From assembly GCF_017592825.1 (NCBI RefSeq), contig NZ_JAGFMD010000012.1, positions 1 through 64,000 of the forward strand: DNA of 64,000 bases, given 5' to 3'. A program made the position numbers and the translations under genes. Positions 1 to 64,000 of the stretch are shown here, in pieces. The notes beneath the pieces were generated by a model, which was given only the letters and a program-made list of their open reading frames with translations, was not told the origin of the DNA and searched no databases. The stretch comes from Roseivirga sp. E12 (GTDB lineage Bacteria; Bacteroidota; Bacteroidia; Cytophagales; Cyclobacteriaceae). Numbering within the stretch: position 1 is the first letter of the stretch; each line of letters starts with the position of its first letter.

Positions 1-116
1 CCTCGCAGTAAACGTTGAAATCAAAGGCCCTAAAACCCCTTCTCCCAATCTAGAAAAACACCACTTTTGATGCTCCCTTTTCATAACCCCAAGAATTCTC
101 ATCCCCGAAGCGGCTG

Positions 117-124
117 CAAAGGTA
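117..124 (-). promoter_or_regulatory. -7 box TACCTTTG, possible tandem promoter P2
   Basis: This is an exact match to TAnnTTTG on the minus strand, directed out of the left edge. I found no TTG about 19 bp upstream, so it is only a candidate. With the copy at 223-230 it could form a tandem pair, as is common for stable RNA operons (inference). Confidence 0.35.
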
Positions 125-222
125 AAAATTATATTTGAATTACTAGTCTATTTATTCGAAATAAATTTTTAGAAATTCTCTACCCTGTCAATCCTTAAGA
201 ACCCTTCCTGCTGAAGGGACGA

Positions 223-230
223 CAAAGGTA
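223..230 (-). promoter_or_regulatory. -7 box TACCTTTG, possible tandem promoter P1
   Basis: This is a second exact TAnnTTTG match on the minus strand, 106 bp upstream of the one at 117-124. The nearest upstream TTG is 30 bp away, so the -33 element is not convincing. Confidence 0.3.
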
Positions 231-345
231 ATAGGATTTATTAGATTATGGTACTTCCTACAATGAGAAAAATAAAGAATTTTCTAAATGTCTGATAACC
301 AGTATGGACAATTGGAATTGTCACTTGTCGTACATATCAAGACGA

Positions 346-1875
346 CTATTGTTCTGGTTCGGCACCTCCGAAAGTATATATGGGAAGATTATTGAAATTA
401 AGTTCAAAACCTGGAACAGGGAAATGTCTTGCAGAATTTGGCTCTAAGTAGTAGACGTTCAAACTATCCTGATTACCGGGAGGGGTAATTATACGTCTGT
501 AAAACCAAACATTACAGGCAGCATGAAAAGTGAACTCGACAAATCGCTCGTAACTGATCGCCTGTAAAAGGACTTCTAGATTCTCAGCTCCGGTCAAAGG
601 CTGAAGCCCTCCTCTTAGTACTCTGGTGTTATTAATAATAGAAGCAGCAACTGACCTATCACCTCCAGTTTTCAAAATAGCCTCTGCCCTAAGCAGGGAC
701 ACTTCACTTGCTGTAAAAAAATTCATTGGCCCGGTCAAAGTAGTGCGGTAGTCACTATATCTATTGTATATATAGTTACTTGACAACAGATAAGCCAAAC
801 GACCTGGATTGAGTAAAAACTTATAGGTAAAATCAGTATTCACTCTTATATCTTCAGGGTCGTTAATTTCTGGCATGTTGAATATACCACCCGGATAAGG
901 ATACGGAACTTCACTATCTGGCTTATTTGGATTCATCATTTTAATGATTTTCTGATGCATCCTTACCCAATTAGGGTCTTGGCCTTGAATCAGCATTCGA
1001 TGCCACCATTCTTCCTTGTCATTGCCAATAGGGGCCAAATCTAAAATATCATTTGTGGTGTTAGCCAATACACTTGACCAATCTATATTTTGCAGTTCAT
1101 CTAGGTTTCGAGCTTGTAGTACCTCAAACTTCGCCATGAAGGCCTTCAACAAGTCTGCCGCATTATCTCCAACATACACCAAACCGTTCCATCCAGTAAT
1201 TTCCACGTCAGAACCCTGAAACAACCCAATGGCCTCTGCAAGTTTTAAGCCTGCAGCATCATTCACTTCTTCATAGGTGCTAAAATTACTAGATGAAGGA
1301 TCTGAATTCTCATCGACAATATATGCCTGATCATAAAGCAATGATAGATATCCTAAAGAGAGCCCTTGAAGGCCCTTGGCGTTAGCTATCAATTCATCTT
1401 TAGCTTCTGCCCCCAGTTCATCAATTATCTGTGCTTGGTTGGTTTGCATGACACTTAGAAAATCATTCATAGTGCCCAACACTTCATAAAGTCCATTCCA
1501 AGCGGTGGTAATTGTTTCTGAATAGATATAGTTTGGCGAATTATTTAAAGCTCTTTTAGGATTATATCCCATCTCATGCATTCCCCAATTACCCCATCCC
1601 GATCCGATGCCTTGTGCCATTACACTCATTGGCATATTGGGCTGATTGTGTTGCAGTGCTTTCCAAAACGTTACATATGTAGAGTCTACTATGCTGGAAT
1701 ATTCTCTAGGGTTAGAGAACCTCTCAGAATTTATATTGACATTCAAGTTATCCGAACCCTTCTTATTGCAAGATTGAAAACAAAGAAGGACTGAAAGAAC
1801 CCCGATTGCGATTGTCGAACTTGGCAGAAAACTGATCTGTCGTGTTTTGGTACCCTTCATAACCCCATAAAGCAT
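346..1875 (-). CDS. SusD/RagB-family outer-membrane lipoprotein, without adjacent SusC
   Basis: Members of this family are surface lipoproteins that bind a nutrient and pass it to a SusC TonB-dependent channel. The start of the protein has a hydrophobic stretch ending in a lipobox (LLCFQSC), and the long helical body carries SusD-like motifs such as QPNMPMSVMAQG, WGNWG and AWNGLYEVLG. It is a close paralogue of the SusD at 20083-21570; many blocks align directly. The start could be 1875 or the ATG at 1860; both keep the lipobox. A susC gene normally lies just upstream, but here purA ends 77 bp upstream, so this copy is an orphan. It may serve the SusC at 21602-24673 or one elsewhere. The function call is firm at family level; the substrate is unknown. 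Confidence 0.9.
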   Translation of the reverse strand: MLYGVMKGTKTRQISFLPSSTIAIGVLSVLLCFQSCNKKGSDNLNVNINSERFSNPREYSSIVDSTYVTFWKALQHNQPNMPMSVMAQGIGSGWGNWGMHEMGYNPKRALNNSPNYIYSETITTAWNGLYEVLGTMNDFLSVMQTNQAQIIDELGAEAKDELIANAKGLQGLSLGYLSLLYDQAYIVDENSDPSSSNFSTYEEVNDAAGLKLAEAIGLFQGSDVEITGWNGLVYVGDNAADLLKAFMAKFEVLQARNLDELQNIDWSSVLANTTNDILDLAPIGNDKEEWWHRMLIQGQDPNWVRMHQKIIKMMNPNKPDSEVPYPYPGGIFNMPEINDPEDIRVNTDFTYKFLLNPGRLAYLLSSNYIYNRYSDYRTTLTGPMNFFTASEVSLLRAEAILKTGGDRSVAASIINNTRVLRGGLQPLTGAENLEVLLQAISYERFVEFTFHAACNVWFYRRIITPPGNQDSLNVYYLEPNSARHFPVPGFELNFNNLPIYTFGGAEPEQ

Positions 1876-1952
1876 GTTGTTATGAAACGAATTGATAGCA
1901 AAAAGTGACAGTCTTATGTTTATAAATACAGCACTATTGTTACTTCCAGCAG

Positions 1953-3221
<1,269 letters not shown>

Positions 3222-3255
3222 CTATGATTTTCTATTAGCGTGCGAAGCACGTGGA

Positions 3256-3597
3256 TTATGATTTAAGTTCTTTGATCGCCTCTTCAACCGAGTCAGCGAT
3301 TTTGAATATTGCGGTAAGCTTAGTGATAATCAAAAGCTTATTCACATGTTCTGAAGGTTTGACAATTACTACCTCCCCTTCGTGATTTCTAAACTTGGTC
3401 AAAAGGGTAATCAGGACCCCAATTCCGCTACTGTTTATGTATTTGACATTTTCAATATCTATTAGACACAGAACCATTCCTTTATTCACAGCTTCATTAG
3501 CTGCTTCAAGTATTCCCGAGCCTACTTCTTCTCCTATCAAATTTCCATTTAACGTGAGAATGAATACTCCATCTTGATCTTTTGAGGTAAAATCCAT
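3256..3597 (-). CDS. STAS-domain protein, anti-sigma-factor-antagonist type
   Basis: This 113-residue single-domain protein has the SpoIIAA/RsbV fold pattern: an early strand pair (FILTLNGNLIGEE), then YINSSGIGVLITLLTKF, where the serine pair before GIG is the site usually phosphorylated by a partner kinase. In known members the unphosphorylated form binds an anti-sigma factor or a partner-switch kinase. No kinase or phosphatase gene is nearby, so the partner is unknown. Its ATG lies one base after the fur stop codon, which suggests translational coupling with fur. The family call is good; the pathway is not determined. Confidence 0.88.
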   Translation of the reverse strand: MDFTSKDQDGVFILTLNGNLIGEEVGSGILEAANEAVNKGMVLCLIDIENVKYINSSGIGVLITLLTKFRNHEGEVVIVKPSEHVNKLLIITKLTAIFKIADSVEEAIKELKS

Positions 3598-3598
3598 G

Positions 3599-4069
3599 TC
3601 AACCTATTTTCTTGTTATCTCCGGAATCACCCGATTTTTTCTTTGCAAAGAAGTAAAGGGTATGATGCATAATCTCTATATCAAACATCTCTTCGAGTGT
3701 GTTCTTAATATTCTGTATCCTCGGATCGCAGAATTCAACTACTTCTGACGAGTCTACCATTAAGATATGATCATGTTGTTTGAAACCGTATGACTTCTCA
3801 TACTGCGCCATGTTCTTACCAAACTGATGTTTGGTGACCAAGTCACATTCAACCAAAAGATCAAGGGTGTTATATACTGTGGCCCTCGAAACCCGATAAT
3901 TCTTATTCTTCATACTGATGTAGAGCGATTCCACATCAAAATGACCATCTCTGGAGTAAATTTCTTCTAGGATTGCAAACCGCTCAGGTGTCTTTCGCAG
4001 GGTCTTATTTTCTAAATAAGCTGTGAAAATTTCCTTTACTTCATCAAATACCTTTGTATTGAGCGACAT
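3599..4069 (-). CDS. Fur-family metal- or peroxide-responsive repressor
   Basis: Fur proteins are dimeric winged-helix regulators that bind DNA when loaded with metal. The 156-residue product has the expected order: recognition helix region [15 protein letters not shown] near residues 55-70, then a His-rich metal site ([24 protein letters not shown]). The two CxxC pairs of structural zinc found in many Fur/Zur/PerR proteins are absent; only one cysteine is seen in that region. Subtype (Fur, Zur or PerR) cannot be fixed from sequence. A -7 box TATATTTG at 4087-4094 lies about 18 bp upstream. STAS and purA follow closely on the same strand. Confidence 0.88.
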
Positions 4070-4086
4070 GCGTATTAGTTAGGCTG

Positions 4087-4094
4087 CAAATATA
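4087..4094 (-). promoter_or_regulatory. promoter -7 box TATATTTG for fur-STAS-purA
   Basis: This is an exact TAnnTTTG match in the 47-bp gap between the rel/spoT stop and the fur start, giving a leader of only about a dozen bases. The nearest TTG is 23 bp upstream, wider than ideal. Confidence 0.5.
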
Positions 4095-4116
4095 AGACTC
4101 TTTGTCATTAAAGGAA

Positions 4117-6345
4117 TCAAGAATTCCCTTTCTCCTCTACTGATTCAAAACGAGTTACACGCATCACACCTTGAACTTTTTCGAGCTTGGTGATTAGTTC
4201 ATCCAAGTGACTTGTATTATTGATATACAAACGGATTTGGCCATCAAAAATACCAGTCTCAGTGTCGATACTTATTGAGCGCATATTCACTTTCAATTCG
4301 TTCGAAATAATATCAGTCACATCCCGCATCAGACCCACTCTGTCGGTACCAATAATTCTAAGTCCTGCCAAGAAAGCGTTTTGCTGCTCAGACTGCCATT
4401 TCGCCTTTACTATTCTATTACCATGATTAGATAGAAGCTTAGGAGCATTCGGGCATGTGGTTCTATGAATTTTTATCCCCTCGTTTACGGTTACAAACCC
4501 AAAAACATCATCTCCGGGGATCGGACTACAGCACTTAGCAAACTTATAATCCAAAACATCCATATCATCTCCGATGAGCAATATGTCCGTCTCGGACGAT
4601 TTCATCTTTGAGAAATCATCTGAATATTCAAATGACTTTGTCTTGGTTCTGGTTGATTTCTGCTTCTCGGTTTTGAAGTCTTTGAAATTCTTGATTCGAG
4701 ATGGGTCGATTATTCCTTTCCCTACTTTGTAGTAGAAATCCGTAACCGTCTTCTCATCGAAATAAGCCCTTAGTTGATTGGCAACATCGCCATCGAAAGG
4801 AATTTTCATTTGTTTCAGCTTACGCTGAATAATTTCCTTACCATCCAAGGCTGCCTGCTTTTTAGCCTCCTTAAGAGTATCTTTTATTTTCGACTTAGCT
4901 TTTGAGGTGACTACAAATCTCAGCCAATCTTCATTTGGTCTCTGTTTAGAGGACGTCAGTATTTCAATCTGATCACCATTTCTCAGTTCGTAGTTAAGCG
5001 GAACGAGCCGGTTATTAACTTTTGCTCCTAGACACTTAGCTCCCACCTCAGTGTGAATGTCGAAAGCAAAATCGAGTGATGTAGATCCGCTTGGCAGAAT
5101 TTTTAAATCTCCTTTAGGAGTAAACACAAAAACTTCCTCATTAAAAAGATTTGCACGGAAGTCATCGACAAACTCAATGGCGTTGGTATCGTTGCCTTCG
5201 AGCATTTCTCGAACCTTCTCTACCCATAACTCGAGTCCAGATTCATGTGAACTGACCATACCATCTTTATACTTCCAATGGGCCGCATAGCCTTTCTCAG
5301 CAATTTCATCCATCCGCTTCGTACGGATCTGCACTTCTACCCATTTACCTGTGCGGCTCATTACTGTGGTGTGCAACGATTCATAACCATTCGCCTTTGG
5401 TGTACTCACCCAATCTCTCAATCGATCGGGGTTCGGGGTGTAAAAGTCTGTTACAATAGAATATACTTGCCAGCAGGCAGCTTTTTCATGATCATGAGGT
5501 GTGTCCACAATTATCCTGACTGCAAACAAGTCATATACCTCTTCAAAAGGTATATCCTGTTTTTTCATCTTATTCCATATCGAATGGATCGATTTAGGCC
5601 TACCCTTAACTTCGAACTTGAGCCCAGTTTTGATTACTTCATCTAAAATAGGGCTCATGAAGTTTTTGATGAAGCGAGTTCTCGAAGCCTTATTTTCGGC
5701 AATCTTCGAGACAATTTCTTGATAGATATCTGGCTCAGAATATTTCAGCCAAAGATCTTCCAGCTCTGATTTAATCGCATACAAGCCCAACCGATGAGCT
5801 AGAGGTGCATATAGATAGATAGTCTCGGATATGATCTTTAGTTGCTTATGCCTCGGCATGCTACCGAGGGTTCGCATGTTATGCAAGCGATCGGCAAGTT
5901 TTACTAAAATTACCCTAACATCTTCAGAAAGGGTGAGGAGCATTTTTCTAAAGTTCTCAGCCTGTTGTGAGCTTCCATGGTCAAATACTCCAGAGATTTT
6001 GGTAAGGCCATCAATGATTTTGGCCACCTTCGGGCCGAAGTCCTCTTCAATTTGATCGAGTTCAATTTCCGTGTCTTCTACTACATCATGCAGCAGGGCT
6101 GCCACTATAGAAGTAGTTCCAAGCCCGATCTCTTCAACGCATATTTGTGCTACTGCTAAGGGATGATAAATATATGGCTCCCCTGACTTTCTGCGCATTT
6201 CCTTGTGCGCTTCAACCGAGGTATTGAATGCCTTCTTTATAAGCTTGGCATCATCATCTTTCAGAAACGGCTTAGCCTTTCTCAAAAGCTTCCGATATCT
6301 CCTGATTATCTCCTTTCTTTCTTCTTCTATATCGACCGCGATCAT
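4117..6345 (-). CDS. bifunctional (p)ppGpp synthetase/hydrolase, Rel/SpoT family
   Basis: This long RSH enzyme makes and degrades (p)ppGpp, the alarmone of the stringent response. Domain order: HD hydrolase (about residues 45-200, with YHPLAVAQ and ALLHDVVEDTE intact, so hydrolysis is expected), synthetase (about 240-355, with WVSTPKANGYESLHTTV and VEVQIRTKRMDEIAEKGYAAHW), TGS (about 400-460, EVFVFTPKGDLKILPSGST), a zinc-finger-like segment with KCCSPIPGDDVFGFV, and a C-terminal ACT domain (about 660-735). At 742 residues it is full length. It is the only RSH gene seen here. A -7 box sits four bases before the ATG, so the mRNA may be leaderless. Confidence 0.96.
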   Translation of the reverse strand: MIAVDIEEERKEIIRRYRKLLRKAKPFLKDDDAKLIKKAFNTSVEAHKEMRRKSGEPYIYHPLAVAQICVEEIGLGTTSIVAALLHDVVEDTEIELDQIEEDFGPKVAKIIDGLTKISGVFDHGSSQQAENFRKMLLTLSEDVRVILVKLADRLHNMRTLGSMPRHKQLKIISETIYLYAPLAHRLGLYAIKSELEDLWLKYSEPDIYQEIVSKIAENKASRTRFIKNFMSPILDEVIKTGLKFEVKGRPKSIHSIWNKMKKQDIPFEEVYDLFAVRIIVDTPHDHEKAACWQVYSIVTDFYTPNPDRLRDWVSTPKANGYESLHTTVMSRTGKWVEVQIRTKRMDEIAEKGYAAHWKYKDGMVSSHESGLELWVEKVREMLEGNDTNAIEFVDDFRANLFNEEVFVFTPKGDLKILPSGSTSLDFAFDIHTEVGAKCLGAKVNNRLVPLNYELRNGDQIEILTSSKQRPNEDWLRFVVTSKAKSKIKDTLKEAKKQAALDGKEIIQRKLKQMKIPFDGDVANQLRAYFDEKTVTDFYYKVGKGIIDPSRIKNFKDFKTEKQKSTRTKTKSFEYSDDFSKMKSSETDILLIGDDMDVLDYKFAKCCSPIPGDDVFGFVTVNEGIKIHRTTCPNAPKLLSNHGNRIVKAKWQSEQQNAFLAGLRIIGTDRVGLMRDVTDIISNELKVNMRSISIDTETGIFDGQIRLYINNTSHLDELITKLEKVQGVMRVTRFESVEEKGNS

Positions 6346-6349
6346 GCTA

Positions 6350-6357
6350 CAAAGTTA
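6350..6357 (-). promoter_or_regulatory. promoter -7 box TAACTTTG next to the rel/spoT start codon
   Basis: This is an exact TAnnTTTG match on the minus strand, with only four bases between it and the ATG at 6345. Transcription starting a few bases downstream would give a leaderless or near-leaderless mRNA. No clear TTG lies at 19 bp, so the upstream half is weak. Confidence 0.5.
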
Positions 6358-6405
6358 GGGAGGAATTTGTGTGAATATTTAGTAAAAATTTTCGCGATTG
6401 TCTTG

Positions 6406-6435
6406 TTGATTTAAAAAGTAAATCTTTTACCTTTG
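6406..6435 (+). promoter_or_regulatory. consensus promoter for tRNA-Leu(UAG)
   Basis: TTG at 6406-6408, exactly 19 bp, then TACCTTTG at 6428-6435. This matches the Bacteroidota housekeeping promoter in full and lies 21 bp upstream of the mature tRNA 5' end. Confidence 0.85.
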
Positions 6436-6456
6436 CAGTCCATTTTCAAAGTGCCT

Positions 6457-6538
6457 GCGGATGTGGCGAAATTGGTAGACGCACTAGACTTAGGATCTAG
6501 CGCCTCAGGGCATGGGGGTTCGAGTCCCTCCATCCGCA
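6457..6538 (+). tRNA. tRNA-Leu, anticodon UAG
   Basis: The acceptor arms GCGGATG (6457-6463) and CATCCGC (6531-6537) pair fully, with A as the discriminator at 6538. The anticodon stem CTAGA/TCTAG encloses CTTAGGA, giving anticodon TAG. A long variable arm, GGTTCGAGTCC in the T arm, and TGGCGAAATTGGTAGACGC in the D arm mark it as a class II tRNA. CCA is not encoded: the next bases are CCG. It has its own promoter and is followed by a terminator hairpin. Confidence 0.97.
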
Positions 6539-6545
6539 CCGAAAG

Positions 6546-6576
6546 AACCCTCAGTCGAAAGATTTGAGGGTTTTTA
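6546..6576 (+). terminator. Rho-independent terminator of tRNA-Leu(UAG)
   Basis: Arms AACCCTCA (6546-6553) and TGAGGGTT (6565-6572) pair perfectly and the right arm runs into a T-tract (6571-6575). It lies between the tRNA and tig; since tig shows no clear promoter of its own, some read-through is possible. Confidence 0.8.
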
Positions 6577-6603
6577 TTTATGTTGACATAAAACTGTAAA
6601 ACA

Positions 6604-7935
6604 TTGGATATCACGTTAGACAAAAAGGATTCGAATTTAGCCTCTATTAAAGTTAAATTAAACGAGGGTGATTATCAATCGAAAGTAAGCGAAAAAATCA
6701 AAGATTACAGCAAGAAGGCTCAGATCAAAGGCTTTAGGCCGGGTAAGGTGCCTCAAGGCGTAATTCAAAAGATGTATGGTAAGTCTATCTTGATAGAGGA
6801 AATCAACCACATTGTTGGTCATGCCATTCAAGATTATATCAGAGACAATGAGTTGAAGATATTGGGCGAGCCTCTTCCTAATCAACAAAACATCGATTCG
6901 ACTGACTGGGAAAACCAGGTAGACTTCGAATTCGAGTATAACATTGGTTTGGTGGACGATTTTAGCGTTGCATTAGACAAGAAGGTAAAAGTGACTTCTT
7001 ACGAAATTGAGGTTGATGATAAAGTAGTTGCCGAGACTATGGACAACGTCAGAACTCAGTTTGGTAAAATGACTAATCCTGAGGTAAGCGAAGCTGGTGA
7101 TATTCTTTTTGGAACATTCACCCAGGCTGACAGTGACTTATCGCACGACACTACCCTTGACCCAAGCGAACTGACTGCCGCCAACGCAAAGAAATTTGTT
7201 GGTAAGAAAAAGGGAGATTCTATTAAAGTTGACCTAGCAAAGCTTTATAAAGATACAGCCAAGCAAGCTGCACTAATTGGTAAGACTGCCGATGAGCTTG
7301 AAGGTATGGACTTGAAATTCGACTTTGAGGTGAAAAACGTCAACAGAAAAGAATTAGCAGATATCGACCAAGAATTGTTTGACAAAACATTCGGTCCTGA
7401 TGTTGTTAAATCTGAAGATGAATTCAAAGCCAAGATCATTGATACTGTAGGTCAGAATTATGTCCGTGAAACTGACGCTTGGTTAAACAAGACAATCCAA
7501 GACGAATTGATCAAAAAGACTAAAATCAGTCTTCCAGATGCGTTTTTGAAAGATTGGCTGAAACTCTCAGGAGAAGGCAAAGTAACAGACGCTGACATCG
7601 CTAAAGAGTATGATATTTATGCTGACCAGCTGAGATGGAATCTTATCTCTGGCCAAGTGGCGAAAGACAATGAGATCAAACCTGAGCATGATGACATCAA
7701 AGCAGCTACTCAGAAAATGATTGAAGCTCAGTTTATGGGATCAGGTCTGGGTCAGTTAGGAGATCAGATGGATTCATTTGTTGAGAACTATCTACAGGGT
7801 GAAAATGGTCAGAATTACATGAAAATGGCCGAGCAGGTTCAGCAAGATAAAGTCTTAGGTTTCGTTAAAGAAAACATCGAAATCAAGGCGAAAAAAGTGA
7901 GCCTTGACAAGTTCAAGGAAATAGTTGGGGCATAG
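6604..7935 (+). CDS. tig: trigger factor, ribosome-associated chaperone
   Basis: Trigger factor binds the ribosome exit tunnel and shields nascent chains. The N-terminal ribosome-binding domain has the signature KGFRPGKVP at about residues 40-48. The middle region is a diverged FKBP-like domain and the C-terminal half is the helical cradle. At 443 residues it is full length. The start codon is TTG at 6604: the in-frame ATG at 6580 runs into a stop three codons later, and the homology-like N-terminus (DITLDKKDSNLASIKV) begins at once. The order tig-clpP-clpX is the classical proteostasis cluster. A terminator follows at 7969. Confidence 0.95.
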   Translation: MDITLDKKDSNLASIKVKLNEGDYQSKVSEKIKDYSKKAQIKGFRPGKVPQGVIQKMYGKSILIEEINHIVGHAIQDYIRDNELKILGEPLPNQQNIDSTDWENQVDFEFEYNIGLVDDFSVALDKKVKVTSYEIEVDDKVVAETMDNVRTQFGKMTNPEVSEAGDILFGTFTQADSDLSHDTTLDPSELTAANAKKFVGKKKGDSIKVDLAKLYKDTAKQAALIGKTADELEGMDLKFDFEVKNVNRKELADIDQELFDKTFGPDVVKSEDEFKAKIIDTVGQNYVRETDAWLNKTIQDELIKKTKISLPDAFLKDWLKLSGEGKVTDADIAKEYDIYADQLRWNLISGQVAKDNEIKPEHDDIKAATQKMIEAQFMGSGLGQLGDQMDSFVENYLQGENGQNYMKMAEQVQQDKVLGFVKENIEIKAKKVSLDKFKEIVGA

Positions 7936-7968
7936 TCCGAACTTCTATCCTATTTAATCTGTTAACAA

Positions 7969-7998
7969 AAAGTCCTTTCCCAAGAGGGCTTTTTTTTT
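7969..7998 (+). terminator. terminator after tig
   Basis: AAGTCC (7970-7975) pairs with GGGCTT (7986-7991), with one G-T pair, and is followed by a run of T to 7998. It separates tig from clpP. Confidence 0.75.
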
Positions 7999-8005
7999 AA
8001 TTTTG
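7998..8005 (+). promoter_or_regulatory. possible clpP promoter -7 box TAATTTTG
   Basis: This exact TAnnTTTG match begins at the end of the tig terminator T-run, 23 bp before the clpP ATG. The -33 position falls inside the terminator hairpin and lacks TTG, so the assignment is tentative. Confidence 0.4.
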
Positions 8006-8028
8006 TTGGATTAAGGTTTAAAAAACTA

Positions 8029-8697
8029 ATGATTGACGGTAAAGAATTTAGAAAATACGCCATACACAACCAAGGGGTTAGTGGTTCGGCTATAGATGAT
8101 TATACAAATCATATTGAAAACATGACTCGATCAGTGATCGAGGAAAGGCCTACGCGTTTTGCGGAGATCGATGTGTTTTCGAGATTGATTATGGATAGGA
8201 TTATCTTTCTAGGAATGGGTGTTGACGATAATATCGCCAACATTATCACAGCACAGCTGTTGTTCTTAGAGTCTGTAGATCCTAATAGAGATATTGTAAT
8301 GTATATCAACAGTCCTGGAGGATCAGTTTACGCTGGCCTGGGTATGTATGATACAATGCAGTTTGTAAAGCCTGACGTGGCCACTATCTGTACTGGTATG
8401 GCTGCTTCTATGGGTGCGGTACTCCTGGCTGGTGGTGCAGCAAACAAAAGAGCTGCGTTGAAGCATTCACGAATAATGATTCACCAACCAAGTGGTGGTA
8501 TGCAGGGCCAGTCTCGCGATATGGAGATTACGCTTAAGCAAATGCAAGAGTTAAGAAAAGATCTTTACGATATTCTTGCACATCATACTGGGCAGAAATA
8601 TGATAAAATCGAAAATGATTCTGACCGGGATTATTGGATGAGATCTGCCGAGGCAAAGTCTTACGGTCTAATAGACGAGGTACTTGAAAGAAAATAA
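8029..8697 (+). CDS. clpP: ATP-dependent Clp protease proteolytic subunit
   Basis: ClpP forms the barrel-shaped serine peptidase that degrades proteins unfolded by ClpX. The catalytic triad can be placed by spacing: Ser127 in GMAASMGA, His152 in [10 protein letters not shown] and Asp201 in SDRDYWM, with the same 25- and 49-residue intervals as the E. coli enzyme. The oxyanion region SPGGSV is present. At 222 residues it has the usual length with a short N-terminal propeptide-like segment. clpX follows after seven bases, so the two are one operon. Confidence 0.97.
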
Positions 8698-8704
8698 AAC
8701 CAAT

Positions 8705-9931
8705 ATGGCCGAGGTGACTTGCTCATTCTGTGGGCGTAACAAGAAAGATGTAGATCTGATGATCTCCGGCATTCATGCCCACATCTGCAATCACTGTATT
8801 ACTCAGGCAAATCAGATTTTATCTGAGGAGTTAAAGACTAAAACGTCTGAAGACTCTCCAAAATTCAATCTCATTAAGCCGATTGATATGAAGAAATATC
8901 TCGACCAGTATGTAGTTGGTCAGGATGAGGCCAAAAAGGTTATTTCAGTAGCTGTTTACAATCACTACAAGCGGCTTATTCAGAAGTCTGAAGCGGATGA
9001 TATTGTGATTGAAAAGTCCAATATCATTATGGTTGGCGAAACCGGTACTGGTAAAACCTATATCGCCAAAACCTTAGCTAAAATCTTACAAATCCCATTC
9101 TGTATTGCGGATGCGACTGTGTTGACGGAAGCAGGTTATGTTGGCGAGGATGTAGAGAGCATTTTGACAAGACTACTTCAGGCAGCGAATTATGACGTTG
9201 AGTCAGCCGAAAGGGGTATTATCTATATTGATGAAATCGATAAGATTGCGCGCAAGTCGGATAACCCATCCATAACACGAGATGTGAGTGGTGAGGGTGT
9301 TCAACAGGCTTTATTGAAGCTTTTAGAAGGAACTTCAGTTAATGTACCACCCCAAGGTGGAAGAAAGCACCCTGATCAAAAGATGATCTCCGTTAATACG
9401 GACAACATTCTTTTCATTTGCGGTGGCGCCTTTGACGGTATAGCGCGTCATATAGCAAACAGGCTTAATACTCAGCCATTGGGTTTTGCAGCTACTAGTG
9501 ATGAAGCTCATGACATTGACAGAGATAATTTGCATCAATATATTAATGCACAGGACTTGAAAGACTATGGTCTAATTCCTGAACTTATTGGTCGATTGCC
9601 AATTGTTACGCATCTGAATCCGCTTGATACTGAAATACTGAAGAGTATTCTTACCGAACCTAAGAATGCACTGACTAAACAGTATATCAAGCTTTTCGAA
9701 ATGGAGGATAAGGAGCTGATCTTTAGCGATGATGCACTTGACTACATTGTGACAAAAGCATTAGAATTTAAACTGGGAGCTCGAGGTTTGCGATCGATTT
9801 GTGAAGCAATCATGACAGACGCTATGTTTGAATTACCTTCCGATGACGTTACAAAAGTTTTAGAAATAGATGGGGCTTATGCCCAAGAGAAGTTCGAGAA
9901 ATCGAAGTTCAAAAAATTAAAAGTGGCTTAG
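8705..9931 (+). CDS. clpX: ClpX, unfoldase subunit of the Clp protease
   Basis: This AAA+ ATPase recognises substrates and threads them into ClpP. The N-terminal zinc finger has CSFCG and CNHC cysteine pairs. The AAA+ module has Walker A (GETGTGKT), the pore loop GYVGED, Walker B ([11 protein letters not shown]) and the C-terminal small domain ending in [11 protein letters not shown]. The open frame can be extended to a TTG at 8684, but the ATG at 8705 gives the standard N-terminus ([10 protein letters not shown]) and avoids overlap with clpP. The stop codon lies in the loop of the terminator at 9920. Confidence 0.97.
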
Positions 9932-9943
9932 GCCACTTTTTTT
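9920..9943 (+). terminator. Rho-independent terminator of clpPX
   Basis: AAAGTGGC (9920-9927) pairs with GCCACTTT (9932-9939) around a four-base loop and is followed by T residues. The clpX stop codon is in the loop. The convergent queD gene ends at 9950 just beyond. Confidence 0.85.
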
Positions 9944-9949
9944 ATGCTT

Positions 9950-10369
9950 TTACTCTCCTAAGTACTCCACAAAATTACGTGGCGTTTCATATAACTTCAA
10001 GGAATGCAGCTCACCATCATTTGCAAGCTCTTTGACTTTAGGTGCTAGTATTCTCCAGATTTCCATCACTAGAATCTCACAACTCGCCATTTTTCCTTCC
10101 ATGAAGTCCACGTCCAAGTTTAAGTTTTTATGATCTAGCTTATCAATCACTTCAGTATTGATCAGTATAGAAAGTGCCTTTAAATCGACAACAAAACCGG
10201 TATCTGGATCGGGCTTACCCTTGACCGTAGTAATCAGTTCGAAGTTATGTCCATGCCAATTGGCATTAGCACAGGGTCCAAAAACCTCCAGATTCTTTTC
10301 TAAAGACCAGTCGGGGTTGTACAGTTTATGCGCTGCGTTAAAATGTTCCTTTCTACTGACGTAAACCAT
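9950..10369 (-). CDS. queD: 6-carboxytetrahydropterin synthase / 6-pyruvoyl-tetrahydropterin synthase family
   Basis: QueD converts dihydroneopterin triphosphate into 6-carboxytetrahydropterin for queuosine and other 7-deazapurines. Zinc ligands are visible in HFNAAH and in NWHGHNFEL, and the catalytic cysteine is in GPCANANWHGH. About 139 residues is normal. The longest frame starts at a TTG (10381), but the ATG at 10369 gives the typical start MVYVSRKEHFNAAH. The partner enzyme gene queE is at 26863-27480, not adjacent. The exact biochemical subtype cannot be settled by eye. Confidence 0.9.
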   Translation of the reverse strand: MVYVSRKEHFNAAHKLYNPDWSLEKNLEVFGPCANANWHGHNFELITTVKGKPDPDTGFVVDLKALSILINTEVIDKLDHKNLNLDVDFMEGKMASCEILVMEIWRILAPKVKELANDGELHSLKLYETPRNFVEYLGE

Positions 10370-10389
10370 GCCTGTTGACAATTAGCCTG

Positions 10390-10397
10390 CAAATATA
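10390..10397 (-). promoter_or_regulatory. promoter -7 box TATATTTG for queD
   Basis: This exact TAnnTTTG match lies 20 bp upstream of the chosen queD start. No TTG was found at the proper distance. Confidence 0.45.
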
Positions 10398-10452
10398 TTA
10401 AAATCTGAAACTCGTTATTATAATGATCGACTAGAAATAATCATAACTCAGT

Positions 10453-10845
10453 TTACCATGGTAACTGAATATCATCCTTGCTAAAAGTCTTGTTCCTTTT
10501 AACGAAAGCAGAATCGCCTTCTGAGCTAGTCTTGAAGTTTGAATTTGATCCTGAGAGTTTCTTTAACCATGCGATCGGAGTAACAACCAAGAGATAAACT
10601 AAGGTCAAAAGGAGCGTGCCGTTAATCTTACCTAAAAGGAGTCCAAACTTCATCCATAACCAGGCGATATAATAAGCTGCTTTCCCAAAAAGCGCAGACA
10701 CAACGGCAATTGACATTGTGATGATGAGTAAAACATCAGCATCCTTGTCTTTATATGTTGTTAGATAAAAATAAATGACAAGAAGCCCGGTCACCAAACC
10801 GAGGACTATCGCTTGCGACTTCTTAGTATCGAGCTTTTTACTCAT
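10453..10845 (-). CDS. SxtJ-family membrane protein
   Basis: This 130-residue protein has two or three membrane segments in its first 95 residues (QAIVLGLVTGLLVIYFYL, then VLLIITMSIAVVSALFG, then GTLLLTLVYLLVVTPIAW) and a polar tail ending in DDIQLPW. The pattern fits SxtJ, a small membrane protein of unknown role that travels with carbamoyltransferases. Its start overlaps the stop of the carbamoyltransferase gene by four bases, so the two are translationally coupled. It is the last gene of the hldD-to-SxtJ run. I infer that it anchors or assists the carbamoyl-transfer machinery at the membrane; no catalytic motif is visible. Confidence 0.75.
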   Translation of the reverse strand: MSKKLDTKKSQAIVLGLVTGLLVIYFYLTTYKDKDADVLLIITMSIAVVSALFGKAAYYIAWLWMKFGLLLGKINGTLLLTLVYLLVVTPIAWLKKLSGSNSNFKTSSEGDSAFVKRNKTFSKDDIQLPW

Positions 10846-12665
10846 GCCTCAGTGGGTTTAAGAATTAAATTGTCCTCCATCACCAGTGCATCCATATTCG
10901 TGTTCATAAAACAGTCATATGCCTCTTGGTGTGTACAAACTATTGGCTGATCTTTAACATTGAAGCTTGTATTTATCAGCAAAGAAAAGCCCGTTTTCTG
11001 CTTATAGGTTTTTAAGAGTTGCCAAAGTCGGTTATTGGTATTTTCATCAACTGTTTGAACCCTACATGAGTAATCAACATGACTAATTCCTGGGAAGTCA
11101 GAATTTACCCAGTCGCATTTTTCTCTAATAGATAATGTCTCATAGTTATCTGGTTTTGGCTTTTGGAGACCCGGCACAATCTCAGTAATGATAGCCATAT
11201 ATGGCGAGGGCTCTTTTAGGCAAAAGAAGTCTTCTAAATCCTCTTCGAGCAGTATTACAGCAAACGGCCTGAAAGATTCGCGAAATTTGATTTTTTGATT
11301 TATGACGTGTTGCATTTCTGGCCTTCTTGGATCACCTAAAATGCTTCGCGCACCCAATGCCCGTGCACCAAACTCCATACGACCTTGCATCCATCCCACG
11401 ACAGCTCCCTGATTTAGGAGATCACAAGTTCTATTGCATAATGCATCAAGGTTATCAATAGTGTTAAACTCTTGACCTTTCGACTCAAGGTGCGCCCTAA
11501 TCTGAACATTAGTGGATTGAGGCCCCAAAAACGAAATGCTATTTTTTAAAGGTTCGTCTCCTTTTTCAAAAGACTCATCATCCAAAGCGTTGGTCAGCAA
11601 CGCGGCTCCCACTGCGCTCCCAGAATCTCCTACTGCAGGTGGTATATGAATGTTATCGAAAATTGCTTCTTTAATCAGTACTCCGTTTGCTGCACAGTTG
11701 TAACCCACTCCACCGGCTATACACAAATTGCTGAGCCCAGTCACCTCTTTTGCCTCTTTTGCGAGCAACAAAATAACATGCTCTGTAAAGTCCTGGGCTG
11801 CTAAGGCAAAGTCGCAGTGACTCTGAGTTAGTTCATCTTGTTCCAATCTTTCAGGCATATTGAATAACTCACCCCAAAGTCTAGAAGCTGTCATTCGTTT
11901 TCCTTCAAGGAATCTAAAGTATTTCAGGTTGAGCCTAATTGATCCATCCTCAAAGACCTTCACCAAGGTGGACTCTATCTCTTTTCTACCATTTTTATAG
12001 ATCTCGGATTCTCGGTTTCCATATGGTGCCAAACCCATCATTTTGTACTCGCCATCATTGACCCTGAAACCTAAGAACTGAGTAAATGCAGAATACAAAA
12101 GACCCAACGAATGAGGATAACTCTGTTCCTGTATTGATTCAATCTCTTTGCCCTTGGCCTTATAGATAGCGGTAGTGGTCCATTCTCCAACACCATCAAT
12201 TGTCAGTACGGCACTTTCTTTAAATGGGGAGGTAAAATAAGCCCAGGCAGCATGAGACAGATGATGCTCACTGAAAGTGACTTTCAAATCCTTTGTGTCT
12301 CCTAAATCCAATGCATTAAGTTTGTCATTCAAGTGCTTTCGGAAAAATACTTTTTCTTTTAGCCATGCTGGCATATACTTGACGAATGCAGGAATTCCTT
12401 TAGGGGCTATCGCAAGAAAATTTTCGAGGACTCTTTCAAATTTCAGTAGTGGTTTCTCATAAAACGCTACTGTATGGACCTGATTCAGGTCAACTTGAGC
12501 ATAATCCAAGCAAAACCTAATGGCATTTTCAGGAAATGAAGAATCATGTTTTTTGCGAGTAAATCGTTCTTCTTGGGCAGCTGCGACAAGTTTACCATTC
12601 AAAAGAAGGCAAGCTGCTGAGTCGTGATAGAATGCTGAAACTCCAAGAATGTATTGATTACTCAT
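10842..12665 (-). CDS. O-carbamoyltransferase, NodU/CmcH/TobZ family
   Basis: Family members transfer a carbamoyl group from carbamoyl phosphate to a hydroxyl on a sugar or antibiotic. The N-terminal Kae1-like domain starts ILGVSAFYHDSAACLL, contains the metal-binding HHLSHA motif and ends with the GGVGYNCAANG block. The C-terminal domain has GRMEFGARALGARSIL and NTSFNVKDQPIVCT. The start at 12665 (MSNQYILG) is preferred: the longer frame to 12701 would run into the upstream DUF5989 gene. The gene lies seven bases after that gene and overlaps SxtJ. The acceptor is unknown; the nearby heptose gene suggests a surface glycan (inference). Confidence 0.92.
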   Translation of the reverse strand: MSNQYILGVSAFYHDSAACLLLNGKLVAAAQEERFTRKKHDSSFPENAIRFCLDYAQVDLNQVHTVAFYEKPLLKFERVLENFLAIAPKGIPAFVKYMPAWLKEKVFFRKHLNDKLNALDLGDTKDLKVTFSEHHLSHAAWAYFTSPFKESAVLTIDGVGEWTTTAIYKAKGKEIESIQEQSYPHSLGLLYSAFTQFLGFRVNDGEYKMMGLAPYGNRESEIYKNGRKEIESTLVKVFEDGSIRLNLKYFRFLEGKRMTASRLWGELFNMPERLEQDELTQSHCDFALAAQDFTEHVILLLAKEAKEVTGLSNLCIAGGVGYNCAANGVLIKEAIFDNIHIPPAVGDSGSAVGAALLTNALDDESFEKGDEPLKNSISFLGPQSTNVQIRAHLESKGQEFNTIDNLDALCNRTCDLLNQGAVVGWMQGRMEFGARALGARSILGDPRRPEMQHVINQKIKFRESFRPFAVILLEEDLEDFFCLKEPSPYMAIITEIVPGLQKPKPDNYETLSIREKCDWVNSDFPGISHVDYSCRVQTVDENTNNRLWQLLKTYKQKTGFSLLINTSFNVKDQPIVCTHQEAYDCFMNTNMDALVMEDNLILKPTEA

Positions 12666-12672
12666 AAAGGTC

Positions 12673-12822
12673 TTAGAACATGCTATAGATGAATGGTGCA
12701 ATAGCAGATCCTTCTACAAAGACTATCAACACCCCTAGCAATAGTAATATGATAATAATTGGTGCTAACCAAAGACGCTTCCTAGCAGCCATAAATCGTA
12801 GTAGTTCTCTAAGGTTATTCAT
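12673..12822 (-). CDS. DUF5989-family small membrane protein, 49 residues
   Basis: This short gene is easily missed. Reading the minus strand from the ATG at 12822 gives a 49-residue product: a basic, amphipathic start (MNNLRELLRFMAARKRLWLA), one hydrophobic segment (PIIIILLLLGVLIVF), then EGSAIAPFIYSMF. The order aromatic/basic segment, PII(I/V) membrane helix, GSAIAPFIY and terminal phenylalanine is the DUF5989 pattern, a family found beside SxtJ and carbamoyltransferases. It fits exactly between the SGNH gene (stop 12827) and the carbamoyltransferase (start 12665), with gaps of four and seven bases. Function unknown. Confidence 0.85.
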   Translation of the reverse strand: MNNLRELLRFMAARKRLWLAPIIIILLLLGVLIVFVEGSAIAPFIYSMF

Positions 12823-12826
12823 ATTA

Positions 12827-14692
12827 TCAAAGTAGAAAATTCTTATTTATAGTCTTAAGTTGCTCATTTTGAGGGATTAACTCAAGCAAAACTGCATTTA
12901 GCTTCTTAGCCGATTCTAACTTCTTAATATACAGCAATGCACCCAAAGCACTAATGTATTTATTGGGATTGGTCTTGATATCAGTCCCTTCTAAATTATT
13001 CAAATCAACTTTTGAGATGTCTGTCAAGGCACGAACGGTAAACTCATTCTGAGGAATTCGCTCTTGAGCAAACACTTCTTGTGCCACTGCTATGCCATGC
13101 TCAAACTTTTCCCAATTGATAAGGTTTGTCAGCCTGATCTTCTTTAATTCTATATTTAATTTGTCCTTGGGCAAGGTACTTATAAACTCTTCAGTCTCTG
13201 CTGAAGCTCCCATTTTCATAAAGGCATCAGCCACCATAACGATAGGCTCAATTTGATCAGGATATTCCTGAACCAATACTTTGGCTGTTTTCAAAGCTTC
13301 TTCAGGGTTTTCATTAAGCTGCCTCAAGTAAGCCTCATTCATAGCTTGTACCCATGGTATTTGCCCATTAACAAGAAAATCAATCTCTGTAGGGTTTTCA
13401 ACCTGCTCCTCCGTAACAACTTGATCTGTAAATGGCCAATTGTTCATCAATTTTTTAACAAGTTTGATTCCGAAAAGGCTATCTACCTCGGAGATGACAT
13501 ACTCGAATTCTTCGTTTGAATCTACAGGTGATGCCCATCCATTCTGATCTAAATAGACTTTTAAGGATTCGAAAAAGGTGTCTGCAAAGAGTCTGGCACC
13601 CGAAAGATTTACATGAACGTGCTCTAGCAAAAGCTCATTTCCAATGATTCCAAAGCTACTCTCGGATTCAAATTTCTTTCGAGAATCGACAAGTACTGCT
13701 CCATGTTCTTGGGCCAACAGACCGATTAAATCTTCAATTCCAGATGGGGCTCTAAACTTAAGTAAATCATTGTCCCTAGCCTCTATAAGCTTGGCTTTCG
13801 CCTCTGGAACATCTCCGGTTTCCAAGGCTTTTCTTCCTGCTTTAAATAGCCCAGAAGCATGCTCGCTCGTACCACTCTCAAATGGTTCAAAGTCCTTTAA
13901 GTTGCTCACCAGACTACTTATAAACACTGGTATGCCTTCTTCCTTGTACTTAGCAAGGACACGAGACATATTGAATTCATATTGATCTAGTCCAGCCTGA
14001 TAAACTGCTGATTCAAATTCTATACTTGTATTCTGAACCATCTTGCCCATTAACGACTCCTTGTTAGGGTCTTCAGATGGAATGTAAGCCTTTCTAACCC
14101 AGTTTCTAATTAATTGAACTAGTCTCACATTTTTGAGTTTCAAGTAGGTGTTTGTAACCGCTGCCGTCTTGCCAATTGACTGACTCGAACCTACTCCTAG
14201 GGCTCCATAATATTCATTGTGTCCGCTATATATGATAATGATGTCAGGACTCTGCTCAATAATTTCATCTACAAAGTCCAATATTGTGAAACTATTGGTG
14301 GCTGCTAAACTGGTATTTATTACCTCTACTTGATAGTCGGGATAGTTGTACTGAAGACGTTGTTCAAGCAGCCTAGGGAAAGACCCACCGTGCTGGTAAG
14401 GAAAGCCAGCAGAGGTAGAGGCCCCTTGTACCACTACCCTCAAGGTTTTTTCAGTTTTCTCTTTCAAAAAGAGATCATATTGACCCTTGGTAGCAAACTC
14501 TTCTACCGGAAAATATCTCTTTGAAACTTCGGGATTCAGTATTAGGTAGTTGCCATCAACGGTATCATCAATGAAGAGAGGATATTCTTCCCCATAGTTC
14601 GCCAGTCTTAGCACCAACTCTAGTAAGACAAAGAAGAGTATAGGTACAAGAAGGGAGATGATAGTAAATACTCTCTTCTTAGATTTACTCAT
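12827..14692 (-). CDS. membrane-anchored SGNH/GDSL-like hydrolase with helical C-terminal part
   Basis: This 621-residue protein begins with a basic stretch and one membrane helix (IISLLVPILFFVLLELVLRL), so the body is probably periplasmic. SGNH elements can be traced: VVQGASTSAGFPY with candidate nucleophile Ser92, YSGHNEYYG supplying the Gly/Asn pair, and EHVHVNLSGARLFADTFF as the last block, where the usual Asp before x-x-His is Glu. The C-terminal third looks like TPR-type helices. Family members remove or move acyl groups on glycans or lipids. It overlaps the upstream lipoprotein gene by one base (TAATG) and leads into DUF5989. I infer a role in modifying the same product as the carbamoyltransferase. 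Confidence 0.75.
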   Translation of the reverse strand: MSKSKKRVFTIISLLVPILFFVLLELVLRLANYGEEYPLFIDDTVDGNYLILNPEVSKRYFPVEEFATKGQYDLFLKEKTEKTLRVVVQGASTSAGFPYQHGGSFPRLLEQRLQYNYPDYQVEVINTSLAATNSFTILDFVDEIIEQSPDIIIIYSGHNEYYGALGVGSSQSIGKTAAVTNTYLKLKNVRLVQLIRNWVRKAYIPSEDPNKESLMGKMVQNTSIEFESAVYQAGLDQYEFNMSRVLAKYKEEGIPVFISSLVSNLKDFEPFESGTSEHASGLFKAGRKALETGDVPEAKAKLIEARDNDLLKFRAPSGIEDLIGLLAQEHGAVLVDSRKKFESESSFGIIGNELLLEHVHVNLSGARLFADTFFESLKVYLDQNGWASPVDSNEEFEYVISEVDSLFGIKLVKKLMNNWPFTDQVVTEEQVENPTEIDFLVNGQIPWVQAMNEAYLRQLNENPEEALKTAKVLVQEYPDQIEPIVMVADAFMKMGASAETEEFISTLPKDKLNIELKKIRLTNLINWEKFEHGIAVAQEVFAQERIPQNEFTVRALTDISKVDLNNLEGTDIKTNPNKYISALGALLYIKKLESAKKLNAVLLELIPQNEQLKTINKNFLL

Positions 14693-15222
14693 TAACTAGA
14701 CTTAGTGGCTTTACCAATTTGAGCCTTATAATTTGCGCTCGTAGATATCCTGATTGGTTTACCATCAGTTCGAGTAATCCTCATTTTGCCTTGAGACATT
14801 TCATAAAGATTAGTGCCGTTTTTATATGGTAGTTGCAAAGAAGCTCCTTCAATTTTGGCAAAATCATTCATTGCCGAAAGCATGTTCTGAGTAACATCTC
14901 CTGGACTGATTCGTGACTCGGTAAACTTACCTTCGTCTACGCAAACATAATATGTGGTACTGGGTAGAAAAAAGTGATCATCTGACGTATTTCCATCATT
15001 CACAGTTACATAATCATGGAAATAATCTATCTGACAACCACTAAGAGTATCATTCTTTGCATGAACAAGTTTGAGTCCATCAATTTCTATCCATTCTCCT
15101 GGGTCAATATCTCCCCAGACTAGGATTTCTATAACATCAGACTCAACGTACTTTGCTCTTTGACCACATGCGGTAGCAACAAATAGACATACCACAAATG
15201 CTACAATTAATTTCTTATTCAT
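14692..15222 (-). CDS. exported lipoprotein of unknown function
   Basis: This 176-residue product starts with a lipoprotein signal (KLIVAFVVCLFVATACGQ), placing it on a membrane facing the periplasm or the outside. The rest is beta-rich with several cysteines (LSGCQIDYF, YYVCVDEG) and shows no domain I recognise. It overlaps the upstream gene by eight bases and the SGNH gene by one base, so it is surely part of the same operon. It may be a structural or binding partner of the SGNH protein (inference from position only). Confidence 0.7.
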   Translation of the reverse strand: MNKKLIVAFVVCLFVATACGQRAKYVESDVIEILVWGDIDPGEWIEIDGLKLVHAKNDTLSGCQIDYFHDYVTVNDGNTSDDHFFLPSTTYYVCVDEGKFTESRISPGDVTQNMLSAMNDFAKIEGASLQLPYKNGTNLYEMSQGKMRITRTDGKPIRISTSANYKAQIGKATKSS

Positions 15223-15652
15223 ATCGTGTTTCCTTTTTTAAGGCCTTTTCAGCGTTGGGTTTGGCAAAGACATAATTCAATAGGTTATATACGTTGCCTT
15301 TATTTTGTGATAGATACTTGTCGAGATCTGACTTAAGTTGTCTCAAATCTCCATTAGCCTCTAATATATTTGTTCTGTTATTAATCTTTGCACTGAGTGT
15401 GGGATCACCCAATTCTTTCTGAGCAAATTTCACAAATCTCAGTCTATTGTTTGCATTGAGCTTAAAGAGCTCTTGCTTAATGCCCTTTTTAGGTAGGGAC
15501 ACCGAATCAATTGGTGATACCACATTTAGCCCACTCCTCATTTTCATACTCGCATAAAAAAAGACTACGCTGTCCGCTTCGGTTTTCTTGTTACTCTGTG
15601 CCTGAACTAAAGTAAATGAACATAATAACAAAAGTGTCAATATTACTCTCAT
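15215..15652 (-). CDS. small secreted protein of unknown function
   Basis: The 145-residue product has a clear signal peptide (MRVILTLLLLCSFTLVQA) and a basic, mainly helical mature part with no recognised domain. It starts three bases after the hldD stop and overlaps the next gene by eight bases, so its translation is coupled to its neighbours. Nothing in the sequence suggests an enzyme. Confidence 0.68.
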   Translation of the reverse strand: MRVILTLLLLCSFTLVQAQSNKKTEADSVVFFYASMKMRSGLNVVSPIDSVSLPKKGIKQELFKLNANNRLRFVKFAQKELGDPTLSAKINNRTNILEANGDLRQLKSDLDKYLSQNKGNVYNLLNYVFAKPNAEKALKKETRYE

Positions 15653-15655
15653 CTC

Positions 15656-16621
15656 TTAATATTTTAAATCTTTCGTAAGATAATTTCCTACATAATCATT
15701 GATGCCGTCTTCTAGAGAAGTAAAAGGTCGATCATAGCCAATAGACTTTAACTTATTCATATCTGCCTCTGTGAAGTATTGGTACTTCTCTCTGATATCT
15801 TCTGGTGTATCGATAAAACCAATGTTTTCCTTCACATCGATTGCTTTGAAAACAGCCCGAGTCAGATCCAAAAACGTTCGAGCTTCTCCACTGCCTAAAT
15901 TATAAATGCCAGAATTTTGTCTGTGGTGCATTAAGAAGCAGCAAACATCCACTACGTCTTTGACATAAACAAAATCCCGCATTTGTTCTCCATTCTTGAA
16001 ATCTGGATTATGTGACCTAAAAAGTCTCATGCTACTCGTTTTCTTAATCTGGTTGTATGCATGAAACACCACTGATGCCATTCTTCCCTTATGGTATTCG
16101 TTAGGTCCGTAAACATTGAAGAATTTCAAACCTGCCCAAAAGAAGGGTTGTGTTTCTTCTTTCAAAGCCCATTTGTCGAATTCGTTTTTAGATACTCCAT
16201 ATGGATTCAATGGCTCTAGCTGAAACGGTTGATCATGCGCATCATTGTAGCCATGCGCTCCATCACCATAAGTCGCTGCAGAAGAGGCGTAAACTAGTGG
16301 GATTTGGTATGTGATACACTTCTTCCAAACGTTTTTAGTATAATCCGTATTTAGACGATTTAATAGTTCTTTATCAAATTCAGCTGTATCAGTCCTAGCC
16401 CCCAGATGGAAAATGAATTCCACTTTGTTGCCATTCTCATCTAGCCAATCGATGAAGGACTCCCGACTTACTTGCTTCAGAATTTTCTTACTAAGAAGGT
16501 TGGCGTTTTTTGCTTCGTTATCAAACAAGTCGACAGCAACAATATCATTGTATCCGTCAGAATTCAGTCTCTCTATGAGGCAACTTCCAATAAAGCCAAC
16601 AGCACCTGTAACAACAATCAT
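15656..16621 (-). CDS. hldD: ADP-L-glycero-D-manno-heptose 6-epimerase
   Basis: This NAD(P)-dependent extended SDR enzyme inverts C6 of ADP-heptose, the precursor of lipopolysaccharide core heptose. The N-terminal dinucleotide motif is TGAVGFIGS; the active site shows the catalytic serine in YASSAATYGDG and the YGVSK pair. FNVYGPNEYHKGRMASVVFH and KNGEQMRDFVYVKDVVDV are typical of HldD. At 321 residues it is full length. It is the first gene of a tight leftward operon ending in SxtJ. Other heptose genes (hldE, gmhA, gmhB) are not seen in the window. Confidence 0.92.
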   Translation of the reverse strand: MIVVTGAVGFIGSCLIERLNSDGYNDIVAVDLFDNEAKNANLLSKKILKQVSRESFIDWLDENGNKVEFIFHLGARTDTAEFDKELLNRLNTDYTKNVWKKCITYQIPLVYASSAATYGDGAHGYNDAHDQPFQLEPLNPYGVSKNEFDKWALKEETQPFFWAGLKFFNVYGPNEYHKGRMASVVFHAYNQIKKTSSMRLFRSHNPDFKNGEQMRDFVYVKDVVDVCCFLMHHRQNSGIYNLGSGEARTFLDLTRAVFKAIDVKENIGFIDTPEDIREKYQYFTEADMNKLKSIGYDRPFTSLEDGINDYVGNYLTKDLKY

Positions 16622-16641
16622 TTCTTTAGTGGATTTGAAAG

Positions 16642-16649
16642 CAAATATA
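16642..16649 (-). promoter_or_regulatory. promoter -7 box TATATTTG for the hldD operon
   Basis: This exact TAnnTTTG match lies 20 bp upstream of the hldD ATG. No TTG is present at 18-20 bp, so the promoter is supported by one half only. Confidence 0.5.
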
Positions 16650-16698
16650 ACTTATTGAAATAAAAACGTCTGTTTTTCAGAAATCAAAAGCTCAATAC

Positions 16699-19600
16699 TT
16701 ATTGTTGAGAGCTCAGAAGATTACTATTGCCATTTAGTGCAAATGATAGCGCTTGATCATTGTTCCTAAACACAAACAGATGTGGCTGCCCATTAATTTC
16801 AATTTTCTGAAGGGATGTCACATCCCCTTCAAAGATCAAGCCTGAACTTAAATCATCTACAACTTCAAAATTCCCATTGCCCTGTCCAAGAAGTAATAGA
16901 GAAGCTTGTGCGTCTTGATTACCTGAGAATACCTCAGGTGCCGAAGTGTTACCTCCAAGAATCACATCCAACATATTGTCACCATCGACATCTAAAATTT
17001 CAATGGCATGCACAGATGAAAACTGGGCTTGGAAAGGAAGTTCCTTAAGTTCAAAATTACCAACACCATCATTTATGAAAAGTGACGTTTTAAAATGGTT
17101 AGCTCGTAGTGTATATGCCTGATCATAAGCGGCTTGATCGAAAATATCTTTCTTCTCAGCTTCAGCATAACTTATATTGGAAGTGAACTTCTTTCTAATA
17201 AGACTGATTTGTGTAGCCAAGGTAGTCAGGTCGTGGATTAAATATTCTTTATCATTCACATAGTACCCGATTACTGGATCCAATCGTCCGTTTTGATCAT
17301 AGTCATAAGCATATACCGATAGCGGCTTACTCGAACTGGCCTTATACCTACTGTTGAGTCCGAGATTTCCCGCCAGAATGTCTGAGTCTCCATCATTATC
17401 AATGTCCACAATTTTTAAGGTGTTCCACCATCCCTTATATTCAGCTAGTCCATTCTTTGCACCCCATGGCTGCAATACATTATCTTTCCACCCAAATACA
17501 TCAATGGACATATATTCACCGGTTACAACTAGTTCCTCCTGGCCATCCCCATTTAAATCAGCCCATAAGGCATCTTTTAGCATACCAAGCTTTTGGAGTG
17601 CCAGGCCTTTTTCCTGAATCACATCTCTGAACTTTCCGTTGTCATTTTCCAGCAATTGACTGGTCCCTGGAAGTGGGTATTTACTAGGTGTGAGTCTTCC
17701 CGCAACGAAAAGATCTATATCACCGTCTTGGTCAAAATCATTGGCTACTACTTTTGCGCTACTGAAATGAGCTTCAGGCAATCTATTTTCATTCAGTACG
17801 AGCTCACCATTGCCCTGATTAATATAAAGTCTGTCCTGATAACGTGCATCGTTCTCTGGGAATTCGTTGCTTCCACTGGCTACATAGAGGTCTTTGTCTC
17901 CGTCATTGTCTACATCGAAAAACAGGGCGTCCGTATCTTCAGAAGAAACACTTGCTTCCAAGAGAACCTTTTTAAACCCTCCTCCGCGCTGTTGAAGATA
18001 GAGATAGGATGGAGAACCAGCTGCACCGGCTATAAACAGGTCGTTTAATCCATCATTGTTAACATCACCCGTGACTGTTGCTGGCCCTTCGGTCGACAAC
18101 TTATGAGGAAGTAAAGCCTCTCTTTTAAAATCAACAAAGTTTGATTCCATGTGTGCATAATCGAAATTTCGTGACTCAAAGTGAGACATAGAGGGCCCAC
18201 GACCAGGCTCTGATTTGCTATTGTCCGACTTCTCAATGCTGAGAACTTGATTTGTCCTTACATTCACAAACGTCTCTGAAGTATTATCAGACCAAATGAC
18301 TTTTAGGCTATCCACTATGGTAGTAGTTCCCATACCAAAATGAGCCACTGGTTCTACTGAAGACTGAAAACCTCGGTTAATACCAATCTCAGCAGCATAA
18401 GTATGCTCTCCGGCCGTTACAACAACTTTAGAGCCCAATGCTTTGGTCGTATTTCCATCAACGGTGAGCCTTACTCTTAAGAATGATGTGCTATCTAATT
18501 CGTTCGTCCTGTTCTCATATAAAAATGACTCTTGATTGAGGTTGTTTGTAATAACTTCTAAATCACCATCGTTGTCCAAATCTGCATAGGCAGCGCCTGT
18601 AGAAAAACTCGGTGCATCAAGACCCCATTGGGAAGTGATATTCTCAAATTGTAGGTTACCTGTATTTGTAAAGGCATAGTTGGGTATTTTCTCTCCTTTG
18701 AGATTATCCAGAGCAGTTGCTACTACTTCCGACTGAGATTTTCCTTGTCCCTTTTGCGTTTCATTGACTATATAGTCTCTAAAGTCAATATCTGTCACAT
18801 CTTTAACATATCCATTAGTTATGAAAATATCTCTCAACCCATCATTATCTAGGTCTACAACAAGTGGACTCCAACTCCAATCTGTTGTATGTATTCCGGC
18901 ATAGGTTCCAATCTCTTTGAACTTTCCCGACTTTGTATTTAACTGAAGTGAATTACGCATATACTGAGATGTATAGCCTCTTTCAATTAGAATTTGTTGT
19001 CTGTCATAATTGAGTCCACTCAATAATTTTTTTTGTCTTCTATTGTCTTCAGGTAACATATCAACCTGCACAATATCCAGAAGGGCGTCATTGTTAAGGT
19101 CTGCCATATCAATGCCCATACCAAAATTGCTTGTATGCGAAAAGTAATCTCCCAGCTTGTCAGTGAAAGTACCGTCCTGGTTATTGATATATAGGTTGTC
19201 ATCAAATACGAAGTCATTGCTGACATAAAGGTCTAGCCAACCATCTTGATTAAAATCATGAACATTGATACCTAGCCCGTAACCTTCGTGTATAATTCCT
19301 GCCTCGAGGGAAACATCAATGAATTTTCCATTGTCATTTCTATAGAGCCTATCATTACTCTTTGATTTCCCGTTGGAAGATTTGGGCCGAATCACATTGG
19401 GATCCTTTTCAGGGTTATTCTCATAGTTAATGAGGAAAACATCTAAGTCTCCGTCATTATCATAATCAAAAAAACTGCTGTGCGTAGTCAAATTTGGATC
19501 AGCCAATCCATAATGCTCAGCCGATTCAGTAAAAGTTAAATCTCCATTATTGATAAAGAGCTTATTTCTCGTGTCTCTGCCTTCTTCCAAGCCACCAATA

Positions 19601-19992
19601 CTCAAGTATATGTCATCGTGACCATCCTCATTAATATCGACTACACTCACACCATGAACCCAAACCTCCGTGTTGAGACCTGACTTTTCGGTAATGTCTT
19701 CGAACTTCAACTCGCCTTTATTCAAGAATAACTTACTGGTCACCATATTACCAGCCATAAAGACATCTTGTAGTCCGTCATTGTTAAAGTCACCTATACC
19801 AACACCAGATCCATTATAAATATATAAGAAGTGGTAAGCATTCAATTCATTGCTTTCAGTAATGGTATTCTTAAAGGAGAACCCAGAGTTGGAGTTAACT
19901 AAAGCAAAGCGAGATTCCTTGGAGCCTTCATTCTTACATGAGGCAGCCAAAAAGATTAGTAAGCTAAAAAGTAGGAGCTGTAGCCTATTCAT
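16699..19992 (-). CDS. large FG-GAP/VCBS-repeat lipoprotein with ASPIC/UnbV domain
   Basis: This 1097-residue exported lipoprotein (lipobox LAASC near residue 19) consists mostly of FG-GAP/VCBS repeats, seen as many copies of a DxNxDGxxD-type calcium-binding loop such as DFNNDGLQDVFMAG, DYDNDGDLDVFLIN and DVNNDGLNDLFIAG. Two repeat blocks form probable beta-propellers, separated near residues 500-580 by an ASPIC/UnbV-like segment (LTVDGNTTKALGSKVVVTAG). Such proteins often follow susCD pairs in this phylum and are thought to act at the cell surface in binding or handling of glycans. It lies downstream of susD, behind a terminator. Confidence 0.88.
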   Translation of the reverse strand: MNRLQLLLFSLLIFLAASCKNEGSKESRFALVNSNSGFSFKNTITESNELNAYHFLYIYNGSGVGIGDFNNDGLQDVFMAGNMVTSKLFLNKGELKFEDITEKSGLNTEVWVHGVSVVDINEDGHDDIYLSIGGLEEGRDTRNKLFINNGDLTFTESAEHYGLADPNLTTHSSFFDYDNDGDLDVFLINYENNPEKDPNVIRPKSSNGKSKSNDRLYRNDNGKFIDVSLEAGIIHEGYGLGINVHDFNQDGWLDLYVSNDFVFDDNLYINNQDGTFTDKLGDYFSHTSNFGMGIDMADLNNDALLDIVQVDMLPEDNRRQKKLLSGLNYDRQQILIERGYTSQYMRNSLQLNTKSGKFKEIGTYAGIHTTDWSWSPLVVDLDNDGLRDIFITNGYVKDVTDIDFRDYIVNETQKGQGKSQSEVVATALDNLKGEKIPNYAFTNTGNLQFENITSQWGLDAPSFSTGAAYADLDNDGDLEVITNNLNQESFLYENRTNELDSTSFLRVRLTVDGNTTKALGSKVVVTAGEHTYAAEIGINRGFQSSVEPVAHFGMGTTTIVDSLKVIWSDNTSETFVNVRTNQVLSIEKSDNSKSEPGRGPSMSHFESRNFDYAHMESNFVDFKREALLPHKLSTEGPATVTGDVNNDGLNDLFIAGAAGSPSYLYLQQRGGGFKKVLLEASVSSEDTDALFFDVDNDGDKDLYVASGSNEFPENDARYQDRLYINQGNGELVLNENRLPEAHFSSAKVVANDFDQDGDIDLFVAGRLTPSKYPLPGTSQLLENDNGKFRDVIQEKGLALQKLGMLKDALWADLNGDGQEELVVTGEYMSIDVFGWKDNVLQPWGAKNGLAEYKGWWNTLKIVDIDNDGDSDILAGNLGLNSRYKASSSKPLSVYAYDYDQNGRLDPVIGYYVNDKEYLIHDLTTLATQISLIRKKFTSNISYAEAEKKDIFDQAAYDQAYTLRANHFKTSLFINDGVGNFELKELPFQAQFSSVHAIEILDVDGDNMLDVILGGNTSAPEVFSGNQDAQASLLLLGQGNGNFEVVDDLSSGLIFEGDVTSLQKIEINGQPHLFVFRNNDQALSFALNGNSNLLSSQQ

Positions 19993-20030
19993 AATTCAGG
20001 TTGAATATCAAAATTGACCAATTAGTCTAA

Positions 20031-20062
20031 AAAAAGAAAACCGTCCCTTTCGGGACGGTTTT
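20031..20062 (-). terminator. Rho-independent terminator after susCD
   Basis: AAAACCGTCCC and GGGACGGTTTT (20037-20062) pair perfectly around a four-base loop. On the minus strand the hairpin is followed by a long T-rich run (20031-20036 and beyond). It lies between susD and the FG-GAP gene. It could also work on the plus strand. Confidence 0.88.
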
Positions 20063-20082
20063 AAAATTATATTATATGATTT

Positions 20083-21570
20083 CTATTGCTCTGGTTGGTT
20101 ACCACCAAAAGTATAGAAAGGTAATCCGAAGATTGAAAGCTCATCAGCAGGCACTGGCATGTGTCTAGCTGTTGCAGGCTCTAGGTAGTAAAGGTTAGCC
20201 GCATCAGTGTTACCTGCTGGAGTTACCATTCTTCTAAAGAACCATACGTTACATGATCCATGCCAAGTAAACTCAACAACTCTCTCGTAAGTAATAGCAT
20301 TCAATAAATCAGCATCACTTTCTGCACCAGTAAGTGGAGCCAAACCACCACGTGTTACACGTGTGTTATTGATTATAGTAGCAGCTACAGCTTTGTCTCC
20401 ACCAGTTCTGATAAGAGCTTCAGCGCGCATCAAGTCATTCTCAGAAGTTGTCAAGAAATCCATAGGATCCGTGAAACCAGCTCTGTAAGACTCATATCTA
20501 CTGTAGTCGTAGTTAGAGAAGAAGTAGTAACCTCTTGCTGCTGAGAAATCAACACTAGCACTATAAGAATAGTCTGTTGTTATACGGTTATCATCAGGAG
20601 TTGTAATTTCTGGGAAACTATTAACTCCATCAGGCCATGGGTAAGGAACCTCAGCCTCAGGCTTAGAAGGGTTCATCATTTTGATAACCTTCTGGCTTAC
20701 TCTCATCCATCCACCATCTTGGCCTTGGATAAGTTTTCTATGCCACCAGTTGTTACCAGCATCACCCACAGGAGATAATCCTACAGTAGCGCTAGTAGCA
20801 TTGGTAAGAACTCTATTCCAATCTACAGAAGCAGCTTCACCGGCATTTCTAGCCTGAGTCATTTCAAACTTAGCAACAAAAGCGCGAAGAATATTCGCAG
20901 CATCATCACCTGTGAAACTCAATCCAAACCATCCGTCCATTACAAGAGAAGATCCAGAGAACATTCCAATTGACTCCTCAAGTTTAGCGATAGCAGCATC
21001 ATTAACAGCACCATAAGGGCTGAAAGTTAACGCTGAAGGATCAGAATTCTCATCCACGATATAAGCTTGGTCAAACAATAGAGATAAATACCCTAAAGCT
21101 AAACCTTGAACGGCTTTAGCGTTTGCAATTACTTGTTGAGTGATGTCAGCACCCGTTCCATCAGGAACTACGATTGTTGGATCATCAGCAAGAATAGTCA
21201 AAATACTATTGATTGGACCTAAAGTAGCGTAAAGGCCATTCCAAGGATTTCTCCAAGTACCTCTGTTACCGTATGTCAAGTTGTTTTGTAGAGCAGCTCT
21301 AGGGATAGTACCCATATCTCTTGCTCCCCAGTTACCCCAAGACATTGAAGATCCCTGTGCCATAACACTTATTGGCATGTTTGGCTGACTCAACTGAATC
21401 GCTCTCCAAAACGATGTATAAGCACCGTTGATACTCGCAGGATACTCGGCAGGGTTAGCTAATAATGTAGCCCTATCTGGAGCATTGAGGTTCTCCACCT
21501 CCAAGTCTTCACAACCCATTACAAAGGTCGCGAAAGCTGCTGCTAGAATAAATAATTTATATTTTTTCAT
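20083..21570 (-). CDS. SusD/RagB-family outer-membrane lipoprotein
   Basis: This is the surface lipoprotein partner of the SusC encoded upstream (31-bp gap). The lipobox is in FVMGC near residue 20. The TPR-like core includes QPNMPISVMAQGS, WGNWGARDMG and PWNGLYATLGPIN, shared with the orphan SusD at 346-1875. Length (495) is normal. The nutrient is not predictable; no glycoside hydrolase or peptidase gene is nearby to hint at a polysaccharide, which leaves peptides or small compounds possible. Confidence 0.94.
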   Translation of the reverse strand: MKKYKLFILAAAFATFVMGCEDLEVENLNAPDRATLLANPAEYPASINGAYTSFWRAIQLSQPNMPISVMAQGSSMSWGNWGARDMGTIPRAALQNNLTYGNRGTWRNPWNGLYATLGPINSILTILADDPTIVVPDGTGADITQQVIANAKAVQGLALGYLSLLFDQAYIVDENSDPSALTFSPYGAVNDAAIAKLEESIGMFSGSSLVMDGWFGLSFTGDDAANILRAFVAKFEMTQARNAGEAASVDWNRVLTNATSATVGLSPVGDAGNNWWHRKLIQGQDGGWMRVSQKVIKMMNPSKPEAEVPYPWPDGVNSFPEITTPDDNRITTDYSYSASVDFSAARGYYFFSNYDYSRYESYRAGFTDPMDFLTTSENDLMRAEALIRTGGDKAVAATIINNTRVTRGGLAPLTGAESDADLLNAITYERVVEFTWHGSCNVWFFRRMVTPAGNTDAANLYYLEPATARHMPVPADELSIFGLPFYTFGGNQPEQ

Positions 21571-21601
21571 GTTTCTATTTTTTTCTGTTTTGTCGTAAAA
21601 C

Positions 21602-24600
21602 TTAGAAAGTCAAGTCGATAGATCCAGTGAATGTTCTTACTAGTGGGTAAGTAAAGTTATCTACAGGACGCTGCAAGTTTCCAACTTCAGGATCGAAACC
21701 TGTGTAATCACTTAAGATTAGAAGGTTTCTACCAATAATTGAAAGTTTAGCTGCCTTGAATACATTACCTAATCCCATTCTATCAAGAGCATTCTTGTTA
21801 ATGTTATAGTTAATAGCAAGCTCAGCAAGTCTTGTATTAGTAGCATCCTCTAAGTAGAAATCGTTAGATCTGTTAACGTTATAGATTGACAAGTAGTATG
21901 CAGTAGTTTTCTTAGAACCATCAGCAATACCAGCTTGATCAAACATTGGGTGTAACAAATCACGAGATAACCACTGGTTACTCTGGTTGTAAATCAATCC
22001 ACCGCTCTGGTGCGTCCACAACATGAAAACACTAAGGTCCTTGTATCTGAAAGTAGTATTCAGACCTAAGTTGAAATCAGGAGTAGCATTACCTAACAAA
22101 ATGTCATTCAATACAACACCATTGTCATCAGTCTTTCTCAAAACAGACTCTTGGTTAGTTCCAATAGAAGCAGTATGTACTACAAATCCGTCAGCGTTAA
22201 TAGAGTAATCACCGATTACACCGTCTTGTCTGAATGGATCATTCAATACGTTACCAGCACCATCAACAGTTAACTCACTAAGAGAACGAGCATATTGCTC
22301 ACCGTAAATGTCACCAATTTTAGATCCTTCTCTCCAGATGTTCAAACCAACAACTTGGTCTCTTCTGTCGAACTCAGTAATCTCACCTTGGTATCTGTCA
22401 AATACTAAACCGAAAGTCAATCCAACTTTGTCAGTTTTGATTGCTTCGTAATCTAATGTCAACTCAATCGAGTTACCTTCTACAGTACCTGCGTTTGCAA
22501 TTCTCTGACTGAATCCACCTGACGCAGCACCAGAAATTGGCACAGTCAAGATCTGATCCTCAGTTGTCGAATTAGAGTAAGACAACAATGCAGAGAACTT
22601 ATCTAGGAAATCAGCTCTAAGAGAGATTTCATACTCAGTTGTTACAGAGTTCTTCAATTCAGAGTTACCTAGAGTACCATTAGCACTAATCGCACCTGCA
22701 GTTACACCAAATTGCTCATACTGATCAGCAAAGTTAGGTCTGTTACCTGAAGTACCGTAAGAACCTCTAATAGAAAGCTCTTGGAAACCAGGGATATCTA
22801 CATCTTCAGAAATTCTGTAGTTGAAAGAACCTCTAAAGAACGTCTGCCATCTCTGATCAGCACCAAACAAAGACACACCTTCATATCTTACGATAAGGTC
22901 AGCGATATATTTGTTTTGGTAGTCACCTGAAAGTGCTGCTGCAAAGTTATGTGCAGTAATTTGAGTCTCACCAGAAGTTAATGGGTTCGTAGTAAGGAAG
23001 TTGTTATACGTCAAGATACCAGTTGCTTGTTGATCTTGAGCACTTAGGCCCCAAGTTTCACGCTGGTTATCCTCATACTGATAGAACGCTCTAGACCTTA
23101 CATTCCAATCATTGAATGACTTAACATATGATAATGTTGTAGTCGAAATGATTGCAGTCTGATCTGTAAATGCATCAGCTCTCTGACCCAAAGTAGGGTT
23201 GTTACCAGCAGAAATATCTAAGTGTCCTTTTGGTAAGTAAGTGAATGTATGGTTGTCCAATTTATCAATTGAAGCAGAATACTCAACATTCAAACCTTCA
23301 GCGATCTCGTAGTTCAATCTCAAGTTCGTTAAGAATCGAGTTTGACGGAAATCTCTAGTAAGTCTACTTAGAGTATAAAGTGGGTTAGACTCAGAGTTTG
23401 AGAATTTGTTAACGTTCCATCTGTATGGAGTACCATCAATGTTATCCTCAGTCAAATCAGCTGAAGGATCCATCATGAACAAGTTTCTTAAAGCACCTCT
23501 AGTACCTAATCCACCTTGCCAACTTAAATCTCTGTTTCTAATACCATAAAGCGTACGAACAGAAAGTTTCAACTTGTCAGTGATATCCTGATCCAAGTTC
23601 ACTCTTAAGTTTTGACGACTATCTCCATCAACAAGTGGTAAAAGACCTCCTGTAGAAGTATTTTCAAACGAAGCAGCAATGTTACCAGAACCGTAGTTTG
23701 AAGTTACTTGAAGATAAGAAGTCCAGTAATTAGTTCCTTTAAAGAACTGATCAAGGTGATCTACCGTTCCACCTGGGAACGCGTTATCTTGAAGTAAATC
23801 CGGATCATCTTGACCCAAGTTAAATCCATTAGGATCGTTAGCCGTAACTATCGAACCATCAGGGTTTGTAGCGAAGTGATGAGAACCAGTCTTCTCTGGA
23901 GCTCTAGACGAATACAAGAACTCAGCTCCAAACTCATTTCTGAATCTAATAGTCGGAACTGCTCCAGCTTTTGCCCCAGAATTAGTTTGGATAGAAATCA
24001 CACCATTCGCTGCACGAGACCCGTAGAGAGAAGCAGCAGATGCACCTTTCAATACTTCGATGTTCTCAACATCTTGCATGTTGATATCCTGCAAAGATCC
24101 TTCAATAAGGATACCATCAACAACGATAAGAGGAGCATTTGATGTTCTCAACTGGCTAGCTCCACGAATTTGGAGAGTAGCACCAGCAAGAATACCACCG
24201 TTACCTCTTCTGAACCTAACACCAGCAACTTTACCATTAATGGCATTAGCAGCATTGGCTTGAGGTACTTGTTGAAGTAGTTCTTTGTCTACTTTACTTA
24301 CAGAGAATGCAAGTTTTTTCTCTGGAGTTGCAGCAGCAACACCCGTTACAACCACTTCACCGAGTGAAGTAGCATCTGGCACTAGAGATACGTTAATCAC
24401 AGATTGGTTACCAATCGCAATTTCTTGAGTAACATAACCTAGGAATCGGTACACTAAAGTACCACCACTGGAAGGAACACTTATTGAATAAGTTCCGTCA
24501 GCATTAGTAGGAGTACCTTGTGTAGTACCCTTCAAAAAGATAGATACCTGAGGAAGTGGCAGTCCATCGTCTGAACCAGTCACTTTACCAGATACTGTCC

Positions 24601-24673
24601 TGTTCTGGGCTAGCGCTGAGGTTGTTAAAACCGCAAACACGAGCATGACACAAGTCAGTAAAATTCTCTTCAT
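21602..24673 (-). CDS. SusC/RagA-family TonB-linked outer-membrane transporter
   Basis: This 1023-residue protein imports a nutrient across the outer membrane using TonB energy. In order it has a signal peptide (VLTTSALAQ), a carboxypeptidase-regulatory-like domain (about 25-110, VSGKVTGSDDGLPLPQVSIFLKGT split over its length), a plug (about 115-235, with VDGILIEGSLQDINMQDVENIEVLKG in two parts and LYGSRAANGVI), and a 22-strand barrel ending in an aromatic-rich strand (FTGSIDLTF). It is followed by its SusD partner. A -7 promoter box lies at 24724-24731. There is no anti-sigma/ECF regulator pair nearby. Confidence 0.95.
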   Translation of the reverse strand: MKRILLTCVMLVFAVLTTSALAQNRTVSGKVTGSDDGLPLPQVSIFLKGTTQGTPTNADGTYSISVPSSGGTLVYRFLGYVTQEIAIGNQSVINVSLVPDATSLGEVVVTGVAAATPEKKLAFSVSKVDKELLQQVPQANAANAINGKVAGVRFRRGNGGILAGATLQIRGASQLRTSNAPLIVVDGILIEGSLQDINMQDVENIEVLKGASAASLYGSRAANGVISIQTNSGAKAGAVPTIRFRNEFGAEFLYSSRAPEKTGSHHFATNPDGSIVTANDPNGFNLGQDDPDLLQDNAFPGGTVDHLDQFFKGTNYWTSYLQVTSNYGSGNIAASFENTSTGGLLPLVDGDSRQNLRVNLDQDITDKLKLSVRTLYGIRNRDLSWQGGLGTRGALRNLFMMDPSADLTEDNIDGTPYRWNVNKFSNSESNPLYTLSRLTRDFRQTRFLTNLRLNYEIAEGLNVEYSASIDKLDNHTFTYLPKGHLDISAGNNPTLGQRADAFTDQTAIISTTTLSYVKSFNDWNVRSRAFYQYEDNQRETWGLSAQDQQATGILTYNNFLTTNPLTSGETQITAHNFAAALSGDYQNKYIADLIVRYEGVSLFGADQRWQTFFRGSFNYRISEDVDIPGFQELSIRGSYGTSGNRPNFADQYEQFGVTAGAISANGTLGNSELKNSVTTEYEISLRADFLDKFSALLSYSNSTTEDQILTVPISGAASGGFSQRIANAGTVEGNSIELTLDYEAIKTDKVGLTFGLVFDRYQGEITEFDRRDQVVGLNIWREGSKIGDIYGEQYARSLSELTVDGAGNVLNDPFRQDGVIGDYSINADGFVVHTASIGTNQESVLRKTDDNGVVLNDILLGNATPDFNLGLNTTFRYKDLSVFMLWTHQSGGLIYNQSNQWLSRDLLHPMFDQAGIADGSKKTTAYYLSIYNVNRSNDFYLEDATNTRLAELAINYNINKNALDRMGLGNVFKAAKLSIIGRNLLILSDYTGFDPEVGNLQRPVDNFTYPLVRTFTGSIDLTF

Positions 24674-24985
24674 TTTGCTTTCGTTTTAGTTTAATTGATG
24701 AATAATTAATTTGTTTAGAAAGCCAAACATAAAATAAAATGTCATCAATTAATAACAATTGCCAAATAAATTTGATCAGCTGAGAACATCTCTGAACGGC
24801 CTATTTCCCGTGTATAAACGGTTTTTCTATGTATTTAAGAATTTTGTTTGGTTAAGTAAGGGTAAACCATTTTTGAGGAAATCCGTAGTGTGAAAAGCCT
24901 ATTAAATGCAAGTGTAAGCACCAACTTTTTTATCGAAATCTCGTAAAAGCCCAATGTTAAGGTAATATTAAGTCAGATAATTAGA
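24674..24985. promoter_or_regulatory. intergenic region upstream of susC
   Basis: This 312-bp gap holds no gene I can support. It contains an exact -7 box TATGTTTG on the minus strand at 24724-24731, about 50 bp upstream of the susC start. The nearest TTG elements are 14 and 24 bp away, so the -33 half is poor. The rest is AT-rich and may carry binding sites for a susCD regulator, but none is recognisable. Confidence 0.5.
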
Positions 24986-26863
24986 TTATTTTAAGAATCC
25001 AATGACTTTAAACTCTATACGTCTGTTCTGATTACGCTCTGTTTCGGTATTTCCGTGGTTCAAGGGACGATCTTCTCCATATCCACGAAACACCAAATTT
25101 TCTTTGGCAACGCCTTTTTCGATTAAATATCGATAAACTGACTTCGCTCTTTCTTCAGATAAGGTCATATTGTCCACACCCTCTCCGATAGCATCTGTAT
25201 GACCTCCTATCTCAATTTGAAGCTTCTGGTTGTTCAAAATTGTCATCACAGCTCCCTCCAGAACGGGGTAACTCGATGGTTTAATTTCAGCACTACCAAA
25301 GTCAAAATTTACCACACCAAACTCGATCAACTGATCAGCCTTTATCGGCTTGAGAGGAACCTCATTCTTCGGTAATTCTTTTAATTCCTGAAGCGTCAAT
25401 TCTCTAGATAAATAATTCGAGGCCTCTACTTTTAGAAGTGCTGAGTTCGTTGTTTCCAAAACCCTGAACCTACCCAGCCCAGTACTGGCAACGATAGTAG
25501 AACTACCAATATGTCCGGGCCCACCTTGGACTGATACACTAGCCTTTATCAATTCCTTTGTTTCCTCGTCAATCACACGCGCGTCAAGCAGACTGATTTT
25601 CTTTTTTGGGATTACTTCTTCCGGCACCCTAAATCTTTTTAGTGTGATCCTTCCATTTTCTTTCGAGGAGCTGTAGTAGGCCCAGCCTTGTGGACTAATA
25701 CCATATCCAACCTGATCGAAGGCATTATTGATAGGATATCCAAGGTTCTCAGGTTCTTGCCATTCTGCATTGCTATTAGTAGAAACGAATAGATCTAACC
25801 CTCCTAAACCCATTCGGCCCTTGGAAGCGAAAAAGAGCGTTTTCCCGTCAGCATATATATAAGGTGATAGATCGTCATAAGGGGTATTGATTTCTGCCCC
25901 CAAATTTTCAGCAACACTCCATCCATCTTTGGTCCTAGAACTGCGCCATATATCAGCAGCACCAAAACCACCATCTCGCCTACTCACAAAATATAGTTCG
26001 GAACCATCTCTACTTAACGAGGGCTGAGAATCCCAAAAGGGACTATTAACTTCTTTTGGTAATAATTCTGGCTCTATCCACTCATCAGCATTGAAATAAC
26101 TTATATATAGATCGCAACTGCCTACATTTCCCGGGACATTACATGCAGTAAAAACCAGAGTTGATCCATCTAAGGATATTGATGCTGCCCCTTCGTTTCT
26201 ATCTGAATTGATTTTCGAAGAGATAGACTCCGGCTTTGACCAGTTGCCATTGGCGTAAGAACTACTGAATAAATTCTCGTCACCTTTGCCATTGTTCTCT
26301 CTAACAGTAAAGACGAGCTGATCGGATAAAGTGATAGAGGGAAAGTATTGTCTCTCAAACTCATTAATAGGTTGAGGCAATTCTTCGAAGTCAACAGTCT
26401 GGGGGTTGGACACCTGCTGAAGAGAGAACTCCACAGATTGAGTCAGCATTTGAGTTATGCGCTTGGGCAAACCATAAACCTCTCCTTCTATTGAGGATAG
26501 CATCGCACTCGCCTCTTGATATTCCCCCAATTCATATTGATAATTGGCTTGATCGGAAAGAATACGGTTTCTAAAAGCAGGCTCTAACTCCTTCTGGTAT
26601 TTTCCAAACACATCTACCGATTGAGGATAGTCATCTCGTCTCAGATAAATCTGATGCAAGAGTAAAATCGCTTCATCGAAACTCTTATCTCTTTTGAGTG
26701 CATCCCTTAATAATTCTTCGGATTTGAATAGGTTACCAATTGTGCTGAGCTCCTTGGCTTGGTTAAAGCTTTCTATGGCCTTCTTTTTTTTGGAATGAAG
26801 GTCTTGAGCCAATAAACTTTGACTGAGTACTAATAATAAGGTTACTACAAAGGTTCTCAACAC
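24986..26863 (-). CDS. OmpA-family protein with TPR and PD40-type repeats
   Basis: This exported 625-residue protein has a signal peptide (MLRTFVVTLLLVLSQSLLAQ), TPR-like helices (about 25-125), then WD40/PD40-type beta-propeller repeats (about 165-400, with LSRDGSELYFVSRRDGGFG and YADGKTLFFASKGRMGLGG). Next comes a short Ig-like domain, and last the OmpA peptidoglycan-binding domain (about 515-625, IEIGGHTDAIGEGVDNMTLSEERA over two parts, RGYGEDRP and NRRIEF). Such proteins tie the outer membrane to the cell wall; some relatives sit next to type IX secretion components, but none is seen here. It overlaps the queE stop by one base. Confidence 0.9.
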   Translation of the reverse strand: MLRTFVVTLLLVLSQSLLAQDLHSKKKKAIESFNQAKELSTIGNLFKSEELLRDALKRDKSFDEAILLLHQIYLRRDDYPQSVDVFGKYQKELEPAFRNRILSDQANYQYELGEYQEASAMLSSIEGEVYGLPKRITQMLTQSVEFSLQQVSNPQTVDFEELPQPINEFERQYFPSITLSDQLVFTVRENNGKGDENLFSSSYANGNWSKPESISSKINSDRNEGAASISLDGSTLVFTACNVPGNVGSCDLYISYFNADEWIEPELLPKEVNSPFWDSQPSLSRDGSELYFVSRRDGGFGAADIWRSSRTKDGWSVAENLGAEINTPYDDLSPYIYADGKTLFFASKGRMGLGGLDLFVSTNSNAEWQEPENLGYPINNAFDQVGYGISPQGWAYYSSSKENGRITLKRFRVPEEVIPKKKISLLDARVIDEETKELIKASVSVQGGPGHIGSSTIVASTGLGRFRVLETTNSALLKVEASNYLSRELTLQELKELPKNEVPLKPIKADQLIEFGVVNFDFGSAEIKPSSYPVLEGAVMTILNNQKLQIEIGGHTDAIGEGVDNMTLSEERAKSVYRYLIEKGVAKENLVFRGYGEDRPLNHGNTETERNQNRRIEFKVIGFLK

Positions 26864-27480
26864 TAGGGAATCTGCATAAACTTATGTGTTTGTAGCGAAA
26901 TTTTCCATTGAGGGTTGTCTTTTACGTAATCTATTATTTCAGGAAGCATAGTTTCCGACTTGTCCCACTCTGGTTGCAGGTATAACAAACAATCGGGATT
27001 TACCTTGGTGGCATGCTCTTCGGCCCACTTGAAATCACTCTTATTGTAGACTACTACTTTCAGTTCGTCAGCCGATTGATAAAACTCATCTCTAGGCTTC
27101 ATAAATTTCTTAGGGGAAAAACAAACCCAGTTCCAATCGCCACTCAAAGGATGTGCCCCCGAAGTTTCAATATTGGTTTGTAAACCATTTGCTTTTAAAG
27201 CGCTAGTAAGTTCGGTCAAATCATACATCAGAGGCTCCCCTCCTGTAACAACGACTAAACGTGTAGGATGAGCCTTAGCTTTATCTACAATCTCCTTTAC
27301 AGATTCTCTCGGCCATTGGTCCGCATTCCACGAATCCTTCACATCGCACCAAACGCAACCGACATCACATCCGCCAAGTCTTATGAAATAGGCCGAATTA
27401 CCTGAGAAGTGACCTTCTCCCTGAATAGTATAGAAAGCTTCCATAACCGGAAGCGAATTGAGTTCCTTTGTCATAATCAA
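26863..27480 (-). CDS. queE: 7-carboxy-7-deazaguanine synthase, radical SAM enzyme
   Basis: QueE turns 6-carboxytetrahydropterin into 7-carboxy-7-deazaguanine, a step toward queuosine. The radical SAM cluster motif is CDVGCVWC (CxxxCxxC) near residues 38-45, followed by the GGEP motif (VVTGGEPLMY). The start MEAFYTIQGEGHFSGNSA is typical of the family and its short length (205) fits. It lies 33 bp after folD and overlaps the OmpA-family gene by one base. Confidence 0.93.
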   Translation of the reverse strand: MIMTKELNSLPVMEAFYTIQGEGHFSGNSAYFIRLGGCDVGCVWCDVKDSWNADQWPRESVKEIVDKAKAHPTRLVVVTGGEPLMYDLTELTSALKANGLQTNIETSGAHPLSGDWNWVCFSPKKFMKPRDEFYQSADELKVVVYNKSDFKWAEEHATKVNPDCLLYLQPEWDKSETMLPEIIDYVKDNPQWKISLQTHKFMQIP

Positions 27481-27513
27481 TTTTTTAAAGCAGGTGTTGA
27501 AACTGCTAATCGT

Positions 27514-28395
27514 TTAGACCAACTTTTGATTGGCCAAGTAAGTATTCCACAATAGTGATGCAATGGTCATAGGACCAACACCTCCCGGAACAGGCGTTAT
27601 ATAACTACACTTTGGTGCCACCTCGTCAAATCTGACATCGCCTTTTAGTTTGAAGCCAGATTTTGTCTTATCAGAAGGTACTCGATGAATTCCAACATCA
27701 ATCACAATAGCTCCTTCCTTAACCATGTCTGCTGTCACAAAACCTTCTCTTCCGATGGCAACAATCAATATATCTGCCTGAGCACAAATCTCCTTCAAGT
27801 TCTGCGTCCTACTATGACAAAGTGTTACCGTTGCATTTCCAGGATTAGAATTTCTCGACATCAACACACTAATAGGTGTCCCAACAGTGTGACTTCTTCC
27901 GATAACCACACAATGCTTGCCTGAAGTCTCTATGCCATTACGCTCCATCAAGAGCATCATACCCTTTGGAGTTGCCGGCAGCAATGTTGGAAGATCAAGC
28001 AACATCTTGCCAAGATTGGAAGGATGAAAACCATCAACATCTTTCTCCGGTAAAATTGCCTCTACTACTTTATGTTCGTCAATCTGGTTCGGCAAAGGTA
28101 CCTGAACTATAAATCCATCAATCTCTGGATCATTATTAAGTCTATCAACTGTGGCCATTACTTCTTCCTCAGAAGTCTCTTCTGGAAGATGGATTAAAGT
28201 GGAACCAAAACCTATCTGTTCGCAGGCCTTTACCTTAGCATTAACATAGGTCTTACTAGCACCGTCTTCGCCTACCAAAACAGCAGCCAAATGAGGTACT
28301 TTTCCTCCATTATTTTTGATCCCAGCAACCTTGCCTGAAAGTTCATCTTTGATCGATTGAGCAGTTGCCTTTCCATCTAGAAGTTGATATGCCAT
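27514..28395 (-). CDS. folD: methylenetetrahydrofolate dehydrogenase / cyclohydrolase
   Basis: FolD interconverts 5,10-methylene-, methenyl- and 10-formyl-tetrahydrofolate using NADP. Seen motifs are the substrate-binding [13 protein letters not shown] (Tyr and Lys), [10 protein letters not shown], the P(K/A)DVDGFHP block ([14 protein letters not shown]) and the nucleotide-binding [22 protein letters not shown] closes the protein. Full length at 293 residues. It begins one base after the lepA stop region and runs on to queE. Confidence 0.96.
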
Positions 28396-28396
28396 A

Positions 28397-30184
28397 TTAG
28401 TCCAATTTTAACACTGCCATGAAGGCCTCTTGTGGGATCTCCACATTACCTACTTGGCGCATTCTTTTCTTACCTTTTTTCTGTTTCTCAAGTAGCTTAC
28501 GCTTACGAGAAATATCGCCTCCATAACACTTAGCCAAAACGTTCTTTCTAAGTGCTTTCACCGTCTCTCTTGCTATAATTTTTGTGCCAATAGAAGCCTG
28601 AATGGCTATTTCAAACATCTGTCTTGGCAAAAGTTCTTTCAACTTTTCGCAGAGTCTTTTACCCCAATCATAGGCCTTATCACGGTGAACAATTGCAGAC
28701 AAAGCATCCACTTTTTCACCATTGAGCTGAATGTCTAATTTTACCAAATTTGACTGGCGAAAACCTATCAATTCATAGTCCAATGAGGCGTATCCTCGAG
28801 AGATAGTTTTAAGCTTATCAAAGAAGTCAAAAACGATCTCTGCCAGAGGCATCTCGAAGGTTAATTCTACCCTATCAGATGTCAAGTAAACTTGATTTGA
28901 AATCTGCCCTCTTTTGTCAATACAAAGGCTGATAATTGGCCCTACATATTCAGCTTTTGAAATGATTTGAGCACGTATAAATGGTTCTTCCAAATACTGC
29001 GTAACATTGGCCTCAGGAAGCTCGGATGGAGCGTTCACTAATTGCAGTGAACCATCGGTCATAATGGCGTGAAATTGTACCGAAGGGACTGTTGTAATCA
29101 CAGTCATATCGAACTCACGCTCTAATCTTTCTTGAACGATTTCAAGGTGTAACATTCCTAAGAATCCACATCTAAAACCGAAGCCCAAGGCAGCTGAAGT
29201 TTCGGGCTCCCAAACCAGTGAAGCGTCATTCAACTGAAGTTTCTCCATAGAGGCTCGAAGCTCTTCAAACTCTGAAGTTTCAACAGGGTAAATCCCTGCA
29301 AAAACCATTGGTTTTACGTCCTCAAAACCCTTAATAAGCTCTTGGGTTGGGTTTTCTACATGGGTGATGGTATCACCAACTTTTACTTCTTTGGCTACCT
29401 TAATTCCCGAAATCAGGTAACCAACATTTCCCGCACTTATTTCTTGCTGAGGATCTTGATTTAATCTCAAAATGCCAATTTCATCGGCATTATATGTCTT
29501 ACCAGTATTGACGAACTTGATGCTGTCTCCCTTTTTGATCGATCCATTGAACACTCTGAAGATTACTTCAATTCCTCGATATGAATTGAAAACAGAATCA
29601 AAAATCATAGCCTGAAGCGGCTTACTAGGATCTCCTTTCGGTGCTGGCACTTTTTCAATAATTGCCTTCAGAATATCTTCAATTCCAAGGCCTTCTTTTC
29701 CACTTGCGTGAATTACATCTTCTGGTTCACAGCCTAAAAGCTCCACAACCTGATCGGTCATTTCTTCCGGCATTGCCCCTGGAAGGTCAATTTTATTCAG
29801 TACGGGTATGATTTCAAGGTCATGTTCTAGCGCCAAATAAAGATTAGAAATAGTCTGAGCCTCAACACCTTGAGATGCATCTACTATCAGCAAAGCGCCC
29901 TCACAAGCAGCAATGGACCGTGAGACCTCATAGGAAAAGTCTACGTGACCAGGAGTGTCAATAAGATTAAGCGTATACTCCTCCCCCTTGTATTTATAAT
30001 TCATTTGGATCGCATGAGACTTGATGGTAATACCACGCTCGCGCTCAAGATCCATATCATCCAACAACTGATTTTGCATGTCACGCTCACTCACCGTTCC
30101 TGTTTGCTGTAACAGTCTGTCTGCCAAGGTACTCTTACCGTGGTCAATGTGTGCGATTATGCAGAAATTCCGTATTCTCTCCAT
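28397..30184 (-). CDS. lepA: translation elongation factor 4 (LepA GTPase)
   Basis: EF-4 binds ribosomes and can back-translocate them. The GTPase has P-loop [14 protein letters not shown], switch region [23 protein letters not shown] and NKIDLP. The LepA-specific C-terminal domain is complete ([19 protein letters not shown], then [10 protein letters not shown]). 595 residues is the normal length. A -7 box TATTTTTG lies 17 bp upstream of the start, back to back with the promoter of the DUF4924 gene. lepA heads a leftward group with folD, queE and the OmpA-family gene. Confidence 0.97.
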
Positions 30185-30201
30185 GCTTTCTTAAAGAACT
30201 G

Positions 30202-30209
30202 CAAAAATA
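30202..30209 (-). promoter_or_regulatory. promoter -7 box TATTTTTG for lepA
   Basis: This exact TAnnTTTG match on the minus strand lies 17 bp before the lepA ATG. Its upstream region overlaps the divergent promoter at 30226-30254, so the two may interfere with each other. No TTG at 19 bp. Confidence 0.5.
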
Positions 30210-30225
30210 GAAAAAAGTGGATCAT

Positions 30226-30254
30226 TTGCTTTGAAGGGATAACCTTTAATTTTG
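30226..30254 (+). promoter_or_regulatory. promoter of the DUF4924 gene, abutting the start codon
   Basis: TTG (30226-30228), 18 bp, then TAATTTTG (30247-30254), with only five bases to the ATG at 30260. The arrangement predicts a leaderless or near-leaderless mRNA. Confidence 0.65.
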
Positions 30255-30259
30255 TGGCT

Positions 30260-30778
30260 ATGTTATTGGCAGACAAGAAAAAGCAAGAGAACATCTCTGA
30301 GTATATCATCTACATGTACCAAACCGAATTATTAATTCGAAACTTTGAATTCGATATCGACAAGATCAAGGTGCACGTTTTTGGTAATATCCCCGACAAT
30401 AAAATGTCTCCGGAAACTAAGGAAGAAATACTCAATTGGTACAGCAAAGTCATCACTGATATGACCTCAGAGCAACTAGAAAAAGAAGGTCACCTATCCT
30501 ATGTACAAGATGAAATTCAGAAACTGTCAGACCTAAGCCTTAAGTTTTTGGTCGAAAATGAAGACTACCAAGCCATTTTCAACATGGCAAGACCAGCCAT
30601 TAGAGAAAACATTATTGCCTCAGATGGTTTGGTTACAAACCCTATTCAAGCCTGTTTAAATGGCGTGTTTGGGCTTTTGATTGCGCGAATGAACGGCAGA
30701 GAAATACCTGATGAAATTATGACTCAGGTAGAGCAATTTGGGAATGTACTTTCTTATTTAAGCCAGCACTATTCGTAA
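30260..30778 (+). CDS. DUF4924-family protein
   Basis: The 172-residue product is soluble and helical with no enzyme motif. The start MLLADKKKQENISEYIIYMYQ and the ending FGNVLSYLSQHY fit DUF4924, a Bacteroidota family of unknown function. A longer frame begins at 30140 but would overlap the lepA start region, while the ATG at 30260 follows directly on a promoter and gives the family-like N-terminus. Divergent from lepA and convergent with the amidohydrolase gene, it stands alone. Confidence 0.85.
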   Translation: MLLADKKKQENISEYIIYMYQTELLIRNFEFDIDKIKVHVFGNIPDNKMSPETKEEILNWYSKVITDMTSEQLEKEGHLSYVQDEIQKLSDLSLKFLVENEDYQAIFNMARPAIRENIIASDGLVTNPIQACLNGVFGLLIARMNGREIPDEIMTQVEQFGNVLSYLSQHYS

Positions 30779-30794
30779 TAAATGGATCAAAAAA

Positions 30795-32078
30795 CTAGTC
30801 TTTATAAACCACTCCGTTCTTCATTACGAATTTGACCTTAGTCATATTCGAGATATCTGTAAGAGGATTGCCTTCTACAGCAACGATATCAGCCATTTTT
30901 CCTGCCTCTATGCTTCCGTATTGATCATCTATTCTCAATAATTCAGAGGCAGTCATGGTAGCTGATTTGATAGCCTCCATAGGTGACATCCCTGCCTCCA
31001 CCATATAGATAAACTCTTTACCGTTTTCGCCATGAGGAAAAACACCAGCGTCCGTTCCAAAAGCAATCTTTACACCTCTCTTGTATGCCTCAGCAAATGT
31101 ACCTTGAATTTTAGGACCCACTTCTAAGGCTTTTGGTACAACTACTGCCGGAAAATAGCCGGGAATTTGTGCCTTCTCGACAACAAATTTTCCTGCCGAA
31201 ATGGTCGGAACATAGTAAGTACCTTTTTCGATCATTAAATCCATCGTGCGTTGAGACATAAACGTACCATGCTCGATGGAATTGATGCCTGCCAATACTG
31301 CCCGATACATCCCTTCATCTCCATGAGCATGCGCAGCCGTAACAAAACCATACTCTTTAGCCGTTTCTACAATGCCTTTAAGTTCATCCATCTGAAACTG
31401 CGGGCCTTGCCCATCCTTGGCAACAGATAATACCCCACCAGTAGCGGTAATCTTAATCACATCCGCACCATTCTTATAGCGCTGTCTGATGGCTTTCCTA
31501 GCATCAGCTTCACTATTGATCACCCCTTCTTTTGGGCCTGGGTCTCCCAAAAGGGTAACCTTACCTCCATTCGTTGGATCTCCATGTCCTCCAGTAGTAG
31601 CGATGGTTTTCTCTGCAGTATATATCCTTGGCCCTTTGACCTTACCCGCATTAATCGCCTTTTTTAAAGACACATTCACTCCACTGCCCCCTAAATCTCT
31701 TACGGTAGTAAAACCTGCCATCAATGTTCTCTCAGCATAGACTTGAGCATTGTAAGCTACATCTGCGGGATTTAATGTATAGGACTCAACCCGTCTTGCC
31801 GGGCTATTTTGAGACTCTATATGAACATGCATATCCATCAACCCTGGTAAAACGGTTTGTTGTTTGAGGTCAATGACAGTGTCATTTGATCTTCCTCGGG
31901 TGAAACCACTTTCTATGGCCACTATCTTATTCCCCTCAATAATTACTGAGACTTGGGAACGAGCATTCTCAGTTTTTCCATCAATTAGACGGCCACAATG
32001 AAGGATTGTCCGCTGAGCGAAACTTAAAGATGAGAAACAAACGAGTAAGGCAATGATACCGAGGGATCGCTTAAGCAT
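30795..32078 (-). CDS. exported amidohydrolase, Xaa-Pro dipeptidase-like
   Basis: Signal peptide (LLVCFSSLSFAQ), then a metal-dependent hydrolase barrel. Metal ligands can be followed: DMHVH (HxH), a lysine in ADVIKITATGG that is usually carbamylated, AAHAHGDEG, SIEHGTF and FGTDAG. This pattern is typical of the secreted imidazolonepropionase/prolidase-like amidohydrolases, which act on peptides or cyclic amides. The true substrate is unknown. It has its own promoter at the end of the upstream methyltransferase gene. Confidence 0.9.
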   Translation of the reverse strand: MLKRSLGIIALLVCFSSLSFAQRTILHCGRLIDGKTENARSQVSVIIEGNKIVAIESGFTRGRSNDTVIDLKQQTVLPGLMDMHVHIESQNSPARRVESYTLNPADVAYNAQVYAERTLMAGFTTVRDLGGSGVNVSLKKAINAGKVKGPRIYTAEKTIATTGGHGDPTNGGKVTLLGDPGPKEGVINSEADARKAIRQRYKNGADVIKITATGGVLSVAKDGQGPQFQMDELKGIVETAKEYGFVTAAHAHGDEGMYRAVLAGINSIEHGTFMSQRTMDLMIEKGTYYVPTISAGKFVVEKAQIPGYFPAVVVPKALEVGPKIQGTFAEAYKRGVKIAFGTDAGVFPHGENGKEFIYMVEAGMSPMEAIKSATMTASELLRIDDQYGSIEAGKMADIVAVEGNPLTDISNMTKVKFVMKNGVVYKD

Positions 32079-32117
32079 AGTAGTAAAGTTTATTTTGGGT
32101 CAAGATATTAAAAAAAG

Positions 32118-32146
32118 CAAAGCTATTTCCTGATAAGTCTGGCCAA
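32118..32146 (-). promoter_or_regulatory. promoter of the amidohydrolase gene
   Basis: On the minus strand: TTG (32146-32144), 18 bp, then TAGCTTTG (32125-32118). It overlaps the last codons and stop of the methyltransferase gene and lies about 40 bp before the amidohydrolase start. Confidence 0.55.
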
Positions 32147-32809
32147 GTATTGGCCGTTCTCATCAGAATGCAGAAAGTAGACATACCAACCCAAAGCATC
32201 AGCTTCTATGGCCAGAGTGTCCTTGTCAAGATACACCCAATCAAACCACTCACTTTTTTTTCCTTTATACTCATACTGAAAGCTGACTTCTCCATAGTAC
32301 CTATCGGTGGGTAAGTCTTCATTTTCAAACAAGTACTTTACATCGCTGCTATCTAGTATTATCTGACCATCAGGCTTGAGGAGTTTGTCTGCTTGCTTTA
32401 AGAATGGTTTAAGTCGACTCTTTTTACCTATGAAACCTATACCATTCATCAAGCAAAATAGCGTGTCAAATTCATCACTCTTAATCTCAAAATAATCAAT
32501 CTGCCTGGCATCTTTGACCTTTGAGTTCTTCATGATGTCGACAGCCTGCTGGTTTGTATCAATTGCCGTAACGCTATAGCCCAACTGTTGTAGACAAATG
32601 GCGTGACAACCTGTACCGGCCCCAATGTCAAGAACATTGCCCTCACAAACCGACAAAGCCATTTTTTCCAAGTCGGGCATTTCGTCATACTCACGAAAAA
32701 AATACCACAAAGGCATTTCTTCTGGTTCTCCGTAGGAATTATGAAGTACAAGTGGTGGTACTTCATCTTTCTCGATAAACTCAGATAAGGCTGTGCCATA
32801 TGGATTCAT
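32123..32809 (-). CDS. class I SAM-dependent methyltransferase
   Basis: The 228-residue protein has the Rossmann-type SAM-binding motif I (VLDIGAGTGCHAICL, near residues 60-75), motif II acidic residue (VTAIDTNQQAVD) and a later hydrophobic strand (FDTLFCLMNGIGFIG). These define the methyltransferase fold but not the substrate. Its promoter is not clear: the upstream sequence has only near matches to TAnnTTTG. The downstream amidohydrolase has a separate promoter. Confidence 0.85.
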   Translation of the reverse strand: MNPYGTALSEFIEKDEVPPLVLHNSYGEPEEMPLWYFFREYDEMPDLEKMALSVCEGNVLDIGAGTGCHAICLQQLGYSVTAIDTNQQAVDIMKNSKVKDARQIDYFEIKSDEFDTLFCLMNGIGFIGKKSRLKPFLKQADKLLKPDGQIILDSSDVKYLFENEDLPTDRYYGEVSFQYEYKGKKSEWFDWVYLDKDTLAIEADALGWYVYFLHSDENGQYLARLIRK

Positions 32810-33090
32810 ATTTCAAAAAAGAAGAGATCATTTGGTATATCAAAATGAAGTGAATAATCGCTCCAAAATAATGTTCCGCTCAACTTTCATTTTACAGAAT
32901 CAAAGACTGTTTTATGATTGAACCGCAGGTAATAATTGTCTTTACAAAGACACTTGGAAAAAGAACATAAATATCTTATTTACAATCACTTATCAATTGG
33001 CTACCGCTCACACCAAAAAACGGTCATTTAAGATAATTTCCATTCATGAGCCCATTAACAAATGACACCTTTGTCTGTTGATACATTGGT

Positions 33091-35595
33091 ATGGTAAAGA
33101 GGTCGGTTCAAAATAGTATTCTCATACTGGTAGCGTTATGCTGCTCACTGTCAGTCCTTGGTCAGGACTCGCAAATTCAAAAAAAATCTTTCGAGGCTGT
33201 TCGCGCTGTTGACAAAATCAAGGTGGATGGAATTTTCGATGAAGCTTCTTGGGGCTGTGCTCCAGTACTTACGGATTTTGTTCAAAGACGCCCGTCTCCA
33301 GGAGTTGCTTCTGGTAGAAAGTCAGAAGTAAGGTTTGTCTATGATGATGAAGCCATCTATATCTCAGCAAAACTTTACGAGAAAAAAGATCAAGTCTTTA
33401 ACCTACTCACTAATAGAGATAACATTGGTAACTCAGACTATTTCGGTGTAGTCATTGACCCGTTTAATGCCGGTCTCAATGGTGTTGGCCTTTTTGTTAC
33501 TGTTGCTGGCGTACAATACGATGCTCAATATTCAAATGGTGGTAATGAACGCATTTGGAGAAATGATAATGACTGGAATGCTGTATGGTTATCGGAAACC
33601 AAGGTTTTTGAAGATTACTGGACAGTTGAATACAAAATTCCATACGCAGTCTTAAGATTCAAATCTAACGATGTTCAAGACTGGGGTATTAACTTCTTCA
33701 GGAAATCCACCTTCCTTAATGAGGACTCATTCTGGAATCCAATAGACCCAGAGATTAATGGCTTCTTAAATCAGGCAGGAGAAGTAAACAAACTGGAAGG
33801 GATAGAAACACCAACCAGACTCTTCTTCTACCCTTACATATCTACGGTATTAAGTCGTTCCACAGAAACTGGTTTTGTTACACCTCAACTCAATGGTGGT
33901 TTAGATATCAAATACGGTATCAATGATGCTTTTTCATTGGATATGACACTTATCCCAGATTTCAGTGGAGTGCGGTCTGACAATCAAGTACTAAATCTTT
34001 CGCCTTTTGAGGTAAGATTTGATGAGCAAAGACAGTTTTTCACTGAAGGCTTTGAACTGTTTAATAAGGCTGGCCTCTTCTTTTCAAGACGAGTAGGCAC
34101 AGCCTTTGGACATTTAAGTGAAAGCCTTGGTGAGGATGAAATCATCAAGTCACGACCCCTAGCAGCTCAACTGTTGAATGCGAGCAAAATTACTGGACGA
34201 ACTAATGGTGGTTTGGGCATTGGTTTCTTCAATGCGATTTCGAAAGAAACCTTAGTTGAGGTAGAGAATACGGAAACTGGGGAAATCAGAGAAGTTGTAG
34301 GTGATCCATTGACAAACTTTAATGTTTTGGTTTTAGATCAAAACCTAAAAAACAACTCTAGTGTAACCTTAACCAATACAAATGTTTGGAGAGGCAGGGA
34401 TGCCGATGACGCGAATGTAACAGGTGTCAATTTGAACCTGCGAGACAAAACGCTTTCTTGGAGATTGGCTGGTTTCTATGGCTATAGTCAGGTGATATCA
34501 CACGATGTAGAAGCAGCCACTAGTGATAATAAAACCGGGTTTAAATACAACGTTAGCCTAGCAAAGACAAGGGGAAATTTTCAATTCAACATGAGGAGGA
34601 GTGTCGAGTCTGACACTTACGACATCAACGACCTTGGATTTTTAAGAAGAGCAAATAGAGTAGAGCATGGTGGACAAGTTTCTTACAACCAGTTCAGTCC
34701 TCAAGGAATTTTCAATAGTTGGACAATCCGCAGTAATATCAACTATAATCAACTGTATGAGCCCAATACCTTCACTGATATGGGCTTTAATATTAATGCG
34801 AATGGACAGTTCAAAAACTTTTGGTGGCTTACTGCTGAAGTGGGTGGTAGCCCAAGAACAAGCAACGACTTCTTTGAGGCTAGAACCAGTGGGTATGTAT
34901 TTAAAAGACCAAATAGTCAGCGTTACAGTATGTCCTTCCGGTCAGATGGAAGAAAGCAATTTAGTGCTAATGGCCGTTACCGCGTGACCAAAAGGCCAGA
35001 TTGGAATATGACAGAAACATCTTTCAACCTTACGGCAAGAATTAGGATTGGAGAGCGTGCTGAAATCAGTCAAAGAGTTGATGTTCTCAGAAGAGACAAT
35101 AACAGAGGTTACGTAACTCGTTTTTTCAATGATGGTACAGGAGACTTAGAAAACGTCATTTTCGGTATCCGCGATAGAAGGACGCTGACTAATACTACCG
35201 AGGCACGCTACATATTCAGTAACAGAATGGGAGTAACCTTCAGGCTCAGACATAACTGGGACCGTGTTGAATACCGTGACTTCTTGGAGCTGACTGAAGA
35301 TGATGAAATCATTGATTCGAATTACACGGGTCTGGATGAGGTTACTAATGATCCTCTACACAATCGTAACTTCAATGTTTTCAATATCGATATGGAGTAT
35401 AACTGGCAGTTCCTACCTGGTAGTGAAATTCGGGCCATTTGGAAACGTTCAATTGGAACAAATGACCTTAATACTCAACTAGGCTTCTTTGAAAACTTTG
35501 ACAACACTATTGGTGCTCCCAACTTCGATACCATCACAATTAGACTTGTTTACTTCATAGACTACCTGAATGTCAAAAATATCTTTAGGAAGTAA
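33091..35595 (+). CDS. DUF5916-type outer-membrane protein with family 9 carbohydrate-binding-like domain
   Basis: The 834-residue product has a signal peptide (LVALCCSLSVLGQ). The N-terminal domain (about 30-240) matches the CBM9-like pattern (KIKVDGIFDEASWGCAPVLTDF over two parts; VRFVYDDEAIYISAKLYE). The remainder is a beta-barrel with many aromatic strands (DUF5916) and ends in IRLVYFIDYLNVKNIFRK, close to a C-terminal barrel strand. Function in the family is unproven; relatives are often near peptidases or TonB systems. A near-consensus -7 box (CACCTTTG, 33066-33073) precedes it. Confidence 0.85.
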   Translation: MVKRSVQNSILILVALCCSLSVLGQDSQIQKKSFEAVRAVDKIKVDGIFDEASWGCAPVLTDFVQRRPSPGVASGRKSEVRFVYDDEAIYISAKLYEKKDQVFNLLTNRDNIGNSDYFGVVIDPFNAGLNGVGLFVTVAGVQYDAQYSNGGNERIWRNDNDWNAVWLSETKVFEDYWTVEYKIPYAVLRFKSNDVQDWGINFFRKSTFLNEDSFWNPIDPEINGFLNQAGEVNKLEGIETPTRLFFYPYISTVLSRSTETGFVTPQLNGGLDIKYGINDAFSLDMTLIPDFSGVRSDNQVLNLSPFEVRFDEQRQFFTEGFELFNKAGLFFSRRVGTAFGHLSESLGEDEIIKSRPLAAQLLNASKITGRTNGGLGIGFFNAISKETLVEVENTETGEIREVVGDPLTNFNVLVLDQNLKNNSSVTLTNTNVWRGRDADDANVTGVNLNLRDKTLSWRLAGFYGYSQVISHDVEAATSDNKTGFKYNVSLAKTRGNFQFNMRRSVESDTYDINDLGFLRRANRVEHGGQVSYNQFSPQGIFNSWTIRSNINYNQLYEPNTFTDMGFNINANGQFKNFWWLTAEVGGSPRTSNDFFEARTSGYVFKRPNSQRYSMSFRSDGRKQFSANGRYRVTKRPDWNMTETSFNLTARIRIGERAEISQRVDVLRRDNNRGYVTRFFNDGTGDLENVIFGIRDRRTLTNTTEARYIFSNRMGVTFRLRHNWDRVEYRDFLELTEDDEIIDSNYTGLDEVTNDPLHNRNFNVFNIDMEYNWQFLPGSEIRAIWKRSIGTNDLNTQLGFFENFDNTIGAPNFDTITIRLVYFIDYLNVKNIFRK

Positions 35596-35598
35596 GCA

Positions 35599-35629
35599 TT
35601 GGTAATGGCTTCATAGCTTAATACCTTTA
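35599..35629 (+). promoter_or_regulatory. candidate promoter of the ACP phosphodiesterase gene
   Basis: TTG (35599-35601), 20 bp, then TACCTTTA (35622-35629), one base from consensus. Transcription would begin around 35633-35637, just before the ATT codon at 35639, so a start upstream of that is unlikely. Confidence 0.45.
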
Positions 35630-35638
35630 GTCAAAACC

Positions 35639-36244
35639 ATTGACATCAATTACTTAGCTCATTTATATCTTTCAGGCGACAACGAACAAATCAAGGTTGG
35701 CAATTTCATCGGAGACTTCGTGAAAGGCAAACAGTTTGAGAGTCTCGCACCAATGATTGCAAAAGGGGTTCTCCTGCATCGCGAAATTGATAACTACACC
35801 GACACACATCCCATTGTGGCATTAAGTAAGGACAAGCTGAGAGATAAGTATAGACACTATTCAGGTGTAATTGTAGACATGTACTATGACCATTTTCTAG
35901 CTAAAAACTTTAATCAATACTCAGAGGTATCCCTGAAAGATTTTGCCCAATCGAGTTACGAAGTCATGCAAAAGCACTGGGAGGTTATTCCACCAAAAGG
36001 GCAAAATATGCTTCCCTATATGATTAAAGGAAATTGGCTGCTCAATTATGCTAAACCCGAAGGTATTCATAGGTCCTTACGGGGCCTCTCTCGAAGAACC
36101 AAGTTTGAATCAAAACTCGAAATGGCCATTCAAGAACTTTATGAACACCATGATGCCCTTCAGGATGAATTTGCTGCCTTTTTTATAGAGATTGTTAAGC
36201 ATATTTCTCAATTCAGAGAAGATTTAATTAATTCGTCTCAATGA
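35639..36244 (+). CDS. acyl-carrier-protein phosphodiesterase (AcpH-like), probable ATT or ATC start
   Basis: AcpH removes phosphopantetheine from acyl carrier protein. The family begins with a conserved (M)NYLAHLYLSG and then GNFIGDFVKG, both present here upstream of the first ordinary start, a GTG at 35720. Starting at GTG would remove this conserved N-terminus, including the GDF acid. No ATG, GTG or TTG exists in frame between the upstream stop (35603-35605) and 35720. The only candidates are ATT at 35639 and ATC at 35645, the latter aligned with the usual Met before NYLAH. I place the start at 35639. Other visible blocks are HREIDNYTDTHP and YYDHFLA. It overlaps the next gene by four bases. 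Confidence 0.8.
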   Translation: MDINYLAHLYLSGDNEQIKVGNFIGDFVKGKQFESLAPMIAKGVLLHREIDNYTDTHPIVALSKDKLRDKYRHYSGVIVDMYYDHFLAKNFNQYSEVSLKDFAQSSYEVMQKHWEVIPPKGQNMLPYMIKGNWLLNYAKPEGIHRSLRGLSRRTKFESKLEMAIQELYEHHDALQDEFAAFFIEIVKHISQFREDLINSSQ

Positions 36245-36684
36245 TTATTTCAAAGCCCAAAAGGACCACAATATTCTCGCTAGTTGTTTTCACTATCGTA
36301 TGTGGGTTTGGCTCCCTTTACTTTCTTAGGCAAATATTGAGCGATCCTGTTGGTACGTGGCGATATATTGTATTTGGAATCCTCGTATTGACAACCACAA
36401 TCCTTCTGTCAAAACTTCTTTTTGGTTACAAAGTCATAAAGATTAGTCATGATCAGGTACATATTTACTACCCTTTCCGTTTTTTCAAAACGGTGCAGGA
36501 AATTGGTAATCTAGGTGCCTGGCAAGAAACTACAGTAATGACAAATAAAACCGAATTCAGGCAATTAAAGCTGGTTTTCGTGAATAAGGGCTATGTGAAA
36601 CTAAGTAATCAAGAAAACAGCGACTACGATAAGGTTTATAAATACATCAAGCGGAAAGCCCCGAAAAAAGAAGTGAAAGAATAA
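36241..36684 (+). CDS. small membrane protein of unknown function
   Basis: 147 residues with two membrane helices near the N-terminus (TIFSLVVFTIVCGFGSLYFL and YIVFGILVLTTTILL) followed by a soluble beta-rich part resembling a bacterial PH-type domain (YKVIKISHDQVHIYYPF). The start overlaps the upstream stop (ATGA) and the stop overlaps crcB (TAATG), so all three are one operon. No catalytic motif. Confidence 0.75.
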   Translation: MIISKPKRTTIFSLVVFTIVCGFGSLYFLRQILSDPVGTWRYIVFGILVLTTTILLSKLLFGYKVIKISHDQVHIYYPFRFFKTVQEIGNLGAWQETTVMTNKTEFRQLKLVFVNKGYVKLSNQENSDYDKVYKYIKRKAPKKEVKE

Positions 36685-37058
36685 TGCTTAAGAACTTAAT
36701 TATAGTGGGTGTTGGTGGTGGAGTAGGTAGCGCATTGCGGTATTTACTTCAGGAGACACTGCACAAGCAAATTGAGAATTTTGAGCCATACGGAACGTTT
36801 GTCGTGAATATTATTGGCTGTCTTCTGCTAGGCCTACTGGCAGGCTATGCCGAGCAAGAGAGGCTTATCAATACTTCCATGAACCTTCTGTTGATATCAG
36901 GGTTTTGTGGCGGGTTTACCACCTTTTCAACTTTTGCACATCAAGGTAACGCGCTCTTTATCTCGAGTAAACCCATTCAGGCCATTCTCTACATTGGACT
37001 GAGCGTGATCATAGGGTTATTAGCTGCTTACTTCGGTTATAGGCTCACCAAGGCTTAG
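36684..37058 (+). CDS. crcB: fluoride efflux channel Fluc/CrcB
   Basis: CrcB proteins are dual-topology dimeric channels that export fluoride. The 124-residue product has four membrane helices, the conserved YGTFVVNIIGCLLLG segment and GFCGGFTTFSTFAHQ, which carries the sodium- and fluoride-lining residues. I see no fluoride riboswitch upstream, as the gene is embedded in an operon. The last four bases overlap the convergent peptidase gene. Confidence 0.95.
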   Translation: MLKNLIIVGVGGGVGSALRYLLQETLHKQIENFEPYGTFVVNIIGCLLLGLLAGYAEQERLINTSMNLLLISGFCGGFTTFSTFAHQGNALFISSKPIQAILYIGLSVIIGLLAAYFGYRLTKA

Positions 37059-38107
37059 TGAGACCAGTCATACCGATCAAGATTTTCCAAACTAGCTACC
37101 AACAAATCTACTGCGCCCTTAATGTCCTCCTTATGTGCCATTTCAATCACTTGATGTAAATGTCGTGTAGGGATAGAAACCGCACCAGAAATAGCACCAT
37201 CCTTACCCATGCGTTGTACACTAGCAGTATCGGTGCCTCCTGCTGTTAATATTTCAGGCTGCCATTTGATTTTCTTTTGGTCTGCAATCTGCTTCATATA
37301 AGCTACCATGCGATAGTCACAGATGGTCGAAGCATCCATAATCTTAATCGCTGCTCCTTTTCCTAGTTCAGTGACCATCTCATGAGGTTGAGCTCCGGGA
37401 AGATCAAAGGCAATTGTAGTGTCTAGACCAAAACCAAAATCTGGGTTGATTGTATGTGCTGAAACATTCGCCCCTCTCAAGCCTACCTCTTCCTGCACGG
37501 TAAACACACCGTAGACATCATAAGGTTGGTTCTTCATGGCCCTTAAGGCTTCGATCAATATAAATACTGATACACGGTTGTCAATAGACTTGCAGTTAAC
37601 ACAATCGCCCATTTCTATTAACTCTCGCTCTCGCGTAATTGGATCGCCAATTGAGACTATCTTTTCGACCTCTTCTTTTGACATTCCAAGATCAATAAAG
37701 TAATCCGATGTCTTTGTCACTTTAGTTCGCTCCTCAGCAGTCATCACGTGGATTGGTTTACTACCCATTACACCAATAACATCCTCTTTTCCGTGAATGA
37801 TCACACGCTGAGCCGTTAAGGTCTTGGGGTCAAAGCCACCAAGGGTATGAAAACGTACAAAGCCATTATCGTCAATGTGGGTGACGATGAAGCCAATTTC
37901 ATCCATGTGAGCGGCTACCATGACTTTCTTACCCTTTGGGTTATTAGACCCTCTCTTGATCGTGACAACATTACCCATGTTATCCACAGACACTTCATCC
38001 ACCAAGGCACTTACCTCCTGAATGACAAGGTCACGAACGCGCTTTTCAAAGCCTGGCGCCCCAGCAATTTCACAGATAGATTTTAAGCGAGAAACATTAA
38101 TACTCAT
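37055..38107 (-). CDS. M42-family metallo-aminopeptidase
   Basis: The cytosolic enzyme cleaves N-terminal residues from peptides as a large tetrahedral complex in known members. Metal and catalytic residues are visible: AAHMDEIG (His, Asp), CKSIDNR (Asp), QEEVGLRGA (two Glu), GLDTTIA (Asp) and the final SIPTRHLHQVIE (His). 350 residues is full length. It stands as a single gene, convergent with crcB. Confidence 0.93.
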   Translation of the reverse strand: MSINVSRLKSICEIAGAPGFEKRVRDLVIQEVSALVDEVSVDNMGNVVTIKRGSNNPKGKKVMVAAHMDEIGFIVTHIDDNGFVRFHTLGGFDPKTLTAQRVIIHGKEDVIGVMGSKPIHVMTAEERTKVTKTSDYFIDLGMSKEEVEKIVSIGDPITRERELIEMGDCVNCKSIDNRVSVFILIEALRAMKNQPYDVYGVFTVQEEVGLRGANVSAHTINPDFGFGLDTTIAFDLPGAQPHEMVTELGKGAAIKIMDASTICDYRMVAYMKQIADQKKIKWQPEILTAGGTDTASVQRMGKDGAISGAVSIPTRHLHQVIEMAHKEDIKGAVDLLVASLENLDRYDWSH

Positions 38108-38164
38108 AGCTAAAGAGGTTATGCCACGAATATAGAAGGAATGTGAATCAAGAAGAAATGAGTA

Positions 38165-38722
38165 CTATAAATCTTCAGCCACAGTAAAGACAACCGTAAG
38201 GCTGTATATACCTGGTGCATAATTTATGCCTGGTGTGAGCTTATAACTCACGCGAAATTTATGGGTAAAGGGATCGGCTATCGGATCACCTGGGTCATTG
38301 GTACCTACACCGGTGCCAATGGAAATATCATTTGCGTTTGAGCCGATAAGATAGGTTGGAGTGGCAATGTCTTGAAGTGGAAAAAAGGCAGATTGCTGCG
38401 AGGTACGACCAGGGCTATCAGCACGTATCTCGAGAATACTTACCGGAATAGCGTTAGTACCCGCACTAGAGTAGGTCTCAATTAAGTCCCATTGGCCTAC
38501 AGTAAACGTTTCAGTACCTACATATAAGTCCCAGTCAACAGTTGTGTCTATGGTGAATTCTGTCGCATTACCCAGAACTACTCCACTCGTGTATTGGCGA
38601 ATAGTATTAAAGGTGAAGGACAGATCAGTTCCTTTGGTAATCTCCAGATTTAATGTCTGCGCGGAGATGCCAAATGAAACTGCTATATGCAAGACCGTTA
38701 ATAACATAATTGGTCGCAGCAT
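38165..38722 (-). CDS. secreted pilin-like protein 2 of the chaperone-usher-like locus
   Basis: Starting at 38722 the 185-residue product has a signal peptide (MLRPIMLLTVLHIAVSFGISAQ) and a beta-rich mature domain. It is a paralogue of the protein at 38850-39455: both have FxFxTIxQY, a WDLxV(G/N)xET block and the same ending, a Y-x-L-(T/S)-PG stretch, then a Gly-Tyr strand with alternating hydrophobic residues, then T-x-AEDL. That last strand resembles the C-terminal strand of chaperone-usher pilins. The longer frame to 38776 lengthens the signal region without need. A hairpin (38742-38771) separates it from its paralogue. Function by inference: minor fibre subunit or adhesin. Confidence 0.72.
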   Translation of the reverse strand: MLRPIMLLTVLHIAVSFGISAQTLNLEITKGTDLSFTFNTIRQYTSGVVLGNATEFTIDTTVDWDLYVGTETFTVGQWDLIETYSSAGTNAIPVSILEIRADSPGRTSQQSAFFPLQDIATPTYLIGSNANDISIGTGVGTNDPGDPIADPFTHKFRVSYKLTPGINYAPGIYSLTVVFTVAEDL

Positions 38723-38741
38723 GTTTAAAGTTATAAAAATA

Positions 38742-38771
38742 AAAAGAGGTAACAATAATGTTACCCCTTTT
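38742..38771 (-). terminator. hairpin between the two pilin-like genes
   Basis: Left arm 38742-38753 and right arm 38760-38771 pair over 11 of 12 positions (core GGTAAC/GTTACC) with a six-base loop. On the minus strand it is followed by CTTTTTATTTTT. It can stop most transcripts after the first pilin-like gene and let some continue into the second. Confidence 0.75.
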
Positions 38772-38849
38772 ACCAATCAACATAAATCGAACTAACTTAT
38801 TTACTACGTATTAGTAAAAGTTATTTTATTAAATATTCTATTCTAAATC

Positions 38850-39455
38850 TTAAAGATCTTCTGCCAAAGTATAGATAAGATTCATTCCGTAGTATCCGGC
38901 CTGATAAGTATCTAATCCAGGAGAAAGTCTGTAGTCAACTCTGAACTGGTGAGTGTTAGGAGAAGTCAGGTAAGTACCTGCTGCACCTGGAGTGTCACCC
39001 GCATCAACGATACCACCGTCACCAATAATAGCAAGGTTGTCAGTACCAGTTAGTGCAGTAAATCCACTACCAATTAAAGAGTTACCAGCAGCATCAATAG
39101 CTCTGATTCCAATAATACTTGAAGGAACAGAAGGGCTACCAGCTAAAGAGTAAGTAGTGAATTGTTCCCAAGTCGCTGTCTCAGCATTTACGTGTAAATC
39201 CCAAGGTACAGTAGACTCAACTCTCAATTCAGTTACGTTCGTCTTAGTAATACCATCCACATACTGAGGAATAGTACTGAAGATGAAATCCACGTTAGGA
39301 TCCGTCAATAAAGTCAAATCAAGAACACCTTGAAGCTCCAAAGAAACGTAAACGTTCTCGTTGTCTGTAGGAAGCTGAGCAAATGCGCTTGAGCTTAATG
39401 TGAAGGAAGCAACAGCAACTACTGCTAACATCCTAAGTTTAAATACATTTTTCAT
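38850..39455 (-). CDS. secreted pilin-like protein 1 of the chaperone-usher-like locus
   Basis: From 39455 the 201-residue product starts MKNVFKLRMLAVVAVASF and has a signal peptide ending SSSAFAQ. The mature part is rich in Thr, Val, Asn and Gly with predicted beta-strands and no cysteine. It ends LIYTLAEDL after a Gly-Tyr strand like those of chaperone-usher pilins. The longer frame to 39530 adds a poor N-terminus. It lies 154 bp after the PapD-like gene and ahead of the hairpin at 38742-38771, so it may be the abundant subunit. Paralogous to the product at 38165-38722. I do not recognise a named family with certainty. Confidence 0.75.
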   Translation of the reverse strand: MKNVFKLRMLAVVAVASFTLSSSAFAQLPTDNENVYVSLELQGVLDLTLLTDPNVDFIFSTIPQYVDGITKTNVTELRVESTVPWDLHVNAETATWEQFTTYSLAGSPSVPSSIIGIRAIDAAGNSLIGSGFTALTGTDNLAIIGDGGIVDAGDTPGAAGTYLTSPNTHQFRVDYRLSPGLDTYQAGYYGMNLIYTLAEDL

Positions 39456-39609
39456 AATAATAATGTTTAGGTTAAAAGTTTCGACATGTGAATATATGGA
39501 CTTATTTTCATATATAAAAACATTCAGCAAAAAAAACTGTTCTTTTTTTCTCTGACTGCCTTATAATCAAGTAAATAAGCTTCATTCGATCAATTGCCAT
39601 TTATTGTTA

Positions 39610-40446
39610 TTAATGTTGATTTCCTTTTTGTGGTACTAGTATTTCCATTTCTGCTGCCTCAACTTCTTCCCTATTACCATAGTCCATCACAGCCAGCACG
39701 GAGTAGCGCCCTGGTTTGATTCGGTCTGGAATAGAAAAGATGGTATTACGGATTCCCGCAGGTAGCATTGTAAATCCTTTTGTTGTTATTCGTTCTGTCT
39801 GCCCTGTACTCAGACTGGTCAATTCTATATATGAGTTACATCGCAAGAAGGTCTCTCCTGCATTCTTCATCTCAATTGTAAATAAGTCTTCGGTATAGTC
39901 GAGCGAAAGTATTTCTCCTTTTGACTCGGTAACCATTGGTGGTGTTTGGAATACATACACTCCAAATCGATAAGATTGATTTACTCTAACCGTTAAGGTC
40001 TCTCCATCCTTACCTTCTATTTCCGGAGGTGCCAACCTTACATAGGCAACCGCCCACCTCGCTAGCAATGCCGATGAATCTGCTGGTACATCCATAAGGA
40101 TAGTTACATCCTGAGATTCACCTGGACCTAATTGGAATACAGAAGGTGTCGCACTAAGCCAGTCAGCACAACTACGGCTGACTTCTCCTTTTGCCATAAA
40201 CTCACTCTTACCTTGAAGTGTGGCTTTAAAATCACCGAAGTTTATTTGAAACCCTTGCATTTCATTCGAACTGTTTGTAACAGTTATCCTTCCTCTAGCC
40301 GAAGCACCAGGAGCAACCTTGAAGTTAATTCGCGTAGGAGAAGTAGATATCTTTTGCCCGAAAGCATCTATACCTGTACTTAACATTACGAGTAGCATGA
40401 ACCCTAAACTTCTCACCACATTCAATAAAACATTAGACCTTGACAT
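39610..40446 (-). CDS. PapD-like periplasmic chaperone
   Basis: From 40446 the 278-residue product has a signal peptide (MLLVMLSTGIDAFGQ) and a PapD-type first Ig domain. SPTRINF aligns with the SxTRxxF start of PapD-type chaperones, with Arg39 in the place of the conserved Arg8. The block PSVFQLGPGESQDVTI followed by AVAYVRLAPPE mirrors the F1-G1 region. SYRFGVYVFQTPP puts Arg160 where Lys112 normally anchors the subunit C-terminus. The alignment is by eye. A second Ig-like domain follows. The longer frame to 40467 would overlap the upstream gene; 40446 leaves seven bases. Confidence 0.8.
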   Translation of the reverse strand: MSRSNVLLNVVRSLGFMLLVMLSTGIDAFGQKISTSPTRINFKVAPGASARGRITVTNSSNEMQGFQINFGDFKATLQGKSEFMAKGEVSRSCADWLSATPSVFQLGPGESQDVTILMDVPADSSALLARWAVAYVRLAPPEIEGKDGETLTVRVNQSYRFGVYVFQTPPMVTESKGEILSLDYTEDLFTIEMKNAGETFLRCNSYIELTSLSTGQTERITTKGFTMLPAGIRNTIFSIPDRIKPGRYSVLAVMDYGNREEVEAAEMEILVPQKGNQH

Positions 40447-40453
40447 ACTTGAA

Positions 40454-43396
40454 TTAATTATTATCAAACTTTTTAATATTTATTCTTCGATTCTTTTCTA
40501 TCAAATAGAATGTCAATTGATAATTGGCATTCGAGTTATTGATTTCCAAAGCGTAATTATCCTGAGCAAACTGCAATCTCTTGTCTATCCCTGCCCCACT
40601 AGCTCTGATACTATACTTTCCAAATGGAACGAAAATCCTGAATTCACCTGACGAATCTGTGAGCCCTGAATAAACCCTTTCATCTTCGCCAACTGCAGAG
40701 ATTCTAATCTCATCTAAGTCTACCTCTTCTACTAAAGCAGAGTACGTAGCCTTCTGTACAATTACTTTACCATTTATTTGCACTCCTCTAGTCAAAGGGA
40801 TAAAAACGGTTTCATCCTTTGCCAATACTAATGGTGTGTCATCAGGATTAAACCAACCCTCCGAATCTCCCAATACTTGCGACTCTATACTATAGCTTCC
40901 CATATTAAGGTTTTCGAATAGTGCAGAACCGGTCGCTCCGGTTATGGCTGATTTACCATTTACTTTTATTAATACATTCTGAACAAAGTCTTCACCGCTG
41001 TCTCTAATGCCATTTCCATCCAGATCCTTAAACACGGCTACCTTGATCTTGTAACTCTTCACTCCTGGTCTTCTAAACGCAAAGTCCTTTTTGACACCAA
41101 TCCTCAAGAAGAAATTAGACTGCTTGAAAGTGGTCAGAACACCATCTATACCTTGTTGCGCATTAAGGGAAGTCAATGGGCTCTCTCCCTGGTTAATCAT
41201 TAGCAACTCGGTTCCTAGTGTGAAGGTATATCCGCTCTTGGCATAGTAAGACAGATCTTGAGAAGCTGTAACCCTCCATCTAGCAAGTACAGATTCGTAA
41301 GACGAATTAAATCTTGGGCGAATAGAAAGGCCAATTTTCCTGAAATACATTGTGGCAAATGCAGAGATAAATACAGATTGAGGGTTCAATCCGTCATTCA
41401 CTATTCTGAAGTTATCCGTTATTGAGGCAGGCCCATAGTTATATCTTACTACGGCATTCAGGTTTTTATACTTCAAACGATTCTCCCATTGAGCCACCAA
41501 ATAAGGATCGATATCTTCGTGACCTGGAACTTTCGAGAACCCAGCAAAGAATTTTGAAAACAATCTAAAATCTCTGCGCTTCCCTCCAGAAGAATAACTC
41601 AAACCAGCACCTGAATTCTGAATACGCAAGCCTAGCAGCTGCTCATCAGAATATCTCGGAAATAATCTAACAGTCCCGTAATCTGTTCTCCATTCATACT
41701 GAAGTTCGTAGATGTTTCTCTTTCTTAAATCATTGTCAAACCTAAAGCCTCTAATAAAAGATATAGGTCTAGATTCATTAATTGCTGCTCTTAAGCTTAC
41801 CGAACGATTGCCCTTTAGGGTATACCTTAAATTGACATTACCTGACTTAGTACCGCGTTGAAGGGCTAAAAACGATCCTGAACTATAATTACCTGTCATC
41901 GCTACATTCAGCTTGCCTACGCGACCACCGTAACGTAATTCTGCTCCGTACCCTGAGACCTCGAAGACACTATCAGGATCGAAAGTATCCGTTTCATTAC
42001 TGATACCCGCTGCAATACCAATGTTGTGATACTTAGAAATTCTATGGTCAATTTTCAATCGGTAGAGGTCACCATCTTTGAAATTAAATTCATCTTTCCG
42101 GTTAACCATTTGAACCTCAATGTTTGAGTTCCTCTTTACTCTATAACCAAGACGTGCCCCATAGAACTGTAGGTTATTTGCTGATAACCTGCCACTTCGG
42201 TTAGAATTACCAACATATATAGCACCCACTTCAAATTTTCCTAGTCTGGCCTGAGCTTTAACACCCTCACCATTTAATAGGAGTCCCATATTCTCTCCTA
42301 TATTACCAGCAGCTACCAAAAGCTTAGGTGAAGCATATTGAATGAATCTATTAGATGGTAAGAAATCAGTACCAGAGATAACATTACTTGTTATGATGGA
42401 CTGATAGTTATATCGTACATGACGCTGTCTACCCAAGTCGGCCTCTCCTTTGAAGTCCAGGGTAAAATTGGTAAAGTTAGAAAGGAGGTTGTAGGAATTA
42501 AGCTCTACAGTGAGCGGAATGATTGAGCTTCCTTTGTCATTATCAAACTTGACTGACTCACTTAACTTGACAAAGTCTACCCTTCTACCTTTAACTTGTT
42601 TCTTGTTTTCTGGATTTGCAGCCTGAATCTGAAGTCTAAACAACCGCTTTTCATCCAGATTACTGTTTTGATCATCAGGTCGATCAGTAAAGAAGTATCC
42701 CTTTTCCTTTCGGTCTAACACCTTAACCTTTACAACAAAGGAAGTATCTATACCAACCGGAAGGGTAACTAAAGTAGTGTTGTCTCTGAATGCACTACCA
42801 TTCTCATCCAATACTTGGAGCTTGACATCAGGTGTAAAGGTTACACGTAGATCTTCAACGGCATTACCATTATTCTGTAACCTGACTCTAACGCTGGAAC
42901 TATCAGAATCATTAGGGAATACCACCTGACGATCACTTACAGAGAGCTTCCATGCCGAAATCTTCTTTATCTCAAGAGTCCAAGGGGTTGAGGCTAGTGC
43001 ATTACCAAACTCTGAATAGGCTGTAGCACTTATAAAGTAGTTTACATTCCCTGCCGTTTCCCTAGAAGGCACTAACCTTATAGGTATAAACATTGAATCC
43101 TTAGCAGCAACGGTATGAAGTTTATTAACATCATTAATCACTCTCCATCCCTGTGGGGATGCCAAGTCGACACTAAAACGAATGGGTTTGGAAGTATTAT
43201 TGACAGCTTTCACTACGTTGCTGACCACTTCATCATCAACAGACGCAGTCTCGCTCGACTTTAAAAAGTCGAGTCTAAAGCCAGTGTTGAGCACATTAGA
43301 TTGGGCGTTCACCTGTGAAATGGTGAGAAATCCAATTAATGCACCAATCACAGTCACGGAGAGAAATCTCCAGAGGCTGGGAAGACGCGTAGTCAA
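40454..43396 (-). CDS. large outer-membrane barrel, candidate usher, TTG start
   Basis: The 980-residue product starts at TTG 43396; the next upstream in-frame codon of use is blocked by a stop three codons back, and a signal peptide (VIGALIGFLTISQVNAQ) follows. Residues about 35-330 look like two or three Ig-like (NEW3-type) domains (WRVINDVNKLHTVAAKDSMF over two parts; RVRLQNNGNAVEDLRVTF). About 330-800 is a barrel-like region of alternating polar and aromatic strands. The C-terminal part has a calcium-type loop DLDGNGIRDSGEDFVQNV and two carboxypeptidase-regulatory-like domains. This is broadly the order of a usher (periplasmic domain, barrel, C-terminal domains) but without an obvious FimD N-terminal domain. 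Partners follow in the same operon. Confidence 0.72.
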   Translation of the reverse strand: MTTRLPSLWRFLSVTVIGALIGFLTISQVNAQSNVLNTGFRLDFLKSSETASVDDEVVSNVVKAVNNTSKPIRFSVDLASPQGWRVINDVNKLHTVAAKDSMFIPIRLVPSRETAGNVNYFISATAYSEFGNALASTPWTLEIKKISAWKLSVSDRQVVFPNDSDSSSVRVRLQNNGNAVEDLRVTFTPDVKLQVLDENGSAFRDNTTLVTLPVGIDTSFVVKVKVLDRKEKGYFFTDRPDDQNSNLDEKRLFRLQIQAANPENKKQVKGRRVDFVKLSESVKFDNDKGSSIIPLTVELNSYNLLSNFTNFTLDFKGEADLGRQRHVRYNYQSIITSNVISGTDFLPSNRFIQYASPKLLVAAGNIGENMGLLLNGEGVKAQARLGKFEVGAIYVGNSNRSGRLSANNLQFYGARLGYRVKRNSNIEVQMVNRKDEFNFKDGDLYRLKIDHRISKYHNIGIAAGISNETDTFDPDSVFEVSGYGAELRYGGRVGKLNVAMTGNYSSGSFLALQRGTKSGNVNLRYTLKGNRSVSLRAAINESRPISFIRGFRFDNDLRKRNIYELQYEWRTDYGTVRLFPRYSDEQLLGLRIQNSGAGLSYSSGGKRRDFRLFSKFFAGFSKVPGHEDIDPYLVAQWENRLKYKNLNAVVRYNYGPASITDNFRIVNDGLNPQSVFISAFATMYFRKIGLSIRPRFNSSYESVLARWRVTASQDLSYYAKSGYTFTLGTELLMINQGESPLTSLNAQQGIDGVLTTFKQSNFFLRIGVKKDFAFRRPGVKSYKIKVAVFKDLDGNGIRDSGEDFVQNVLIKVNGKSAITGATGSALFENLNMGSYSIESQVLGDSEGWFNPDDTPLVLAKDETVFIPLTRGVQINGKVIVQKATYSALVEEVDLDEIRISAVGEDERVYSGLTDSSGEFRIFVPFGKYSIRASGAGIDKRLQFAQDNYALEINNSNANYQLTFYLIEKNRRINIKKFDNN

Positions 43397-43706
43397 AATA
43401 AGTTAGTCCTTTGATGTTAGGTATTTCAAATATATGTAATAACTAACGATTTCACACAATTTGTAAACAGCTATTTCCGTTGCTCCAAGCACTTTTTCCA
43501 GACATTTGAGTCAAAAGCTTATGCAAGAGACAAAATTTTACATGTATAAAAAGATGAATCTTGATGCAATAATCGTTCTGCAAACTCTTGAAAGGACAAA
43601 ATATTAGTCTGTAATCAGGCTTCTGGCCAAACTTTTGACTTCTATGAGATACTTGAGAAATTAGCGGGCACTGCAAATGAAAAGAGCTCCTGATCAGGAG
43701 CTCTAG
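43397..43706. promoter_or_regulatory. intergenic region between the usher-like gene and tRNA-Leu(GAG)
   Basis: About 310 bp with no supported gene. On the minus strand it holds an AGGA about 13 bases before the TTG start, and a -7 box TATATTTG at 43427-43434. The nearest TTG is 22 bp upstream (43457-43459), wider than the usual 19. The tRNA terminator occupies 43681-43704. The 93-codon frame at 43452-43733 overlaps the tRNA and is rejected. Confidence 0.5.
43681..43704 (-). terminator. terminator of tRNA-Leu(GAG)
   Basis: A perfect 22-base palindrome (43683-43704, core GAGCTCCTGATCAGGAGCTC) lies just 3' of the tRNA and is followed on the minus strand by T residues. The T-run is short. Confidence 0.8.
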
Positions 43707-43790
43707 TGCGCACGAGAGGAGTCGAACCTCCACGCAAGTTAATGCACCACCCCCTCAAGGTGGCGTGTCTACCAATTCCACCACGTGCGC
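43707..43790 (-). tRNA. tRNA-Leu, anticodon GAG
   Basis: On the minus strand the acceptor arms GCGCACG and CGTGCGC pair fully, with A as discriminator (43707). The anticodon stem CCACC/GGTGG encloses TTGAGGG, giving GAG. Long variable arm and GTGGTGGAATTGGTAGACAC in the D-arm region make it class II tRNA-Leu. CCA is not encoded. Promoter and terminator are both clear. Confidence 0.96.
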
Positions 43791-43806
43791 ATGAAATTGA
43801 GGTTGG

Positions 43807-43836
43807 CAAAAGTAAAGAAGAATTGAGCTATTTCAA
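43807..43836 (-). promoter_or_regulatory. consensus promoter for tRNA-Leu(GAG)
   Basis: On the minus strand: TTG (43836-43834), exactly 19 bp, TACTTTTG (43814-43807). Full match to the Bacteroidota consensus, 16 bp upstream of the tRNA. Confidence 0.85.
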
Positions 43837-43916
43837 ATAACAAACACTCACCTTTAATCAATTCATCTTTGTTTAGGGTCAAACAGTTTTCTAGATTTAA
43901 ATTTTACGACACTCAA

Positions 43917-44600
43917 ATGAATAAACTCAACAAGACAACACTACTCGGAATCATTTTTGTCACCATCGGATTGGTCTTCGCGATGAGTAACTTCAATATT
44001 ATTCCGTGGCATGTAAGACGTTACATCTTCCAATGGGAGAATATACTCATGCTGATTGGCCTGTTCCTAATTTTGGCTGATGAAAACAAACGAGTGGGAG
44101 GAATACTTCTTGCTCTAGGCTTCATACTCGTAATCGATGATTGGTTCTACATAAATATATCTATCTGGGATCTATGGCCTCTAGTATTCATCATTGTTGG
44201 TATTACCATTATTAGAAGAAAAACACCAACCACTTCTGATATGAATTTGGGGAATGAAGAAGAAAAAGATTTGATTGACGATACGGCAATTTTCAGCGGA
44301 GGCGACAAAGTAATTACAAGCCGAAATTTTAGAGGGGGAAACCTCACTGCCATTTTTGGTGGATCGAACATTGACCTGACCACCTCAAAACTATCTTCTG
44401 ACTCAGCAAACATCGAGATATTCTATCTCTTTGGCGGATCCAAAATTAGAGTTCCTCAGGATTGGAATGTGGAACTGAAGGTGACTAGCATATTCGGAGC
44501 CATGACGGATAAGCGCGTATTAAAAGATAATGGTGAAAATACCGAAAAGCTTTACATCCGGGGATTGGTTGTCTTTGGAGGGGCAGAAATCAATAACTAA
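43917..44600 (+). CDS. LiaF-like membrane protein
   Basis: The 227-residue product has four membrane segments in the first 100 residues (TLLGIIFVTIGLVFAMSNF, NILMLIGLFLILADE, GGILLALGFILVIDDWF and WPLVFIIVGITIIRR) and a C-terminal LiaF/DUF2154-type beta-helix (GGNLTAIFGGSNIDL, FYLFGGSKIRVP, TSIFGAMTDK). In Firmicutes LiaF restrains the cell-envelope stress kinase LiaS; no such kinase is nearby here, so its role is open. The ATG at 43917 (MNKLNKTTLLG) is preferred to the frame start at 43869. It is 11 bp from the next gene, so probably co-transcribed. Confidence 0.82.
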   Translation: MNKLNKTTLLGIIFVTIGLVFAMSNFNIIPWHVRRYIFQWENILMLIGLFLILADENKRVGGILLALGFILVIDDWFYINISIWDLWPLVFIIVGITIIRRKTPTTSDMNLGNEEEKDLIDDTAIFSGGDKVITSRNFRGGNLTAIFGGSNIDLTTSKLSSDSANIEIFYLFGGSKIRVPQDWNVELKVTSIFGAMTDKRVLKDNGENTEKLYIRGLVVFGGAEINN

Positions 44601-44611
44601 TAGTACCTACC

Positions 44612-46297
44612 ATGAAGAAGTTCTTAGGCATCTTACTTTTGACTTTAGCATTTAATGCCGAAGCACAGGACAGAATCACCGGACGTAAGTTCGCGACTAG
44701 GTCAGAAGTCATTGCTCAACATGGCATGGCGGCTACCAGTCAGCCATTAGCTACACAAGTGGCATTAGATGTTCTTAAGAAAGGCGGTAATGCCATTGAT
44801 GCGGCAATTGCCGCCAATGCAGTACTTGGACTTGTAGAACCCACTGGAAATGGAATTGGCGGAGACCTCTTTGCTATAGTCTGGGATGCTCAGACACAAA
44901 AACTTCACGGACTAAATGCCTCTGGACGTTCCCCCTATAGTCTTACACTAGACTACTTTAAAAGTAACGGTTACGAAAAAATCCCTTCACATGGACCGCT
45001 CCCTGTCTCTGTTCCAGGTGCAGTAGACGGATGGTTTGAATTACATGGAAAGTTTGGCTCTATGGATATGCAGGAAATTTTGCAACCTGCCATCGACTAC
45101 GCTAATAATGGCTTTCCTGTCAGTGAACTGATCGCTTGGTACATGGAAAAGGGTGCCGATAACCTCAAAAGATTTCCAGGTTTCAAGGAAGTCTACATGC
45201 CCAATGGCAGCACTCCGAAAAAAGGCGAGGTCTTCAAAAACCCAGCTTTAGCAAACACTCTTAACAAAATTGCCAAAGGCGGTCGCGATGCATTTTATAA
45301 AGGAGCAGTTGCCAAGACCATTGCTGACTATATGGAACAGCTTGGTGGCTTCCTATCCGAAAAAGATCTAGCGGATCATACTTCTGAATGGGTAGAACCT
45401 GTATCAGTTAACTATCGCGGGTACGATGTTTGGGAGCTTCCCCCTAATGGCCAGGGAATTGCTGCCTTACAGCAACTCAAAATATTAGAGGGCTACGACC
45501 TGAAATCTATGGGTTTCGGTAGTGCCGAATACATTCACACTTTTACGGAAGCTAAAAAACTCGCTTTTGAAGATAGAGCCAAGTTCTATGCCGATATGGA
45601 CTTCTACAAGACCCCTATCGATTGGTTGATCTCAGAAGACTATGCAGTAGAGCGAAGAAAACTCATCAATCCTAACCAAGCAGCACGATCGGTTCCAGCT
45701 GGTCAATTAAAGGATGGCGACACCATCTATATGACTGTGGCTGATAAAGATGGAAATATGGTTTCCCTTATTCAAAGTAACTACAGAGGAATGGGCTCAG
45801 GAATGACACCTCCAGGCCTCGGTTTTATTCTACAAGATCGTGGAGAATTATTCTCTCTGGAAGAAGGACACGCGAATGTTTATGAGCCCCATAAAAGACC
45901 TTTCCATACAATCATTCCAGCCTTTATAACAAAAGACGGCAAACCATGGGTAAGCTTTGGCCTGATGGGTGGAGCAACGCAACCTCAAGGTCATACGCAA
46001 ATCGTGATTAACCTGATTGACTTCGGAATGAACTTACAGGAAGCAGGTGATGCTCCACGAATTCTACACACGGGATCTTCCCAGCCTACAGGAGAAGTCA
46101 TGACCAGTGGAGGAACCTTGCAACTAGAAAGCGGCATTGACTATGAAGTAATCCGAAAGCTAGTCTTGATGGGGCACAAGATGTCTTGGAATGTGGGCAG
46201 TTATGGCGGTTATCAAGCCATTATGTGGGACGATAAAAACAAGGTTTACTATGGTGCTTCAGAGTCTAGGAAAGATGGTCAGGCAGCTGGGTATTAA
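44612..46297 (+). CDS. ggt: gamma-glutamyltransferase, exported
   Basis: The enzyme hydrolyses or transfers the gamma-glutamyl group of glutathione and related compounds. Signal peptide (LLTLAFNAEAQ), then the large-subunit part with GGNAIDAAIAANAVLGLVEP and GIGGDLFA. Auto-processing threonine of the small subunit is probably Thr371 in DGDTIYMTVADKDGNMVSL. Late motifs are GGATQPQGHTQ and GGYQAIMWD. 561 residues is full length. An inverted-repeat remnant (46309-46332) lies just after the stop and may work as a terminator. Confidence 0.92.
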   Translation: MKKFLGILLLTLAFNAEAQDRITGRKFATRSEVIAQHGMAATSQPLATQVALDVLKKGGNAIDAAIAANAVLGLVEPTGNGIGGDLFAIVWDAQTQKLHGLNASGRSPYSLTLDYFKSNGYEKIPSHGPLPVSVPGAVDGWFELHGKFGSMDMQEILQPAIDYANNGFPVSELIAWYMEKGADNLKRFPGFKEVYMPNGSTPKKGEVFKNPALANTLNKIAKGGRDAFYKGAVAKTIADYMEQLGGFLSEKDLADHTSEWVEPVSVNYRGYDVWELPPNGQGIAALQQLKILEGYDLKSMGFGSAEYIHTFTEAKKLAFEDRAKFYADMDFYKTPIDWLISEDYAVERRKLINPNQAARSVPAGQLKDGDTIYMTVADKDGNMVSLIQSNYRGMGSGMTPPGLGFILQDRGELFSLEEGHANVYEPHKRPFHTIIPAFITKDGKPWVSFGLMGGATQPQGHTQIVINLIDFGMNLQEAGDAPRILHTGSSQPTGEVMTSGGTLQLESGIDYEVIRKLVLMGHKMSWNVGSYGGYQAIMWDDKNKVYYGASESRKDGQAAGY

Positions 46298-46308
46298 CTC
46301 AAAGATGC

Positions 46309-46332
46309 TAGTCTCCTAAAAGGGACTCTGAT
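46309..46332. repeat. degenerate copy of the REP-like palindrome (copy a)
   Basis: TAGTCTCCT...GGGACTCTGAT is a shortened, diverged version of the repeats at 46361, 53588, 53660, 53708 and 54328. Its arms AGTC/GACT are intact, the rest is eroded. Confidence 0.5.
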
Positions 46333-46360
46333 AAAAGGTTAATCAAAACTCATCCCTAAT

Positions 46361-46387
46361 TCAGAGTCCTCTGCGAGAGACTCTGAT
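46361..46387. repeat. REP-like palindrome, dispersed copy (copy b)
   Basis: TCAGAGTC (46361-46368) and GACTCTGA (46379-46386) are fully complementary arms, with CTCTGCGAGA between. It differs from the full-length copy at 54328 at only one or two central bases. It lies 7.3 kb from the RAYT gene, between ggt and the amidohydrolase, and is preceded by TT instead of AT. The flank contains GATTGAG, as do other copies. Confidence 0.85.
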
Positions 46388-46471
46388 AGCGGTTGATTGA
46401 GTTATCAGTATTTATGATTCAAACCCAATCAAATAAAAGGACTCCCAAATACTCTCCAAGATTACTATCTT

Positions 46472-46491
46472 GATTAGACTACAATCTAATC
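46472..46491. promoter_or_regulatory. inverted repeat before the amidohydrolase start
   Basis: GATTAGA (46472-46478) and TCTAATC (46485-46491) pair perfectly around CTACAA, ending three bases before the ATG at 46495. It could be an operator or an RNA hairpin limiting translation. Confidence 0.45.
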
Positions 46492-46494
46492 ATT

Positions 46495-47853
46495 ATGAAA
46501 AACCTCTACTTTTTAACCCTAGTCTGCCTCAGCATTTCATGCACCAAAGCGCAAGAAGCCGACTTCGCCTTCACCCATGTGAACCTAATTACAATGGAGT
46601 CAGAGACAGTTCTACCCAACCAAACTGTCTTAATCAAAGAAGGGAAAATCATTACCATCGGTAGTTCAGACGATATTTCGACAGACCAAACAGATACCGT
46701 TGTCGATGGCACAGGCAAATACTTAATGCCAGGCTTGGCCGAGATGCATGCCCATATCCCAGGCAATAGAGACATGGATTTACTACAAGAAACCCTCTTT
46801 CTATATCTGTCTAATGGTATCACAACCATACGGGGAATGCTAGGCCAACCTTACCACATTGAGCTTAGGGATAAGGTCCTCTCTGGTGAAATTCTCGGTC
46901 CAAGGATTTATACTTCCGGGCCTTCAATCAATGGCAATTCTGTGAGGAGTGTTGAAGAAGCACAAACAAAAGTTAGGGCACAAAAAGAAGCTGGTTATGA
47001 TTTCTTAAAAATGCATCCGGGTCTAACCCGAGAGAATTTTGATGCGGTAGTGGCTACAGCCAATGAGGTGGGAATTCCTTTCGCTGGGCACGTAAGCACG
47101 GGAGTAGGTGTAAGAAGAGCCCTTGAGGCAAAGTATGCTTCCATAGATCATGTGGATGGCTATATCGAAGGCATGGTACCATCTTCAATTCGAGTCAATC
47201 CAAATGCAAATGGCTTTTTCGGTGTCAATTTCACTGATATCGTGGACACAGACATCAGCAGTCAACTTGTCAAGCTCACTTTAGAAAATGATGTTTGGAT
47301 AGTGCCAACCCAAGCTATGATGGAACGATGGATTGGTCCAGAAGATCCAGAGATCATTGCAAAAAATGAGGAGATGAAATATATGAACCCCAGAACCTTA
47401 GACAACTGGGTTCGGACTAAGAAAGGCATTATTGGAGCTCCAAATTATAAAGGAGACCAAGCCTTGAAGTTCAATCAAATCAGAAGAGATATTATAAAAG
47501 AAATGCACGAATCTGGTGTGAAAATCCTTCTAGGATCAGATGCGCCACAAGTGTTTAATGTACCAGGTTTCTCGATCCATCGGGAACTTGACGCCATGGT
47601 AAGAAGCGGTTTGACGCCATACGAAGCCTTGTATGCAGGAACTGTAAACCCTGCCCAATTCTTTAATGATCAAGGAAAATATGGAACAATAGTTACTGGG
47701 GCTGATGCTGACTTGATTCTAGTGAACCAAAACCCCTTTGACAACATTGCTAATCTGCGTCAACAATCTGGGGTGATGGTCAGAGGCCAATGGCTTTCGG
47801 CCGAACAAATAACTCAGAGGTTAGCGAAAATCGCGGAGCAGTATAAGAACTAA
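46495..47853 (+). CDS. exported amidohydrolase
   Basis: A 452-residue metal-dependent hydrolase with a possible lipobox at the end of the signal (CLSISCTKAQ). The HxH ligands are in AEMHAHIPG; GHVSTGVG, SIDHVDGYIEG and LLGSDAPQVF supply the later histidines and the aspartate. The typical C-terminal return of the composite beta-domain is there (GADADLILVNQNPFDN). It differs from the protein at 30795-32078 and its substrate is unknown. It lies between repeat copies and ends 34 bp from the convergent permease gene. Confidence 0.88.
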   Translation: MKNLYFLTLVCLSISCTKAQEADFAFTHVNLITMESETVLPNQTVLIKEGKIITIGSSDDISTDQTDTVVDGTGKYLMPGLAEMHAHIPGNRDMDLLQETLFLYLSNGITTIRGMLGQPYHIELRDKVLSGEILGPRIYTSGPSINGNSVRSVEEAQTKVRAQKEAGYDFLKMHPGLTRENFDAVVATANEVGIPFAGHVSTGVGVRRALEAKYASIDHVDGYIEGMVPSSIRVNPNANGFFGVNFTDIVDTDISSQLVKLTLENDVWIVPTQAMMERWIGPEDPEIIAKNEEMKYMNPRTLDNWVRTKKGIIGAPNYKGDQALKFNQIRRDIIKEMHESGVKILLGSDAPQVFNVPGFSIHRELDAMVRSGLTPYEALYAGTVNPAQFFNDQGKYGTIVTGADADLILVNQNPFDNIANLRQQSGVMVRGQWLSAEQITQRLAKIAEQYKN

Positions 47854-47887
47854 TATGCCTTTTCTAAAAAAGTATCCGTCCCTATTC

Positions 47888-50536
47888 TTATTCATCTCTC
47901 AAAGCATTCACAGGGTTTCCATTGGCTGCATTAAATGACTTGAAGCTTACTGTAACAAAGGCCACAATAGAAATCACCAATCCACCTAAGACAAATATTT
48001 CGACACCAATATTGGTTTGATAAGCAAAGCTCTTAAGCCATTCTTGCATTAGGTAATACCCAAGTGGAAAAGCCAGAATAATCGAAGCGAGTATCAGTTT
48101 AGCATAGTCTTTTGCGAGCAACAAAACGAGCTTTTTGGCTGAAGCGCCTAAAACCTTTCTGATGCCAATTTCTTTTTTCGCTTGTTCGGTAGTGAATGAA
48201 ACCAATCCGAAGAGCCCAAGGCAAGCCACAAAGATTGCAAGGCCCGCAAAACCTATAAACACTGTATTGAATTGCTGATCAGCCTTATACTGGCGATCAA
48301 ACTGCTCATCTAAAAAGAAAAAGTCAAAGGGATTGTCAGGATAAATCTCATCCCAGGCACTTTCAACTTTAGAAAGGACACCTGCATAATCACTCGAGCT
48401 GATTTTGGCAGCATAGTATGCTGCTTGACGCCTGCGATTGTAGAAGAAAATAACGGGGTCTAGGTCATCCTTCACTGTTGCTTGGTGATAATTGCCTACC
48501 ACACCCACAATAGTTGCTTCATTGGGACGGTTTGGATTGATCTTCTCTCCTAGCGCTTCTTCAGGGCTAGCAAAACCTAAATGCTTTACAGCAATCGCGT
48601 TTAATACCACCGCTGCTGTATCAGTAAGCATATCTTTCGAAAAAGATCTTCCGGCAATCAGTTCCACCTCAAATAGCTTAACGAATTCATCGTCAATACC
48701 GACTCTATAACAATCCCTGAATTCCTCTGGGTAATACTTAGAATTAAAGCCGCTTATCGCAAAATTCTCGATACCAGGGACACTGCTAGACATTGTAAAC
48801 CCATCCAATTCCGGCATTTGCTCAAGCTCGTTTCTGAAGACCTGAACTCTGTTTTGAAGGTCATCATTGCTTGTTCCAGACGAAGGTGCTTGTAAAACCA
48901 ATGTTTGGTCAATGTCAATACCCAAATCATAGCTACGCATATAATTGAGTTGCTTGATGACCAAAAAAGTGCCTAGAATCAAGGTGATTGAAGCAGTGAA
49001 TTGAAACACCACTAGTATTTGTCTAAAGCCAAATTTCTTCTTGCCGCTGCCCAAACCACCTTTGAGCACTGTCACCGGATTAAAGGAGGTAAGTACAAGC
49101 GCAGGGTAAAGGCCTGAACATATCGTTCCGACTAGTATTAGAGCCAAAAGGCCGCCTAATATCATGGGGCCAAACAAAAGGGATTGCTCTAAGCTAATAT
49201 CCATGGCACTATTGATCACTGGTCTGAGCAACCAAACCAAAAAGAGCGAGGCCAAAACAGCAAAGAGGTTATACAGAAAAGACTCAACTAAGAATTGAAT
49301 CAAGAGATTAGACTCGCCTGCCCCGATGACCTTTCGAACACCCACTTCTTTCGCGCGCTTGATGGCCCGAGCAGTTGCTAGATTGATGTAGTTGACCCAT
49401 GCAATAATTAGTATTAGACCTGCTATGACAACTAGAAAATAAATCTGCTGTCCGCCACCGTTCTGTCCCATATCCCAACTGAGCCCAACCGAACCCAAAT
49501 GGATATCTCCAATTTGTTGCGACCACATTTCTTCCCGAACACCTCGTTGTTCGAAGAAGTCGGCCTTTTTACCATCTAAATAAGTCGCCAGTTTAGCATC
49601 CAAACCATCTTGACTAACACCATCAGCAACTTTCACAAAAGTGTAGAAATCGTACCAGCCCCAATTACCAATAAAATCTTCATAACCATCCCAAGTACTC
49701 AATGAGGTAATGAGCTCAAATTGCATATGCGAATTCTCAGGAAAATCTTCGAATACACCTGAAACCTTCAATTCAGTTGTACCACGCCAAAAGATTGATT
49801 GTCCAATTGGGTTAGCGTTTCCGAAGTACCTCTTTGCCGTAGATTCAGACACTACAATCTGACTTGACTGGGACAAGACATTCTGGCGATCGCCATCAAT
49901 AAGCTTGAAGCCGAACATATCAAAGAAGTTCTCATCTGCTAATACCGCCTTGTCTTCATTGTACCTTATCAGGGTACCATCCTCTTCCCTAACGCTATAA
50001 ACTCCACCTCCAAAAGGCAAAATCCTTGTAGACATCTCCACCTCCGGTAAGTCAGTAAGTAAGTTCGGAGATACAGCGGCATAGACAGGTGCGCTTTTCG
50101 TTTTTAATTCCCCTTGTCCATACATATCCATGACCACTCGATATGTATCTGCTGCTTTAGGGTGAAAATTATCATAAGTTACTTCCTCCAGCACGTGAAC
50201 ACTGATAAGCAGACAGGCTGTAATGCCCACAATGAGTCCTGATAAATTGATGAAACTATAGCCTTTTTGTTTTCTAAAATTTCTAAGGCTAACGAGCATG
50301 TAATTTTTAAGCATAGCGATTTGATTTGAGTTATATGACCTTTTGCCAAATGATGAGGGCCTGAAAAACCGAACCACATCCCAAGCAAACCACCATTTGG
50401 CTTTGGTGACACCTACTTCTGACTGTCTATAGTAAAATGCTTCCAGCAAGTCTCCTTGAATTTCATCCAGGAGACTGTTCGCACAGTACCATTGTAAAAA
50501 GCGGTTAACCCAATATGGTGGTTCGTTTCTTTTCAT
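47888..50536 (-). CDS. FtsX/MacB-type ABC permease with N-terminal prefix domain
   Basis: The 882-residue protein begins with a soluble prefix domain (about 1-70, PPYWVNRFLQWYC, EIQGDLLEAFYYR, FFRPSS), then one membrane helix, a large periplasmic MacB-type domain (about 125-350), three helices with the FtsX core (RAKEVGVRKVIGAGESNL), a second periplasmic part and three final helices (EIGIRKVLGASAKKLVLL). Such permeases usually work with an ATPase to move molecules or drive mechanical work in the envelope. The gene overlaps the next permease gene by four bases. No ATPase gene lies in the window. Confidence 0.9.
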   Translation of the reverse strand: MKRNEPPYWVNRFLQWYCANSLLDEIQGDLLEAFYYRQSEVGVTKAKWWFAWDVVRFFRPSSFGKRSYNSNQIAMLKNYMLVSLRNFRKQKGYSFINLSGLIVGITACLLISVHVLEEVTYDNFHPKAADTYRVVMDMYGQGELKTKSAPVYAAVSPNLLTDLPEVEMSTRILPFGGGVYSVREEDGTLIRYNEDKAVLADENFFDMFGFKLIDGDRQNVLSQSSQIVVSESTAKRYFGNANPIGQSIFWRGTTELKVSGVFEDFPENSHMQFELITSLSTWDGYEDFIGNWGWYDFYTFVKVADGVSQDGLDAKLATYLDGKKADFFEQRGVREEMWSQQIGDIHLGSVGLSWDMGQNGGGQQIYFLVVIAGLILIIAWVNYINLATARAIKRAKEVGVRKVIGAGESNLLIQFLVESFLYNLFAVLASLFLVWLLRPVINSAMDISLEQSLLFGPMILGGLLALILVGTICSGLYPALVLTSFNPVTVLKGGLGSGKKKFGFRQILVVFQFTASITLILGTFLVIKQLNYMRSYDLGIDIDQTLVLQAPSSGTSNDDLQNRVQVFRNELEQMPELDGFTMSSSVPGIENFAISGFNSKYYPEEFRDCYRVGIDDEFVKLFEVELIAGRSFSKDMLTDTAAVVLNAIAVKHLGFASPEEALGEKINPNRPNEATIVGVVGNYHQATVKDDLDPVIFFYNRRRQAAYYAAKISSSDYAGVLSKVESAWDEIYPDNPFDFFFLDEQFDRQYKADQQFNTVFIGFAGLAIFVACLGLFGLVSFTTEQAKKEIGIRKVLGASAKKLVLLLAKDYAKLILASIILAFPLGYYLMQEWLKSFAYQTNIGVEIFVLGGLVISIVAFVTVSFKSFNAANGNPVNALRDE

Positions 50537-53166
50537 TCCATTCTCAAGCTATCAATAGGATTACTTTTTAGAACACGAGAAGCCCCTAAATAGATAATCA
50601 CCATAATCAATAATAAGATTAAGGTGAGGACTCCACTAAATACTAAGGGGTTCAATTCTATGTGATAAGCAAAATTCTCTAACCATCCATTGGCAAAATA
50701 AACGGTGGTTGGAATTCCAATCATTGCCGCAATTACCAACAGCACAAAGAATTGTCTAGACAGGATATAATATAGCTGTAAGGTGTCTGCACCAAGTACC
50801 TTTCTGATACTTAATTCTTTCAATCTACCTGTAATTGACATACCCACTATTCCTAAAAGTCCCAGTATGGCCAGTCCTAAGGCCCAAATTGTGGCATATT
50901 TCACAATGGTAAACCAACGCATTTCTGCTTGATACTGCCCTTCAATATCCTCATTCATAAAAGCATAACTATAAGGAGAATCTGGCGCTACCTCGTACCA
51001 AGACTCTTCTAAAAACTGAAGTAATTCTGAGTCTGGAGCTCCATTGGTTTTTATCAGAAAGTTGTAAAAAGACTTTTTCGAACTAGATAATAGCAAAACC
51101 ACTGGTTTAAGCTGGTTGGCTAAAGACTGAAAATGAAAATCATTTGCCACCCCTATGATTTTCGGATTGGTCAAGCCCATGTTTTTAAAGTCCGTTAGAT
51201 TGTCTTCAAGTTGAAAATCTCCAGCAACCTTCTCTAGAAAGGTTTCATTGACGATGATGCTATTACTATCGGCACTTGATAATTCGTTGAAGTTTCGACC
51301 CGCTAGTATATCAATGCCTAAAACATCAAAGAATGAGGGTTCTACAAAGAATACTGAATAATTAAATTCAGTCCCGTCAGGTTTCTCATAAACAGATGAA
51401 AAACCGCCCCTTCCAAAAGATGAGCTCATGCCTGTCCAACTGTCTATCTTAGGGTTTCCAGCCAATACATTCTCAAATACCTTCATCCTTTCAGGCTCAG
51501 CCTTCATGGTATTCTCAAGGACAATCACATTTGTATTATCATACCCTAGGTCTTGGCCCTTGAAAAAATCGATCTGTTGAAATACGATTATTGCTCCAAG
51601 GAGAAGCATAACCGAAAGACTGAATTGAGTAGTAATGAGGCTTTTAGTAAATAGATTTGCACCTCCTAGCTTCATTTTCTTTTTGAAGAAGTCCAGGACC
51701 TTTACCCCAGATAATATCAATGCAGGATAGGTTCCAGCCCCCAAGCCAGTAATTAGGGCAATGAGGGGTAAAGTAATAAGCAGTCTAGTGTTTAAGAGAT
51801 CATTTGCGACAAAGCTCTTTTCTGCCAAGGTGTTGAATGCAGGAAGCAAAAGAAACACCAGGCCAACACTTAAAGCCATCGCTAGAAAACTCATAGTAAT
51901 TGCCTCAACCCAAAACTGAATGATCAATTGTGGTTTCTTAGCGCCTACTACTTTTCTTACCGCTACTTCTTTTCCCCTCATGGTAGCTCGTCCAATAGAG
52001 AGGATCGTAAAATTGGCACAACCGATAAGTAAGATTATCGCGGCTATACCGGATAAGATATATGAATTCATAGGGTCGCTAGTAGAGAATGTGCTACCAA
52101 CATCCGAAGCCATATGCACATCACTCAATGGCTGCAACCAATAATTCTGATAGTCGCCTTTATAGGTTTTGCTTTCTTCTGCTTCTCTGGTCAGATATTT
52201 TTTCCAGTAATCCTTAACCTTGTCATTAAGCGTGGCAACATTCACATTGTCTGATAGTTCTACATATATCTCATCTATCCTAACACCCCAACTATTACTC
52301 GCCCAACTATAATAACTCGTTTGGTCGTAGTTCATGACCACGTCAAACTGAAAACTCGAGTTAGATGGAACATTAGCAACCACGCCAGTGATTTGATATT
52401 TTTTAAAAATCTCATCATGCCGGATTTCTATGATCTTACCTAAGACGTCAATGGATTGAAAATATCTCATCGCAAGATCTTCGCTAACCACGACACTCTC
52501 CGAAAACTCCATTGCTGTATTTTCATTCCCAAGTAGAAGTGGGAAACTGAACGTCTTAAAAAATGAAGAATCCACCAAGAGCACATTTTCCTCTTGGGTA
52601 TTTCCATCACTTCTCAAATACCTTTTGCCTTTTGATACCCTAGAAACAGCATCTATTTCCGAAAAGTCTGCGACCAATTGTTCAGCTAGCGGAAGCGGTT
52701 GACTAGCGTCAGTATAATCATAACTGCCATCTGGCAAGTATCTGTCGGTCACAAGCCGGTATATGGAGTCGTTCTTCTCGTGAAAGTCATCAAATGAGAA
52801 TTCATCTGCCACGAAAAAGGAAATCAACGTTACGGCAGTAATACCTAATGTTAGACTAATAATATTGATGAAGGACGCCCATTTCTTTCGTGAGATAATC
52901 CTTAGTGCAATTTTGATGTTGTTCTTAAGCATAGAAACGCTATTTGGGTTATTTGACTTCTTTTTAAATGAGGAGGGTCGGCAAAATTTTAAAACGTCCC
53001 AAACGAACCACCATTTGGCTTTCCGCCACCCTACTTCTTGTTTTCTATAGTAATAAGCCTCAAAAAGGTCACCTTGAATCTCATCTATCAAGCCATCGTC
53101 ACAATACCACTCTAAGAATTGATTGGCCCATTTTGGAGGCAATTTTTCCCTCTCTCCACTAGACAT
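50533..53166 (-). CDS. FtsX/MacB-type ABC permease with N-terminal prefix domain, paralogue
   Basis: Like its neighbour at 47888-50536, this 877-residue protein has the prefix domain (PPKWANQFLEWYC, EIQGDLFEAYYYR, KFCRPSS), N-terminal helix, periplasmic MacB domain, FtsX core (RGKEVAVRKVVGAKKPQL) and a final core (KELSIRKVLGADTLQLYYI). It starts where the PadR gene stops (TAATG) and ends overlapping the next permease (ATGA), so the three genes form one unit. The two permeases may act as a heterodimer. Confidence 0.9.
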   Translation of the reverse strand: MSSGEREKLPPKWANQFLEWYCDDGLIDEIQGDLFEAYYYRKQEVGWRKAKWWFVWDVLKFCRPSSFKKKSNNPNSVSMLKNNIKIALRIISRKKWASFINIISLTLGITAVTLISFFVADEFSFDDFHEKNDSIYRLVTDRYLPDGSYDYTDASQPLPLAEQLVADFSEIDAVSRVSKGKRYLRSDGNTQEENVLLVDSSFFKTFSFPLLLGNENTAMEFSESVVVSEDLAMRYFQSIDVLGKIIEIRHDEIFKKYQITGVVANVPSNSSFQFDVVMNYDQTSYYSWASNSWGVRIDEIYVELSDNVNVATLNDKVKDYWKKYLTREAEESKTYKGDYQNYWLQPLSDVHMASDVGSTFSTSDPMNSYILSGIAAIILLIGCANFTILSIGRATMRGKEVAVRKVVGAKKPQLIIQFWVEAITMSFLAMALSVGLVFLLLPAFNTLAEKSFVANDLLNTRLLITLPLIALITGLGAGTYPALILSGVKVLDFFKKKMKLGGANLFTKSLITTQFSLSVMLLLGAIIVFQQIDFFKGQDLGYDNTNVIVLENTMKAEPERMKVFENVLAGNPKIDSWTGMSSSFGRGGFSSVYEKPDGTEFNYSVFFVEPSFFDVLGIDILAGRNFNELSSADSNSIIVNETFLEKVAGDFQLEDNLTDFKNMGLTNPKIIGVANDFHFQSLANQLKPVVLLLSSSKKSFYNFLIKTNGAPDSELLQFLEESWYEVAPDSPYSYAFMNEDIEGQYQAEMRWFTIVKYATIWALGLAILGLLGIVGMSITGRLKELSIRKVLGADTLQLYYILSRQFFVLLVIAAMIGIPTTVYFANGWLENFAYHIELNPLVFSGVLTLILLLIMVIIYLGASRVLKSNPIDSLRME

Positions 53167-53492
53167 TAAGCAGAAAAGTTAAGTTTGGGCATCATATCCC
53201 AAAGCTTCATTCTGTTTGACTGGATGTACTCTAATGTTGAAAGACCGACTTTAGTCACTTCAAAAATTCTTTTTCTCCGACCGCCACGTTCGGCAGTAGC
53301 CCCTCCCATTTTTGATTCAATGAGACCTTTCTTCTCTAACCTTTTCAAAACGGTATGCACAGCCGATATCGAGATACGATTATTCATATACTGTTTATAG
53401 GCCTCAGAAACGGTGTATCCATAGGCCTCATCTGGCATTACTGCTACAATAAGAAGAACGGTTTCTTCTAGGTTCCCCAAATTTTGATTCAT
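53166..53492 (-). CDS. PadR-family transcriptional regulator
   Basis: Starting at the ATG 53492 (MNQNLGNLEETVLLI) gives a 108-residue winged-helix protein without the long C-terminal helices of PadR subfamily 1. The recognition part is ISISAVHTVLKRLEKKGLIES, with GGRRKRIFEVTKVG for the wing. The longer frame to 53585 would cover the promoter and adds a Cys/Phe-rich, improbable N-terminus. The stop overlaps the permease start (TAATG). Two inverted repeats in front of it (53495-53513 and 53537-53555) are the likely operators. PadR proteins of this sort repress their own operon until an envelope-active compound binds (family knowledge). Confidence 0.9.
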   Translation of the reverse strand: MNQNLGNLEETVLLIVAVMPDEAYGYTVSEAYKQYMNNRISISAVHTVLKRLEKKGLIESKMGGATAERGGRRKRIFEVTKVGLSTLEYIQSNRMKLWDMMPKLNFSA

Positions 53493-53494
53493 AT

Positions 53495-53513
53495 TTCTAC
53501 AACTATTGTAGAA
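53495..53513. promoter_or_regulatory. PadR operator 1 (predicted)
   Basis: TTCTACAA (53495-53502), spacer CTA, TTGTAGAA (53506-53513): a perfect 8-bp inverted repeat starting two bases upstream of the PadR ATG and touching the -7 box, so a bound repressor would cover the start of transcription. Confidence 0.8.
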
Positions 53514-53544
53514 CAAATAAAGAAAATCAAAATGATTATTACAA
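53514..53544 (-). promoter_or_regulatory. padR-permease operon promoter (predicted)
   Basis: On the minus strand: TTG (53544-53542), 20 bp, TTTATTTG (53521-53514), one base from TAnnTTTG. It lies between and partly under the two operator repeats. Confidence 0.5.
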
Positions 53545-53555
53545 CATTTGTAGAA
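53537..53555. promoter_or_regulatory. PadR operator 2 (predicted, imperfect)
   Basis: TATTACAA, spacer CAT, TTGTAGAA (53537-53555) repeats the operator 1 design: one half is identical, the other differs at two bases. It is centred 42 bp (about four helical turns) from operator 1 and overlaps the -33 element. Confidence 0.65.
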
Positions 53556-53587
53556 CTTATGGATTGGTTTAGTCTTCTGTTTCATTT

Positions 53588-53614
53588 ATCAGAGTCCTCT
53601 TAGAGAGACTCTGA
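53588..53614. repeat. REP-like palindrome (copy c)
   Basis: ATCAGAGTC then CTCTTAGAGA then GACTCTGA; same orientation as the copies at 46361 and 54328. Followed by a flank containing GGATTGAGGG. Confidence 0.85.
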
Positions 53615-53634
53615 GTGTTGGATTGAGGGATTAG

Positions 53635-53655
53635 TCTCCAGGGTCCTCGAGTATT
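53635..53655. repeat. possible remnant of a REP-like palindrome (copy d)
   Basis: TAGTCTCCAGGGTCCTCGAG shares the AGTCTCC...TCCTC elements with the repeats, especially the degenerate copy at 46309, but the arms no longer pair well. Confidence 0.3.
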
Positions 53656-53659
53656 CCTA

Positions 53660-53687
53660 ATCAGAGTCTCTTGCAAAGGACTCTGAT
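53660..53687. repeat. REP-like palindrome, opposite orientation (copy e)
   Basis: ATCAGAGTC then TCTTGCAAAG then GACTCTGAT. The central part marks it as inverted compared with copies b, c and g. Preceded by CCTA, which on the other strand gives the CTCTGATTAGG flank similar to the GATTGAGG flank of copies g and h. Confidence 0.88.
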
Positions 53688-53707
53688 AGTGTGTGGTAAC
53701 TTTCTTA

Positions 53708-53735
53708 ATCAGAGTCTCTCGCAGAGGACTCTGAT
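53708..53735. repeat. REP-like palindrome next to the RAYT stop (copy f)
   Basis: ATCAGAGTC then TCTCGCAGAG then GACTCTGAT: nine fully paired arm bases, one T-G mismatch, CTC/GAG, and loop GCA. It ends seven bases before the transposase stop codon and is inverted relative to copy g on the other side of the gene. Confidence 0.92.
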
Positions 53736-53742
53736 CTGCAAC

Positions 53743-54306
53743 TTAAATCACATCCATATAATGAGTGAGCTGGGCATTGACTCTGTTCAACTCATAAAAA
53801 GCTGCACTAGAATAAGGGTATTCGACCCAATCATCAACCAAATTCCATTTTCCACTCACAGGGTTGTGGTGCATATAATCGAGTTTTGTCTCCAGCATCT
53901 CTCTGCTAAAGCACTCCTTTGCTTCAAATGAGGGAATGAACACCTGATGCTTCTTACCCTTTGCCCTTTCTTTACTTCCTACCCCTTGAGTTAACTCTTT
54001 TAACAAACGGTGGTTATCATGTTCGTGCAACCGCTTTACAATATCATAAGCAAGAAATCTCTTTCCATTCGCCACTAATTGATTTAAGTTTTTCTTGCAC
54101 TCTTCGTCAACGAAAATCAATCCATGAAAATGGTTTGGCATAATAACGTAGCCCAAAACGCTCGCCTTCTGGGAGTACAGGTAATCAAACCACTTCCCGA
54201 AAGCACTATAAGCCTTTGCTAAATCAATCAGAGGAAGCCATTTAAAGCATGTGAACGTAATGAAAAACACAGTATGCTTGGCCTCATGTAACCTGTGTGT
54301 GCTCAT
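53743..54306 (-). CDS. REP-associated tyrosine transposase (RAYT, TnpA_REP)
   Basis: This 187-residue Y1-type HUH single-strand nuclease has the histidine pair in GYVIMPNHFHGLI (HFH at residues 59-61) and the catalytic tyrosine probably at 144 in KLDYMHHNPVSG. The ending YPYSSAAFY corresponds to the Y-x-(W/Y)-SS-x-x-x-Y block of the family. Such enzymes cut and rejoin single-stranded DNA at REP hairpins and are believed to spread them without being mobile transposons themselves. The gene is bracketed by inverted REP-like palindromes (copies f and g), the classical REPtron arrangement. Confidence 0.92.
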   Translation of the reverse strand: MSTHRLHEAKHTVFFITFTCFKWLPLIDLAKAYSAFGKWFDYLYSQKASVLGYVIMPNHFHGLIFVDEECKKNLNQLVANGKRFLAYDIVKRLHEHDNHRLLKELTQGVGSKERAKGKKHQVFIPSFEAKECFSREMLETKLDYMHHNPVSGKWNLVDDWVEYPYSSAAFYELNRVNAQLTHYMDVI

Positions 54307-54327
54307 AATTGAATTTAATCATTAATC

Positions 54328-54355
54328 ATCAGAGTCCTCTACGAGAGACTCTGAT
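54328..54355. repeat. REP-like palindrome upstream of the RAYT gene (copy g)
   Basis: ATCAGAGTC then CTCTACGAGA then GACTCTGAT; 22 bp upstream of the RAYT ATG and inverted relative to copy f. It is followed by TGAGGGGG, so GATTGAGG spans its 3' edge. Confidence 0.92.
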
Positions 54356-54369
54356 TGAGGGGGCTATCA

Positions 54370-54388
54370 CAGAGTCCTCTGATTGAGG
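54370..54388. repeat. internally deleted REP-like copy (copy h)
   Basis: CAGAGTCCTCT followed at once by GATTGAGG. Compared with copy g, the second half of the hairpin is missing but the flank is kept, as if an internal deletion removed about 12 bases. Confidence 0.7.
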
Positions 54389-54443
54389 AGAGGGAGAAAG
54401 AACTATGTATTGGATGAGTCTTCCATTTCTACCATATTTAACT

Positions 54444-54905
54444 ATGATTGAGATTGTTGATTTCAAACTTAAGTATGCCAATGACTTCAAAAAAATTGGT
54501 GAAGAGTGGATCAATGAATATATGCACCTGAAAGAGCCTGACATCTCTATTTTGAATGATCCTGAGGGCTCTATCATCAAAAAAGGTGGTTATATCTATA
54601 TGGCAATTGAGGACAACAGAGCCATTGGTACATGTGCCTTAATCAAGAAGTCTGACAACAGGTGGGAGCTATGTAAACTAGGTATTTTGAAATCTCATCG
54701 AGGCCATGGGCTAGGCCGAAAGCTGTCACTCCGTATAATAGAACAAGCCAAAAACCTCGGCCTTGAGAACCTATACCTAGAGTCGAGTAGTAAACTGAAG
54801 CCAGCTATTTCCCTCTACCAAAAGCTTGGGTTTGTCGAGGATCAGTCATGTAATGAAGGAACATCCCAATGCGACATTAAGATGGTCCTTCATTTAAATA
54901 CTTAA
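54444..54905 (+). CDS. GNAT-family N-acetyltransferase
   Basis: From the ATG at 54444 (MIEIVDFKLKYANDFKKIG) the 153-residue protein shows the acetyl-CoA site KLGILKSHRGHGLGRKLSLR (R/Q-x-x-G-x-G/A pattern) and the final NLYLESSSKLKPAISLYQKLGF. The acceptor cannot be told. The frame begins at 54405, but the earlier Met-Tyr-Trp segment looks untranslated. Its last four bases overlap the convergent TonB receptor gene. Confidence 0.85.
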   Translation: MIEIVDFKLKYANDFKKIGEEWINEYMHLKEPDISILNDPEGSIIKKGGYIYMAIEDNRAIGTCALIKKSDNRWELCKLGILKSHRGHGLGRKLSLRIIEQAKNLGLENLYLESSSKLKPAISLYQKLGFVEDQSCNEGTSQCDIKMVLHLNT

Positions 54906-57082
54906 TGCCCGAGTTCTAGAATCAAACCACCATTGACAACTATTCCTTCCAAAGGAGCCCAAACATCCAATGTCTCTGGAGTCATACTTGAGCCTAGGTT
55001 GATATTCTCAAACCTAGATTGACGTGTGTCTGTAAAATTTTCAAAGTTCAAGTAAACACTCACTTTCTTGAATTTCCTAAGGGCCATGAAGCCGACAATC
55101 CAGAAATCGTCCGTTTCGGAAAGATCGTTCCTCAATTGCTGACTGGTATAGTAAGCCTCTAAGCCAAGTCTCCACTTCCCTTCTTCCTCGTAAACCAAAA
55201 CGGTACCAATGTTATGTTTAGCCGTTAGCGGCTTTTGATCATTCAGGTTTTCATATTCAAGGCGCGTGTCAATCAGCGCGTAGTTGAAAAAGAACTTGAA
55301 GTCTTTGTAGGTCAGCTTCATATTTGATTCAATTCCCCTAGAGCTCACTGGCCCACTCGCATTTTCAAAAAAGAAATTGTCAGCAGGATTTTCAGCCAGT
55401 ACCAGTGGATCGTTCAATCGCGTATAAAAGAAAAGCTGATTCAAACTGAAAGTCCAGTCATTGCCAATTTCTGTCCGATAATTGATATCAAAATTACCAC
55501 CATAAGATCGTTCTGCATCCAAATTCTCTAGGTTGAAGACATTAAGCCCTCTGAATGATAAACGTTCGGTGTCTTCGGTAAAGATGGTCGGTGTTTTATA
55601 ACCCAAGCCTCCACTTAGCCGATAGGTAAAACTGGTATTCGGTTTATAGAAGAGTGCTACTCTTGGTAGGGCAAACCATCCATAATCATTATTTCTGTCT
55701 AATCGGAAGCCCGTTTCAATAGAGAAACGATCGGATAATTTGGATACTTGTTGTGCAAACAGTCCTCCCGTAACCTGGCTATAGCTTCTATCTGTACTGA
55801 CCAACTCACCTTCCTTGAATTTATCTGAGTAAACATTGAGTCCCAAAACCCAGCTACTCATTTCATCGCCAAATGAATAGGTAGCCTCACTAAAAGTAGA
55901 CCACTGCTCTCCATCGAAGGCATAATTGAATTGGTTGATACTCCTATCAAAATGTAAGAGACTGTTTTTGATAACCAACTCCTTATTGTCACCCCATCGA
56001 CTGCTATAAGTGGCTTGGTAAGATAAGCGTCTAGTCGAATTCTCCTGAAGGTACTCGGTATTGCTTGGGCTTTCGGCATCAATGGCATTGAGGTTTCCAC
56101 CTAGGCGATCCTCAAAGGTGCCATTCAGTGACAACCTCAATTTGCTATTGCTTGATGGATAATAAAAGAATGTAGGGTTTAGCGTAAGGCTCCGAACATC
56201 AGGTATTTCAGAAAAGTTATCTGAGTTGGGATCATAAGCGTTCTGCCTGTTCCCTGATGCAAAGAAGCTATAGCCAAACTTATCTCCTCTGCGAGCCGAA
56301 AAAGTATTCAGGGTAGTTCCACCAGCAGAAGTCTGATCCAGCATGATCTTCAGACGTGACTTTTCCTCGGGTTGAATACTCACAAGGTTTACTAGCCCTG
56401 CAATGGCGCCTCCTCCATAAAGTGTTGAGTTACTCCCTTTAATCACCTCTACCTGTTTTAGATCCAAAGGTGGAATCTGCATAATGCTTAGACCACCAGA
56501 AAACCCTCCAAACAAAGGAAAACCATCTTTTAGCAATTGGGTATATCGACCGTCAAGCCCTTGAATTCTAATACTCTGATTGGCCGAACTTGGCGATGTT
56601 ACCTGCATTTGAATCCCCGTGCTTTCACGCAATAGCATGGCGATATTATCGGATCGCATTACTGCCTTTTCTTCCAGTTCTTCGGTGCCTAGGAATTCAA
56701 TTCTGGTAGGAATATCTTCAATACTCCGAGAGTTACGAGTAGTTGTTACAATCACCTCTTCCATCTCTTCCTCTTCCATCTCCATAAGGATCAAAACAGG
56801 TTCTGGATTGGTAAGTGGTAGTTTGATGACTCTAGATTGAGCACCATAACCAACAAAGGAAAAGGTCACTTTCACTTCCGCTAAACCACTCGCCACACGC
56901 AATGTGGCTATACCGTTCTCATCGGCAATGTCACCATCGGTTGGACTCGTACTAGCCGTGGCACCAGCCAAGGGCTCATTCGTTTCTTTGTCTAAAATTT
57001 TGAATTTTACTATTTGTTGACCCAATACACCATGAGTCATGCTCAAGCACAAAAGTGCTGAGACTAATATTCGGATATGCAT
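54902..57082 (-). CDS. TonB-dependent receptor, metal-region associated
   Basis: The 726-residue protein has a signal peptide (LLCLSMTHGVLGQ), a carboxypeptidase-regulatory-like domain (about 23-105), an acidic Glu/Met-rich linker (MEMEEEEMEEVIV), a plug (about 115-225, DIPTRIEFLG, IRIQGLDGRYTQLLKDG, VEVIKGSNSTLYG), and a barrel ending NGGLILELGH. It lies 46 bp after a Cys-rich DUF6660 gene and close to a CusCBA-type efflux operon, so it may import copper, a metal complex or a metallophore. The exact ligand is inference. Confidence 0.9.
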   Translation of the reverse strand: MHIRILVSALLCLSMTHGVLGQQIVKFKILDKETNEPLAGATASTSPTDGDIADENGIATLRVASGLAEVKVTFSFVGYGAQSRVIKLPLTNPEPVLILMEMEEEEMEEVIVTTTRNSRSIEDIPTRIEFLGTEELEEKAVMRSDNIAMLLRESTGIQMQVTSPSSANQSIRIQGLDGRYTQLLKDGFPLFGGFSGGLSIMQIPPLDLKQVEVIKGSNSTLYGGGAIAGLVNLVSIQPEEKSRLKIMLDQTSAGGTTLNTFSARRGDKFGYSFFASGNRQNAYDPNSDNFSEIPDVRSLTLNPTFFYYPSSNSKLRLSLNGTFEDRLGGNLNAIDAESPSNTEYLQENSTRRLSYQATYSSRWGDNKELVIKNSLLHFDRSINQFNYAFDGEQWSTFSEATYSFGDEMSSWVLGLNVYSDKFKEGELVSTDRSYSQVTGGLFAQQVSKLSDRFSIETGFRLDRNNDYGWFALPRVALFYKPNTSFTYRLSGGLGYKTPTIFTEDTERLSFRGLNVFNLENLDAERSYGGNFDINYRTEIGNDWTFSLNQLFFYTRLNDPLVLAENPADNFFFENASGPVSSRGIESNMKLTYKDFKFFFNYALIDTRLEYENLNDQKPLTAKHNIGTVLVYEEEGKWRLGLEAYYTSQQLRNDLSETDDFWIVGFMALRKFKKVSVYLNFENFTDTRQSRFENINLGSSMTPETLDVWAPLEGIVVNGGLILELGH

Positions 57083-57128
57083 TTAAGCTTTGTTTTAAAA
57101 ATGGATACTAATTCTGAAGGAGTGCGAA

Positions 57129-57437
57129 TTAGATCTTGGGCGGTTGCCAAATGTCAATGGCTGGTGGATTATATGCGATTTCTTCCAATTTCAAATCATC
57201 CGTTGTGATAACTATTTTTTGAAACTCGAATGATTGCAATGCAATCGTGGTTATTGCGGTGCAACACATACATGAGCAGAAAGGCAAACAATCATCCGAA
57301 TCGTCTGCTTCGTTTGCCTCATTTGAAGATTCACAAATCCCTTCAGATTCGCAGCCTGAATCCTTCCAGGCATCGGCACATGGTGCCATGCTCATCAGCA
57401 GTATGAAAATTGAAAGAATAGCAGCTATGCGTTGCAT
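57129..57437 (-). CDS. DUF6660-family cysteine-rich secreted protein
   Basis: A 102-residue product with a signal peptide (MQRIAAILSIFILLMSMAPCADA) followed by an acidic stretch (EANEADDSDD) and the block CLPFCSCMCC with five closely spaced cysteines, then a beta-rich tail. This fits DUF6660, small proteins often beside TonB receptors and heavy-metal efflux genes. The cysteine cluster suggests metal binding (inference). Its ATG follows a -7 box by four bases. The next gene on the strand is the TonB receptor. Confidence 0.8.
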   Translation of the reverse strand: MQRIAAILSIFILLMSMAPCADAWKDSGCESEGICESSNEANEADDSDDCLPFCSCMCCTAITTIALQSFEFQKIVITTDDLKLEEIAYNPPAIDIWQPPKI

Positions 57438-57441
57438 GAAG

Positions 57442-57449
57442 CAAAGATA
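57442..57449 (-). promoter_or_regulatory. promoter -7 box TATCTTTG abutting the DUF6660 start codon
   Basis: Exact TAnnTTTG on the minus strand, four bases before the ATG at 57437, predicting a near-leaderless mRNA. The nearest TTG lies only 15 bp upstream. Confidence 0.5.
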
Positions 57450-57510
57450 AGTTCAAAACACTTGCAACAGGGCATCAAGTACCGGGAATCATTCCACATT
57501 GCTCATAAAA

Positions 57511-57541
57511 AATGGAAACCACCCAGGTTACCCCAGGTGGT
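57511..57541 (-). terminator. hairpin terminator downstream of the 57613 gene
   Basis: ACCACC (57518-57523) pairs with GGTGGT (57536-57541). On the minus strand it is followed by TTTCCATTTTTT. It lies about 70 bp after the stop of the gene at 57613-58101. Confidence 0.55.
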
Positions 57542-57612
57542 CACACAAACACACACGACTCATCAGTAAACTGACGAGATTTTCTAATCTAAGAATTTCT
57601 TATGGAATGGCA

Positions 57613-58101
57613 TCATTTTTTGGAGTAAACAGCCTCACCAAATTGACTGTATGTTCCATTTCTTTTCACATAGTCCTTCACCTCTATTTGGCTAGAACCA
57701 ACGAGACGGTAAAACGTCTTACCTTCTTCCGTTTCCGGATCGCCCCATAGCACGGTAAGTTCATTCTCTTGTAGGCTATAGTCCAAGCCAAACATGACTC
57801 CTCTAGAGTCAAACCAATGGCCATTGTTTTTATCGGCACCCAACTTATAATAAGCCTTAGATTCCATACTTCGAGTTGTACCACTCTGGTCTTTAAATGA
57901 GTTACTGAATTGTAAATGGATAAATTGATCCGATAGTACCTTTTCCCAAGTCATAGTGAAAGTGGCAGGGGTACCAAACAGGTTACCACTTCCGACCCAA
58001 TCTCCTTCTATCTGATCAAAAAATGAGCTATTAGTTTGAGCCCTTGTACTGAAGAAGGCTACACTCAAAACAAGTACAAATAACAATTGATGTCTTTTCA
58101 T
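57613..58101 (-). CDS. secreted lipocalin-like protein, function unknown
   Basis: 162 residues with signal peptide (LFVLVLSVAFFSTRAQ). The mature part is a small beta-barrel-like domain: IEGDWVGSGNLFGTPATF, then TMTWEKVL, SKAYYKLGAD, GLDYSLQENELTVLW and a final lysine-rich end. The IEGDW start resembles DUF1579/lipocalin-like domains that bind hydrophobic compounds or haem. The substrate is not predictable. It lies 84 bp after the DUF3347 lipoprotein gene, so it could be the end of the metal-efflux transcript. Confidence 0.72.
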   Translation of the reverse strand: MKRHQLLFVLVLSVAFFSTRAQTNSSFFDQIEGDWVGSGNLFGTPATFTMTWEKVLSDQFIHLQFSNSFKDQSGTTRSMESKAYYKLGADKNNGHWFDSRGVMFGLDYSLQENELTVLWGDPETEEGKTFYRLVGSSQIEVKDYVKRNGTYSQFGEAVYSKK

Positions 58102-58185
58102 AAGTCTAAATTCTTATCCAATTGACGTCCAAAGAGTCCTATCGGGACAAACAAAATTGATCTTACACAATACAAACTAATTGTG

Positions 58186-58647
58186 CTAGCCTCCTATCTT
58201 TTCTTGTACACTTCCGCAGTGCAGCATCACATCTCCGAAATACGGATTATTCACTTCCATCTCAGCCGCCAGCCAGAATGCACCCTTATTATTGAAAGCC
58301 ATTGGGCAGTACTGTTTGTATAAAACGGTGTCACTTCCTCTTCTTCTCAGCATATCATACATTTTCATGGATAACCCTTCAAAAGCTTTCCGCTGTGCTG
58401 CAACGTCATCATTGCTAGCAATCATTTGAAGGTCAGGAGTGAGCTGGTCATTCGTATTTACTTCCAAAAATTTAGTTGCAGCGGCCTTGGCTTTTGAAGC
58501 GTTAGTCGCAACTAGTGCGTCTTTTACGGCCAGATAGCTATCGACCAGATTTTTCTGATCACTGACTTGTTCCTTTTCGCTTTTGCTTCCACAAGCAGCT
58601 ATCAATAGGGTAAAAACTGTGACAGTCAATAAATATTTGATTCTCAT
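58186..58647 (-). CDS. DUF3347-domain lipoprotein
   Basis: Starting at 58647 (MRIKYLLTVTVFTLLIAACGS) the product is a 153-residue lipoprotein with lipobox cysteine at residue 19. The domain is helical (DSYLAVKDALVATN) and ends in the DUF3347 signature YCPMAFNNKGAFWLAAEME then NPYFGDVMLHCG. The same domain is fused to the C-terminus of the CusB-like protein encoded 39 bp upstream. Conserved Cys, Met and His in the signature suggest copper or silver binding (inference). Confidence 0.85.
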   Translation of the reverse strand: MRIKYLLTVTVFTLLIAACGSKSEKEQVSDQKNLVDSYLAVKDALVATNASKAKAAATKFLEVNTNDQLTPDLQMIASNDDVAAQRKAFEGLSMKMYDMLRRRGSDTVLYKQYCPMAFNNKGAFWLAAEMEVNNPYFGDVMLHCGSVQEKIGG

Positions 58648-58686
58648 TTTTCTATTTGTATTAGTCATTTCTTTTCTCTTTAATTC

Positions 58687-60444
58687 TTATTGGTTACTAA
58701 TAATGGATTCTACATTTCCGCAAGTGAGCATCACATCTCCGAAATATGGATTGACAATATTTTCTTCAAGGCTAACCCAAGTGGCTCCTTTATCATTATT
58801 AGCCATTGGGCAAAACTGTATATATAATGGATTCTCAAAAGATGTCCCGAATGATTCAATGGCATTGATCAAGGCCTTCGATAGATTGATGAAATTCAAT
58901 CGTTGCTGATCGCGATCTCCCGTGTTGGTTATCAGAGCCAAACTTTCTTCCATAGGATTTAATAAATCCATCCAATGCATATGTGCTTCTCCTTTTGCTA
59001 AAGTCATGTCGACATTATCTAGTGCAGTTTTTACTTTAACTCCTGCCTTTCTGATTTTGGCTCCATCGCCTTCAACCATTAAGTCTTTCAAGGCAATGTA
59101 TTCCTTAGATAAGTCTGTGAGCTGCTGCTGAAATTCCGGAGCCACATCCTCACTGTAGTCTTTCGCTGCAGACAGCTCGATCTCGACAAACTCATTTGTA
59201 TTGTCCCGAATTGCAGGACTAGAGGTAGCCGTATTCATCATACTAATTTTACCTCTCAGCTGCGCTTCGGCATCTAGCGTAAAAGCACCGTTTGTCACTA
59301 CTTCTTCACCTGCACTCAGGCCTTCATTGATAAAATATCTATCACCTACGGCATCGCCCAATACAACCTCTCTGAGTGAAAAACTCTGTTCGTTAGGCAC
59401 TTTGACATAGACAATTGATCTTTTGCCTGTCCATAGCACAGCTGATTTTGGCACCGAAATACCTCCATCCTTATTCACAAAAATTCCTGTCGAGATAAAC
59501 ATCCCAGGTTTCAGGCTTCCTGATCTGTTTTCCAAGTCGGCCCTTACTTCTACAATTCTTGTTCTTGTGTTTACCTCTGGTGAGATAAAGGAGATCGTAC
59601 CCAAATGGAACTTACCAGTGGCTTTATTCTCAAAATCAAAACGATCGCCTAGACGAATTCTCCCTAAATCCTTTTCATAGACTTCAAAAACCGCCCACAC
59701 TTTTGACAAATCCGTGATTTCCATAAGCCCTCCTCCTTCTGGCAAATGATTTCCGGTATTGACTAATTTTTTGGTGATTACCCCATCATAGTCTGCGAGT
59801 AGGTCGAAGTTTCGCATGGGCTCCTTGGAAGTTTCGATCGTTCGAATCTGTTCCATGGTCAATTTCCAATGGTGAAGCTTTTTTCTGGCTGCTTCGAGCA
59901 AAATCGGGTTAGTCTCCTCAAGCTTTTTTGCCTCTATTAACTCTTCTTGGGCAGCAACTAACTCCGGGGAGTAAATGGATGCTATTTTCTCTCCCTTTTT
60001 GACCACATCACCTTCAAAGCTCTTATACAATGCCTCAACTCTTCCTTCAAAGTGAGTGGTTTGAATATTGACCCTACGATCATCCACCTTTACTTTTCCG
60101 TTCAGCCTTAACACATCATCTACCATTTCGCTACCTACAATCGTGGTCTGGATGCTGGCCAACTGCATGGCATTATTCGACATTTTTAAAATGGTCGGAT
60201 CATCATCTACATCATCAGCAACTGGGATTAGATCCATTCCGCAGAAAGGGCATGCCCCGGGTTCTGATTGCCTTACTTGTGGATGCATGGAGCAAGTCCA
60301 GCTTCCGCTTTCATCAAGCTCATGTTGATGATTGTCGGCAATAGATTCTTTTGAACTACCACCCCCAAAGAATATCGCACCTAGTGCAACTCCAATCACG
60401 AGGGTAAGACCAATGGTCAGGAGGGTTGATCTATTTAATTTCAT
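58687..60444 (-). CDS. cusB: CusB-like RND efflux adaptor with metal-binding N-terminus and fused DUF3347 domain
   Basis: This 585-residue membrane-anchored adaptor links the CusA pump to the CusC channel. After one N-terminal helix comes a heavy-metal-binding domain with SWTCSMHPQ and PGACPFCGMDLIP (Cys51, Cys65, Cys68). Then follow the barrel-sandwich/helical hairpin (about 130-260, GRVEALYKSFEGDVVKKG; IYSPELVAAQEELIEAK), beta-barrel part, and last a DUF3347 domain (about 440-585, FCPMANNDKGATWVSLEEN, NPYFGDVMLTCG). The fusion is longer than typical CusB proteins. It overlaps cusC by 14 bases. Metal specificity (Cu/Ag) is inferred from family. Confidence 0.9.
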   Translation of the reverse strand: MKLNRSTLLTIGLTLVIGVALGAIFFGGGSSKESIADNHQHELDESGSWTCSMHPQVRQSEPGACPFCGMDLIPVADDVDDDPTILKMSNNAMQLASIQTTIVGSEMVDDVLRLNGKVKVDDRRVNIQTTHFEGRVEALYKSFEGDVVKKGEKIASIYSPELVAAQEELIEAKKLEETNPILLEAARKKLHHWKLTMEQIRTIETSKEPMRNFDLLADYDGVITKKLVNTGNHLPEGGGLMEITDLSKVWAVFEVYEKDLGRIRLGDRFDFENKATGKFHLGTISFISPEVNTRTRIVEVRADLENRSGSLKPGMFISTGIFVNKDGGISVPKSAVLWTGKRSIVYVKVPNEQSFSLREVVLGDAVGDRYFINEGLSAGEEVVTNGAFTLDAEAQLRGKISMMNTATSSPAIRDNTNEFVEIELSAAKDYSEDVAPEFQQQLTDLSKEYIALKDLMVEGDGAKIRKAGVKVKTALDNVDMTLAKGEAHMHWMDLLNPMEESLALITNTGDRDQQRLNFINLSKALINAIESFGTSFENPLYIQFCPMANNDKGATWVSLEENIVNPYFGDVMLTCGNVESIISNQ

Positions 60445-61681
60445 TTTGTATTTCGTTTAGGGTGGAACCCGTTAAGTATTCTTGCTTAAAAACTGCCTGC
60501 TGATAAAGCACGCCAGTTCGAACGTTTGCTAACTGCAGCTGTAAGAGCCTCTGCTGTGTTTCCAAGAGTTTCTCAAAATCTTGGTTGTTATTGGTGTACT
60601 CACTGATCAATACATTGAGCAAAACCTCTGTCTTTTTCATTTCGTCTGAATACAAAGCCAGGCTCTGAGAAGCTGCCTCTAATTCGTACTCAATACCGAT
60701 CCAACTGTTCTTCAACTCATCTTCTAAAGCTGCCAACTCAAAGCCTTTTGCTTTCATCTTAAGGTCAGCTTCCTTCTGGACAGATCGATTCTTCTTACCA
60801 AAAATTGGTAGGCTAATATTTACTTGCGGAACGAGAATATCCTTGCCATTATCGGGAATGTTCACACCCTCTCGCTTAGCAATTAATCCGTAGTCAAGAC
60901 CCAAACCGATATTTGGTTTACGTCCTAAATCAGCCAATACTTTTTCTTGTTCTAGTGCCGAAAGATTTGACTTGATGGCTCTCAACCTTGGTTGATCCTC
61001 CATAACTGCATCAAATTCGAAATCAACCTTTTCTTGTTTTAGGGTATCCGAGATCACGATGGGCATCTCACCATCTCGATGAAGCATGGTGTTGAAATCA
61101 TGTTTGAGAGGCTTCTCCTTTAACCTGAGAAGCTCCAGTTCAGTCTTCGCCCGATCGATACTGATTTGTACCCGCACTAAATCAGCTAATGAGACAAGGT
61201 TTGCCTCATACTTAGTCTTAGTCACCGGCTCATAAGATCTGAGGATATCCAAATTCTCCTCCATGATCTGGATCTCCTTTTGTAATTCATACAGTGCCAG
61301 CCACTTGGACTTCACTTGTAGGAAGAGTTGATTTCTAGCCTCCTGAAACATCTCAAATTTGGCTTTAGCCAAACTGGCCGCTGCTTTCTCTCTCGCTTTT
61401 AAAGTCCCCATCCAGGGAAACATTTGCGATACGGAAAGCCTAAAGCGTTGTGGACCTACCCGCGTTTCCACCGGAGAAATAAAATAACCGAAGCTCAGGT
61501 TTGGATCGGGCAGTGCTCCTTGTTGGTTTACACGCTCTAGGGCAGCCAAATAAAGGTTGAACTTAGCCTTGAGAGTTGGATTTTCCCTTGCGGCTATCTC
61601 CAGATAATCGTTCAGCCCTGTTTGTGCTTGAACAGCGCTTGTGATTAGCAGAAATATGATCAATGATATAAATCGCCTCAT
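60431..61681 (-). CDS. cusC: TolC-family outer-membrane efflux channel (CusC-like)
   Basis: The 416-residue protein has a signal peptide (LIIFLLITSAVQAQ) and two TolC-type repeats with long helices (LKAREKAAASLAKAKFEMF; LDILRSYEPVTKTKYEANLVSLADLV). The outer-membrane strands are in NPTLKAKFNLYLA and PDPNLSFGYFISPVET. It is in the usual position for a Cus channel and overlaps the acetolactate-decarboxylase-like gene by four bases and cusB by 14 bases. There is no lipobox, unlike E. coli CusC. Confidence 0.9.
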   Translation of the reverse strand: MRRFISLIIFLLITSAVQAQTGLNDYLEIAARENPTLKAKFNLYLAALERVNQQGALPDPNLSFGYFISPVETRVGPQRFRLSVSQMFPWMGTLKAREKAAASLAKAKFEMFQEARNQLFLQVKSKWLALYELQKEIQIMEENLDILRSYEPVTKTKYEANLVSLADLVRVQISIDRAKTELELLRLKEKPLKHDFNTMLHRDGEMPIVISDTLKQEKVDFEFDAVMEDQPRLRAIKSNLSALEQEKVLADLGRKPNIGLGLDYGLIAKREGVNIPDNGKDILVPQVNISLPIFGKKNRSVQKEADLKMKAKGFELAALEDELKNSWIGIEYELEAASQSLALYSDEMKKTEVLLNVLISEYTNNNQDFEKLLETQQRLLQLQLANVRTGVLYQQAVFKQEYLTGSTLNEIQNEIK

Positions 61682-62397
61682 TTTGATACTGTTTTAGCTA
61701 ACCACAATTCGACCTTTCTGTCGTTTTTTAAGTTATCTACATGCCCCATTTCTGTCTCTTCATCATTGACAAAATGCATATGTAAATAGCTGCCATGATG
61801 GGTAAATACGCCTTCATGCTGATTAGAATAGAAACCTAAAATACTAGCTCCGGAGTAGCCCCCTTTTCCCTTGAGTCCAGCCGCTTTGTACGCATCATGG
61901 TTCTGAGCGGTAGCTTCCGCAGCATTAATGACATGCCATTCGATTTCTTCGAAATCTCCCTTCAATAAAAAAGGAAAGGCTTCATCCGTATTAATACCTC
62001 GCTTCTCTGCCTCACGAGCTACCAGGGCCTGCAGATCACTATTGTTTTCGATCATTCCCTCCAGACTTACCTTATGCCAATCCTTAACCTGAGTCATAAC
62101 CAATAGCGTTGCTTTGTAGTCGAAGCTTCGATTAATTTTCAACTGGCCTTGTTTGGCTAGTCCATTGAGTGGTTTTCCATCCAAAATCAATATTTCACCC
62201 GAAAGACCTTCCAACGCACCTAGTGCATAGGTATTTGACTTTCCATTAAGGTCCATCAGGTTGGCATTGGCTTCGAGTTTCTGCTGCATCATGATTTCTC
62301 TTAAGATTCCAAAATGCTCAACCGAAGTACTTTGCTCAGCAGTTTCACAAGCCTGAAGCACACAGAACGTCAATAATATGAGTATAGACTTTTTCAA
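61678..62397 (-). CDS. lipoprotein resembling acetolactate decarboxylase, within the metal-efflux operon
   Basis: The 239-residue product has a lipobox (CVLQAC) and so is exported. Its body resembles BudA: YALGALEGLSGEILILDGK near residues 57-75 matches the domain core, and GSYLHMHF plus GHVDN give His206, His208 and His219, with the H-x-H-x10-H spacing of BudA zinc ligands. Cytosolic BudA makes acetoin; a periplasmic or outer-membrane lipoprotein form inside a Cus operon suggests a metal-binding or different enzymatic role. It overlaps cusC and cusA by four bases at each end. Assignment of fold is fairly good; function is open. Confidence 0.75.
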   Translation of the reverse strand: MKKSILILLTFCVLQACETAEQSTSVEHFGILREIMMQQKLEANANLMDLNGKSNTYALGALEGLSGEILILDGKPLNGLAKQGQLKINRSFDYKATLLVMTQVKDWHKVSLEGMIENNSDLQALVAREAEKRGINTDEAFPFLLKGDFEEIEWHVINAAEATAQNHDAYKAAGLKGKGGYSGASILGFYSNQHEGVFTHHGSYLHMHFVNDEETEMGHVDNLKNDRKVELWLAKTVSK

Positions 62398-64000
62398 TTT
62401 TCTGACTTTTTAAGATGAAACTTTAACTGTGTCTCTTTGTAGACCGCATAGAGCACTGGCACCACGAAAAGGGTGATCAAAGCGATCAGCATACCTCCGA
62501 ATGAAGGGATCGCCATTGGTATCATTACATCCGATCCGCGGCCGGTTGAAGTGAGTATCGGGAGCAGCGCTAATAGCGTAGTAGCAGTTGTCATTAGACA
62601 AGGTCGTACCCTTCGCATTCCAGCTTCTATCACCAATTTTTTAATCTCTGATTTGTCCAACCCTTCCTTCTTATCAAATGACTGATTTAGATAAGTCGCC
62701 ATCAGCACACCATCATCTGTAGCGATACCGAAGAGGGCTATAAACCCTACCCAAACCGCTACGCTCAGATTTACTGGGGCAATTTGAAATAGACCCCTCA
62801 TATCAGTGCCGAAAAGAGAAAAGTCCATAAAACCACCACGACTATATAACCAGAGCATGAGAAAACCACCGCCAAAGGCAACTGCCACACTGCTAAATAC
62901 CATCAAGGAAACGGCCATGGACTTAAACTGGAAGTACAAAATGAGCAGTATGATGACGAGCACTAATGGGATAACAAGACCCAGCCTTTTCTCTGCCCTC
63001 ACTTGATTTTGATAGTTACCTGCAAACTCATAAGAGACGCCCGCTGGCAAAGTCAACTGTCCCTCAGCAATACGCTGATCAATCAATCTCTTGGCATCTT
63101 CAACAACCGAAGTCTCTGAGAAACCAACGAGCTTATCGAAGATGACATAACCGACAAGGAAGGTGTCTTCGCTCTTGATCATTTGTGGTCCTTGTTGGTA
63201 CTTAATCTCCGCGAGATCTCCCAAAGGAATGTTTTGACCAGAAGCAACAGGAATAAGTATGTCTTTCAAGGACTCGGGATCGTCTCTTAATTCGCGCGGG
63301 TAGCGTACTCGAATACTGTATCGCTCACGCCCTTCAACAGTCTTCGATAATTCCATACCGCCAACACCTACTTGGATATATTCCTGAACCTTGGAAACAC
63401 TCACACCATATCTTGCCAAGGCTTCACGGTTTAACTCGATAAGCAGGTAAGGCTTCCCTACAATTCGTTCGGCAAACACAGACTCTCTTTTTACCGAAGG
63501 CAACTCTTTAAGGATCGCTTCGAACTTGAGCCCAACGGATTCGATAGTCGCCAAATCCGGCCCCTTGACTTTAATACCCATAGGTGCTCTCATCCCCGTT
63601 TGCAGCATGACTAGCCTGGTTTCTATAGGCTGAAGCTTTGGAGCCGAAGTGACACCCGGCAACTTTGTCACTCTGACAATTTCATTCCAGATATCATCAG
63701 GCGACTTAATTTCATCTCGCCATTGCCTGAAGTAAGCGCCTCTTTTATCCAAGATTAAGTTGCCCGACTCATCTCTTAGGTACTCGCCATTCTCTTTTTT
63801 GAATCTTAATCGCTTTCCGTTCTGATCGGTGATATACTCACTCTTATAATTAATCAGATTCTCATACATGGAAATTGGTGCTGGGTCCAAGGCACTTTCG
63901 GTACGACCGAACTTGCCAACGACAGATTCAATTTCTGGAATGGCGGTCACAGCCATATCTAATAGTCGCAGTGTCTCTTTGTTTTGATCAACGCCAGCAT
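62394..64000 (-). CDS. cusA: CusA/CzcA-type heavy-metal RND pump, C-terminal part, runs off the window
   Basis: The frame is open to the right edge (14 more codons beyond the ATG at 63956), so only about 535 C-terminal residues are seen of the roughly 1000-plus expected; the ATG at 63956 is internal. The visible part has the second porter half (TAIPEIESVVGKFGRTESALDPAP in parts, MGIKVKGPDL, RYGVSVSKVQEYIQVGVGG) and six membrane helices (LVIPLVLVIILLILYFQF, FIALFGIATDDGVLMATYL, PILTSTGRGSDVMIPMAIP). It forms the inner-membrane pump that with CusB and CusC expels Cu/Ag (family knowledge). Confidence 0.93.
   Translation of the reverse strand, partial: AGVDQNKETLRLLDMAVTAIPEIESVVGKFGRTESALDPAPISMYENLINYKSEYITDQNGKRLRFKKENGEYLRDESGNLILDKRGAYFRQWRDEIKSPDDIWNEIVRVTKLPGVTSAPKLQPIETRLVMLQTGMRAPMGIKVKGPDLATIESVGLKFEAILKELPSVKRESVFAERIVGKPYLLIELNREALARYGVSVSKVQEYIQVGVGGMELSKTVEGRERYSIRVRYPRELRDDPESLKDILIPVASGQNIPLGDLAEIKYQQGPQMIKSEDTFLVGYVIFDKLVGFSETSVVEDAKRLIDQRIAEGQLTLPAGVSYEFAGNYQNQVRAEKRLGLVIPLVLVIILLILYFQFKSMAVSLMVFSSVAVAFGGGFLMLWLYSRGGFMDFSLFGTDMRGLFQIAPVNLSVAVWVGFIALFGIATDDGVLMATYLNQSFDKKEGLDKSEIKKLVIEAGMRRVRPCLMTTATTLLALLPILTSTGRGSDVMIPMAIPSFGGMLIALITLFVVPVLYAVYKETQLKFHLKKSEN

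Follow-up and report, generated by a model that had tools for sequence, protein, structure and literature searches.

A four-gene locus in Roseivirga that may encode a chaperone-assembled surface fibre with a non-canonical outer-membrane protein

Four neighbouring leftward genes in Roseivirga sp. E12 raise the question of whether a member of the Bacteroidota builds a surface fibre with a PapD-type chaperone and an outer-membrane protein that is not a recognizable usher. They lie in the window analysed here, a stretch of 64,000 nucleotides (positions 1 to 64,000 of contig NZ_JAGFMD010000012.1). In the excerpted text of PMC4654587, chaperone-usher assembly is described as proteobacterial, Cyanobacteria and Deinococcus-Thermus having members of the archaic type; the archaic type is called widespread there, and the excerpt names proteobacteria, Cyanobacteria and Deinococcus-Thermus but not Bacteroidota. 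A search of the open-licence literature gave no title on a Bacteroidota chaperone-usher system among the matches listed. The earlier note on this DNA had proposed a distinct chaperone-usher-type fibre, and as far as sequence goes this proposal is supported by the PapD-family chaperone, the N-terminal extension of one subunit, and the linkage of the genes in the genus and the class. The features are as follows.

40454..43396, minus strand: 980-residue predicted outer-membrane protein (ORF call, with domain limits taken from profile trimming); Ig-like N-terminal part at about 35-280, barrel-like region at about 285-768, C-terminal beta-sandwich domains at about 770-945; signal peptide ending before Gln32, by eye.
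39610..40467, minus strand: predicted periplasmic chaperone of the PapD/FimC family, 285 residues, two Ig domains; Arg46 in the FimC Arg8 column, Pro108 as the superfamily-invariant proline, and an invariant Gln38 at the signal-peptide end, by eye.
38850..39530, minus strand: subunit A, 226 residues, likely shaft subunit; mature N-terminus QLPTDNENVYVSLELQG, with a donor-strand-like extension.
38742..38771, minus strand: intercistronic hairpin with a T-rich tail in the A-B gap.
38165..38776, minus strand: subunit B, 203 residues, paralogue of A in which the N-terminal extension is absent; probably the terminal subunit.

All four reading frames are present where the earlier note had placed them. 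The TTG starts are the first start codons in the output of the ORF tool; most relatives start at Met26 of A (39455) and at about Met19 of B (38722), and these are likely the true starts. The Ig-like N-terminus and carboxypeptidase-like C-terminus ascribed to the 980-residue protein are both reflected in Pfam matches, to NPCBM_assoc (E 0.01, below the cut-off) and to CarboxypepD_reg (E 9.8e-7, just under the cut-off). An SdrD_B match in the C-terminal part (E 3.3e-6) also falls just under the Pfam cut-off.

The linkage of the four genes is beyond chance. The earlier note had named missing linkage in related genomes as grounds for abandoning its proposal; all four genes are found in order in 13 of 14 regions from the genus. 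R. ehrenbergii and R. seohaensis are both carriers. Linkage is likewise seen in 18/18 loci whose barrel is full-length; 12 of these are Roseivirga-type, and their genomes partly overlap with those of the genus regions. In a sample of 375 genomes from the class, 53 carry a strong match to the chaperone, 51 to the barrel and 50 to both, and the barrel lies within 10 kb of the chaperone in 46 of 57 chaperone loci. Chaperone and barrel-type protein also occur together on Deinococcus plasmids and, less surely, in two MAGs of Omnitrophota; a tblastn search of plasmids with the barrel gave no match. Elsewhere in the phylum, related chaperones adjoin usher-like barrels, as in the loci that we refer to by the working labels baln and chlo.

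By profile comparison and conserved residues, the chaperone is a member of the PapD/FimC family, in agreement with its earlier PapD-like reading. Compared with the profile of 11 fimbrial chaperones from E. coli K-12, its own profile reaches an hhalign score of 96.5% over 199 columns in both domains; none of 40 block-shuffled decoys scored above 56.3%, and reversing the profile gave 0.2% (the hhalign figures relied on throughout are from local mode). The Pfam scan gave no PapD_N match to the window chaperone and returned weak matches to generic Ig-type families (NPCBM, ASH, fn3_5, Cep192, WxLIP, Ig_VWA7). PapD_N is matched at E<=0.1 by 5 of 13 chaperones from genus members (best 0.0025, below the cut-off). 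A PDB search with the single sequence produced nothing useful, one with the profile returned nothing but C2 domains of synaptotagmin, apart from two matches at chance level, and a PHROGs search gave no match for the chaperone, A or B. According to the excerpted text of PMC4654587, the sole invariant residue of the chaperone-usher superfamily is a proline, Pro60 in EcpB, a numbering that was checked. This proline (the FimC TPP column) is kept in 19/19 close relatives of the window chaperone; in the flav set, 10/10 chaperones lack it at the aligned position.

Of the two basic carboxylate anchors claimed for this protein, one stands and the other holds only in part. The residue given as Arg39, which is Arg46 from the tool start (39 from Met8), occupies the FimC Arg8 column, where all 19 close relatives have Arg. 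The proposed second anchor, Arg160, corresponds to Arg167 and can sit on Lys112 if read by eye, ungapped, from the G1 strand; both MAFFT and hhalign put Tyr171 in the Lys112 column, with Tyr in 13 and His in 6 of the 19 relatives. Position 167 itself is Arg in 13/19 and Gln in 6/19, and conservation among the relatives does not extend to a second basic anchor. The archaic/alternative anchor is absent: the EcpB Arg89 column holds Ala139, with Ala in 14, Gly in 3 and Ser in 2 of the 19.

The two small secreted proteins are paralogues, as the earlier note had read them (hhalign 100%; C-termini ...YTLAEDL and ...FTVAEDL), and they differ at the N-terminus. A carries about 15 additional residues with alternating hydrophobics, suggestive of a donor strand; the core motif is present in 26/26 A proteins and the full motif in 23/26. 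The N-terminus of B is short in 24/26 proteins and longer, without the motif, in the other two, and the full motif occurs in 0/26. Mean majority identity is 83% in the extension of A and 69% in the rest of the protein. Both resemble known pilins only weakly (hhalign scores against the FimA set are 78% for B and 4.5% for A), and the two subunits score 84% and 88% against the DUF4402-type subunits of the baln set. Membership of DUF4402 (PF14352) was rejected for both, with no Pfam family matched at E<=1; we found no mention of DUF4402 in the open-licence literature. Both were also rejected as T9SS substrates, with no Por_Secre_tail C-terminal sorting domain at E<=1. In 5 of 10 flav-set loci, and also in the related locus L256, the small-subunit domain forms the C-terminal part of a longer protein, of 457-478 residues in the flav set (hhalign 99.2%); a two-domain tip adhesin is laid out in this way.

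The hairpin and T tail between A and B are conserved in 13/13 Roseivirga loci examined and in 2/6 outside the genus, and where the hairpin is present it is equalled by 0/200 shuffles. It is likely a partial terminator that favours A over B. Promoter-like sites in a sigma-70 scan were fewer than in shuffles (10 vs 15.1) and those of a Bacteroidota-type pattern were near chance (5 vs 3.2), so no promoter is claimed.

The barrel of the 980-residue protein had been described as not obviously homologous to FimD, and the barrel-like region indeed has no significant profile similarity to usher barrels. None of the barrels it was compared with, ushers or others, gives a match, and its pore role therefore rests on linkage and domain layout; barrel fold and pore function are both inferred. 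The usher model PF00577, which covers the barrel with its plug, finds no match in this genome and one, below the cut-off, among 198 genomes of the phylum; it is insensitive here because it misses the chlo set too. Comparison of usher N-terminal regions with the 980-residue type (0.0-1.1%) does not discriminate, because the baln and chlo sets themselves score only 0.2-0.3% against E. coli. A PDB search with the single sequence gave nothing useful; with the profile, the C-terminal domains brought up SdrD and NOMO2, and all other matches were at chance level. PHROGs returned one match, at 0.074, and a related barrel (L106) has a CooC_C match below the threshold (25.5 bits, cut-off 29). Usher barrels have 24 strands. 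Crude counting of strands found 26-32 segments in the barrel-like region, but the counter overshoots on controls (FhuA 25-33 for 22, BamA 17-23 for 16), so no strand number is taken from it.

Could this protein nonetheless be a true usher whose sequence has diverged too far to be recognized, its N-terminal region altered and its plug perhaps lost? This is a question of ancestry that is compatible with a fibre, and we consider it a serious possibility, if on balance a doubtful one. The Roseivirga-type and chlo-set loci share a chaperone family, and the C-terminal domains score 97.1% against those of the chlo-set barrels; these barrels in turn score 98.6% against E. coli ushers, over 578 columns. 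However, these C-terminal beta-sandwich domains are of a common mobile type and score just 1.3% directly against E. coli ushers. The start of the flav-set barrel aligns in the same register with the usher barrel start (31-103 to 31-108 at 0.4%; 32-105 to 31-108 at 6.2%). Against this, barrel-only profiles of single sets score 0.2-4.2% against three usher sets, and the merged profile T2 scores 3.2% against T1. Two other merged scores, 16.8% and 26.2%, exceed those of 20 T2 decoys (0.1-0.3%) but fall at inconsistent positions, the higher one spanning 51 columns.

Other explanations dispense with the fibre or with the chaperone-usher relationship. That the chaperone and barrel merely export two beta-sandwich proteins, monomeric or coating the surface, is unlikely. 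The locus has two subunits only, neither matches a Pfam family at E<=1, and the profile of A finds no further match in this genome at E<=1; yet the conserved extension of A would have no evident use in a monomer, and some related loci encode the long two-domain subunits. It is very improbable that the PapD-like protein is just another periplasmic protein with generic Ig domains (NEW3/ASH/WxLIP-like) and that the barrel is an unrelated porin. The weak Pfam matches of the window protein are to such families and not to PapD_N, and generic Ig similarity does occur, the baln and ign chaperones scoring 74% and 67% against the Ig domains of ign-set barrels. For the Roseivirga-type chaperone, however, the barrels' own Ig domains score 0.4-28% and the FimC family 96.5%, and a homologue in G209 that is above the PapD_N cut-off is also matched by the window chaperone profile. 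FimA/Mfa1 (type V) fimbriae are a surface fibre of Bacteroidota with lipoprotein subunits, and neither a chaperone nor an usher is known to serve them. The phylum is all that speaks for a variant of these, and we rejected it as barely conceivable: Gln and not a lipobox Cys follows the signal peptides of A and B (by eye), the subunits have no Pfam match at E<=1, and the locus has a chaperone and a barrel.

The most likely reading is a chaperone-assembled fibre with a non-canonical equivalent of the usher, which the four genes would probably build by the following mechanism. Sec would carry A and B into the periplasm, where the PapD-type chaperone would cap their incomplete Ig folds and anchor their C-termini. 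The 980-residue Ig-Ig-barrel protein would take the chaperone-subunit complexes and pass subunits through the outer membrane. A would polymerise into the shaft by donor-strand exchange through its N-terminal extension, and B, lacking one, may be the terminal subunit, by analogy with the tip subunit of known systems. The hairpin after A would yield an excess of A over B.

Such a system would resemble classical chaperone-usher pili (FimC/FimD, PapD/PapC) in its clustered genes, a subunit with a donor-strand-like extension, C-terminal beta-sandwich domains on the outer-membrane protein, and a PapD-family chaperone alignable in both domains that keeps the Arg8 column and the invariant proline. It differs in phylum, in the Tyr of the Lys112 column, and in an outer-membrane protein whose N-terminal domains are Ig-like and which does not significantly resemble the usher barrel or plug. 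With archaic (Csu) and alternative (ECP, CS1/CFA) pili it shares the two-domain chaperone with its proline, whereas its Arg89 column is Ala/Gly/Ser and no usher barrel was found. The baln and chlo loci of the same phylum are alike in that the chaperone is homologous (it scores 98.7% against the Roseivirga set), the DUF4402-type subunits are small and beta-rich (one of two scanned is above the DUF4402 cut-off) and the C-terminal domains are of a shared type; unlike the Roseivirga type, they have barrels that align with E. coli ushers, the stretch of the plug included.

We tentatively propose, as an idea nearly as apt to prove right as wrong, that these loci encode a chaperone-dependent fibre pathway that is a class of its own, spread over Bacteroidota and reaching Deinococcota and Omnitrophota. 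The outer-membrane assembly pore would be a plug-less Ig-Ig-barrel protein and not an usher, its role taken over from or arisen beside the usher, with the PapD-type chaperone kept. If this is true, about 13% of sampled genomes of the class (50/375) carry a relative of the chaperone-usher pathway with a different outer-membrane protein; neither the barrel nor the subunits are covered by any model in the family libraries searched. Bacteroidota would then have another kind of fibre in addition to the lipoprotein fimbriae of the FimA/Mfa1 type. The plug is regarded as central to the usher mechanism, and its dispensability for donor-strand assembly across the outer membrane would become testable.

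All four leftward genes were recovered exactly where, and as, the earlier note had placed them: the gene for a 980-residue, putatively barrel-type outer-membrane protein (the barrel), overlapped by the ORF of the chaperone, and then the genes for subunits A and B. By eye, each of the four proteins begins with a signal peptide followed by Gln. Such a Gln is described in an excerpt of PMC5837995 as the Bacteroidetes Q-rule for signal peptidase I substrates, and the proteins thus do not resemble lipoproteins. A tRNA-Leu gene (window 43683-43790), with a terminator-like hairpin directly 3' of it, is located immediately upstream of the barrel gene. Elsewhere in the window (16699-24673), a 1097-residue FG-GAP/ASPIC-UnbV repeat protein is encoded close to a TonB-dependent receptor with a CarboxypepD_reg domain, in what looks like an ordinary SusC-type neighbourhood.

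The genes are linked in relatives, a check that the earlier note had called for. Single-sequence queries identified the chaperone in 14 of 19 genus members, including the genome itself, and a full-length barrel in the same 14; the order barrel-chaperone-A-B is kept in 13 of 14 genus regions retrieved, within a largely conserved neighbourhood. Neither protein was matched in G009, G010, G014 or G015. In G017, an 80% complete genome, the barrel is reduced to about its first 300 residues (an ORF of 286) next to an M42 peptidase gene, and the chaperone, A and B are absent beside the remnant; this locus (L036, G017:C93) is a natural loss of the gene set. In one other Roseivirga (L027, G004:C52, 2975-6684), the interval from the crcB-like gene to the M42 gene contains two ORFs, of 998 and 238 residues; in most relatives this interval is empty. 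Since single-sequence queries returned no chaperone in the other 20 relatives and no barrel in the other 40, profiles were required for wider searching.

A barrel-alignment scan of named genomes returned 22 loci, 18 with a full-length barrel and four matched through C-terminal domains only. The closest are in Roseivirga ehrenbergii, seohaensis, pacifica, thermotolerans, spongicola and further Roseivirga records, and in MAGs labelled Flammeovirgaceae, Cyclobacteriaceae and Cytophagales, which makes Roseivirga the most likely genus of the window itself. All four genes are present at each of the 18 full-length loci. Twelve of these barrels are of the Roseivirga type (41-57% identity; the loci overlap partly with the genomes of the 14-region genus set). 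The remaining six (28-29% identity) are from Pedobacter, Pontibacter, Paradesertivirga, a Sphingobacteriaceae MAG and two Bacteroidota MAGs, and the order in the first four is A-B-barrel-chaperone. Two of the C-terminal-only loci lack a chaperone match; the other two, from Omnitrophota MAGs (L134, L135), have one (E 4.7e-14 and 8.2e-20) adjoining a large protein (1020 and 984 residues, respectively). This protein of about 1000 residues contains the shared C-terminal domains, and a subunit-like protein of 456-463 residues is also encoded.

A first phylum-wide search of 296 genomes matched the barrel profile in 14, mostly via the C-terminus, and the chaperone profile in 37. Wider profiles were then run over 375 class genomes: at E<=0.001 the chaperone was matched in 63, and the barrel profile was matched in 153, in most of them solely via the common C-terminal domain. 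Restricting the count to strong matches, with E<=1.4e-40 for the chaperone and E<=3e-58 for the barrel, left 53 genomes with the former, 51 with the latter and 50 with both (Fisher p 2e-57, a value that ignores the relatedness of genomes). A barrel lies within 10 kb in 46 of 57 such chaperone loci; for the remaining 11, ten have no barrel match on the contig and one has a barrel 12.5 kb away. At all 12 class loci opened (one, L246, being the same contig as L128), one or more subunit matches accompany the chaperone and the barrel; 11 of these loci have two or more. At two loci (L101, L103), several very similar 181-residue subunit genes occur near the chaperone, some further off, a probable amplification.

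For profile-profile comparisons, percentages are hhalign figures; flav, ign, baln and chlo are working labels for sets of related loci elsewhere in the phylum. Three Deinococcus plasmids (L258, L259, L260) encode a chaperone homologue at 21-23% identity (profile comparison with the window-type chaperone, 99.1%) between two subunit-sized ORFs, followed by a large Ig-barrel-CTD-like protein of 1013-1090 residues; nearly all are annotated as hypothetical proteins, one as carboxypeptidase-like. Compared with the ign-set protein, the large one scores 99.5% over 804 columns; with the barrel part of that set alone, it gives no match (0.1%). The small ORFs score 0.2-2.0% against Roseivirga subunits, and 7.8% and 47% against flav-set subunits.

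By profile comparison, the window chaperone is a member of the PapD family, as the earlier note had proposed. Pfam gives it only generic Ig-type matches, with PapD_N reaching E<=0.1, below cut-off, in 5 of 13 genus members. Against 11 E. coli K-12 fimbrial chaperones it scores 96.5% over 199 columns that span both domains, and the N-terminal TR motifs line up; 40 block-shuffled versions reached at most 56.3% (next 24.6%), and the reversed profile 0.2%. When compared with the Roseivirga-type chaperone, the Ig domains of the barrel proteins score 0.4-28%; such controls reach 74% for other pairs of sets (baln chaperones, ign-set Ig domains), so part of such scores is generic Ig similarity. Flav-set chaperones score 95.2% and ign-set 37.8% against the E. 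coli set. Two bridges join the groups: baln- and chlo-set chaperones match the window type at 98.7%, and one G209 protein is matched both by the window profile and, above Pfam's cut-off, by PapD_N.

The earlier note had taken both anchor residues as basic. For the first this holds: all 19 close relatives (19/19) have Arg in the column of FimC Arg8. For the second the support is partial: the aligned Lys112 column is Tyr in 13 and His in 6, and the Arg named in the note can be placed there by an ungapped reading by eye. The Arg8 column is also Arg in flav 8/10 and E. coli 9/11, and in ign 0/7, baln 0/13, chlo 1/7 and Omnitrophota 0/2. In the non-classical Arg89 column, located by the checked EcpB numbering, the window chaperone has Ala139. 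An excerpt of PMC4654587 gives one proline as the sole invariant residue of the superfamily's chaperones; it is kept in close relatives (19/19), baln (13/13), chlo (7/7), ign (6/7) and Omnitrophota (2/2), and in 0/10 of the flav set.

Subunit A is a paralogue of subunit B (100%). The two match the small flav-set subunits (98.9% and 98.2%) and, more weakly, those of the baln set (84% and 88%); of two baln-set subunits scanned, one exceeds Pfam's DUF4402 cut-off. Against E. coli FimA-type pilins B scores 78% and A 4.5%; chaperone and barrel domains, used as controls, gave 0.2-10.6%. A donor strand requires an N-terminal extension in which hydrophobic residues alternate, and a terminal subunit requires none. 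Aligned jointly, A and B differ mainly at this end. Ahead of the shared strand FxFxTI, mature A has about 29-31 residues (33-36 in six rows counted from an earlier Gln) and B has 14 in 19/19 close relatives; of seven B proteins from the wider set, five have 17-18 and the other two 30 and 37. The extra stretch of A contains V/I-x-M/L-x-L-x-G/P in 26/26 sequences and the full V/I-x-V/I-x-M/L-x-L-x-G/P in 23, three Pedobacter-type sequences having Ala or Ser first; the full motif occurs in 0/26 B sequences. Mean majority identity is 83% in the extension versus 69% in the rest of A (n=19). Proteins of 457-478 residues at 5/10 flav-set loci, and one of 471 at L256, end in a small-subunit domain, the layout of a tip adhesin; Roseivirga clusters contain no long protein of this layout.

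At 13/13 Roseivirga loci examined, A and B are separated by a 12-14-pair hairpin followed by a T-rich tail, matched by 0/200 base shuffles at each; two of six loci outside the genus also have one. Several pairs are altered on both sides with pairing kept, the register being rough for a few loci. The hairpin suggests that A is made in excess of B.

Two barrel types adjoin these homologous chaperones: an usher-like type (baln, chlo) and that of Roseivirga, flav and ign. Chlo barrels match seven E. coli ushers at 98.6% over 578 columns, and the barrel-only region does so at 96.4% (chlo) and 82.3% (baln). In the N-terminal regions, the baln and chlo sets resemble each other (99.2%) and score 0.2-0.3% against the E. 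coli ushers, so that this domain is unusable as an usher test. PF00577 is insensitive here: of 198 phylum genomes it matches a single one, G231, at a score below cut-off and adjoining a chaperone that the window profile also matches. The argument therefore rests on profile comparisons.

On its sequence pattern, layout and linkage, the Roseivirga protein is a putative barrel. It shares N-terminal Ig-like domains (94.8-98.1%) and the barrel region (44-99.6%) with flav and ign proteins. In agreement with the earlier note, which found no obvious FimD homology, these barrels score 0.2-4.2% against the three usher-like sets, much as they do against LptD, FhuA, BamA and PgaA (0.1-0.5%) and against two TonB-dependent receptors of the window (0.1-2.7%). 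Merging all profiles of each type gave 3.2%, and two sub-combinations gave 16.8% and 26.2% at inconsistent positions (20 decoys, 0.1-0.3%). The C-terminal domains are common to both types (75-98%); those of the window's type score weakly against the E. coli ushers directly (1.3-10.7%). Together, these scores neither show nor exclude usher homology. Long proteins at the usher position in L170:2906-6433 (G123) and L113:2172-6647 (G100) have C-terminal SPOR-domain matches (E 2.4e-14, and 0.0015, below cut-off), and are apparently usher-like proteins fused with peptidoglycan-binding domains.

For the members scanned, Pfam and NCBIfam offer no model of the subunits or of the barrel-like region; domains above cut-off are C-terminal only (SdrD_B in Pontibacter, CarboxypepD_reg in L106). 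Among the matches listed from open-licence papers, none describes the gene set. Given the outcome of the usher-barrel comparison, the whole is not classed as a chaperone-usher system. Judged from sequence, the four-gene system most likely works in a chaperone-usher-like manner, with a chaperone that belongs to the family used by such systems.
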